Part shown: in pieces, positions 1 through 36,222 of the stretch
Position numbering within the stretch: position 1 is the stretch's first letter
Layout of the letters: each line of letters begins with the position of its first letter
From: Aphanocapsa sp. GSE-SYN-MK-11-07L
GTDB lineage: Bacteria > Cyanobacteriota > Cyanobacteriia > Thermosynechococcales > Thermosynechococcaceae
NCBI GenBank assembly: GCA_019359715.1
Contig: JAHHGS010000118.1
Span: forward strand, 1-36,222
Length of the DNA: 36,222 nucleotides
Direction: 5' to 3'
Program-made: the position numbers and the translations under genes
Notes under the pieces: model-generated
What the model was told of the DNA's origin: nothing
The model's input: the letters and a program-made list of their open reading frames with translations, nothing else
The model's database searches: none

Positions 1-1
1 T

Positions 2-61
2 GACGACCATTTGATGTTGACAGCAGCAGGGCTGTGGAACTTCTACTTAGAGGTTGCTTAA
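2..61 (+). CDS. C-terminal tail of an unrecognised protein (partial)
   Basis: An open frame enters from the left edge and ends at TAA 59-61, giving the last 19 residues of a protein that finishes LWNFYLEVA. I do not recognise the family. It points toward the truncated hsdM copy and stops about 60 bp before hsdM similarity is lost. It could therefore be the end of a transposase or other inserted gene. That is inference from position only. Confidence 0.35.
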   Translation, partial: DDHLMLTAAGLWNFYLEVA

Positions 62-76
62 TCCCTAAGTGAGGGA
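62..76 (+). terminator. Weak hairpin after the left-edge ORF
   Basis: Directly after the TAA stop, TCCCT and AGGGA form a 5-bp stem with a 5-nt loop. There is no clear T-run, so this is only a weak terminator candidate. Confidence 0.2.
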
Positions 77-105
77 ACTCAATTTATTCATTGTTTCTAA
101 CGTTT

Positions 106-1176
106 TTATAAAGCAACAAGTCTATTAAAGACAACCACAATCCGGCTGGGTTCATTCGTGGCTCGCTTGCTCAGCATGTGCTGAAGAAACAGTAGCGACC
201 CATCGTTAATTCGGGGCAAACCTGCACCAAACCGCCCATCAAATCCTTTCGTGTCCTGCTCTCGCTTAATAATGTATTCCACCTTGCGCCAGTCCACCCC
301 AAAGGGAGGATTAGAAAGCATATGACGAAAGCGGCGCTTATCGTGCCCATCTTCACTAAAGCTATTGCCGAAAATCAGCTTGCGGGGGTCTTCTCCTTTA
401 AGTAAAAAGTCAGCCTTAGCAACGGCATAGGCAGTAGGGTTAATTTCCTGTCCAAATAACTCCACCCGTGCGTTTGGATTGCGGTCAGGATGACAAATAT
501 AATTTTTTGCCTCTGTCAGCATTCCCCCAGTTCCACAGGCAGGATCGTAAATTGTGATGATCGCGTTGGGATTGATTAAGGCTTCCTCATCCTCTAACAA
601 CAGCAACCGCACCATCAGCCGAATCACTTCCCGTGGCGTAAAGTGTTCCCCAGCAGTTTCGTTATTGTCCTGGTTAAAGCGATAGATCAGATGCTCAAAA
701 ATCGAACCCATCTCATGGTTGTCGGTTACGTCTGGGTCAAGAAACCGAATGCCATCGAATTTTTGGAAGATCTGGTACAACAAATTTGCACTTTGCAGCC
801 GCGATACCTGACGACGAAAATCAAACTTTTCAATGATGTCTTGCACATCTGGGCTAAAACCGTTGAGATAATTAATCAGGTTTTGCGCCAGGCTGTTAGA
901 GTCATCTAGCAGCCGATCCCAGTCATACTCTGATATGTTGTAGACAAGGGAATCGCCAGCCGCCGAAGTGAGGACTCCATGCAGATTGTCTAGCTTGCCC
1001 TTATATTTTTCGTAAGCTTGACGCACTGTTTCACGAGTCGCTGCCATTGCCAGGTCGAGCCGCCGAATCACCACCATTGGCAAAATCACATCGGGATACT
1101 CTCGCCGCAGGTAATCACCCCGCAGCATATCGGCAAGGCTCCAAATGAAGTCTGCTTTTTCTTGAAAGTTAGCCAT
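106..1176 (-). pseudogene. hsdM: Type I restriction-modification methylase subunit HsdM, 3'-truncated
   Basis: The predicted 356-residue product is the N-terminal part of an N6-adenine DNA methyltransferase, the M subunit of type I restriction systems. The N-terminal helical HsdM domain covers about residues 1-140. The SAM-binding motif DPACGTGGML and the catalytic NPPF motif follow. The text matches the family up to SRIVVVFN. Family members then continue for another 100 or more residues, but here the frame runs into RLVAL and a stop. No hsdS or hsdR gene is present in the window. The break lies near position 124, next to an unrelated ORF tail, which suggests an insertion or deletion. The methylase is probably inactive because the rest of the fold and the specificity subunit are missing. 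The ATG at 1176 fits the family start. Confidence 0.85.
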
Positions 1177-1204
1177 CGGCGATTGTTTGTAGCTATCACA
1201 GTAT

Positions 1205-1260
1205 CCATTTTCATTAGATATTGAAAATGGGTTAAAAGCTGTATTTTACAAGCTTTTAAC
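1205..1260. promoter_or_regulatory. Two adjacent inverted repeats upstream of hsdM
   Basis: Two perfect inverted repeats lie back to back, 29-84 bp upstream of the hsdM start. The first has arms CCATTTTC (1205-1212) and GAAAATGG (1223-1230). The second has arms GTTAAAAGCT (1231-1240) and AGCTTTTAAC (1251-1260). Both have 10-nt spacers and their centres are 28 bp apart. This layout suits paired operators for a dimeric regulator. They could instead form hairpins in the 3' region of the oligopeptidase gene, which is transcribed toward them, but no T-run follows. Confidence 0.45.
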
Positions 1261-1328
1261 GTTCCGAACCAGAAGCATAGGATTCAAATTACTGTCACCT
1301 GCCCCTACTCCACTCTCACCCGCAACAG

Positions 1329-3413
1329 TCAAGAATACCGATGATTAAGGTCTGGAAAATGAATACCAAGAGTATGGACTAAAAAGGCCAGCCGATCGCC
1401 CATTTCATCAATTGCCTTGCTGGTGGGTTTGCCAGCGCCGTGTCCAGCTTTGGTTTCAATCCGAATCAAGACGGGTCTGGGGGCGCGCTGAGCAGCTTGG
1501 AGGGCAGCGGCAAACTTAAAGCTGTGGGCAGGCACGACGCGATCGTCATGGTCGGCGGTCGTGATCAGGGTGGCGGGGTAAGCCATACCCGATTGCAGGT
1601 TGTGCAGGGGTGAATAGTCGTACAGGTAGGCAAATTCTTCTGGGTCGTCGGCACAGCCATATTCTGGCACCCAGGCCCAGCCAATTGTGAACTGATGAAA
1701 GCGCAGCATGTCCATCACGCCCACGGCTGGGAGCGCTGCCGCAAATAAATCGGGGTGCTGGGTCATGCAGGCTCCGACCAGCAAGCCACCATTGCTGCCA
1801 CCCCCGATCGCCAGCTTAGTCGGGCAAGTGTAGCGCTGATCAATCAGCCAAACGGCAGCACTGACAAAATCATCAAACACATTTTGCTTGCGCCCCTTCA
1901 TGCCGGCTTGATGCCAGTCTTCGCCGTATTCGCCGCCACCCCGCAGACTGGGCACGGCATAAACACCGCCCAGCTCCATCCAAACTAAATTGCTAACCGA
2001 GAAGCTGGGCGTCAGAGAAATATTAAAGCCGCCATAGCCATACAGATAGGTTGGGTTACGCCCCTCCAGCTTGATTCCCTTTTTGTGAGTAATAAACAGA
2101 GGAATCTTCGTCCCATCCTTGCTGCGATAAAACACCTGGCGGGTTTCGTAAGCTTGCGGGTCAAAATCAATTTGGGGCTGCCGAAATAGACTGCTTTTCC
2201 CCGTCAGCATGTCGTAGCGGTAGATGCAGGTCGGAACCGTAAAACTAGTAAAGCTGTAGAAAGTTTCTGTGTCCGTCTGTCGGCCGCCAAACCCCCCCAC
2301 CGAACCGAGGCCGGGCAGGGCAACTTGGCGCTCAAATTTGCCTTTGAGGTCAAAGATTTTCACCTGAGCGTGAGCATCCTTCAGGTAGGCCGCTACGAAT
2401 TGGTGATTGATCAAACTCACCCCTTCCAGAGTTTCAGCCGCTTCGGGAATGATTTCTTGGCGCTGAGCGGGTTGAGCGGTGTCGATCGCAATCACTCGTC
2501 CTCTGGGGGCCTCTAGATCGGTTTGCAGCCAAAACACCGAGCCAGCATTGCCAATGAACTGATAGCTGGCTTTAAATTCGCTGACTAGCTCGACCACAGG
2601 CGAATCAGGGTTAGCCAAATCTTTGTAGAACAGTAAATTCTGGGAACTGCTGCCCCGCCAGACTGAAATTACTAAATAGCGCCCGTCTTCGCTGACGGTG
2701 CCATTAAAGCCCCACTCTGGCTGGTCGGGGCGATCGTAAATCAGTCGGTCTGCGGTTTGAGGCGTACCGAGGCGATGGAAGAACAGCTTTTGATGATAGT
2801 TGGTCGCTGCCAGGCTGGTATTAGGGTCGGGTTCATCGTAGCGGCTGTAGAAAAACCCTGGTTCGTGATGACTCCAACTTGCCCCCGAAAACTTGACCCA
2901 TTGCAGCCGATCGCCGATGTCTTTGCCTGTGGCAACCTCTTTCACCTGCCAGACTTGCCAGTCCGACCCGGCGGTGGACAGCCCGTAGGCCATCCACTGT
3001 CCGTCCTCGCTGAGCGACAGTCCAGACAGGGCGATCGTGCCATCGCTGGAAAGCTGATTCGGGTCGAGCAATACCTGGGGTTCAGCCTCTAAATCGGGCA
3101 GCGTGTAAAGGACGCTCTGGTTCTGCAAACCGTCGTTTTTGAGGTAAAAATATTGGCTGCCGCGCCGAAAAGGAGGGCTATATTTTTCGTAATTCCAAAG
3201 TTGGGTCAGCCGCTCAGTCAGAGCTGAGCGAGCTGGAATCTGAGCCAAAAAATCAAATGTAAGCTGATTTTGAGCCGTAATCCAATCTTGAGTCGCTGGG
3301 GACTGGCCTTCTTCTAACCAGCGATAGGGGTCACTGACTAACGTGCCGTGATAGTCATCAACCTGCTCAACGGTGGGGCTGATTGGGTAAGTATAAGTAA
3401 ACTTGGCAGACAT
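1329..3413 (-). CDS. Prolyl oligopeptidase family serine peptidase (S9A)
   Basis: A 694-residue protein of the usual prolyl oligopeptidase length. This family cleaves short peptides after proline, usually in the cytoplasm, and I see no signal peptide. The N-terminal part (about 1-70) and a seven-bladed beta-propeller (about 75-420) gate the active site. The C-terminal alpha/beta-hydrolase domain starts near residue 430. The catalytic triad is visible: Ser540 in GGGSNGG, Asp623 in DHDDRVVP and His658 in KAGHGAG. Arg625, just after the catalytic Asp, matches the substrate carboxylate-binding arginine of the family. The gene is 20 bp downstream of a small lipoprotein gene on the same strand and may share its transcript. 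The ATG at 3413 starts the standard YPxSP-like N-terminus. Confidence 0.95.
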   Translation of the reverse strand: MSAKFTYTYPISPTVEQVDDYHGTLVSDPYRWLEEGQSPATQDWITAQNQLTFDFLAQIPARSALTERLTQLWNYEKYSPPFRRGSQYFYLKNDGLQNQSVLYTLPDLEAEPQVLLDPNQLSSDGTIALSGLSLSEDGQWMAYGLSTAGSDWQVWQVKEVATGKDIGDRLQWVKFSGASWSHHEPGFFYSRYDEPDPNTSLAATNYHQKLFFHRLGTPQTADRLIYDRPDQPEWGFNGTVSEDGRYLVISVWRGSSSQNLLFYKDLANPDSPVVELVSEFKASYQFIGNAGSVFWLQTDLEAPRGRVIAIDTAQPAQRQEIIPEAAETLEGVSLINHQFVAAYLKDAHAQVKIFDLKGKFERQVALPGLGSVGGFGGRQTDTETFYSFTSFTVPTCIYRYDMLTGKSSLFRQPQIDFDPQAYETRQVFYRSKDGTKIPLFITHKKGIKLEGRNPTYLYGYGGFNISLTPSFSVSNLVWMELGGVYAVPSLRGGGEYGEDWHQAGMKGRKQNVFDDFVSAAVWLIDQRYTCPTKLAIGGGSNGGLLVGACMTQHPDLFAAALPAVGVMDMLRFHQFTIGWAWVPEYGCADDPEEFAYLYDYSPLHNLQSGMAYPATLITTADHDDRVVPAHSFKFAAALQAAQRAPRPVLIRIETKAGHGAGKPTSKAIDEMGDRLAFLVHTLGIHFPDLNHRYS

Positions 3414-3433
3414 GGGGGTTCAGCAAAAATAGG

Positions 3434-3667
3434 CTAGTTTTCGAGCTGCTTCTGTTGCTCTTGCAGCTTTAGATTGTCTTGATCAATCTTTTTCTGCACG
3501 TCATTAGCCTTTTGGATTGCCCGTTCTCCACCCTCAACGCCCTTTTTGTAGGTGCCTTCGATCGGATTTTCGCTCACACAGCCGCCCACTCCCACCAATA
3601 CACAAACGGCCAGAGCCGCCATCAAGGGCTGGAAACCAGCAGGGCGATGAGTCTGAGCATCTTCCAT
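3434..3667 (-). CDS. Small predicted lipoprotein
   Basis: A 77-residue protein from the ATG at 3667. A TTG at 3679 would add four residues and has no better ribosome site. A short n-region containing an arginine is followed by a hydrophobic stretch (about 16-29) ending VGVGGC, a reasonable lipobox with Cys30 as the lipidated residue. The mature part is a charged, Gln/Lys/Asp-rich helix likely to form a coiled coil, ending in a KLQEQQKQLEN-like tail. It would be a membrane-anchored periplasmic protein. No family is recognised. It lies upstream of the oligopeptidase gene on the same strand, and the region up to 3777 is shared with the divergent aldo/keto reductase gene. Confidence 0.6.
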   Translation of the reverse strand: MEDAQTHRPAGFQPLMAALAVCVLVGVGGCVSENPIEGTYKKGVEGGERAIQKANDVQKKIDQDNLKLQEQQKQLEN

Positions 3668-3777
3668 ACAGTCGTTCAAACATTTTGCAGATAAAACTAT
3701 CCTATCCCAGTCAGGGGATGATCGATGGCGACGGCGATCGCTAGACTAAGAGTGTAAACATTAAGAAAAGTAAAGCT

Positions 3778-4719
3778 GTGGCGACCACAACCTTAGGCAA
3801 AACTGGCCCGACCGTTCCCCCGCTCGGAATTGGCACCTGGGCCTGGGGAGACAAGCTATTTTGGGGCTATGGCGACCAGTACGGCCCAACCGAGGTAGAA
3901 GCAGCTTTTCGGACTGCTGTTGAACAGGGGATTACTTTTTTTGACACTGCCGAAGTGTATGGGTTAGGCGAGTCAGAGCGCTTGCTGGGCGAATTTATGA
4001 AAACTGTCTCTGTGCCAGTCCAAGTTGCTACCAAGTACGGGCCGCTGCCTTGGCGGTTCAGCGCTGAGGCGGTGAAAGATGCCTTGACCAATAGCCTGAA
4101 GCGGTTGCAGGTTGACCAAATTGCCCTCTACCAAGTTCATTGGCCGTTTAATTTCTTGATGTCCGAGCCAACCTTGTTTGAAGCTTTGGCGATCGCCGTT
4201 CAGCAGGGCAAAATTCAAGCCATTGGGGTCAGCAACTATTCGGCTGAGCAAATGACCACAGCTTGGCAGGAGTTAGACAAATTCAGTGTGCCCTTGGCGG
4301 TCAATCAAGTCCGCTATTCGCTAATCACTCGCCAAATTGAAAGCCAGGGAATTTTGGCGATGGCCCGCAAGCTAGGGGTGACTGTGTTAGCCTACAGCCC
4401 CTTGGCGCAGGGCTTGTTGACGGGAAAATATACCCCAGACCATCCACCCAAAGGGGCGAGAAAAGGAGATGCTCGGTTTAGTCAAGCCGGCTTAGCCAAA
4501 CTTGAACCCGTCACTCAATTGCTGAAGCAATACGCGCAGGAGCACGATCGCACCCCGGCCCAAGTTGCTCTCAATTGGCTGATCGCCCAGGCAGGCGTGA
4601 TTCCGATTCCTGGGGCTAAAACAGCCCAGCAAGCAGCAGACAATGCTGGTGCGATCGGTTGGTCGCTGAGCGCAGATCAAGTCAGCCAGTTAGAGTTAGC
4701 CAGTCGGGCTTGGTTATAG
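3778..4719 (+). CDS. Aldo/keto reductase
   Basis: A 313-residue NADPH-dependent (alpha/beta)8-barrel oxidoreductase of the aldo/keto reductase superfamily. The catalytic tetrad is present: Asp56 and Tyr61 in FFDTAEVYG, Lys86 in VATKYG and His121 in LYQVHWP. The C-terminal cofactor segment IPIPGAKTAQQA fits NADP binding. The start is GTG 3778, preceded by a purine-rich AAGAAAAG ribosome site about 7 nt upstream. Similar proteins are common in cyanobacteria and plants, but the substrate cannot be read from the sequence. The next gene begins 130 bp downstream. The gap contains a palindrome, TTTTGGG/CCCAAAA, near 4776-4791. Confidence 0.92.
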   Translation: MATTTLGKTGPTVPPLGIGTWAWGDKLFWGYGDQYGPTEVEAAFRTAVEQGITFFDTAEVYGLGESERLLGEFMKTVSVPVQVATKYGPLPWRFSAEAVKDALTNSLKRLQVDQIALYQVHWPFNFLMSEPTLFEALAIAVQQGKIQAIGVSNYSAEQMTTAWQELDKFSVPLAVNQVRYSLITRQIESQGILAMARKLGVTVLAYSPLAQGLLTGKYTPDHPPKGARKGDARFSQAGLAKLEPVTQLLKQYAQEHDRTPAQVALNWLIAQAGVIPIPGAKTAQQAADNAGAIGWSLSADQVSQLELASRAWL

Positions 4720-4850
4720 GCTGGCAAGGGGCAAAAATTATTCAGGCCGGAAGGCAACTGAATGAGCGATCACGATTTTGGGGTCCCAAAAATAAGTTAC
4801 AAAGATTTACAATGCCAGAAAGATTTTAGCCAAACCGGCCTGATTTGCCC

Positions 4851-5702
4851 ATGCGCCGCCAGTTTAAAGACCGCCAAGACTTGATCACTTATCTGCGATC
4901 GCAGTTTCCGCAAGCGACTGATCCAGGTCATGTTTCGGCAACGCTGGGCGGGCGGCAAGCGGCCGAGCAAGCCCTCCGCCAAATTGACCCGGTAGACTAT
5001 GCCCGCAGCCGTAATTTTTTGACTGGGGCAGTCACCTATCTGTCTGCCTACATTCGGCATGGGGTGCTGAGCCTGTCCGAGGTGCGAGACGCAGTTTTGG
5101 CAAAAATTCCTCCAGATGAGGCAGATATTAAGTTGATTACAGAGTTGGGCTGGCGGGATTATTGGCAGCGCTTGTACGTCGTTTTAGGCGACCAGATCTG
5201 GCAAGACCAAGAACCCTATAAAACTGGCTTTGCGCCCGCGGATTATCAGTCTGAGCTGCCGGAGGATGTCGCTAGTGGGCAAACAGGGCTGGTCTGCATG
5301 GATCAAATTAGCGATCAGCTCCGCCGCACGGGCTATTTGCACAACCATGCTCGGATGTGGCTAGCCGCCTACTTGGTGCATTGGCGGCGGGTGCGCTGGC
5401 AGACCGGATCCACCTGGTTTTTAGAGCATTTGCTGGATGGCGATCCGGCCAGCAACAACTTGTCTTGGCAATGGGTGGCGAGTACGTTTAGCCACAAACC
5501 CTATTTCTTCAATCGAGAAAATCTAGAACGCTATTCGCAAGGCAAGTATTGCCGCCGTTGCCCCCTTTCTGGGCAGTGCGATTTTGAAGGTAGCTACGAG
5601 CAATTGAGCGATCGCCTGTTTCCGAATGCCAATTTTCAAAAACAGCCATCCTCTGGCAGCTACGGGCATCGTCCAGCTCAATCTCAGCGGAGGCAGAAGT
5701 GA
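4851..5702 (+). CDS. Photolyase/cryptochrome FAD-binding domain protein lacking the N-terminal domain
   Basis: A 283-residue protein from ATG 4851 (a TTG at 4845 is less likely). It corresponds to the C-terminal FAD-binding domain of DNA photolyases. Typical motifs are visible: a TYLSAYIRHGVLS segment near residue 62, ELGWRDYWQ near 98, the TGYLHNHARM helix near 160 and DGDPASNNLSWQW near 197. There is no alpha/beta antenna domain in front. Four cysteines, C149 (LVCMDQ), C234, C237 and C243 (YCRRCPLSGQC), occupy places similar to the [4Fe-4S] ligands of the iron-sulfur bacterial cryptochrome/photolyase group. The first lies before the HNHAR helix and the other three are in the C-terminal region. 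The spacing of the last three differs from that group, so a cluster is inference. The stop overlaps the start of the next gene, which encodes the missing domain. Confidence 0.85.
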   Translation: MRRQFKDRQDLITYLRSQFPQATDPGHVSATLGGRQAAEQALRQIDPVDYARSRNFLTGAVTYLSAYIRHGVLSLSEVRDAVLAKIPPDEADIKLITELGWRDYWQRLYVVLGDQIWQDQEPYKTGFAPADYQSELPEDVASGQTGLVCMDQISDQLRRTGYLHNHARMWLAAYLVHWRRVRWQTGSTWFLEHLLDGDPASNNLSWQWVASTFSHKPYFFNRENLERYSQGKYCRRCPLSGQCDFEGSYEQLSDRLFPNANFQKQPSSGSYGHRPAQSQRRQK

Positions 5703-6115
5703 TGCGCCAGCCGCTAGTTTGGCTACACGGCGACTGCCTGAGTCCTTTGGCACCGCCGCTGTTCGCTTATCCTGACGCGCCAGCGGTTTGGGTTTGGGAT
5801 GATCAGTTGCTGGAGCAACAGCAGATTAGTCTGAAGCGAATTGTGTTTATCTATGAGTGTTTACTAGAACTCCCCGTAGAAATTCGCCGAGGCGAAGTGG
5901 CAACAGAAATTAATCAGTTTGCCCGCGCTCAAGCTGCGGATGGAATTGTCACTACGGGCAGCCCCAGCCCTCGGTTTGAGCAAATTTGCCAAGGGTTAGA
6001 ACTGCCGGTCAAAATCTTAGAGGTGAATCCGTTTGTTAACTATCAGGGCTACATTGACCTCAAACGGTTCTCGCGCTATTGGCACGTCGCCCAGCGGTAT
6101 GTCAACCCGTCCTAA
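5702..6115 (+). CDS. Photolyase N-terminal (antenna-type) domain-like protein
   Basis: A 137-residue protein. Its ATG at 5702 overlaps the stop of the preceding gene (TGATG), and a GGAGG site sits about 8 nt upstream. A GTG at 5699 is also in frame. It begins PLVWLHGDCLSPLAPPL, resembling the first beta-strand of the photolyase alpha/beta domain. It also carries FIYECLLELPVEIRRGE and ADGIVTTGSPSP, matching the family's decision helix and later strands. It is about the size of one photolyase N-terminal domain. The likely role is to pair with the upstream FAD domain to make a two-subunit photolyase-like protein, which is inference. Its stop interlocks with the stop of the convergent gene. Confidence 0.7.
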   Translation: MRQPLVWLHGDCLSPLAPPLFAYPDAPAVWVWDDQLLEQQQISLKRIVFIYECLLELPVEIRRGEVATEINQFARAQAADGIVTTGSPSPRFEQICQGLELPVKILEVNPFVNYQGYIDLKRFSRYWHVAQRYVNPS

Positions 6116-6687
6116 TCGGGTAAAGCTGCTCCTGTCGTTGGGTCACTGACGTAGAGACCCAGGATCAGCGATCGCAAGACGGTATCCCAAACTGGCGTTA
6201 AGCGATCGGCATCATCCACCCAGTAGTCGAAGGTAATTAGGCACTGGACGCCTGATCCTAGCCCGACGCAAATTCGCGAGTAGGCTTCTCGATTGTCCTG
6301 GGGGTCAAGAAATTTAAATTCCGTCCAGACAATATTGGCGGTTTGGCGATCGAGGGTAATGATTTCACCTTTGCTGAGAATATGGCGCTCATCGTGTTCA
6401 ACCACGTCCGCCAAGGCCTGAGCCAGCGGAAAATTCCGCCAATCCGCCGGAGGCAGCAGGTTAAAAGAAGCTTCTAAGCGGCAGTCATCATTGGGCGGCT
6501 TGCGGTCTAGAAACCGAAAAGACTTGGTGTCCGGTTCAAAAAACCAGTCTTGCGGCACCTCAAACCGGACGGCGCCTCGCCCAGCCACAAAAAGCTTATA
6601 GCCTGGACTGGCCTGCCAGTGGTGGTTTGGCTTCAGGGCCAGGGTTTCTTTAATCCACTTCAGGTTGTGCTTTTTTTGCTTGCCCAT
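6112..6687 (-). CDS. Conserved hypothetical protein, possibly PsbP/Mog1-fold
   Basis: A 191-residue soluble protein without signal peptide or membrane segments. The ATG at 6687 is chosen over the upstream TTG at 6699 because a GAGGG ribosome site precedes it by about 7 nt. The sequence reads VRFEVPQDWFFE, later EASFNLLPPADW and VWTEFKFLDPQDNREAYSRICVG. This pattern resembles cyanobacterial proteins with a PsbP/DUF1795-like fold, but I am not certain. Its stop codon overlaps the stop of the plus-strand photolyase-domain gene (CTAA at 6112-6115), so the two genes converge with no spacer. Confidence 0.6.
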   Translation of the reverse strand: MGKQKKHNLKWIKETLALKPNHHWQASPGYKLFVAGRGAVRFEVPQDWFFEPDTKSFRFLDRKPPNDDCRLEASFNLLPPADWRNFPLAQALADVVEHDERHILSKGEIITLDRQTANIVWTEFKFLDPQDNREAYSRICVGLGSGVQCLITFDYWVDDADRLTPVWDTVLRSLILGLYVSDPTTGAALPD

Positions 6688-6808
6688 ATCTGCCCTCAAA
6701 ATTAAACATCGATCGTGATATTCAAGTCAGGATTTTAAGTGGCGTTAGCTTTACCCCGATAGCTCAAAATCATGGCAAATTTGGGACGGTACAAACTATT
6801 TAGACTAT

Positions 6809-8365
6809 TTAGGGTGTGGTTGGAGTCGGGGACACTGTCGGAGTAGTGGGAGGCGTGGTTGCCGTTGCAGCCGGAAAGTCTAGGGGCTGATTGCTGACAA
6901 AGCGCTGGAGAGCAGCCAACGCACGGTTATAGGTAACCGTAGCGCTGAGTAAATTACTCTGAGATCGGGTGAGCGAGGTTTCAGCATTGCTGACCTCTAA
7001 CTGAGTGCCAACCCCCGCCTGAAAGCGCAGTCGAGCCAAGCGCAGTCCTTCTGTCGCTTGTTCAACAGCAACGCGATTGGTTTCAATATTTTCGGCGCTG
7101 GCTTGCAGGGTGTTAAAGGACTGCTCAATCTGAAACCGAATCAGGTTTTTGAAGCTAGCAAATTGAGTTTCAGCGATCGCCACACTAGCCGACTGCTGAG
7201 CCGCGCTGGCGCTTGAGGCACCACCTTCAAAAATATTTAAGCTCAGTTGCCCCGTCACTGAATATCCCCAGTTGGGAGCCTGTCGGTCGGTAACTGAATC
7301 GGTGGTATTGAGCGTGCTGCCAACTGCAATTTGCGGGCCTAAGTTTGCAAGGGCAACTCGCCGCTGCTGGAGCGCAATGTTGCGTTGAGCAATTTGCTGT
7401 TCTAGCTCTACCCGATTTCTGAGTCCTAAAACAATGCTATCTGCCAAAGGCAGCGTCCACTTGCCAGCCACTTGAATCGGATCAGCCGCCGACAAATTCA
7501 CCGTATTGGCCACGCTTAGGGTCTGAGCAAGTTGGCGACGAGCGGTTTGTTGGTCACTAATCGCCTGGGTCAACTGCTGCTGGTTATTGGCCAACTGGAC
7601 CTGGGCTTGCAGGACATCAAAGCGGGTGCCCAAGCCAGCCCGCTCACGGGCCACCGTATCCCGGAGGCTGATTTGCGAGTTTTCGACTGCGGCCTGGGCA
7701 ATTCTGACGATCGCATCGGCTTGCTGAATGTTGTAGTAGTCGTCTGTGACAGTAAAGCGGAGTTGTTCAAACTGGCGGGACAAATCTAGCTCCGAAAACC
7801 GCACTTGCTCACGCGCCGCCTTGATGCTGGCATCCCTTTGCCCAAACGTAAATACGTTATACGACAGTTGAAGAGTAGTGCTGGTGAGATTACTAACCGG
7901 ACTGCTGGTTTGGGGTTGCCCCAGCAAAGATTGGGTCAGAGGCGGCAATTCGGCAAATTGCTGCTCCGCTCGCTGATTAAATAATTTGGTTGTGGCTGAC
8001 TCTGTCCGCGTCAGTGACGATTGCAGACTCAAGGTCGGAAACAGGGCGGCTTGCGCTTGGCGGAGGGCGGCTCGACTCTGGCGCAACTGAGACTCAATCG
8101 CCTGCAAATCTCGATTGTTTCGCCGAGCCAGCTCGATCGCCTGCTGAAGCGTAATCGGTTGATTCAGATCAATCTGCACCTGTTCGGGTCGAGTTGGCAA
8201 ACTGAGCGGATCGGGATCAGGATTGAGGCGAATTAAATCTGCGGCATTGGTTGTCACATTGCCCTCTAGACCCGTTGATTGAGCTTGGGCCAGCGCCGTT
8301 TCAACCACAATTAGGGACAAGGCTGTCCCCACACCAAAAGAAGCTAAAGCAGAAAAGCGTTGCAT
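6809..8365 (-). CDS. TolC family outer-membrane efflux protein
   Basis: A 518-residue protein with a Sec signal peptide (hydrophobic core about 8-24, likely cut after ALA near residue 26). Two outer-membrane-efflux repeats follow. The first starts at ITLQQAIELARRNNRDL (about 73-90) and the second near residue 310 with LGLRNRVELEQQIAQRN. Long Gln/Ala-rich helices are typical of the TolC alpha-barrel. Trimers form a channel across the outer membrane for efflux or type I secretion. The C-terminus is a Pro/Thr repeat tail (TPPTTPTVSPTPTTP). No inner-membrane pump or adaptor gene lies beside it, so its partner is encoded elsewhere. Confidence 0.9.
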   Translation of the reverse strand: MQRFSALASFGVGTALSLIVVETALAQAQSTGLEGNVTTNAADLIRLNPDPDPLSLPTRPEQVQIDLNQPITLQQAIELARRNNRDLQAIESQLRQSRAALRQAQAALFPTLSLQSSLTRTESATTKLFNQRAEQQFAELPPLTQSLLGQPQTSSPVSNLTSTTLQLSYNVFTFGQRDASIKAAREQVRFSELDLSRQFEQLRFTVTDDYYNIQQADAIVRIAQAAVENSQISLRDTVARERAGLGTRFDVLQAQVQLANNQQQLTQAISDQQTARRQLAQTLSVANTVNLSAADPIQVAGKWTLPLADSIVLGLRNRVELEQQIAQRNIALQQRRVALANLGPQIAVGSTLNTTDSVTDRQAPNWGYSVTGQLSLNIFEGGASSASAAQQSASVAIAETQFASFKNLIRFQIEQSFNTLQASAENIETNRVAVEQATEGLRLARLRFQAGVGTQLEVSNAETSLTRSQSNLLSATVTYNRALAALQRFVSNQPLDFPAATATTPPTTPTVSPTPTTP

Positions 8366-8673
8366 AGTTGTAAATGCCCGTCAAACGTCCCTGAGTGAGA
8401 ATGGCAAAAGCTAACTCCAGCTATGCTATCAGACTCAGCCCGATCGGCAGTAGGTGAATCCTTTCAATCTCTCGCTACGACCAGACAGATTGGGATCATT
8501 TATTTTTTAAAGTTCCCACTCTCCAAAGGTTTTGAAGAATAATGCCAGTTAATCTGAGCAGCGCCCGCGATAAAGATGAATTTTTTGGAAAGACTTGCCT
8601 CGTCAAACCTTTCAAAGCAGTCAGCACTCACTGAGAGGGTTAAAACGCATCTTGGGCTAAGTTGCTAGCTTCA
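8366..8673. other. Noncoding interval upstream of the TolC-family gene
   Basis: About 300 bp between the TolC-family gene and the phytochelatin synthase-like gene, which are transcribed in the same direction. I see no convincing ORF, RNA gene or strong hairpin. The part nearest 8366 probably carries the promoter of the efflux gene. Confidence 0.4.
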
Positions 8674-8717
8674 AGATCCCCCCTGCCCCCCTTTTTAAGG
8701 AGGATTTAGCGGGATCT
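8674..8717. repeat. Short palindromic repeat overlapping the 3' end of the phytochelatin synthase-like gene
   Basis: Perfect 7-bp outer arms AGATCCC (8674-8680) and GGGATCT (8711-8717) enclose a C-rich run and an inner CCTTTTTAAGG palindrome. The right arm runs into the stop codon (8716-8718) of the minus-strand gene, so the repeat has supplied the gene end or acts as its terminator. It belongs to the general class of G/C-rich palindromic repeats seen elsewhere in the window. Confidence 0.5.
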
Positions 8718-9450
8718 AATCTCGACTTACCAAAACATAGCCCCTTGTCTGACCTGAAACGGAGTCTTGGGTCGCCATTGCCTGCCATAGCTCTGCTGTT
8801 TTGACCCAAACGGGCGGATATTTGTAGCGGGAAACATCCAGAATTAAAATCCGATCGCTGCCTTTGTGGTAGGCGGCGATCGGGGAAATGTGTCCGCCTC
8901 TCTCCTGGTTAATTTCTTTACGTAAATAGTTAACTAGTAGAAAATTATCGGTCTGGTTTAAAGTCTCCATCACCTGCTGCCGAAATTGCTCAAGGCTGGT
9001 TTCTGCGGCATGGTAAACCTGGACTTTAACTGGATAGCTGGCTAAAAGTTGACCCAATTGAGCCAGCGTCATCCCTTGCCGCCCCACTACTTCCGGGCTG
9101 ATCACGCTGCGGGCTTGCTGATTGTCAAAAAAATTCTCTTGAGTGAAGACCCGATGAGGCCCGTAGCGAGGATCAGCAGGGGCGGGAATCGCCAGCGCGT
9201 TCAGCACCATCACCATGCTGGCGACCCCGCAGTAGGCTTGGCTATTTTGGGTCATAAACTGGATACTCAGCGGCCAGTAATCCTGCTTGCTTTTGCTTTT
9301 CAGCAATAGCCGCTCGCCCTCAGGCGAATTGAAATTGATCAGATTCGGCTGAAGCGGTAAGGTTTGGGCCAGCAGACCAGTCCCGCTTAATAAGCAAGCG
9401 ATCGCTGAGCCTGGCAGTAAACTCTTAACGATGAGGCGATTGATTTGCAT
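8716..9450 (-). CDS. Phytochelatin synthase-like protein (glutathione-specific cysteine protease fold)
   Basis: A 244-residue protein with an N-terminal hydrophobic signal (about 8-29), so probably exported or membrane-anchored. The papain-like phytochelatin synthase core follows. The catalytic triad is clear: Cys74 in QAYCGVASM, His187 in GGHISPIAAYH and Asp205 in ILDVSRY. The spacing matches the bacterial half-size enzyme of Nostoc (Cys70/His183/Asp201). Such short enzymes mainly hydrolyse glutathione to gamma-glutamylcysteine and glycine, with weak phytochelatin synthesis. They lack the C-terminal metal-sensing domain of the eukaryotic enzymes. The gene starts 16 bp after the decarboxylase gene on the same strand, so co-transcription is likely. 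Confidence 0.9.
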   Translation of the reverse strand: MQINRLIVKSLLPGSAIACLLSGTGLLAQTLPLQPNLINFNSPEGERLLLKSKSKQDYWPLSIQFMTQNSQAYCGVASMVMVLNALAIPAPADPRYGPHRVFTQENFFDNQQARSVISPEVVGRQGMTLAQLGQLLASYPVKVQVYHAAETSLEQFRQQVMETLNQTDNFLLVNYLRKEINQERGGHISPIAAYHKGSDRILILDVSRYKYPPVWVKTAELWQAMATQDSVSGQTRGYVLVSRD

Positions 9451-9466
9451 AGTGCTTAGGCATTCG

Positions 9467-11107
9467 CTAACTTGTGGTCACAACCCGTTCTCCCAAAGCT
9501 TGGGTCAATCGGTTTAAAGCGGCGGACATATCGTGCTTTTCGAGGTGAACATCCAGAATGCAAAAGCTTTCTAAGTGCGATCGGCTAGCCGACAAGGCTG
9601 CCGCTAGTTCATCCTCGGTGTGAATCTCGAACCCGCAACCCGTGCCTAAAATTTCTGGAATCCGGCTGTATTGCCAGTTCAGGACATCGTTAAACTTACC
9701 ATCCAGCATCGGGCGCTCAGTCCCATAGCCCTGGTTGTTCAAGACAACGATGATCGGATTGAGTCCATAACGGGCGATCGCCGACAGTTCCATGCCCGTC
9801 ATTTGAAAGGCACCATCGCCCACTAGCACCAGCGGGCGGGCACTTGGTTCAGCCAACTGAGCGCCTAAGCTAGCCGGAACAGCAAACCCAAGCGAAGCAT
9901 AGTAAGCTGGCGATAAAAAGCGAGTTCTGCCGTGAATAAACATGCCTAAGCCGCCAAACAGGGCATCGCCGACATCGGCAATCACAATCGTGTCGTCACT
10001 CAAAAATGAGTTTAACTGCTCAAATAAGCGGGCGATCGTGACTGCTTGGTTTGGAACAACCTCAAACTTGAGCGGACGATGAGATGAAGGAGGAAGGTTT
10101 AATTCTCGACGCTGAATCTTGGCTTGGATCAAGCCCTGGACAAAATCTTGCAGGCGAATCTGGTCATAGCTGTGGAGCTGAATCGATGTTTTTTCACTCG
10201 TGACGTAGATAGACCGTTTGGGATCAAGGTGAGCTGTAAATAACCCCAAATTGAGGTCGGTTAGGAACACGCCTAATAGAATCAGGCAATCGCTCGATTC
10301 CACATACTGACGGGCAAATTCACTCCCTAAGGCACCAGCGTAAAGCCCGACATGGTTGGGGTGAGGCTCGTTCAGCACCGATTTCCCCAGAATTGTTTCG
10401 GCAACGGGGATGTTTGTGGTTTCAGTTAACTGGAGCAGCGCATCCTGTAATCCAAAGCGGTGGATCTCAACATCAGCTAGAATCACGGGCTGCTGGGCAG
10501 CATTGATCAGCCCCACTGCTTCCTTGAGGGCTTCGGCCAAGGTGTCTGGATCGCTGATCTCTGGCGGACTGCTGGTCTGAAGGTCTGGATTGCCAGGTTT
10601 GTTCACCATGTCGCGAGGCAGTTCAATGTAGACCGGACGCTTATAGCGGTTGGCCGCCGCCAGAACGCGATCGATCTCGGCAAAGGCAGTCCGGGGATTG
10701 TCTAGCACCGTTGCGGCGACGGTCAGTTCTTGAAAAATTTTGAACTGAGTATCAAAGTTGCGGACTTTATGGTGCAGCAGCGGATTCTTAATGCACTCGG
10801 TGGTGCCTGGGGCGCCGCTAATCACAACGACCGGAGATTTTTCGGCAAAAGCTTGGGCAGTCGTATTGGCAATCTTCAGTCCCCCGACAGAATAGGTGAC
10901 GCAAACGCAGCCTAAGCCTTGCAGGCGGGCGTAGGCATCAGCAGCAAAGCCAGCTCCTTGCTCATCACAGGTGTTGATGAACTGGATTGGACTCTCTTCC
11001 AGCAGCTTATTAAAGCCCAGCACAAAATCACCAGGGACACCGAACACATGCTGAATCCCGTGGGCTAGAAGGCGTTGAATCAAGTAGGTGCCAATTGAAT
11101 CGCTCAT
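9467..11107 (-). CDS. Thiamine diphosphate-dependent 2-oxoacid decarboxylase (pyruvate/indolepyruvate decarboxylase family)
   Basis: A 546-residue enzyme with the three domains of the pyruvate decarboxylase family. The N-terminal pyrimidine-binding domain carries Glu49 in CDEQGAGFAADAYAR. The family's paired histidines are H112-H113 in LLHHKVR. The C-terminal diphosphate-binding motif begins GDGAFQM (about 430) and ends at NNQGYG (457-462). It would decarboxylate pyruvate, indolepyruvate or a similar 2-oxoacid to an aldehyde in the cytoplasm. The substrate cannot be assigned from sequence alone. The paired histidines argue for a decarboxylase rather than an acetolactate synthase. Upstream by 89 bp is an FAD monooxygenase gene and downstream by 16 bp the phytochelatin synthase-like gene, all on the minus strand. 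Confidence 0.85.
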   Translation of the reverse strand: MSDSIGTYLIQRLLAHGIQHVFGVPGDFVLGFNKLLEESPIQFINTCDEQGAGFAADAYARLQGLGCVCVTYSVGGLKIANTTAQAFAEKSPVVVISGAPGTTECIKNPLLHHKVRNFDTQFKIFQELTVAATVLDNPRTAFAEIDRVLAAANRYKRPVYIELPRDMVNKPGNPDLQTSSPPEISDPDTLAEALKEAVGLINAAQQPVILADVEIHRFGLQDALLQLTETTNIPVAETILGKSVLNEPHPNHVGLYAGALGSEFARQYVESSDCLILLGVFLTDLNLGLFTAHLDPKRSIYVTSEKTSIQLHSYDQIRLQDFVQGLIQAKIQRRELNLPPSSHRPLKFEVVPNQAVTIARLFEQLNSFLSDDTIVIADVGDALFGGLGMFIHGRTRFLSPAYYASLGFAVPASLGAQLAEPSARPLVLVGDGAFQMTGMELSAIARYGLNPIIVVLNNQGYGTERPMLDGKFNDVLNWQYSRIPEILGTGCGFEIHTEDELAAALSASRSHLESFCILDVHLEKHDMSAALNRLTQALGERVVTTS

Positions 11108-11196
11108 CGCCTCAATCCTCCAAGTTGATGTCAGCTCTTACTCAACTGTAATCGCAAGCTCAAGACTTCATGTTTATATTCCATATCGAATCTAAG

Positions 11197-12360
11197 TTAT
11201 CTCTCTAAACTGATGTTGTAGAGCCAATCTTCAAAGGCCGCCTGCGCTACGTGCGCTTGTTCCATTACCCCCAGCAAGACAGTTTTGCTGTCAGGGTCAT
11301 AAGAACGACTGCCCTGGACTGAACTGCGAACTTGAATAATCTGAGTCCGATAGACGCGGCTGTGTTCATAACTGGCTAAGGCGGCTGCGATCGTCGGCTG
11401 CTCAGCCAGGCAATGGGCAAGTTCCCAAGCATCTTCAAAGGCCATATTGGCCCCTTGCCCCAAGGACGGCACCATCGGATGGGCGGCATCCCCCAACAGC
11501 GTCAGATTGCGATCGCTCCACGTTGCCAAAGGCGGTCGGTCATAGATGGGGCGCTCAATGATGGCTGTTGGTGGCGTTGCTTCGACGATCGCTTCTACCG
11601 GGGCAGCCCAATTGGCAAAGGTTTCCAGGACGCGTGATTTGACCGTTTCAGGGCTGTCTGACTGTAAACCTTCTGCCATCAGCGCCCCAGCACTCCAAAA
11701 AAATTGCCCGTTTCCGACATCGACCAAGAGAAAATTCTTTCCCTCGGCACCGTTGACGATGGTGGCGGTGTGCTGCGATAGCAGTTCATCTTGATAGGGA
11801 ATCACGGCTCGCCAAGATAAACGACCCGCATAGCAAGGTGAACCGTCCTTAACTAAGCGTTGCCGAATCAGGGAATGAATGCCGTCAGCCCCAATCAGCA
11901 GATCTACGTTGCTGGTTTGACCATTGCTGAACTGAATTTGAACCCCGCGATCGCAGGATGCAAAATCAACACACTGATGATCGAGATGAATGATCTCGGT
12001 CGGCAACCGGGAGATTAAGGTTGCTTGTAGATCTGACCATCGCAGGTTCAACATTGGGTAGCTGTATTTCTCGGTCAGCGTCAATTGATTTTGCCCGAAC
12101 AGATCTCCCGTGCTGCTTTGGAGTTTGACTTGATGGGTTTCGCTGCCTAGGCGTTTCAATGTTTCAACGATTCCGGGCGCAATTGCATCCAAAACCTTTA
12201 ACCCATTCGGAAATAGCGTCAAACCGGCTCCAATCGGTTGCAGTTCTTGCGCTTTCTCATAAACTTGGGTCGGGATGCCTTGTTGTTGGAGGGCGATCGC
12301 CGCCGCCAACCCTCCCAAGCCAGCTCCGACAATCCCGACTTCAAGCTGCTGAATCTTCAT
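11197..12360 (-). CDS. FAD-dependent aromatic-type monooxygenase
   Basis: A 387-residue group A flavoprotein monooxygenase (p-hydroxybenzoate hydroxylase fold). The FAD-binding GAGLGGLAAAIAL motif sits near residue 12, with the acidic end of the fold in VYEKA. A DG motif appears in LLIGADGIHSLIR (about 155-170), and the second FAD motif LLGDAAHPMVPSLGQGANMA near 300. The family includes salicylate hydroxylase-like and zeaxanthin epoxidase-like enzymes, and the substrate here is unknown. The ATG at 12360 places the Rossmann motif at the usual distance. An in-frame ATG at 12399 would add 13 unusual residues. It is first in a minus-strand run with the decarboxylase and phytochelatin synthase-like genes. 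Confidence 0.87.
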   Translation of the reverse strand: MKIQQLEVGIVGAGLGGLAAAIALQQQGIPTQVYEKAQELQPIGAGLTLFPNGLKVLDAIAPGIVETLKRLGSETHQVKLQSSTGDLFGQNQLTLTEKYSYPMLNLRWSDLQATLISRLPTEIIHLDHQCVDFASCDRGVQIQFSNGQTSNVDLLIGADGIHSLIRQRLVKDGSPCYAGRLSWRAVIPYQDELLSQHTATIVNGAEGKNFLLVDVGNGQFFWSAGALMAEGLQSDSPETVKSRVLETFANWAAPVEAIVEATPPTAIIERPIYDRPPLATWSDRNLTLLGDAAHPMVPSLGQGANMAFEDAWELAHCLAEQPTIAAALASYEHSRVYRTQIIQVRSSVQGSRSYDPDSKTVLLGVMEQAHVAQAAFEDWLYNISLER

Positions 12361-12475
12361 GATTTTGTTTTCCCGCATCCTGGTGTAAGAGTGACTCATT
12401 GCCTAGATTGGCTCACCTCAAAATCTACCCCAAAGCATCCTAGCCTTATGATCTAAAAAGTCCTCAGCGATCGCC

Positions 12476-13663
12476 ATGACTTCAGACCCCAAAATTACTT
12501 CTGCGGTGCAACGTCTTTACGACACCTACCCCTTTCCGCCCGACCCCCTCACCGATGCGCCGCCGCCGGGGTATAACTGGCGCTGGCACTGGCAAGCCGC
12601 CTACAGCTTTTGTACTGGACGAAAACCCGCCCAGCCAGGGATTCGGATTTTAGATGCGGGCTGTGGCACAGGCGTCGGGACAGAATATCTCTGTCATTTA
12701 AATCCGCAAGCGCAGGTAACGGCGATCGACCTTAGCCCTGGGGCGCTGGCAGTGGCCCAGGAGCGCTGTCAACGCACCGCCGCCAATAACGTTGAATTTC
12801 ACAACCTGAGCCTTTACGACGTAGACCAACTGGCTGGGGAATTTGACCTAATTAACTGCGTTGGGGTGCTGCACCATCTGCCGGATCCAATTCGGGGCAT
12901 GCAGGCGCTCTCCCGTAAGCTTGCCCCCGGTGGCTTGCTGCACATTTTCGTCTATGGCGAGCTGGGGCGGTGGGAAATTAGCCTGATGCAAGAGGCGATC
13001 GCCCTGATTCAACAAGCGCAGCGGGGCGACTATCAAGACGGGGTAGCAGTTGGGCGCAAAATCTTTGCCGCCCTACCAGAGAAAAATCGGCTGCGGCAGC
13101 GAGAGCAGCAGCGCTGGTCGTTGGAAAACCACTGGGATGCTTCATTTGCTGATATGTATGTGCATCCGCAAGAGGTAGACTACAACATTGAGTCTTTGTT
13201 TGAGCTAATTGAGGCGTCTGGGCTAGAGTTTGTTGGCTTTTCTAACCCGAAAACCTGGCAGCTAGAGCGGGTGTTAGGCGAAGCGCCAGAGTTAATTGCC
13301 AGAGCCAATTCACTGTCCGATCGCCAGAAATATCGCCTGATTGAAGTCCTCGATCCAGAGGCGATCGCCCATTATGAATTCTTCTTGGCTCGCCCGCCTT
13401 TTGTCAAAACAGACTGGGCTGAAGATGCGGCTCTGCTAGCCGCGATCCCTGAACGCAACCCCTGCCTTGACGGTTGGCCGAGCAATTGTCTATTCAATTA
13501 CAACTATGAGATTGTCCGTTTGACGGATCCAGAATTCACCTTTCTGCAAGCCTGTGATCGCAACCACAGCGTCGGTGAAATTTTGGCTGGGTTTGATTTG
13601 GCAGGCGTGCGATCGCTGCTCAACCAACAACTGATTCTGCTCACCGGTCAAACTTGCGGTTAG
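12476..13663 (+). CDS. Class I SAM-dependent methyltransferase
   Basis: A 395-residue protein. It begins with a YDTYPFPPDP segment. The SAM-binding motif I is ILDAGCGTGVG (about 58-68), followed by the acidic strand AIDLSPGAL and the post-motif VGVLHHLPDP. This is the class I (Rossmann) fold of small-molecule methyltransferases. About 200 residues beyond the catalytic domain include SLFELIEASGLEF and a C-terminal NYNYEIVRLTDPEF segment, often seen in a conserved cyanobacterial/proteobacterial subgroup. The substrate is unknown. The start ATG 12476 follows a HIP1 sequence. It is divergent from the monooxygenase gene with a 115-bp shared upstream region. Confidence 0.88.
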   Translation: MTSDPKITSAVQRLYDTYPFPPDPLTDAPPPGYNWRWHWQAAYSFCTGRKPAQPGIRILDAGCGTGVGTEYLCHLNPQAQVTAIDLSPGALAVAQERCQRTAANNVEFHNLSLYDVDQLAGEFDLINCVGVLHHLPDPIRGMQALSRKLAPGGLLHIFVYGELGRWEISLMQEAIALIQQAQRGDYQDGVAVGRKIFAALPEKNRLRQREQQRWSLENHWDASFADMYVHPQEVDYNIESLFELIEASGLEFVGFSNPKTWQLERVLGEAPELIARANSLSDRQKYRLIEVLDPEAIAHYEFFLARPPFVKTDWAEDAALLAAIPERNPCLDGWPSNCLFNYNYEIVRLTDPEFTFLQACDRNHSVGEILAGFDLAGVRSLLNQQLILLTGQTCG

Positions 13664-13704
13664 GCAATTTTAATTGTTCCTACCCTATCCATTCTGGTAT
13701 ATGC
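13660..13704 (-). pseudogene. Fragment resembling the 3' end of the cupredoxin gene
   Basis: Read on the minus strand this stretch encodes AYTRMDRVGTIKIA and a stop. The intact cupredoxin gene 0.97 kb away ends GHTEAGMVGTIKIA and a stop. The 17 bases at 13664-13680 and 14633-14649 (GCAATTTTAATTGTTCC) are nearly identical and weaker similarity continues outward. It looks like the remaining end of a duplicated cupredoxin gene, fused against the methyltransferase stop. It is short, so chance cannot be excluded. Confidence 0.35.
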
Positions 13705-13730
13705 AGTTGCTTGATGGCTATTGGTGACTT

Positions 13731-14324
13731 TCAGGCGTATGCTCGGAGTCGCTCAATGTATTCATTCACTTTTGCTTCAAATTCAGACCAGTAGCCGTCA
13801 TATTTGTTTTGTCGGTCAAGACTTCTAGCAAAATCAATTTCTTGCAGAATTTCTTCGCATTGCTCAACATTTGCGCCATCCATTCCGTAAAGAATGCCTG
13901 CTGGCCATTCATGTTGCGAAAAGCTAAACCAGTTGATCAGAGTTTTCAATAAATTTGCCCTGATTTCTTCACGCGGCTCTAAGCTGTAAGCCTCTTTGAA
14001 TAGCGCAAGTTCCGTTTTGTCTTTCAGAGAGGGGTGAGGAGATTTGAGTGCATAAAGATTGCTGGCTGTTCTCGCTAGCCATGCAACGCTGCTTGCATCT
14101 CTTCCCAAATATCCGTCGAGCAGAACGGGATAAACTAGATTTTCATAAATCTCGTGCCTTACTTTGTGCCCATAATTCCCCGCTTCCAAAAAAGAGAAAA
14201 CCCAAGCTCGCTTCTGATCCAATGTTTTAAACGTCGCAATAAACGAATCAAAAGCAACCTTCGTTTCGACCTTTCTTCCTGAGTTTTTTAAAGATATGAA
14301 TTGTTCATATAAATCTGCATTCAT
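13731..14324 (-). CDS. Unrecognised helical protein
   Basis: A 197-residue soluble protein beginning MNADLYEQFISLKNSGRK. I do not recognise a family. It is Glu/Leu/Ala-rich and appears all-helical, with motifs such as RAWVFSFLEAGNYGHKVRHEIYE. The composition, helical-repeat look and absence of a signal suggest a cytoplasmic protein, perhaps of an immunity or accessory type, but this is only a guess. The gene is visibly AT-richer than its neighbours. It lies between two copies of the cupredoxin 3' end, which suggests it was brought in by a recombination or insertion event. The ATG at 14324 has no strong ribosome site. Confidence 0.6.
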   Translation of the reverse strand: MNADLYEQFISLKNSGRKVETKVAFDSFIATFKTLDQKRAWVFSFLEAGNYGHKVRHEIYENLVYPVLLDGYLGRDASSVAWLARTASNLYALKSPHPSLKDKTELALFKEAYSLEPREEIRANLLKTLINWFSFSQHEWPAGILYGMDGANVEQCEEILQEIDFARSLDRQNKYDGYWSEFEAKVNEYIERLRAYA

Positions 14325-14629
14325 CCTCTTTCACAATAAGTCCTCCGTAAATTAAGTTTTCTGGCATTGGAAGGTTAAATTATCTGGTCGTGCAACATCT
14401 GCAATCCTTCCTGGTCGTCTCGCCTAGATGCTAACGGTTGCTCTCGATACATCTACATCCAGCGTTTCCGACACGGCAGCTATCTTGGTCTAACTCCAAT
14501 CCCGTTGCTCCTTTAAATTGCCTCGCACTCATCTAACCTTTGCCCAAGAGTTCTTGGAGATAACTGCGGTTCACTTGACTTAATTCAAAAGACTGTTTTG
14601 TCATCAACTTTTAACCAAAAACGCCTCTA
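14325..14629. other. Noncoding interval beside the unrecognised gene
   Basis: About 300 bp with no convincing gene. A short plus-strand frame near 14450-14525 reads like a protein fragment (QRFRHGSYLGLTP) but has no start and no similarity I can defend. No strong hairpin is visible. It lies inside the segment bracketed by the duplicated cupredoxin end. Confidence 0.4.
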
Positions 14630-15088
14630 CTAAGCAATTTTAATTGTTCCCACCATGCCAGCTTCGGTATGGCCGGGAATCACGCAGCGCAGGGAGTAGG
14701 TGCCGGGACGAATCGCCACAAACACCCATTCGGCTTGGGTGCCAGGGCGCAGTTCTAGCTCATTGATCGCACCTTTAATTTCAACATTGCCCGCATCCAC
14801 CTTCTGCGTCCAAATTGCTCCGGCAAAGTCCTTGGCGGTGAAGTAGTGCTTGACGGGGCTGGGGTTGCTCAGAATTAGCTTATAGCGCTTGCCAGCAGCA
14901 AAAGCCATATCCGCCGGAAAAAACTTGAGGTCGCCAGCTAGACTCCCCAACTCAACTTTTACTTCTTTGGCAGGCTGCTTATTTGGTGCCAGAGGAGCGG
15001 CGATCGCTCGATCAATACCCACCAGACTAAGGGCGATCGCTAGAACCAAGCTACACAGAACGCGAAGCCATTGATGCAAATTAAACAT
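14630..15088 (-). CDS. Exported cupredoxin (type I copper protein)
   Basis: A 152-residue protein with a Sec signal peptide (hydrophobic core about 9-24, likely cleavage after AIA near residue 31). A plastocyanin-like beta-barrel follows. The type I copper ligands are visible: His81 in PVKHYF, then Cys135, His140 and Met145 in RCVIPGHTEAGM. The C-x4-H-x4-M spacing is typical of the cupredoxin 1 family. It is probably a periplasmic or lumenal electron carrier or copper-binding protein. It is not plastocyanin itself, because the surrounding sequence differs. The gene is divergent from the ABC exporter gene with a 166-bp shared upstream region. Confidence 0.85.
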   Translation of the reverse strand: MFNLHQWLRVLCSLVLAIALSLVGIDRAIAAPLAPNKQPAKEVKVELGSLAGDLKFFPADMAFAAGKRYKLILSNPSPVKHYFTAKDFAGAIWTQKVDAGNVEIKGAINELELRPGTQAEWVFVAIRPGTYSLRCVIPGHTEAGMVGTIKIA

Positions 15089-15254
15089 GGCTGATCATTA
15101 GGAACGGGATGTCCTTCTATTATCGTCTGTAGCTGAACTCCAGCGTCACAGTTATCACCATCGTTTACACTGACCATTACTGGGAAATTTATCTAGAGCA
15201 ATTTGCCTCTGTTTAACCCGTACTCGATCATTCGTTTGAGAAGTAGCAAAGCCG

Positions 15255-17219
15255 ATGAGTAAAGCTAACCGCCAGTTGTGGAACAAGTTTTTGGCGATCG
15301 CCCAGCCCTATTTTTATCCCACCGATCAAAAGCGCAGTGGCGCCGCCTTTCTATGGTTGTTGCTGTTATTAGTCGTGTTTTTATTTGCGGCTTTGTTTGT
15401 GATCGTCAGTGCGGTCAGTCTAAGCTTGCAAGCTTTATTTCCTCAGACGTTTGGCAGCGTAGCGGGTGGATTAGTCAAATTAATTAGCGGCATTATCAAC
15501 TCGCCAGGCTCGATTGTGATTGGCTTGATGTTGCTAATTCCAACGGCGATGGCTGTTGTTTTTCGGCGAAACTTAATTCCTCGTTGGCAACCTTGGGCAC
15601 TGTTGGGGCTGCTATTACTGCTGTCACTCTCGGTCAGCGGCTTAAATGTAATCATCAGCTTCGTGGGACGATTTTTTCAAACTGCGCTGGCTGAAAAGGA
15701 TCAGCCGACTTTTTGGCGGTTTTTATTTGTCTATGCTGGCGTGTTTGTCGTGGGTACGCCGATTGTAGTGATTTATCGCTACGTTCGAGACAAGCTAGGT
15801 CTGAAATGGCGCGAGTGGTTAACCAACAATTTTTTAGAGCGCTATTTTCGTAATCGGGCTTATTACGACATTAACAGCAGTGATAAAATTGACAACCCAG
15901 ACCAACGAATTGCTGAAGATATCAGGTCTTTTACAGTCACTTCTCTCGGCTTTCTGTTAATCATTTTAGGAAACGTAATTGACTTAATCTCATTCACTGG
16001 GATTCTGATTTTAATTTCTTTACCGCTGACGATCGCCCTAATTATCTACGCCACTTTTGGCACAGTAATTACGATTTTGATCGGCCGCCGATTAATTCGC
16101 CTTAATTTTAATCAACTGCGGCGAGAAGCAGATTTTCGCTATGGATTGGTGCATGTTCGAGACAACTCTGAAGCGATCGCCTTCTATCGGGGTGAAGAGC
16201 AGGAATCATCGCAGGTGCGACGGCGATTGACAGAGGTACTGCAAAATTTTAATTTTTTAATTGGCTGGCGGCGGAACCTGAGCTTTTTTACGACTAGCTA
16301 TGGCTATTTCATCATTATTTTGCCTTCAATTGTGGTTGCACCAATCTATTTCGCAGGCAAAATAGATTTTGGCGCGATCTCCCAGGCAGGCTTTGCCTTT
16401 AGTCAAGTTTTGGGGGCACTGTCAATTATCGTCGATCAGTTTGATGAGTTAAGTGCATTTATTGCGGGGATTGACCGTCTGGCCGGCTTTGCTGATGTCT
16501 TAGATCCTGAAGATAAAACTGCCAATGGTACAGCCGGAATCGATACGGTTGAAGATGGTCGCTTAGCCCTAGAACACGTTACCGTTTTAACCCCCAACGG
16601 AGAGCGCACCTTGGTTAAAGACCTGTCTGTGGCGCTGGAATCTGGCGGTGGGCTGGTGATTGTTGGGCACAGTGGAGTTGGGAAGAGTTCTGTCTTAAGG
16701 GCGATCGCTGGCTTGTGGAATGCGGGCACCGGTAAAATTACCCGCCCCCAACCCGACCAAATGCTGTTTTTACCCCAACGCCCTTATATGATTTTGGGCA
16801 CCCTGCGCGATCAGCTCCTGTATCCCCACACAGACAGCCATACTTCTGAGTCAGAACTGCAAAAGGCGCTCAAACTGGTGAACTTGGAGAGTCTGCCAGA
16901 GCGAGTTGGTGGGTTTGACGTTGAGTTGGACTGGGCTGATGTGCTCTCTCTGGGGGAACAGCAGCGCCTCGCTGTCGCTCGCTTGTTGCTGACTCGGCCA
17001 CCGTTTGCAATTTTAGATGAAGCCACCAGCGCTCTTGATTTGAAGAACGAACAACTGGTTTACGAGCAAATTCAATCGACGGCTTCGGCATTTATCAGCG
17101 TCGGGCATCGCCCCAGCCTGCTCAAGTACCATCAGCAAGTCTTAGAACTGAAAGACGACGGCAGTTGGGAGTTGTCGAGTAGCCAAGATTATGTGCCGAA
17201 GGCAGAAGTGTTTAGTTAA
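15255..17219 (+). CDS. ABC transporter, fused permease and ATP-binding protein (SbmA/BacA or ABCD-like)
   Basis: A 654-residue half-transporter. The membrane domain has hydrophobic segments near 31-57, 85-102, 114-136, 155-175, 230-280 and 350-368, and carries the EDIRSFTVTS segment characteristic of the ABC_membrane_2 (SbmA/BacA, ABCD, Rv1819c) group. The nucleotide-binding domain has Walker A GHSGVGKS (471-478), signature LSLGEQQR (564-571), Walker B FAILDEA (584-590) and switch His618. It would work as a homodimer in the inner membrane. Relatives move peptides, cobalamin or acyl compounds, and the substrate here is unknown. Start ATG 15255. The DUF559 cassette begins within about 25 bp of its stop. 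Confidence 0.92.
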   Translation: MSKANRQLWNKFLAIAQPYFYPTDQKRSGAAFLWLLLLLVVFLFAALFVIVSAVSLSLQALFPQTFGSVAGGLVKLISGIINSPGSIVIGLMLLIPTAMAVVFRRNLIPRWQPWALLGLLLLLSLSVSGLNVIISFVGRFFQTALAEKDQPTFWRFLFVYAGVFVVGTPIVVIYRYVRDKLGLKWREWLTNNFLERYFRNRAYYDINSSDKIDNPDQRIAEDIRSFTVTSLGFLLIILGNVIDLISFTGILILISLPLTIALIIYATFGTVITILIGRRLIRLNFNQLRREADFRYGLVHVRDNSEAIAFYRGEEQESSQVRRRLTEVLQNFNFLIGWRRNLSFFTTSYGYFIIILPSIVVAPIYFAGKIDFGAISQAGFAFSQVLGALSIIVDQFDELSAFIAGIDRLAGFADVLDPEDKTANGTAGIDTVEDGRLALEHVTVLTPNGERTLVKDLSVALESGGGLVIVGHSGVGKSSVLRAIAGLWNAGTGKITRPQPDQMLFLPQRPYMILGTLRDQLLYPHTDSHTSESELQKALKLVNLESLPERVGGFDVELDWADVLSLGEQQRLAVARLLLTRPPFAILDEATSALDLKNEQLVYEQIQSTASAFISVGHRPSLLKYHQQVLELKDDGSWELSSSQDYVPKAEVFS

Positions 17220-17241
17220 AAGCCAGCGATGGAGCCAAATC

Positions 17242-17284
17242 CTCGACCCACCCCGCCCTGCGGGCACCCCTCCCAGGAGGGGAT
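17242..17284 (+). repeat. Left 43-bp inverted repeat of the DUF559 cassette
   Basis: This 43-bp sequence matches the reverse complement of 17665-17707 at 40 of 43 positions. It contains two small hairpins, GCCC/GGGC and the palindrome CCCCTCC/GGAGGGG. Its inner end supplies the AGGAGG ribosome site and the first two bases of the ATG of the enclosed gene. Confidence 0.85.
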
Positions 17285-17660
17285 GAGGTCGCCACGCTTT
17301 ATTCCCTATCGGCCGGATCTGAAGGAGCTGGCTCGTCAACTGCGCCAAAACATGACTCCTGGAGAGGTGATTTTGTGGCAACACTTAAAGAAGAAGCAGA
17401 TGGGCGGCTATGATTTTGATCGACAGCGACCAATTGACAAATATATTGTTGACTTCTACTGCAAAAAGCTGATGCTGGCGATCGAGATTGACGGCAGAAG
17501 CCACGACAGCGCAGCCGCCCAGCAAAGCGATCGCGTTCGTCAAGCCCAACTAGAGGCTCTAGGTGTCAAATTTCTCCGATTTCGGGAAGCACAAGTGCGC
17601 CATCAAACCCAGTCAGTTCTGCATACCATCCAAACCTGGATTACAAAACACACCCCCTAA
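17283..17660 (+). CDS. DUF559 (Vsr-like endonuclease fold) protein
   Basis: A 125-residue DUF559 protein. The core covers LKELARQLRQNMTPGEVILWQHL, then GYDFDRQRPIDKYIVDFYC and LAIEIDGRSH, followed by LGVKFLRF. The family has a restriction endonuclease/Vsr-like fold. The Asp of YIVDFYC and the Glu of AIEIDG are in the places expected for metal-binding catalytic residues. I place the start at ATG 17283, where the usual PYRPDLKELA N-terminus begins. An in-frame ATG at 17229 would merely translate the flanking repeat. The AGGAGG site lies only 2 nt before this ATG, closer than normal. The gene plus flanks are inserted between the ABC exporter and clpB genes. Confidence 0.85.
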   Translation: MRSPRFIPYRPDLKELARQLRQNMTPGEVILWQHLKKKQMGGYDFDRQRPIDKYIVDFYCKKLMLAIEIDGRSHDSAAAQQSDRVRQAQLEALGVKFLRFREAQVRHQTQSVLHTIQTWITKHTP

Positions 17661-17664
17661 AAAA

Positions 17665-17707
17665 ATCCCCTCCCAGGAGGGGTGCCCAAAGGGCGGGGTG
17701 GGTCAAG
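17665..17707 (-). repeat. Right 43-bp inverted repeat of the DUF559 cassette
   Basis: Mirror copy of 17242-17284 with three mismatches. It begins 4 bp after the DUF559 stop codon and ends 26 bp before the clpB stop. Its CCCCTCC/GGAGGGG palindrome could also serve as a terminator for the DUF559 gene. There is no obvious target-site duplication outside the two repeats. Confidence 0.85.
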
Positions 17708-17733
17708 GATAATGCCTCTCAACGAGAGACACC

Positions 17734-20352
17734 TCAAATCGTAGTGACTTGAGATGACAGACGATTGAACTGGAGCCGTTCATTGGCCACATCGACAAAT
17801 ATCGTGTCGCCGTCGGTGAATTCGCCGCGCAGAATCGCCTTCGCGATCGCCGTTTCCAGTTCGCGCTGAATTGCCCGCTTCAGCGGTCTGGCCCCAAATA
17901 CTGGGTCGTAGCCCACCTCGACCAGAAAATCGAGGGCGGCATCGGTTAGCTTCAGGGACATCTTGCGATCGCCCAGACGACCTTGCAGGCGCTGGACTTG
18001 CAGCTTCACAATCTCGCGCAGTTGCTCCTTCAGCAGGCTGTGGAAGATGATCACTTCATCGACCCGATTTAAGAACTCTGGGCGGAAATTGGCTCGCATC
18101 GCCTCCATCACCCGCTCTTGCATTTCGGCATAGCGGCTGTCGTCGCCAGCCAAATCCAAAATGAACTGGGAGCCAATGTTGCTGGTCATGATGATCACGG
18201 CGTTTTTGAAGTCCACCGTTCGCCCTTGGGAGCCTGTCACCCGTCCATCGTCCAAAATTTGCAGCATGATGTTGAACACATCCGGGTGGGCTTTTTCAAT
18301 TTCGTCAAACAAAATTACCGCATAGGGTCGGCGTCGGATTGATTCCGTCAGTTGCCCACCTTCTTCGTAGCCAACGTAGCCGGGAGGAGCGCCGACTAGG
18401 CGAGAAACGGAGTGTTTTTCCATGTACTCCGACATGTCAATTCGCACCATTGCCTCTTCGGTGTCAAACAGGTAGGCCGCTAGGGCTTTAGCTAGCTCAG
18501 TTTTGCCGACCCCAGTCGGGCCCAAGAAAATAAAGCTGGCGATCGGACGGTTCGGGTCGGCCAGCCCGGCCCGCGATCGCTGAATCGCATCAGCCACCGC
18601 CGTCACCGCTTCTTCTTGCCCGATCACTCGCTGGTGCAGCTCATCTTCCAGGTGCAAGAGCTTTTCCATTTCCGACTCGACCAGTTTGCTGACCGGGATG
18701 CCCGTCCACTTAGAAATAATTTCGGCAATGTCAGCTTCGGTGACTTCTTCCCGCAGCAGCGTGTGGGCGCTGGTTTGGGTTTGGCTCAGCTTAGTCTCAA
18801 TCTCGTCCAGTTGGCGCTGTAAGTCGGTCAGCTTGCCGTACTTTAGCTCGGCGGCGCGGTTGAGGTTATACTCCCGCTCCGCCTGTTGAATTTCGGTGTT
18901 GACCCGATCAATTTCTTCTTTGATCGTTTGAATCTGGTCAATAATCTGCTTTTCTGACTGCCACTGAGCATTCAGGTTAGATTGCTCTTCTTTCCAGTCT
19001 GCTAGTTCTTTTTCCAGTCGCTCTAGGCGCTCTTTGGCGGCCGGAGAACTTTCTTTTTGCAGGGATAGCCGCTCCATTTCCAGTTGCAGCACTTTGCGAT
19101 CGATTTCGTCCAGCTCTTCTGGCTTGGAGGTAATTTCCATTTTCAGCTTGGCCGCCGACTCGTCCATTAAATCGATCGCCTTGTCAGGCAAAAAGCGATC
19201 GCTAATATAGCGGGTCGAGAGCACAGCCGCTGCCACCAGGGCGCTATCAGATATTTTTACCCCGTGGTGGACTTCGTAGCGCTCTTTGAGTCCGCGCAGA
19301 ATCGAAACCGTATCTTCGACACTGGGCTGGTCAATAAACACCTGCTGAAAGCGCCGTTCTAGGGCGGCGTCTTTTTCAATATATTTACGGTATTCATCTA
19401 AGGTTGTGGCGCCAATACAGCGCAGTTCGCCCCGCGCCAACATCGGTTTGAGCAGGTTGCTGGCATCCATTGAGCCTTGGGTAGCTCCAGCCCCAACCAC
19501 GGTATGAATTTCATCAATAAATAAAATAATTTGCCCGTTTGATTCTGTCACTTCCTTGAGCACGGCCTTGAGGCGCTCTTCAAATTCGCCCCGGTACTTG
19601 GCTCCAGCAATCAGCGCCCCCATGTCGAGGGTAATCAACTGCCGATCGCGGAGCGACTCTGGCACATCTCTGGCAATAATCCGCTGGGCTAAGCCTTCGG
19701 CGATCGCGGTTTTGCCCACTCCTGGCTCGCCAATTAAGACTGGATTATTTTTAGTTCTTCGAGACAAAATTTGAATCGTGCGGCGAATTTCGTCATCGCG
19801 CCCAATCACCGGGTCAAGTTTGCCTTGGCGAGCCAGTTGGGTTAAATCTCGACCGTATTTTTCTAAAGAGGCGTATTTGCCTTCTGGGTTTTGATCTGTC
19901 ACTTTTTGACTACCGCGAATTTGTTCAACAACTTCTTTTAGCTTCCGCTCATCCAGCCCAAACTCTGCCAGCAGGGCTTTGCCAAACCGATCGTCTTGGG
20001 GATAGGCCAGCAGCATGTGTTCGATTGAAATAAAATCATCGCCCAACTGCTTGCGGAAATTCTCGGCTCGATCCAGCAGCGTATCTAAACTCCGCCCCAA
20101 GTAAACTGAACTGCTGGGGTTACTCAGTTTGGGCTGGCGCTTGATAAATTCTTCTGTGCGATCGCGCAGCCGCTGGACATTCACGCCCGCCTTGTTAAAA
20201 ATACTGCTAGCCAATCCATCCTGCTCTAGCAGCGCCATCATTAGGCTTTCACTTTCAATTTGCTGCTGCTGGGCTTGCTTAACAATTTCTGGGGTGCGGA
20301 CAATCGCTTCCCAGGCTTTTTCGGTAAACTGGTTGGCATTCGTTGGCTGCAT
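17734..20352 (-). CDS. clpB: ATP-dependent chaperone ClpB
   Basis: A full-length 872-residue Hsp100 disaggregase. It has the N-terminal Clp repeat domain (about 1-145). The first AAA+ module has Walker A GEPGVGKT (208-215) and Walker B ILFIDE (276-281). The long coiled-coil M domain (about 410-525) is what distinguishes ClpB from the protease partners ClpA and ClpC. The second AAA+ module has Walker A GPTGVGKT (611-618) and Walker B VILFDE (679-684). It extracts proteins from aggregates together with DnaK. The ATG at 20352 is preceded by a clear GGAGGG site. I see no CIRCE element upstream, but a 14-bp palindrome lies about 60 bp before the start. Confidence 0.97.
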
Positions 20353-20410
20353 GATTTCCCTCCGAGGGGGTTACGGATAGGCTACTACTGCTATTTTAGG
20401 TAGCGCTGAA

Positions 20411-20448
20411 GATCTGCGCAGATCGGTCTTCCCTCCTTTTAGATCGGT
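20411..20448. promoter_or_regulatory. Palindrome and repeated octamer upstream of clpB
   Basis: A perfect 14-bp palindrome, GATCTGCGCAGATC (20411-20424), lies about 60 bp upstream of the clpB start. The octamer AGATCGGT occurs at 20420-20427 and again at 20441-20448, 21 bp apart, close to two helical turns. It is a candidate regulator site in the 307-bp region between clpB and the divergent small gene. I see nothing else notable in that region apart from the short leader ORF near 20638. Confidence 0.35.
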
Positions 20449-20637
20449 ATCGCCGCCGCCCCAAAGCCAAAATAATCACAAATCGACGACAAATCAAAGT
20501 CTTTCTCTGGGAGGGTTACTCAGCCCTAGCGATCGAGTTTAATTTTAAAACCACTGGTCGATCGGGTGAGAAAGTGATTATCCTAAAGAATCCCTGTTGA
20601 AGTCCTTTGCAGACGGAACAACAATGGGGGAGGAGCA

Positions 20638-20673
20638 ATGCAGCAATGTTTTGCCTTAAGTGGAAATGATTAA
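20638..20673 (+). CDS. Candidate 11-codon leader ORF
   Basis: ATG 20638 is preceded by an excellent GGGGGAGGAG ribosome site and encodes MQQCFALSGND before TAA 20671-20673. Its stop overlaps the start region of the next gene (ATG 20666), whose own start has no ribosome site. This arrangement would allow translational coupling. Whether the peptide is made is unknown. Confidence 0.35.
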   Translation: MQQCFALSGND

Positions 20674-21016
20674 GCAAAAGCCAGTCGGAGCTTATTTAGT
20701 CGATGCCGGGCTGCTTTCAACCGCCCAGGTAGACGTCATTCTGGCTGACCAGCAGATGATGGAGATGCCCTTTGGCGAAATTGCCACTGCTCGCGGTTGG
20801 GTCAAGCAGCAGACTGTGGAGTACATCATGTATAGAGTTATTGAGCCGGAGCGCTTAGCTTTGTTAGAGAAAGCAGATGACCTTCGGTCTTCGATGTCGA
20901 TTCAAAAGCGGGGAGAATTACCGCCCGAAAAAACGACGCATCCGCAGAAGACAACCCTCAGCCAAGACCTGCCAACCCCGCCCCTCGATGATGATGAGGT
21001 TTCTTGGGTTGGCTAA
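20666..21016 (+). CDS. Small protein with a PilB/GspE N-terminal (MshEN-like) domain
   Basis: A 116-residue protein from ATG 20666 (a GTG at 20660 adds two residues). Residues 1-70 (VGAYLVDAGLLSTAQVDVIL, then PFGEIATARGWV) match the pattern of the N-terminal domain of type IV pilus/type II secretion ATPases, here without the ATPase. The rest is a charged, Pro-rich tail ending DDDEVSWVG, probably disordered. Similar stand-alone small proteins are common in cyanobacteria. A regulatory or adaptor role, perhaps nucleotide-responsive, is possible but unproven. A 12-bp stem terminator follows. Confidence 0.65.
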   Translation: MIKQKPVGAYLVDAGLLSTAQVDVILADQQMMEMPFGEIATARGWVKQQTVEYIMYRVIEPERLALLEKADDLRSSMSIQKRGELPPEKTTHPQKTTLSQDLPTPPLDDDEVSWVG

Positions 21017-21039
21017 ATTAAACCACAATTTGCCATAAT

Positions 21040-21074
21040 TTTGAAAGGCAGAAGCTTTGCTCCTGCCTTTCAAA
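21040..21074. terminator. Bidirectional terminator hairpin
   Basis: Perfect 12-bp inverted repeat TTTGAAAGGCAG (21040-21051) and CTGCCTTTCAAA (21063-21074) with an 11-nt loop. It lies between two convergent genes ending at 21016 and 21104, so it probably terminates both. T/A-rich sequence follows on each side. Confidence 0.75.
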
Positions 21075-21103
21075 GTAGCGCATTATTAAAGATGATAAAT
21101 TTT

Positions 21104-21337
21104 TTAGGGAAGACAATCCCAGGCTTGCCCAACCAGATCACTCAGCCAGCGGCGAGTTGATCGATCAAGTAAGCTATCCTCTGCTAAGACTTGAGACTTC
21201 AGATCCTCTAAGGATTGCCCCTCTGAGCGGGCAATATTAATCACCCCAGCGATCGCCGCCACGATTAGTTCTTCATCAATGGGTTGTTGTTGAAGTTGGA
21301 CGATTTCTTGGGGGCTGACAGGGATAGGATAGTTCAT
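21104..21337 (-). CDS. Small conserved hypothetical protein
   Basis: A 77-residue acidic protein, ATG 21337. It reads PQEIVQLQQQPIDEELIVAAIAGVINIAR, then LKSQVLAEDSLLDRSTRRWLSDLVGQAW. It is predicted helical, with no signal peptide or membrane segment. It looks like one of the small cyanobacterial proteins of unknown role. It converges on the upstream gene across the terminator hairpin. Confidence 0.6.
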   Translation of the reverse strand: MNYPIPVSPQEIVQLQQQPIDEELIVAAIAGVINIARSEGQSLEDLKSQVLAEDSLLDRSTRRWLSDLVGQAWDCLP

Positions 21338-21443
21338 AAGGATTAAAGAAAGCTGGGTTTTTGTAAATTTTTTTAAGCGAGTATTAGGGAGTGTAGCGCA
21401 TTTCTGCCGCTTGTCAATCCGCCCTTCTCATGAACGAAACAAA

Positions 21444-23513
21444 ATGCAAGAAATTCTTTATTTAGAGTTGCCGACTCCTGATACGGCTGCGGTGCAGACT
21501 TGGCTACAGTCAGACTTTAAGCCAGCTTACGGACACAAAATTAATACGACGACGGGTTGCTGTCTGGATTTTTCTGAAGCTGAGGCTGAAAGTGGCGGAT
21601 TGGGCGAACTATCGATATTTATCTGGTCACTTCAGCGCACAACCTACCTCAAGGTCTTTCGTTATTGCCAGTCAGCGGTACCGCAAGAGGATCGGATTCT
21701 AAGCGGTTTGACGGCTGACCTGCAAGCTGAGTTTCCGCACCAGTTTCCTGAGCCGCCTCCAATTAACTTTGACGAGCAGTCTATTTTTAGTGCCCTGACG
21801 AAAGACTATCCGCTGACGGTGCGCTACTTTCAGAGAATGCCCAACGGTGAAGCCGATCTAACACGAGTCTACTGGTGGGAGCAGCGCTGGCGGCAGGGAG
21901 TGCGGCATCCTCAGCAGCCCAAGCAGGTGATTTGGCAAACCCAAGTCCAAGAGATTCCAGCCGCAACTCCCCGCTACGACCTGATTTACCTGGGCGGGGC
22001 CTTGGGAGTAATCCATGCCGCGGTAATGGCACGACTGGGCTACCGAGTGCTGCTGATTGAGCGATTGCCGTTTGGGCGGATGAACCGAGAGTGGAATATT
22101 TCCCGGAGTGAATTTCAAAGCTTGATTGACTTGGGGCTATTCACCCCGGCTGAGTTTGAGAGCGTGATTGCCTGTGAGTATGAGGATGGCTTTCATAAAT
22201 TTTTTGATGCCAATAACCCAGCCCACTGTAAAGCGCCAATTTTGCAGACGCCGACGGTGCTGAATATTGCGATCGACTCTGGCAAACTGCTGCACCTGTG
22301 CGGACAAAAGCTGCGCCAGGCCGGCGGCGAAATTTGGGCCGAAACCGAGTTCATCAAAGCAGAAGTTGGCCCGCATCAGGTCTGGCTAGAAGCAACCCAT
22401 TTGCCGACTGGGCGAGAGCGGCAGGTCAGCGGCCGTTTGCTGGTGGACGCAATGGGCACCGCTTCCGCGATCGCTTGGCAAATGAACGGCGGTCGCACCT
22501 TTGATAGTGTTTGCCCAACGGTTGGGGCAGTCGTGTCTGGCTTTGATCCGGGGGTGTGGGACTCCAAGTATGGCGATGTTCTAAACAGCCACGGCGACAT
22601 TTCCCGCGGGCGGCAGTTAATTTGGGAACTGTTCCCGGCCGGTGGAGATGAGCTGACGATTTATTTATTTCACTATCATCAGGTTCACCCCAATAACCCT
22701 GGTTCTTTACTGGAAATGTACGAAGACTTTTTCACGATCCTGCCGGAGTACCGCCGCTGCGATCTGGATGCTCTGGAGTGGATTAAACCGACCTTTGGCT
22801 ATATTCCAGGACACTTTAGCGTTGGCAGCAGCGATCGGCGGGTGGCCTTCGACCGCCTGACCTCGATTGGCGATGCGGCTTCGCTCCAGTCGCCGCTGAT
22901 TTTTACTGGCTTTGGCTCCCTAGTCCGAAATATTCCGCGCTTGACGGATTTACTGGATACCGCCCTCAAGCACGACCTGCTGCGCGCCAGTGACCTAGAG
23001 CAAATTCGCGCCTACCAGAGCAATGTGGCTGTGACCTGGCTATTTTCGCGCGGGATGATGGTGCCCTTGGGACAGCACTTACCGCCGAATCGGGTGAATG
23101 CAATGCTGAATACTTTTTTTGGCATTCTGGCTGAGCAATCGCCCCAACTGGCTGAGGCGTTTATCAAAGATCGGGCGGGCTGGCTGCCGTTTAACCGAAT
23201 GGCGATTCAGGCTGCATTTAAAAACCCGACCTTGCTCTACTGGATTTGGCAAATGGTTGGCCCCAAAGACATGATTCGCTGGTTAGGCAGCTACTTTAGC
23301 TTTACGCTCGATGCCCTCTTACATTTCTTGCTGGGCGGCTGGTTTCCGCAGTTGGTGCGCTGGTGGCAGCCGTGGCTAGAGGAAGTCAATCCTGGGCTGT
23401 GGCTGTGGCTGCTAGCCCGTAGCTATGCGATCGCCTACTCGGTCGGTCAGCCCCGCTTGGAGCGATCGCTCAGGACAGAACCAATGCCCGACCCAACAGC
23501 AATCAAACTTTAG
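21444..23513 (+). CDS. CruA/CruP-type flavoprotein (lycopene cyclase family)
   Basis: A 689-residue FAD-dependent protein. The N-terminal portion includes ELSIFIWSLQRTTYLKVFRY. The Rossmann motif follows as YDLIYLGGALGVIHAAVMARLGY near residue 190, with NREWNISRSEFQSL after it. A second FAD contact lies in LTSIGDAASLQSPLIFTGFGS near residue 470. These segments match the CruA/CruP group, found in green sulfur bacteria, cyanobacteria and plastids. CruA cyclises lycopene, and CruP is a paralogue of less settled role. I cannot decide between them here. The C-terminus is Trp-rich and hydrophobic, fitting membrane association with carotenoid substrates. A TTG at 21411 would extend it by 11 residues. 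ATG 21444 gives the normal-looking start. Confidence 0.8.
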   Translation: MQEILYLELPTPDTAAVQTWLQSDFKPAYGHKINTTTGCCLDFSEAEAESGGLGELSIFIWSLQRTTYLKVFRYCQSAVPQEDRILSGLTADLQAEFPHQFPEPPPINFDEQSIFSALTKDYPLTVRYFQRMPNGEADLTRVYWWEQRWRQGVRHPQQPKQVIWQTQVQEIPAATPRYDLIYLGGALGVIHAAVMARLGYRVLLIERLPFGRMNREWNISRSEFQSLIDLGLFTPAEFESVIACEYEDGFHKFFDANNPAHCKAPILQTPTVLNIAIDSGKLLHLCGQKLRQAGGEIWAETEFIKAEVGPHQVWLEATHLPTGRERQVSGRLLVDAMGTASAIAWQMNGGRTFDSVCPTVGAVVSGFDPGVWDSKYGDVLNSHGDISRGRQLIWELFPAGGDELTIYLFHYHQVHPNNPGSLLEMYEDFFTILPEYRRCDLDALEWIKPTFGYIPGHFSVGSSDRRVAFDRLTSIGDAASLQSPLIFTGFGSLVRNIPRLTDLLDTALKHDLLRASDLEQIRAYQSNVAVTWLFSRGMMVPLGQHLPPNRVNAMLNTFFGILAEQSPQLAEAFIKDRAGWLPFNRMAIQAAFKNPTLLYWIWQMVGPKDMIRWLGSYFSFTLDALLHFLLGGWFPQLVRWWQPWLEEVNPGLWLWLLARSYAIAYSVGQPRLERSLRTEPMPDPTAIKL

Positions 23514-23529
23514 ACCTTAGACATAAGCC

Positions 23530-23838
23530 GTGTATATTGAGTGGCTGCGCTTTCGAGTTCAACCAGAACTGCGAGAAAAATTTGTGATGGTGGATGCTGA
23601 AGTTTGGACGGCTGATCATGTCAAGCGGAAAGGCTTTCTTAAAAAAGAGGTTTGGATTAGTCCCCACAACCTAGACGAGCTGGCAATTGTGATCACCTGG
23701 GCCACCGCCGACGACTGGTTTACAATTCCGAAGCCAGAGCTGGAAGCGACCGAAGCTGAATTTGCCCAGGCTTTTGGCGGTGAGTACAAGCTAACTGAGT
23801 CGGCTGCCTATCAAGTTCGCAAAACTTTTCAGCCTTGA
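23530..23838 (+). CDS. TIGR03792-type cyanobacterial small protein
   Basis: A 102-residue protein with a GTG start at 23530, 16 bp after the CruA/CruP-type gene. The pattern IEWLRFRVQPELREKFVMVDAEVW, then GFLKKEVWISPHN and a C-terminal YQVRK, fits the TIGR03792 family of cyanobacterial proteins. These have a ferredoxin-like dimeric fold similar to ABM monooxygenases. Its function is unknown. The short spacing suggests one transcript with the upstream gene. Confidence 0.78.
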   Translation: MYIEWLRFRVQPELREKFVMVDAEVWTADHVKRKGFLKKEVWISPHNLDELAIVITWATADDWFTIPKPELEATEAEFAQAFGGEYKLTESAAYQVRKTFQP

Positions 23839-23881
23839 CCAGCGTGAGTTGGCGATCGCCAGTTAGCATAAATTTTGAAAC

Positions 23882-24487
23882 TCAATCACTATGGGCGTAA
23901 TAAATAATTGCTAGAAATCGGATCGGCAGTTTAATTAAACCCTCTGGTCCGTGGGGAATGTCGCCCCGAAAGGTAAGAGAATCACCGGGTTCGAGTAGAT
24001 AAGTGTGCTGCCCATGCCGATACTCGACTTTGCCTTCCAGCATGTAAATAAACTCAGTCCCCGGATGCTCAAAGGTAGGAAAGACCTCGGAAGCATCGTC
24101 CATTTCAATTAAGAATGGCTCAAATAGCTTGGTCTGACCGCGATCGTAGGCCAAAAGCTTGTAGGTATGCCCCCGCTTGGTACCCCGCCGCACCACTTCC
24201 ATTGCGGCTGTCGCTTTCACCAGTTGGGCACCGCCTTCCGGCACGTTGTAGTCTCGAAACAGTGTGGCTAAGGAAACACCGAGGGCATTGGCAATTTTTT
24301 CAAGGGTGTCTAGGCTGGTCGAAGCTTGAGCATTCTCAATCTTGGACAGCATGCCCCGTGACAGCGGAATTCGCTCCGCCACGTCAGCGATCGTCAAGCC
24401 GTGCTTCTGGCGCAGGGTACGGATGGTATTCCCCAAGTAGCGGGACAGGGCATCAGCATCGCTGAGATTGGGCAGAGCATTAATCAT
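23882..24487 (-). CDS. XRE-family regulator with C-terminal cupin domain
   Basis: A 201-residue transcription factor. A helix-turn-helix of the XRE/SinR type covers residues 16-72 (LRQKHGLTIADVAERIPLSRGMLSKIE). A small-molecule-sensing cupin covers about 110-198 (HPGTEFIYMLEGKVEYRHG, then LLEPGDSLTFRGDIPHG). Relatives such as PuuR control amine or amino-acid catabolism. It is divergent from purU across 135 bp and faces the long sox/glx cluster, so it is the obvious candidate regulator of that cluster. The ligand, perhaps an amine or pathway intermediate, is inference. Confidence 0.9.
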   Translation of the reverse strand: MINALPNLSDADALSRYLGNTIRTLRQKHGLTIADVAERIPLSRGMLSKIENAQASTSLDTLEKIANALGVSLATLFRDYNVPEGGAQLVKATAAMEVVRRGTKRGHTYKLLAYDRGQTKLFEPFLIEMDDASEVFPTFEHPGTEFIYMLEGKVEYRHGQHTYLLEPGDSLTFRGDIPHGPEGLIKLPIRFLAIIYYAHSD

Positions 24488-24539
24488 TGGTTTGACAGTT
24501 TGACGAAGCGGGCTGCGATCGCTCTATGCATCATATCAG

Positions 24540-24593
24540 GAAACTATGTTGACTTTTAAGCAACTTTGATCGAACATGGTTAAACAAAGTTTC
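24540..24593. promoter_or_regulatory. Candidate operator between the XRE-cupin gene and purU
   Basis: In the divergent intergenic region, GAAACTATGTT (24540-24550) is the near-exact inverse of AACAAAGTTTC (24583-24593), 10 of 11 positions, with arm centres about 43 bp apart. A TTGACT hexamer at 24549-24554 could be a -35 element for the plus-strand cluster, though the -10 match is weak. This suggests operator-promoter overlap for the adjacent XRE-cupin regulator. Confidence 0.35.
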
Positions 24594-24622
24594 TTGTCAA
24601 GAATTTTCTGCTCTCCCCAGCC

Positions 24623-25483
24623 GTGTCATCAACCAGACATTACACGTTAACGCTGTCCTGCCCCGATCGAGTTGGAGTTGTCGCTGCCGTTAGCTCCTTC
24701 ATTGCTAGCCACAATGGCTGGATTACGGAAGCCCAACACCATGCTGACTGGGAGCAGAAGCGGTTCTTTATGCGCCAAGAAGTTTTGGCGGAGTCATTGC
24801 CGTTTGAGACGGGTGAGTTTTGTCAGCGGTTTCAGGCGATCGCTGAACCCTTTCAGATGGACTGGCGGCTGACAGATTCCGCTCAGAAAAAACGGGTGGT
24901 GATTTTGGTCTCTAAGTTTGGGCATTGCCTCTATGAGCTGCTAGCCAGTTGGCAGAGCGGCGATTTAGAGGTCGAAATTGCGGGCGTGATCTCTAATCAC
25001 GAGGTTTTTCAGAAGTTTGTTGAGTGGCACGAAATTCCCTTTTACTATGTGCCCGTGACGCTAGAAACCAAGTCTGCTGCCTATGAGAAAGTCATGTACT
25101 TGTATGAAGCGTTAAAGGGCGATGTGATGGTGCTGGCTCGCTATATGCAGGTGCTTTCAGCCCAAATCTGCGATCGCTATCCGGGGCAAATTATTAACAT
25201 TCATCACTCATTTTTGCCGTCGTTTGTCGGAGCCAAGCCCTATCATCAGGCCTACGCGCGGGGGGTGAAGCTGATTGGGGCAACCTGCCACTACGTCACC
25301 TCTGAGCTAGATGCCGGGCCAATTATTGACCAGGACGTAATTCGGATTGACCACACTGATGCGGTGGATGACCTGATTCGCTATGGCAAAGACATTGAGA
25401 AAACAGTTTTGACGCGGGGGTTACGCTATCACATTCAAGACCGGGTGTTGCTGCACGGCAACAAGACGGTTGTATTTAAGTAA
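24623..25483 (+). CDS. purU: Formyltetrahydrofolate deformylase PurU
   Basis: A 286-residue enzyme that hydrolyses 10-formyl-tetrahydrofolate to formate and tetrahydrofolate. The N-terminal ACT domain (about 7-85) begins TLSCPDRVGVVAAVS. The C-terminal formyltransferase domain has the catalytic residues Asn192 and His194 in NIHHSFLPS and Asp230 in ELDAGPII. GTG start at 24623. It is first in the plus-strand cluster, 21 bp before the soxB-like gene. Near sarcosine-oxidase-type genes PurU is used to drain one-carbon units from folate. It is likely the exit point here for carbon from methyl groups. Confidence 0.95.
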   Translation: MSSTRHYTLTLSCPDRVGVVAAVSSFIASHNGWITEAQHHADWEQKRFFMRQEVLAESLPFETGEFCQRFQAIAEPFQMDWRLTDSAQKKRVVILVSKFGHCLYELLASWQSGDLEVEIAGVISNHEVFQKFVEWHEIPFYYVPVTLETKSAAYEKVMYLYEALKGDVMVLARYMQVLSAQICDRYPGQIINIHHSFLPSFVGAKPYHQAYARGVKLIGATCHYVTSELDAGPIIDQDVIRIDHTDAVDDLIRYGKDIEKTVLTRGLRYHIQDRVLLHGNKTVVFK

Positions 25484-25504
25484 GCGCTGCTTTTAGAGGA
25501 CTGT

Positions 25505-26746
25505 ATGCCCCTCCGTCTCTTAAAATTTGGACTGGCCAAAAAATATCCCGAACCCCGGATGTTTCGGCAACCCGATCGCCTCAAGCCTAGCTACGATGCG
25601 GTAATTATTGGGGCGGGCGGGCATGGTTTGGCAGCAGCCTATTATTTGGCCCGCGATCATGGGATCACCAACGTGGCTGTGCTGGAAAAAGGCTATTTGG
25701 GCGGCGGCAATACCGGGCGCAACACCACAATTATTCGCTCTAATTACCTTACCCCGTCTGGAGTCAAGTTCTACGACGAGTCGGTGCGGCTGTGGCAAGA
25801 CTTATCCCAGGATTTTGACCTGAATATTTTCTACTCGACGCGGGGGCACTTTACGCTGGCTCATACTGATAGCTCATTGCGAACCATGCGCTGGCGGGCA
25901 GAGGTGAATAAGCACCTAGGGGTCAACAGCGAACTGGTTGATCCCGACCAAATTCACGCAGCTTGCCCGCAAATGGATATTGACTGCGGTGGACACACTC
26001 CCATTTTAGGAGCGCTCTACCACGCGCCAGGCAGCATTGCCCGTCACGATGCGGTGGCCTGGGGTTATGGGCGGGGAGCCGACCAGCGTGGGGTCGAAAT
26101 TCACCAGCAAACCGAAGTGCTGGGGATCAAAGTCAAGTCGGGGCAAGTGACAGGCGTTGCCACCAGCCAGGGCGAGATTGAAACAACCAAGCTGCTCTGT
26201 GCTGTCGCTGGCTCAACCCCTAAATTGCTGGAGATGGTCGGACTGCGATCGCCCCTCGTCATTCATCCCTTGCAGGCAATGGTCAGTGAACCAATGAAGC
26301 CGTGGCTGGATCAGATTATTGTCTCCGGTAGCCTGCACGTTTATGTCAGTCAGTCGGCGCGGGGAGAACTGGTAATGGGCGCTTCCCTCGATCCCTACGA
26401 GCTGCACTCGACTCGCTCCACCCTAGATTTCACGGAAGGCTTAGCCGCTCACATGCTGGATTTGTTTCCGTTTCTTTCCCATGTCAAAATTGTCCGCCAG
26501 TGGGCCGGCATGGCCGATATGACCCCCGATTTTGCCCCGATGATGGGCAAGACGGCGATCGAGGGCTTTTATCTGGACTCCGGCTGGGGCACTTGGGGCT
26601 TCAAGGCAACGCCAGTTTGTGGCAAGACGATGGCAGCGACCGTGGCGGGCGATCGCAACCACGAGCTGATTCAAGAATTCTCGCTGGATCGATTTAGCAG
26701 CTATCAGCTTGTCGGTGAAAAAGGCGCGGCATCCGTTGGGCATTAA
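25505..26746 (+). CDS. soxB: Sarcosine oxidase/N-methylglutamate dehydrogenase beta subunit (SoxB/MgdA-like)
   Basis: A 413-residue flavoprotein of the DAO family, the beta subunit of heterotetrameric sarcosine oxidase. The FAD-binding motif is GAGGHG (36-41) followed by VLEKGYLGGGNTGRN. The family signature GALYHAPGSIARHDAVAWGY lies at 169-188. The histidine that carries covalent FMN in sarcosine oxidase lies in this area, and H173 or H181 are the candidates. The C-terminal flavin loop is MTPDFAPMMG, then WGTWGFKATPVCG. It oxidises the N-methyl group of the substrate. In this context N-methylglutamate is a better candidate than sarcosine. The ATG at 25505 follows an AGAGGA ribosome site. Confidence 0.9.
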   Translation: MPLRLLKFGLAKKYPEPRMFRQPDRLKPSYDAVIIGAGGHGLAAAYYLARDHGITNVAVLEKGYLGGGNTGRNTTIIRSNYLTPSGVKFYDESVRLWQDLSQDFDLNIFYSTRGHFTLAHTDSSLRTMRWRAEVNKHLGVNSELVDPDQIHAACPQMDIDCGGHTPILGALYHAPGSIARHDAVAWGYGRGADQRGVEIHQQTEVLGIKVKSGQVTGVATSQGEIETTKLLCAVAGSTPKLLEMVGLRSPLVIHPLQAMVSEPMKPWLDQIIVSGSLHVYVSQSARGELVMGASLDPYELHSTRSTLDFTEGLAAHMLDLFPFLSHVKIVRQWAGMADMTPDFAPMMGKTAIEGFYLDSGWGTWGFKATPVCGKTMAATVAGDRNHELIQEFSLDRFSSYQLVGEKGAASVGH

Positions 26747-26760
26747 AGAGGTGAATATTG

Positions 26761-27075
26761 ATGGTTCTGGAAGTTGTGATGTTAACGGTCAAAACCGGCA
26801 TGGAAGCAGAGTATGAGCAAACCTTCAAACAGGCTTCGCCGCTGATTGCTGCCAGCAAAGGCTACTGCTCCCATCAGCTTCAGCGCTGCCTGGAAGTCCC
26901 TGGCAAATACGTGCTGCTGGTGGAGTGGGAAACCCTGGAAGACCACACGGTTGGGTTTAAGCAATCCCCTAACTTTCAAGAGTGGAAGCGGCTCTTGCAT
27001 CATTTTTACGAGCCTTTTCCCGTGGTCGAGCATTTTACAGAAGTGATCAGCTACTCCAAAGCTTATGCACCATAG
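26761..27075 (+). CDS. ABM-family (antibiotic biosynthesis monooxygenase-like) small protein
   Basis: A 104-residue protein with the ferredoxin-like dimeric alpha+beta fold. It shows VLEVVMLTVKTGMEAEYEQTF, then GYCSHQLQRCLEVPGKYVLLVEWETLEDH and a C-terminal strand VEHFTEVISY. ABM-fold proteins include monooxygenases and stress or signal-related proteins, and catalysis cannot be inferred. An ATG at 26761 is preferred over the TTG at 26758, with GAGGTGAAT upstream. It sits between the beta and delta subunit genes, 14 bp after the former. This is not a standard member of sarcosine oxidase operons, and its role in the cluster is unknown. Confidence 0.8.
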   Translation: MVLEVVMLTVKTGMEAEYEQTFKQASPLIAASKGYCSHQLQRCLEVPGKYVLLVEWETLEDHTVGFKQSPNFQEWKRLLHHFYEPFPVVEHFTEVISYSKAYAP

Positions 27076-27088
27076 CCATCCTAAGTAA

Positions 27089-27240
27089 GACAGGAGTTAC
27101 GCAGTTGAGTAAGTTTCTGACCTTTTTCGCCCCCCCAGCCCCCCAAATTTGGGGGGAGTCAGTTCTGAAGTCCCCCAGCATTGGGGGATTTAGGGGGCCA
27201 AGCAAATCTGCAATTCACGAATTATCCCACTGCTACAGAA
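27089..27240. repeat. Palindromic repeat cluster between the ABM and soxD genes
   Basis: The 166-bp gap is filled with repeats. ACAGGAGTTACGCA resembles a dispersed cyanobacterial repeat. A perfect 18-bp palindrome, CCCCCCAAATTTGGGGGG, lies at 27139-27156. A second hairpin, TCCCCC/GGGGGA (27171-27188), follows. The stretch 27168-27188 matches the repeat inside soxA (29358-29378) at 20 of 21 positions. It splits an otherwise tightly spaced cluster and may affect the transcript. Confidence 0.75.
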
Positions 27241-27241
27241 G

Positions 27242-27505
27242 ATGAAACTAATGACTTGCCCGGTAAATGGAACGCGACCGATTTCTGAATTTATCTGCGG
27301 TGGGGAACTGCGGCCAATGCCCGATCCAAACCAGGTAGACGATGAAACCTGGGCAGATTATGTCTTCCATCGCAACGGCGCAGCCGGAATCAAAGCCGAA
27401 TGGTGGTGCCATACCCCCAGCAACACTTGGTTTGTTGCCGAGCGGAATACGCAGATTGATCAGGTCTTGCGAACCTATCTATACGGGCAGGAGGAGCAGT
27501 CATGA
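27242..27505 (+). CDS. soxD: Sarcosine oxidase/N-methylglutamate dehydrogenase delta subunit (SoxD/MgdB-like)
   Basis: An 87-residue subunit starting MKLMTCPVNGTRPISEF, with YVFHRNGAAGIKAEWWCHTPSNTWFVAE in the centre. The delta subunit of sarcosine oxidase binds zinc through three Cys and one His, in the CPxCG and HxxxC motifs. Here C6 and H57 remain, but N9 and N61 stand where the other two cysteines are expected. C19 and C56 are extra. This could be a divergent subfamily with no zinc or a rearranged site. ATG 27242. The stop overlaps the soxA start by 4 bp (ATGA). Confidence 0.85.
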   Translation: MKLMTCPVNGTRPISEFICGGELRPMPDPNQVDDETWADYVFHRNGAAGIKAEWWCHTPSNTWFVAERNTQIDQVLRTYLYGQEEQS

Positions 27506-30500
27506 ACTTGCGATCGCCCACCCTCCCCAGCGAGTGGATTGACCGGACGCAGCCGATTCAGTTCACGTTTGAAGGCAAGTCCTACAGCGGCTATGCCGGA
27601 GATACGATTACCAGTGCTCTCTGGGCGGCCGGGCAATCTGTCTTGGGTAGAAGCTTTAAGTACCATCGTCCACGCGGCATTCTCAGTCTGGCTAACCACG
27701 ACATAAATACGCTGATGCAGGCGGGGCAGCAGCACAACCTGCGGGCTGATGTCACACCGATTGTCGAAGGAATGCAACTTACTGCCGTCAATACCTGGGG
27801 CGGCGTTGATCGCGATCGGGCCAGGCTGATCAACCAGTTTTCGGCTTTTTTGCCAGTTGGGTTTTACTACAAAGCTTTTTTGGATAAAGTCAGCTTTCCG
27901 TTCTGGGAAAAAGTGATTCGGACGATGACGGGCTTGGGCAAGGTTGACTTTACGACGCCCAGAATTAGCACCCCCAAACGCTACGATTTTTGCGACCTGC
28001 TGGTAGTGGGAGCCGGCCCCTCCGGGCTATCGGCCGCCCTGGCAGCGGCTGAGCGGGGAGCAGATGTGGTGATTGTGGATGAAAACGCCAGGGCAGGCGG
28101 GTCTGGAGGCTATCACTACGGGACGATCACCCAAACCGCCAATCTGCTTGCTGCCGTTGCCCAGCATCCCCAAATTCGGCTTTACACCGACACGACGGCG
28201 GCGGGCTACTACGCTGACTTTTGGATTCCCCTTGTCAACCCAGACTACATGGTCAAAATGCGGGCCAAATCCATGATCGTGGCCAGCGGTGCCTACGAGC
28301 AGCCGGCCGTATTTCGGAACAATGACCTGCCGGGGGTGATGCTGGCCTCGGCCGGGCAGCGCTTGCTCTATCGCTATGCCGTCAAACCGGCTGAGCGAGT
28401 GGTAATTTTGACCGCCAATAGCGATGGCTATCGAGCCGCGATCGACATGGCCAAGCACGATGTCACCGTCGCTGCCGTGCTGGACTGGCGGGATCGCCCT
28501 AGCAATTCTGACCTAGTGGCTAAAGTTGAGTCTTTTGATATCCCAGTCTTAACGGGGCACTGCTTTTACGAGGCGATTCCTAACTCAAGTGGCGATCGGG
28601 TGGCGGCAGTGATTGCTTGTCCCGTTGATACCGAGGGCAATCCCCAGCCAGAGCGACGGCAACGGATTGAGTGTGACGGCGTGTTAGTCAGCGTGGGTTG
28701 GAGTCCGGCCGCCAACTTGCTCTACCAAGCTGGCACCAAAATGCGGTTTGATCTTGAACTGGAACAGTACGTCCCAGAAGTCTTACCGCCAGGAATTTTT
28801 GCCTGCGGACGGGTGAATGGCGTCTACGACTTTGCCCAAAAATTACTGGATGGACAGAGAGCCGGACTGGCGGCGGCTACTAATTTAGGGCTGGGATCAG
28901 CGGAAACGATCGCGATTGCTCCAGCTAGTGAATCTCCTACTCATCCCTATCCGATCGTGGCTCACCCGAAGGGGAAAAACTTTGTCGATTTTGACGAAGA
29001 CTTGCAGCTCAAGGATTTTCACCACGCCATTCAGGAAGGCTTTGACAATATTGAACTCCTCAAGCGCTACTCAACGGTTGGGATGGGGCCGAGCCAAGGC
29101 AGGCACTCCAACATGAACGCGATTCGGATCTTGGCCCGATCGCTGGGCAAAACTCCAGCCGAGGTGGGCACAACCACGGCCCGCCCCTTCTTTCATCCGG
29201 TGCCGATTTCTCACCTAGCTGGCAGAAGCTTTTTACCGGAGCGATTCACGCCTTTGCATCAACTTCATCAAGATTTGGGGGCAGTGTTTATGCTGGCCGG
29301 TCAGTGGCGACGACCGGAATACTATAGACCTCCGGCGCGAAACCCGGCAAGCCCCCTAAGTCCCCCAGAATTGGGGGACTTCAAATCCGGTTCCCCCCAG
29401 AATTGGGAAGCCACTGCGTTGGGCGGGTTCCCCGACTTGAAGCAAGTGGCGTGGGCTAGGGGGGCGAAAGATCATTCATGTAAAGAATTTTATGTCCAGC
29501 CTAACCAAAGCCGTGAACAGTGTATCCAAGCCGAAGTTAACGCCGTGCGCCAACAGGTGGGGCTGATTGATGTTGGTACGCTCGGCAAGCTAGAACTGCG
29601 CCGTGAACAGTGTATCCAAGCCGAAGTTAACGCCGTGCGCCAACAGGTGGGGCTGATTGATGTTGGTACGCTCGGCAAGCTAGAACTGCGGGGGCCAGCG
29701 GCAGCAGAGTTTCTGGAGCGAGTCTACGGCGGGCGCTATGCCAACCTAAAAGTCGGGATCAGCCGCTATGCCCTGATGCTGGATGAAGCTGGGGTGGTGA
29801 TTGACGATGGCGTAATTGCCCGCTTGGGGGCAGAACATTTTTACTCTACGACCACTACTTCTGGGGCAGCGGCCGTCTACCGAGAGCTATCGCGGCTGAA
29901 CACGATCTGGCAGTTGGACTGTGGGATTGTTAACCTGACTGGGGCGCGATCGGCGGTTAACCTGGCTGGCCCGCAAGCCCAATGCGTATTAGCCAAGCTA
30001 ACCAGTTTAGACCTGTCGGGGACGGCATTTCCTTATTTGGGGGTACGGGAGGGACTGGTGGCCGGCATCCCAGCGCTGCTGATGCGAGTTGGCTTTGTCG
30101 GAGAATGGGGCTACGAAATTCACGTAGCGGCTGAGTATGGGCCGGCGCTCTGGTCAGCCTTAATCGAGGCGGGGGCAAAGGTTGGCATTCGTCCGTTTGG
30201 GGTGGAAGCTCAGCGGCTGCTGCGACTGGAGAAAGGGCATCTGATTATTGGCCAAGATACCGATGGCTTAACCACGCCCCGCGAAGCGGGTTTGAACTGG
30301 GCGATCAAGCTAGACAAACCTTTTTTTGTTGGTCTGCGCAGCCTGCAAGTTCTCGCCAAACAACCGCTCAAACAAAAGCTAGTTGGCTTCCGGTTGCCCC
30401 AAGATTTTGCTAGCACGCCTCCCCAAGAGTGCTGCTTAGTGATTGAAGGAACCGAGATTGCTGGTCGAGTCACCAGCATTGCCTTTAGCCCTACGCTTGA

Positions 30501-31266
30501 CCACTACATTGGTTTAGCCTACGTCAAGCCGGAATTAAACCTTGGCGATCGCTTTTCAATCCGTACCCCAGAAGGTAGCTTGGTCACAGCCACGGTTTGC
30601 CCCACCCCTTTCTATGATCCTGAATCACTCCGCCAAAAAGTCGAAGCTGCTCAGCCAGAAGCAGAGCGATCGGCGCTCAAGGGCAGGCGGGTTAGCCCCC
30701 TGCACGGACTCAGCAGTGATGACAAGACTGGACAGATTACGATCGCCGACCTGTCTAGCCGACCTCGGTTTGGGGTCAAGGGGTCTGGCGCAGCCGCATG
30801 GTTGGCCAGTCTGTTGCTGCCAATTCCCGATCGCCCCAATACCTGGCTGCCTCTAGATCAAGACAGCTTAATTGCCCGTTTGGGACTGAATGAATATTTG
30901 ATCGAATCGGAGTCTGCCTGGACTAAATTTATCGCAAATCAGAATTTTCCGGTTCAGGTATATCCTGTCTTGCGGCAGGATGCAGCGATCGCCCTGTCTG
31001 GCCCAGCGGTCAACGAACTACTGCTGCAAACCTGCAATATCAACTTTCAAGTGCTCAATTTGGCTGAGCGTCCGCTGGTGATCACAACCATGGTTGGCGT
31101 GACCGTACAGGTGATCCCAATCACCGTTAACGGCGAAGTCACTTACCGAATCTGGTGTGATGGCACCTTTGGCCCCTACCTATACCAAACCCTGCTCAAA
31201 GTTGCCCACGATTTAGGTGCGCCCGATATTCAACCAATCCACAAGCTGGTGAAGGAAACACCTTGA
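27502..31266 (+). CDS. soxA: Sarcosine oxidase/N-methylglutamate dehydrogenase alpha subunit fused to gamma subunit (SoxA-SoxG, MgdC-MgdD-like)
   Basis: A 1254-residue protein. An N-terminal Fer2-like domain (about 10-100) is followed by a NAD-binding Rossmann domain, [19 protein letters not shown] (168-186). The C-terminal half is a GCV_T-type folate-binding aminomethyltransferase domain, from about residue 671. Residues about 1063-1254 ([16 protein letters not shown], then a [21 protein letters not shown] segment) resemble the separate gamma subunit SoxG/MgdD, so alpha and gamma appear fused. Two oddities fall just before the folate domain: a repeat-derived insert of about 55 residues (about 613-669), and a perfect 30-residue tandem duplication (671-700 and 701-730). 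The frame stays open through both. Whether the product folds normally is unclear. It starts at ATG 27502 overlapping soxD, and its TGA overlaps the next ATG. Confidence 0.85.
29351..29450 (+). repeat. In-frame palindromic repeat inside soxA
   Basis: The stretch carries a 9-bp perfect hairpin AAGTCCCCC/GGGGGACTT (29358-29366 and 29373-29381), then a further CCCCCCAGAATTGGG-like unit, then a segment reading [15 protein letters not shown]. The hairpin core equals the intergenic repeat at 27168-27188. Family members lack this part, so it looks like an inserted element whose length keeps the reading frame. It probably extends to about 29508. Confidence 0.75.
29511..29690 (+). repeat. Perfect 90-bp tandem duplication in soxA
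   Basis: 29511-29600 and 29601-29690 are identical over all 90 bases, each beginning CCGTGAACAG and ending TAGAACTGCG. The unit is 30 codons, so the frame is kept, and it encodes the first strands and helix of the folate-binding domain. Total identity implies a recent event or an assembly error. Confidence 0.93.
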
Positions 31267-32597
31267 TGAAAACTCTCGCTGAAGCCAAAGCCTTTTTAGA
31301 AGCCAACCAAGTCAAGTTTGTCTTGGCGCAGTTTGTTGATATGCACGGCGCGGCCAAAACCAAAGCCTTACCAGCTTCCCACTTTGAAGATATCCTGACG
31401 ACGGGGGCTGGCTTTGCTGGCTTCGCGATTTGGGGGTTTGGCATGAATCCCAGCAGTCATGACCTGTTGGCGATCGGAGACTTGGCCACACTGTCTTTAG
31501 TGCCGTGGATGCCTGGCTTTGCCCGGATTGCCTGCAACTGCCATGTCGATGGACAACCCTATGCCTACGACGCGCGGGTAGTTTTGCTTAACCAGTTGGA
31601 AAAACTAAAAGCGCAAGGCTTGACCCTCTACACAGGCCTGGAGCCAGAGTTTGCTCTGCTCAAAAAAGATCAGCAAGGGCGGTTGCATCCCTTTGATTCG
31701 ACGGATGTGTTGGAAAAACCTTGCTACGACTACAAAGGGCTGTCTCGGAGTACCCCATTTTTAGAAAAACTGGTCAGCAGCCTCCAGTCCGTTGGGTTTG
31801 ATGTCTACCAGATTGACCATGAAGATGCCAGTGGTCAGTTTGAAATTAATTATACTTACACCGATTGCCTCACCTCCTGCGATCGGTTCATTTTCTTCAA
31901 AATGGCGGCTTCTGAAATTGCCAAGGAATTTGGCATGGTTTGCACTTTTATGCCCAAGCCAGTCAGTAATCGCTCCGGGTCAGGCATGCACATTCATATG
32001 TCCCTCTCGGATGGTCAGCAAAACCTGTTTAGCGATGACAGCGACCCGCGCGGGTTAGGGCTATCTCAACTGGCCTATCACTTCTTAGGCGGATTACTGG
32101 CCCACGCGCCGGCCTTAACGGCAGTTTGTGCGCCAACGGTGAATTCCTATAAACGGCTAGTGGTCGGGCGATCGCTGAGTGGGGCCACCTGGGCCCCAGC
32201 CTATATCAGCTATGGCGACAACAATCGCTCTAGCATGGTGCGGATTCCAGGCGGACGGTTGGAGTTTCGGCTTGCCGATAGCGCCTGCAATCCCTACTTG
32301 GCAACCACCGTCGCCCTCGCCGCTGGCTTAGATGGGATCGCCAAGCAACTTGACCCCGGCGAACCGCAAAATATTAATTTGTACGGCTTGAGCTTAGAAG
32401 AACTGGCTCAAAAAGGGATTCATACCCTACCCCAAAATCTAAACGATGCGATCGCCGCTCTGGAATCCGACTCAGTGATTACAGAAGCGCTGGGCGTGCT
32501 GGCGGCTGAGTTTATTGACCTGAAGCGGATGGAGTGGGTGGAGTATATGCGCCACGTCTCCGACTGGGAAGTTGAACGCTATTTAGAACTGTTTTAG
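31266..32597 (+). CDS. glnT: Glutamine synthetase-like enzyme, GlnT/gamma-glutamylmethylamide synthetase (GmaS) type
   Basis: A 443-residue member of the glutamine synthetase superfamily, shorter than GlnN (about 720 residues) and different from the housekeeping GlnA. Metal-ligand motifs are present: E126 and E128 in LEPEFAL, the [12 protein letters not shown] segment (185-196) and MHIHMS (241-246). The [19 protein letters not shown] segment (320-338) fits the C-terminal ATP and glutamate site. GlnT and GmaS are close relatives. GmaS ligates methylamine to glutamate using ATP. Position directly between the sox genes and the glxBCD genes favours GmaS, by inference. The start is ATG 31266, overlapping the soxA stop (TGATG), so translation is probably coupled. 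An in-frame TTG at 31263 is less likely. Confidence 0.88.
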
Positions 32598-32605
32598 GAG
32601 CCGCC

Positions 32606-33502
32606 ATGTGTGGAATTGTGGGCTTGTTGGTTAAAAAGCCGGAGTTGCGGGCATCCCTGGGTGAACTTATGGTGCCGATGCTGTTGGGGATGTCAGAGCG
32701 CGGCCCCGACTCGGCTGGCGTAGCCGTGTTTGGGGAAGCCTTGCCGAATGGCGATCGCCGCTACAGCCTCTACTCAGATCGAGAAAGCTTTGACTGGAAA
32801 GCGCTGCTGGAAAAATTTCAAGTCCAGTCCGATCCGGCAGCGAACATTCACATCCACAGCAACCAGGCGGTTTTGCTTACTCAGACTGGCTCTAATGTGG
32901 TCAAATCATGGCTCAAAACCGCCTACCCTGACCTCTACTTGCTGTCAGTCGGGCGGGCGATCGACTTGTACAAAGATGCTGGCAGTCCGGCTAAAATTGT
33001 CGATCGCTATCAGCTCGCAGCCCTCCAGGGTAGCCACGTTGTCGCCCATACCCGCATGGCCACCGAGTCCGCCGTCACCCCCGATCGGGCCCACCCGTTT
33101 ACGGCGGGTGAAGATTTTTGTTTGGTGCACAACGGCTCGTTATCTAACCCCTACTCAATTCGCCGCCAGTTGGAACCACGCGGCATTCACTTTGACACCG
33201 ACAACGATACAGAAGCGGCCTGTCGATTTTTAGAGTGGCGAATGCAGGCGGGAGATGACCTCAAAACTGCCCTCCAAAGCAGCTTTACTGAGCTGGATGG
33301 CTTTTACACCTTTTTGATTGGCACCCAAACCCAGCTTGCCCTAGTCCGCGATGCCTTCGCCTGCAAGCCAGCCGTCGTGGCCGAAACCGATGACTATGTG
33401 GCGATCGCCTCTGAGTTTCGTTCCTTGGCCCATTTGCCAGAGGTTAATCAGGCTGAAATCTTTGAACCTGCCCCGGAGGAAATTTACCTATGGACGGCGT
33501 AA
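32606..33502 (+). CDS. glxB: Class II glutamine amidotransferase-like protein (GlxB/MgsA type)
   Basis: A 298-residue protein starting MCGIVGLLVKK. Cys2 would be the N-terminal nucleophile after Met removal, as in glutamate synthase and amidophosphoribosyltransferase. Other Ntn glutaminase features are AHTRMATES and VHNGSLSN in the middle. In N-methylglutamate synthase this subunit (MgsA) is the amidotransferase-like part, corresponding to the first domain of GltB. An AGGAG site precedes the ATG by 6 nt. It is 8 bp after the synthetase gene and overlaps the next gene by 13 bp. Confidence 0.87.
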   Translation: MCGIVGLLVKKPELRASLGELMVPMLLGMSERGPDSAGVAVFGEALPNGDRRYSLYSDRESFDWKALLEKFQVQSDPAANIHIHSNQAVLLTQTGSNVVKSWLKTAYPDLYLLSVGRAIDLYKDAGSPAKIVDRYQLAALQGSHVVAHTRMATESAVTPDRAHPFTAGEDFCLVHNGSLSNPYSIRRQLEPRGIHFDTDNDTEAACRFLEWRMQAGDDLKTALQSSFTELDGFYTFLIGTQTQLALVRDAFACKPAVVAETDDYVAIASEFRSLAHLPEVNQAEIFEPAPEEIYLWTA

Positions 33503-34188
33503 TGGCGAAATCCACCTGTTTTGACCTCAAGCAAACCCCGTTGCGCCAGGTCAACCAGTTCTTGCATCACCAAGTTAATCCGGCTGACAGCGTGACTATT
33601 CTGAATCCAGACGGTGCTCACAACTTGGCGGTTGGCTTAGACTTGCCGATCGCTGTCGAAATTCACGGGCATGCTGGCTACTACGCGGCTGGCATGAACA
33701 AGCAAGCGAGGGTGATTATTCATGGCAATGTTGGAACTGGTGTGGCTGAAAACATGATGTCCGGGCGAGTCCAGGTCAAAGGGTTTGCCTCTGCTTCGGC
33801 TGGCGCATCGGCCCACGGTGGCCTGCTGGTGATTGATGGCGATGCAGGGCTGCGCTGCGGCATTTCCCTCAAGGGCGGCGATATTGTGGTCGGTGGCAGT
33901 GTGGGTAGTTTTACGGCGTTTATGGCTCAGGCAGGGCGAATCGTGGTTTGTGGGAATGCTGGCGATGCGATCGGTGATTCACTCTACGAAGCAGTGCTGT
34001 ATGTCCGAGGCGAAATCAAATCCTTAGGAGCCGATGCCCAATTTGAGCCAATGGCTGAAGCCGACTATGCCACCGTTGCCGATTTACTGGACAAAGCTGG
34101 CTTCAGCCACGACCCGCAGGAGTTTAAGCGGATTGCTTCCGCCAAGCAGCTCTATCACTGGAATGTCGATGCAAATCAGGAGTATTGA
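33490..34188 (+). CDS. glxC: GXGXG-domain protein (GlxC/MgsB type)
   Basis: A 232-residue protein built of right-handed parallel beta-helix repeats like the C-terminal GXGXG domain of glutamate synthase. Visible repeats include GNVGTGVAENMMSG, DGDAGLRCGISLKGG, GGSVGSFTAFM and GNAGDAIGDSLYEA. In N-methylglutamate synthase it is subunit MgsB, bridging the amidotransferase and FMN subunits. The ATG at 33490 is chosen because GGAGGA (33475-33480) precedes it by 9 nt. An ATG at 33502 overlapping the previous stop is an alternative. The gene is followed by a 90-bp gap with a hairpin. Confidence 0.87.
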   Translation: MDGVMAKSTCFDLKQTPLRQVNQFLHHQVNPADSVTILNPDGAHNLAVGLDLPIAVEIHGHAGYYAAGMNKQARVIIHGNVGTGVAENMMSGRVQVKGFASASAGASAHGGLLVIDGDAGLRCGISLKGGDIVVGGSVGSFTAFMAQAGRIVVCGNAGDAIGDSLYEAVLYVRGEIKSLGADAQFEPMAEADYATVADLLDKAGFSHDPQEFKRIASAKQLYHWNVDANQEY

Positions 34189-34232
34189 GCCTGGCTAAAT
34201 GTGCGTAGGACTCACATCGTTCGATTCCTCAA

Positions 34233-34249
34233 CCCCCTTCAAAAGGGGG
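34233..34249 (+). repeat. Perfect hairpin between glxC and glxD
   Basis: CCCCCTT and AAGGGGG form a 7-bp stem with a 3-nt loop, 30 bp before the next start codon. No T-run follows, so it is not a standard terminator. It could be an RNA-processing or stability element, or a remnant of the G/C-rich repeat family. Confidence 0.6.
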
Positions 34250-34278
34250 CTTCAGAATTATCACTAGGAATACTAATC

Positions 34279-35637
34279 ATGGGCCCAGAAACGCAGCCAA
34301 CCAATCAGCCAATCGCGCGGGAAGAATCCGCCGGGTACGATCGCCGAATTCAAAATTACATCTATAACGCCGCTGCCCACGGGCTGTACGAAATTCGCGG
34401 TTTAGGCGCCAAGCGGAAGCTGCCTCACTTTGATGATTTGGTTTTCTTAGGAGCTTCGATGTCTCGCTACCCGCTGGAGGGCTATCGGGAAAAGTGTGTG
34501 ACCAAAACTGTTTTGGGGACGCGCTATGCTAGCAAACCGATTGAATTGGCAACCCCGATCACGATCGCTGGCATGAGCTTTGGTTCGCTGTCTGCCAACG
34601 TCAAAGAAGCTTTGGGGCTGGCGGCGACAGAAATCGGTACCTCAACCACCACTGGCGACGGTGGGATGACGCCAGAGGAGCGCAAATCTTCTCAAACTCT
34701 GGTTTATCAATGCTTGCCCTCCCGCTACGGCTTTAATCCAGACGATCTCCGGCAAGCCGATGCGATCGAAATTGTGGTTGGACAGGGCGCTAAACCGGGC
34801 GGCGGCGGGATGCTGCTGGGGCAGAAAGTGAACGAACGAGTGGCCGGTATGCGGACTCTCCCGGAAGGGGTTGACCAGCGATCGGCCTGTCGCCATCCCG
34901 ATTGGACGGGCCCCGATGATCTGACGATTAAGATTCAAGAACTGCGCGAATTGACCGACTGGGAAAAGCCAATCTACGTCAAAGTTGGCGCTTCTCGTCC
35001 TTACCACGATGTCAAACTCGCTGTCCAAGCTGGGGCTGATGTCGTCGTGGTCGATGGAATGCAGGGCGGCACAGCCGCCACCCAATCAGTGTTTATTGAG
35101 CATGTCGGCATCCCCACCCTGGCGGCTCTCCGGCAAGCCGTGGAAGCCCTAGCCGAAATGAAGATGACTGGGCAAGTCCAACTGATCATCTCTGGCGGAA
35201 TTCGGACGGGGGCAGATGTGGCTAAAGCATTGGCAATGGGAGCCGATGCCGTCTCAATTGGTCAAGGGGCGCTGTTTGCCCTCGGCTGCAACCGCGATAC
35301 TTATTTCCAAGCGGGTGAGCACCATTCTGCCGTTGAGGATTATGCGGCGTTGGGCACGGCACCTGGCTTTTGTCACCACTGCCACACGGGTAACTGCCCG
35401 GTTGGCATCACCACCCAAGACCCAATTTTGGAGCAGCGGTTGGAGCCAGCGATCGCCGCTCGTCATCTCCGCAACTACCTGCAAACCCTGACGATGGAAC
35501 TAACGACGATCGCCCGTGCCGCTGGCAAACAAAATGTCCACCACTTGGAACCAGAAGACCTGGCCGCCCTCACCCTAGAAGCCGCCGCCATGGCCCGCCT
35601 GCCCCTAGCTGGCACCAACTGGATTCCCGGTTGGTAA
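34279..35637 (+). CDS. glxD: FMN-binding glutamate synthase family protein (GlxD/MgsC type)
   Basis: A 452-residue protein from ATG 34279, with an AGGA site 9 nt upstream. An upstream GTG at 34201 would translate the hairpin repeat as an unlikely N-terminus. The FMN-binding (beta/alpha)8 barrel of glutamate synthase is visible: ITIAGMSFGSLS (95-106), GDGGMTPEERKS (127-138), VDGMQGGTAA (258-267) and SGGIRTGADVAKALAMGADAV (305-325). Cysteines 365, 368 and 373 (GFCHHCHTGNCPVG) lie where glutamate synthase binds its 3Fe-4S cluster. In N-methylglutamate synthase this is the catalytic MgsC subunit. It ends the cluster, and the next 40 bp hold no clear terminator. Confidence 0.9.
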   Translation: MGPETQPTNQPIAREESAGYDRRIQNYIYNAAAHGLYEIRGLGAKRKLPHFDDLVFLGASMSRYPLEGYREKCVTKTVLGTRYASKPIELATPITIAGMSFGSLSANVKEALGLAATEIGTSTTTGDGGMTPEERKSSQTLVYQCLPSRYGFNPDDLRQADAIEIVVGQGAKPGGGGMLLGQKVNERVAGMRTLPEGVDQRSACRHPDWTGPDDLTIKIQELRELTDWEKPIYVKVGASRPYHDVKLAVQAGADVVVVDGMQGGTAATQSVFIEHVGIPTLAALRQAVEALAEMKMTGQVQLIISGGIRTGADVAKALAMGADAVSIGQGALFALGCNRDTYFQAGEHHSAVEDYAALGTAPGFCHHCHTGNCPVGITTQDPILEQRLEPAIAARHLRNYLQTLTMELTTIARAAGKQNVHHLEPEDLAALTLEAAAMARLPLAGTNWIPGW

Positions 35638-35679
35638 AGTCGAGTCAGATCTGCAAACCCAGAAACTACGGTGAAGTTG

Positions 35680-36117
35680 ATGCGAACGACAACCCTCTAT
35701 GACCAAGACCTTTTCGCTTGGACGCAGCACCAAATTGGACTGCTGCAAGCTCAGCAGTGGGAGCAAGTGGATGTTGAAAACTTGATCGAGGAGTTGGATT
35801 CGTTTGGGGGTGCTGCTGGGGCAATCTTACAAGAGATGTCGCAGTTTGAAAGCCCACCTCTTTTTAAGGGTGGGATGCTTCGACAAGACTTCGGCGTGAG
35901 CGCTCAGTCGAACGCTCAGCAACAGAAAAACAAGTTAGCACAGGCAATAAACAGGGGGAAGATTCCGCCCGTTTATGCCGAGTTGCCGGGGTTCCCCCGG
36001 TTGAAGCAAGTTTCCAAGACAGACGATGTGATTGAACCAGCAACCAGATTCGAGACGGGTAGAACCGCTGGGTTTGATTTCGGTTTGAAAACATTTCTGA
36101 TACCAATTTGCATCTAG
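35680..36117 (+). pseudogene. DUF29 protein, truncated and replaced by repeat sequence
   Basis: The first 45 or so residues (TTLYDQDLFAWTQHQIGLLQ, then VDVENLIEELDSFG) match the start of the DUF29 family. The rest of the family sequence, normally about 140 residues with a conserved Arg/Trp-rich middle, is missing. The open frame instead runs through repeat-derived sequence encoding SPPLFKGGMLRQDFG and PGFPRLKQV. The start ATG 35680 follows GTG 35671. It is probably non-functional. Confidence 0.7.
35850..36010 (+). repeat. Repeat sequences inside the DUF29 remnant
   Basis: The stretch carries a CCCACC/GGGTGGG-type hairpin near 35855-35875. A CTTCGACAAG/CTCAGTCGAACG unit of the dispersed cyanobacterial type follows at about 35878-35920. 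A GTTCCCCCGGTTGAAGCAAGT segment near 35990-36010 resembles GTTCCCCGACTTGAAGCAAGT in the soxA insert. The same repeat classes therefore lie in both damaged genes. The exact ends are uncertain. Confidence 0.5.
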
Positions 36118-36132
36118 ACACGTTATTTAGGT

Positions 36133-36163
36133 AATCTGGAAACTCAGTCGTTATTTCCAGATT
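36133..36163. repeat. 10-bp inverted repeat before the right-edge ORF
   Basis: AATCTGGAAA (36133-36142) and TTTCCAGATT (36154-36163) form a perfect 10-bp stem with an 11-nt loop, 2 bp before ATG 36166. It could hold the start codon in structure or be part of an insertion-sequence end. Confidence 0.6.
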
Positions 36164-36165
36164 TT

Positions 36166-36222
36166 ATGAGCCGAGTGAGCTACGTTCAACCTCACCTAAC
36201 AGAAGACGAGGTTAAAGACAAA
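36166..36222 (+). CDS. N-terminus of an ORF leaving the window, possibly a transposase
   Basis: ATG 36166 opens a frame, MSRVSYVQPHLTEDEVKDK, that continues past the right edge. The start resembles the N-terminus of some cyanobacterial IS630-like or helix-turn-helix transposases, but with 19 residues this is weak. No good ribosome site is visible. A 10-bp inverted repeat precedes it. Confidence 0.35.
   Translation, partial: MSRVSYVQPHLTEDEVKDK

Follow-up and report, generated by a model that had tools for sequence, protein, structure and literature searches.

The window, as we call the whole 36,222-nucleotide stretch of DNA that was analysed, comes from a cyanobacterial draft genome with GCGATCGC-rich sequence. 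It contains a compact unit, flanked by an ABC transporter gene (15255-17219) on one side and a clpB-like gene (17734-20352) on the other, with the following features:

17239..17284, + strand, left terminal palindromic repeat, which runs into the ATG and carries the ribosome-binding sequence
17283..17660, + strand, DUF559 (PF04480, YcjD-like) nuclease gene, 125 aa from the ATG at 17283
17665..17710, - strand, right terminal palindromic repeat, the inverted copy of the left arm
17236..17707, no strand, whole unit, delimited by DNA matches to two relatives, G011 (17236-17705) and G009 (17246-17707), that end at the repeats

The left arm is made up of a tail ACCCACCCC, a mini-hairpin GCCCTGCGGGC, and a hairpin CCCCTCCCAGGAGGGG. 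The two arms are inverted, 46 nt long, and 89% complementary, with 41/46 positions matching by direct count; the original prediction had described 43-bp inverted repeats with 40 of 43 positions identical, and the repeats proved real while the identity over that length is 38/43. The layout around the gene is as predicted: the ribosome-binding sequence of the DUF559 gene (AGGAGGGG) is part of the left arm, the end of which falls inside the ATG at 17283, and the right arm begins at 17665, 4 bp past the stop codon (17658-17660). An alternative longer reading frame for the gene starts from 17229. The arms are beyond chance, given that the inverted-arm score of the unit is 33.5 whereas the highest score among 110 control windows is 14.5. 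The bases adjoining the arms carry on the inverted repeat imperfectly, and no target-site duplication was seen at the ends of the unit. The 5.1-Mb genome holds no further copy of the repeat, which is thus found at this unit only; a look-alike located inside a coding gene was rejected as a copy. DUF559 is the sole coding content of the unit, which has terminal inverted repeats, as does a DDE insertion sequence or a MITE, and in which a DDE transposase is absent. The 466-bp unit encodes no intein halves either.

The DUF559-type assignment of the gene was borne out by a match of the protein to PF04480 at 109 bits (cut-off 20.6, E=1e-31), and the profile matches are confined to DUF559 and related nuclease models, with no HUH/Y1 transposase among them. 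Four residues, D58, E69, D71, and H75, are invariant across 36 sequences. The predicted structure (pLDDT 90.5) has NGO0050 (3hrl) as its best solved match, followed by I-Bth0305I (3r3p) and, weakly, Vsr (1vsr), and the relation to I-Bth0305I is found both by sequence profile (E=5.5e-6) and by Foldseek (E=3e-4). Profiles and the predicted model place DUF559 among the Vsr-like PD-(D/E)XK nucleases, near the homing endonuclease I-Bth0305I. YcjD was earlier assigned to the PD-(D/E)XK superfamily near Vsr (PMC1189080), and one DUF559 gene has been placed in the EDxHD homing family (PMC9403480). The EDxHD/Vsr-like homing endonucleases, of which I-Bth0305I is the nearest solved member, would share the fold of DUF559, but the window unit and most other loci have no intron or intein, and palindromic repeats frame the gene instead. 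One relative (G021) carries a DUF559 domain flanked by intein-like halves in a large gene (L029, about 829-3279).

A DNA search of the relatives found window positions 17236-17705 in G011 and 17246-17707 in G009. In both cases the homology ends at the repeats and the alignment shows unrelated DNA outside the unit (in this alignment L027 was left unreoriented, hence its repeats align and its gene does not). On the clpB side, the DNA match in all 38 relatives ends outside the unit (query start at least 1153), indicating that the arrangement is not a fixed feature of this locus. Taken together, these matches mean that the unit is absent here in the relatives and present elsewhere with the same ends, at unrelated places. 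Of the mobile cassette originally proposed, the defined unit with its own ends therefore stands, as the homology to G011 and G009 ends at the repeats, whereas its self-spreading does not, with no target duplication and no movement observed. The source genome also has two further DUF559 genes, one of them partial, each lying between palindromes that belong to another family, GATCCCCCTAAATCCCCCTTAAAAAGGGGGA, which led us to widen the enquiry from a single cassette to DUF559 genes generally. The original prediction had overlooked these two genes, as well as the spread of the pattern among bacteria and the membership of the repeats in an orphan class already described.

The survey of DUF559 loci covered the order, named bacterial contigs spanning many phyla, and 386 genomes of the phylum. 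The same repeat occurs on both sides, within 320 bp, at 153 of the 187 full-length loci, which include cyanobacteria, Bacteroidota, and other phyla, and a framing repeat is absent at the remaining 34/187. Inverted arms with a score of at least 14 were found at 85/127 DUF559 loci versus 5/721 control windows on the same loci (p=7e-78). A comparison with ORFs shorter than 300 aa of the same contigs, which is stricter because some repeats are swallowed by long open frames, gave 39/67 framed DUF559 genes versus 14/176 framed ORFs (p=8e-16). Direct repeat pairs around DUF559 are almost as frequent as inverted ones, since at many loci the repeat on either side is itself paired; the arrangement seen in the window, with simple terminal inverted repeats, is thus one among several, and the idea that the inverted orientation is essential is weakened. 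In Neisseria gonorrhoeae, the DUF559 gene lies between 72-bp direct repeats built on this shared plan; in Deinococcus, a copy within a paa operon lies between 56-bp inverted arms. Four loci (L077, L143, L122, and L126) have DUF559 flanked by long direct repeats exceeding one palindrome. Phages gave two weak matches only. Overall, the pairing of DUF559 with palindromes is well supported, and the outcome in which repeats occur at random with no link to DUF559 was not the one obtained.

Across lineages, the GC-rich repeats follow a common plan with differing letters, namely a C-run, a loop, a G-run, a linker (TTA, CTA, or ATTTA), a second G-run, and a tail. In the window arms, the C-run/G-run/second G-run pattern spans 17251-17282 and 17667-17698, and in the window clade an 11-nt mini-hairpin replaces the linker (the second loop), which is TTA or CTA at other loci. 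The repeats fold as hairpins when single-stranded, with z of about -1.3 to -2. Some copies form inverted pairs with a short spacer, as in a tandem array in G108, where repeat pairs with a 15-nt spacer adjoin the DUF559 gene. Solo repeats are numerous in several genomes of the window clade (40 in G108 and 47 in G243), and BoxC-like motifs reach up to hundreds of copies in some cyanobacteria.

The repeats also follow the nuclease lineage. Protein identity correlates with repeat similarity (r=0.37, 0/500 permutations), and the correlation persists after removal of loci with homologous flanks (r=0.30, 0/1000 permutations). Paralogues of different clades in one genome have a repeat similarity of 0.26 (background 0.29), versus 0.58 for one clade across different genomes (p=3e-6). 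Each DUF559 clade thus has its own palindrome, even when two clades share one genome, and this within-genome contrast argues against flanks that merely mirror the repeats of the host. Copy number is associated with the nuclease as well. The window-type repeat is present in 7/14 genomes that have the window clade versus 4/372 without it (p=4e-9). Among 129 genomes of the class, counted without family f2, whose small genomes have neither, the general motif has a median of 19 copies with DUF559 versus 0 without (within-family permutation p=2e-4), the copy numbers being approximate as the pattern counts overlapping C-runs repeatedly. In one genome, G046, 11 repeat copies were counted with no DUF559 detected.

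The plan of these repeats is that of a known class. BoxC/PIT/intrastrand triplex motifs (TM), known since the 1990s, are present in 23 copies in E. coli K-12, some of them as inverted pairs, and in more than 260 genomes, with TTA or CCG as the linker of the second loop; they were linked to instability, a connection with mobile elements was not found, no mover or partner was known, and DUF559 is not mentioned (Holder et al. 2015, PMC4666352). We found no published pairing of DUF559 with BoxC/PIT/TM in the literature searched, in which subscription papers and preprints were sparsely covered. The architecture of a C-run, a G-run, and a second G-run is the same as in the DUF559-framing repeats, the triplex form being a prediction; the 11-nt mini-hairpin of the window variant takes the place of the TTA or CCG loop. 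YcjD of E. coli and NGO0050 of Neisseria belong to the family of the window DUF559, and repeats adjoin both genes. In K-12, TMECO no. 9 (CCCTCGCCCCTCTGGGGAGAGGGTTAGGGTGAGGGG, 1,351,239-1,351,204) lies between ycjD and fabI, 167 bp from ycjD (1,351,407-1,351,760), the DUF559 gene of this strain, making the two neighbours. Unlike in the window, repeats at ycjD stand on a single side, ycjD and the eef operon alternate at the site, and this arrangement is probably a relic. A ycjD-spanning query is covered over at least 80% of its length in 3361/5426 E. coli genomes. Strains negative for ycjD were considered as empty sites and rejected, as the eefRABCD efflux operon is there instead. The repeat sites of E. 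coli differ by the replacement of whole intergenic blocks rather than by simple insertion, so that no insertion footprint, i.e. a target duplication, can be read from them. In strain SW071611 (L306), a deletion runs between a short direct match and a BoxC copy, and tauD is extended into the repeat.

DUF559 is also found within other genes. Up to 27/194 DUF559 domains lie inside long open frames, and repeat-framed copies stand in frame in restriction-modification genes and in priA, the hosts including MmeI and Eco57I methylases, HsdR, DUF1156, N6_N4_Mtase, and PriA, the last in family f40 of the phylum. The Eco57I-type gene of L014 was seen in three states. In G018 the gene contains repeat-DUF559-repeat (645 bp, in frame); in G036 the repeats without DUF559 stand at the identical place; and in G484, with a 95% identical protein, only CCC/GATGAGGG is present. 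The G484 state is the nearest to an empty site, but it keeps this CCC/GATGAGGG remnant and may be a deletion; a clean pre-insertion site was not found in this gene or in the E. coli comparisons. In priA of genus g104, DUF559 is present in 4/29 genomes, and in most of the remainder a 67-73-nt linker or another insert is found, nearly always in frame. This linker (L311-L335) is a hot spot that has received several unrelated inserts in frame, some of them palindromic. In genus g28 (L274-L277), three species have a DUF559/repeat block next to a DHODH-like gene, at a rearrangement breakpoint, and the block is absent in a fourth, which retains 11 repeats. This last genome, G046, lacks DUF559 at that place and was considered as a syntenic empty site, but was rejected because of the breakpoint.

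From the framing, the clade-specific matching, the copy-number association, the occurrence of the unit at other sites, the in-frame copies, and the site states, all of which are observed, the simplest reading is a nuclease that mobilises or maintains the repeats. We give about an even chance to the window unit being a copy of a widespread two-part system of a DUF559 nuclease and its framing palindromes, with nuclease-driven copying and with repeats that are non-autonomous when they lack the gene. The repeats would be the ends of the nuclease gene, and gene-less copies, single or as inverted pairs, would be the non-autonomous elements. DUF559 would recognise the folded repeat of its own family as a hairpin or a triplex, probably in single-stranded form at the replication fork, and may cut there. 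Repair of the break would then copy the repeat-bounded segment, whether or not it holds the nuclease gene, to other places. The proposal is weakened by the lack of a target duplication and of a clean empty site, by the repeats without DUF559 in G046, by the 34/187 unframed loci, by the block replacements at E. coli repeat sites together with the alternation of ycjD and an efflux operon, and by the frequency of direct pairs.

By analogy, such a system would work like REPIN-RAYT with an unrelated enzyme. In REPIN-RAYT, for example in Pseudomonas, REP palindromes are associated with a Y1/HUH transposase (PMC3116915, PMC3733652). The two are alike in that one small enzyme gene lies within short palindromes that are also dispersed as singlets and inverted pairs, and in that the palindrome type tracks the enzyme lineage. 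They differ in the enzyme, an HUH transposase in one and a predicted PD-(D/E)XK nuclease in the other; in the GTAG or CGTC tag, which is absent from both window arms; and in the palindrome, which in the DUF559 system is built of a C-run, a G-run, and a second G-run and often lies in frame inside genes. Rickettsia palindromic elements, by description, resemble the DUF559 unit in being short palindromes in frame within coding genes, and we know of no nuclease partner for them. More broadly, and with somewhat less than even confidence, DUF559 and BoxC-like triplex-forming palindromes may constitute a separate, phylum-spanning class of mobile elements, in which the nuclease alone moves palindrome-bounded DNA, including by in-frame gene insertion, and which would be the source of the orphan bacterial BoxC/PIT/TM repeats.

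The main rival is homing, in which DUF559 does not make the repeats but cuts where they lie, and double-strand-break repair copies the gene into the cut sites, repeat-gene-repeat being an occupied site. The nearest characterised relative, I-Bth0305I, is a mobile-intron homing endonuclease, the DUF559 of L029 lies between intein-like segments, the gene-less pair of G036 sits exactly at the place of repeat-DUF559-repeat in G018, and the 15-nt-spaced pairs of G108 adjoin the gene; the three-state site would be consistent with homing too. We nevertheless regard it as rather unlikely, since homing alone leaves unexplained the tens to hundreds of solo repeats that track the presence of DUF559, as well as the clade-own repeats in the same genome, unless cutting spreads the repeats too. 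An improbable alternative is that nothing is mobile: DUF559 would be a resident nuclease, kept beside its substrate, that repairs or processes repeats folding at the fork. The Vsr-like fold, the folding of the single-stranded repeats, and the tie of E. coli triplex motifs to instability (Holder et al. 2015, PMC4666352) agree with such a role, but a repair enzyme need not sit between copies of its substrate, in frame in other genes, or at varying places in relatives.

Still less probable is carriage of the unit by another transposon, with the palindromes as terminators or passengers. The DUF559 copies of G001 and G005 (L010, L013, L024, L025, and L033) do belong to a larger repeated segment, which a second transposon may carry, with long inverted outer ends that start about AGTRCAGGACAAAACT, outside the palindromes. 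However, such outer ends are absent from the window unit and its relatives, their homology ends at the palindromes, and the palindrome-nuclease pairing holds across phyla. Finally, a chance placement of DUF559 in the repeat-rich intergenic DNA of palindrome-rich genomes, suggested by the hundreds of motif copies in some cyanobacteria, is hardly credible in view of the matched ORFs, the within-genome clade test, and the mere two copies of the window repeat.

If nuclease-driven copying of palindrome-bounded DNA is correct, it would be a second, independent nuclease-palindrome partnership besides REPIN-RAYT and a possible way for palindromes to be inserted into coding genes in frame. The long-orphaned repeat class of E. 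coli BoxC and its kin gains a candidate mover, and the pairing gives a testable role both to the repeats and to the DUF559/YcjD proteins, which are widespread and have had no established function. E. coli K-12, where ycjD and the 23 described repeats are present, lends itself to assays of the pair.

Elsewhere in the window, the other palindrome family (CCCCCAGCATTGGGGGATTTAGGGGGC type) is represented by copies at 29351-29407 and 27131-27198. The former is read through in frame within a sarcosine-oxidase-alpha-like gene (27502-31266), which also contains an exact 90-bp tandem duplication, a multiple of 3, at 29510-29689.
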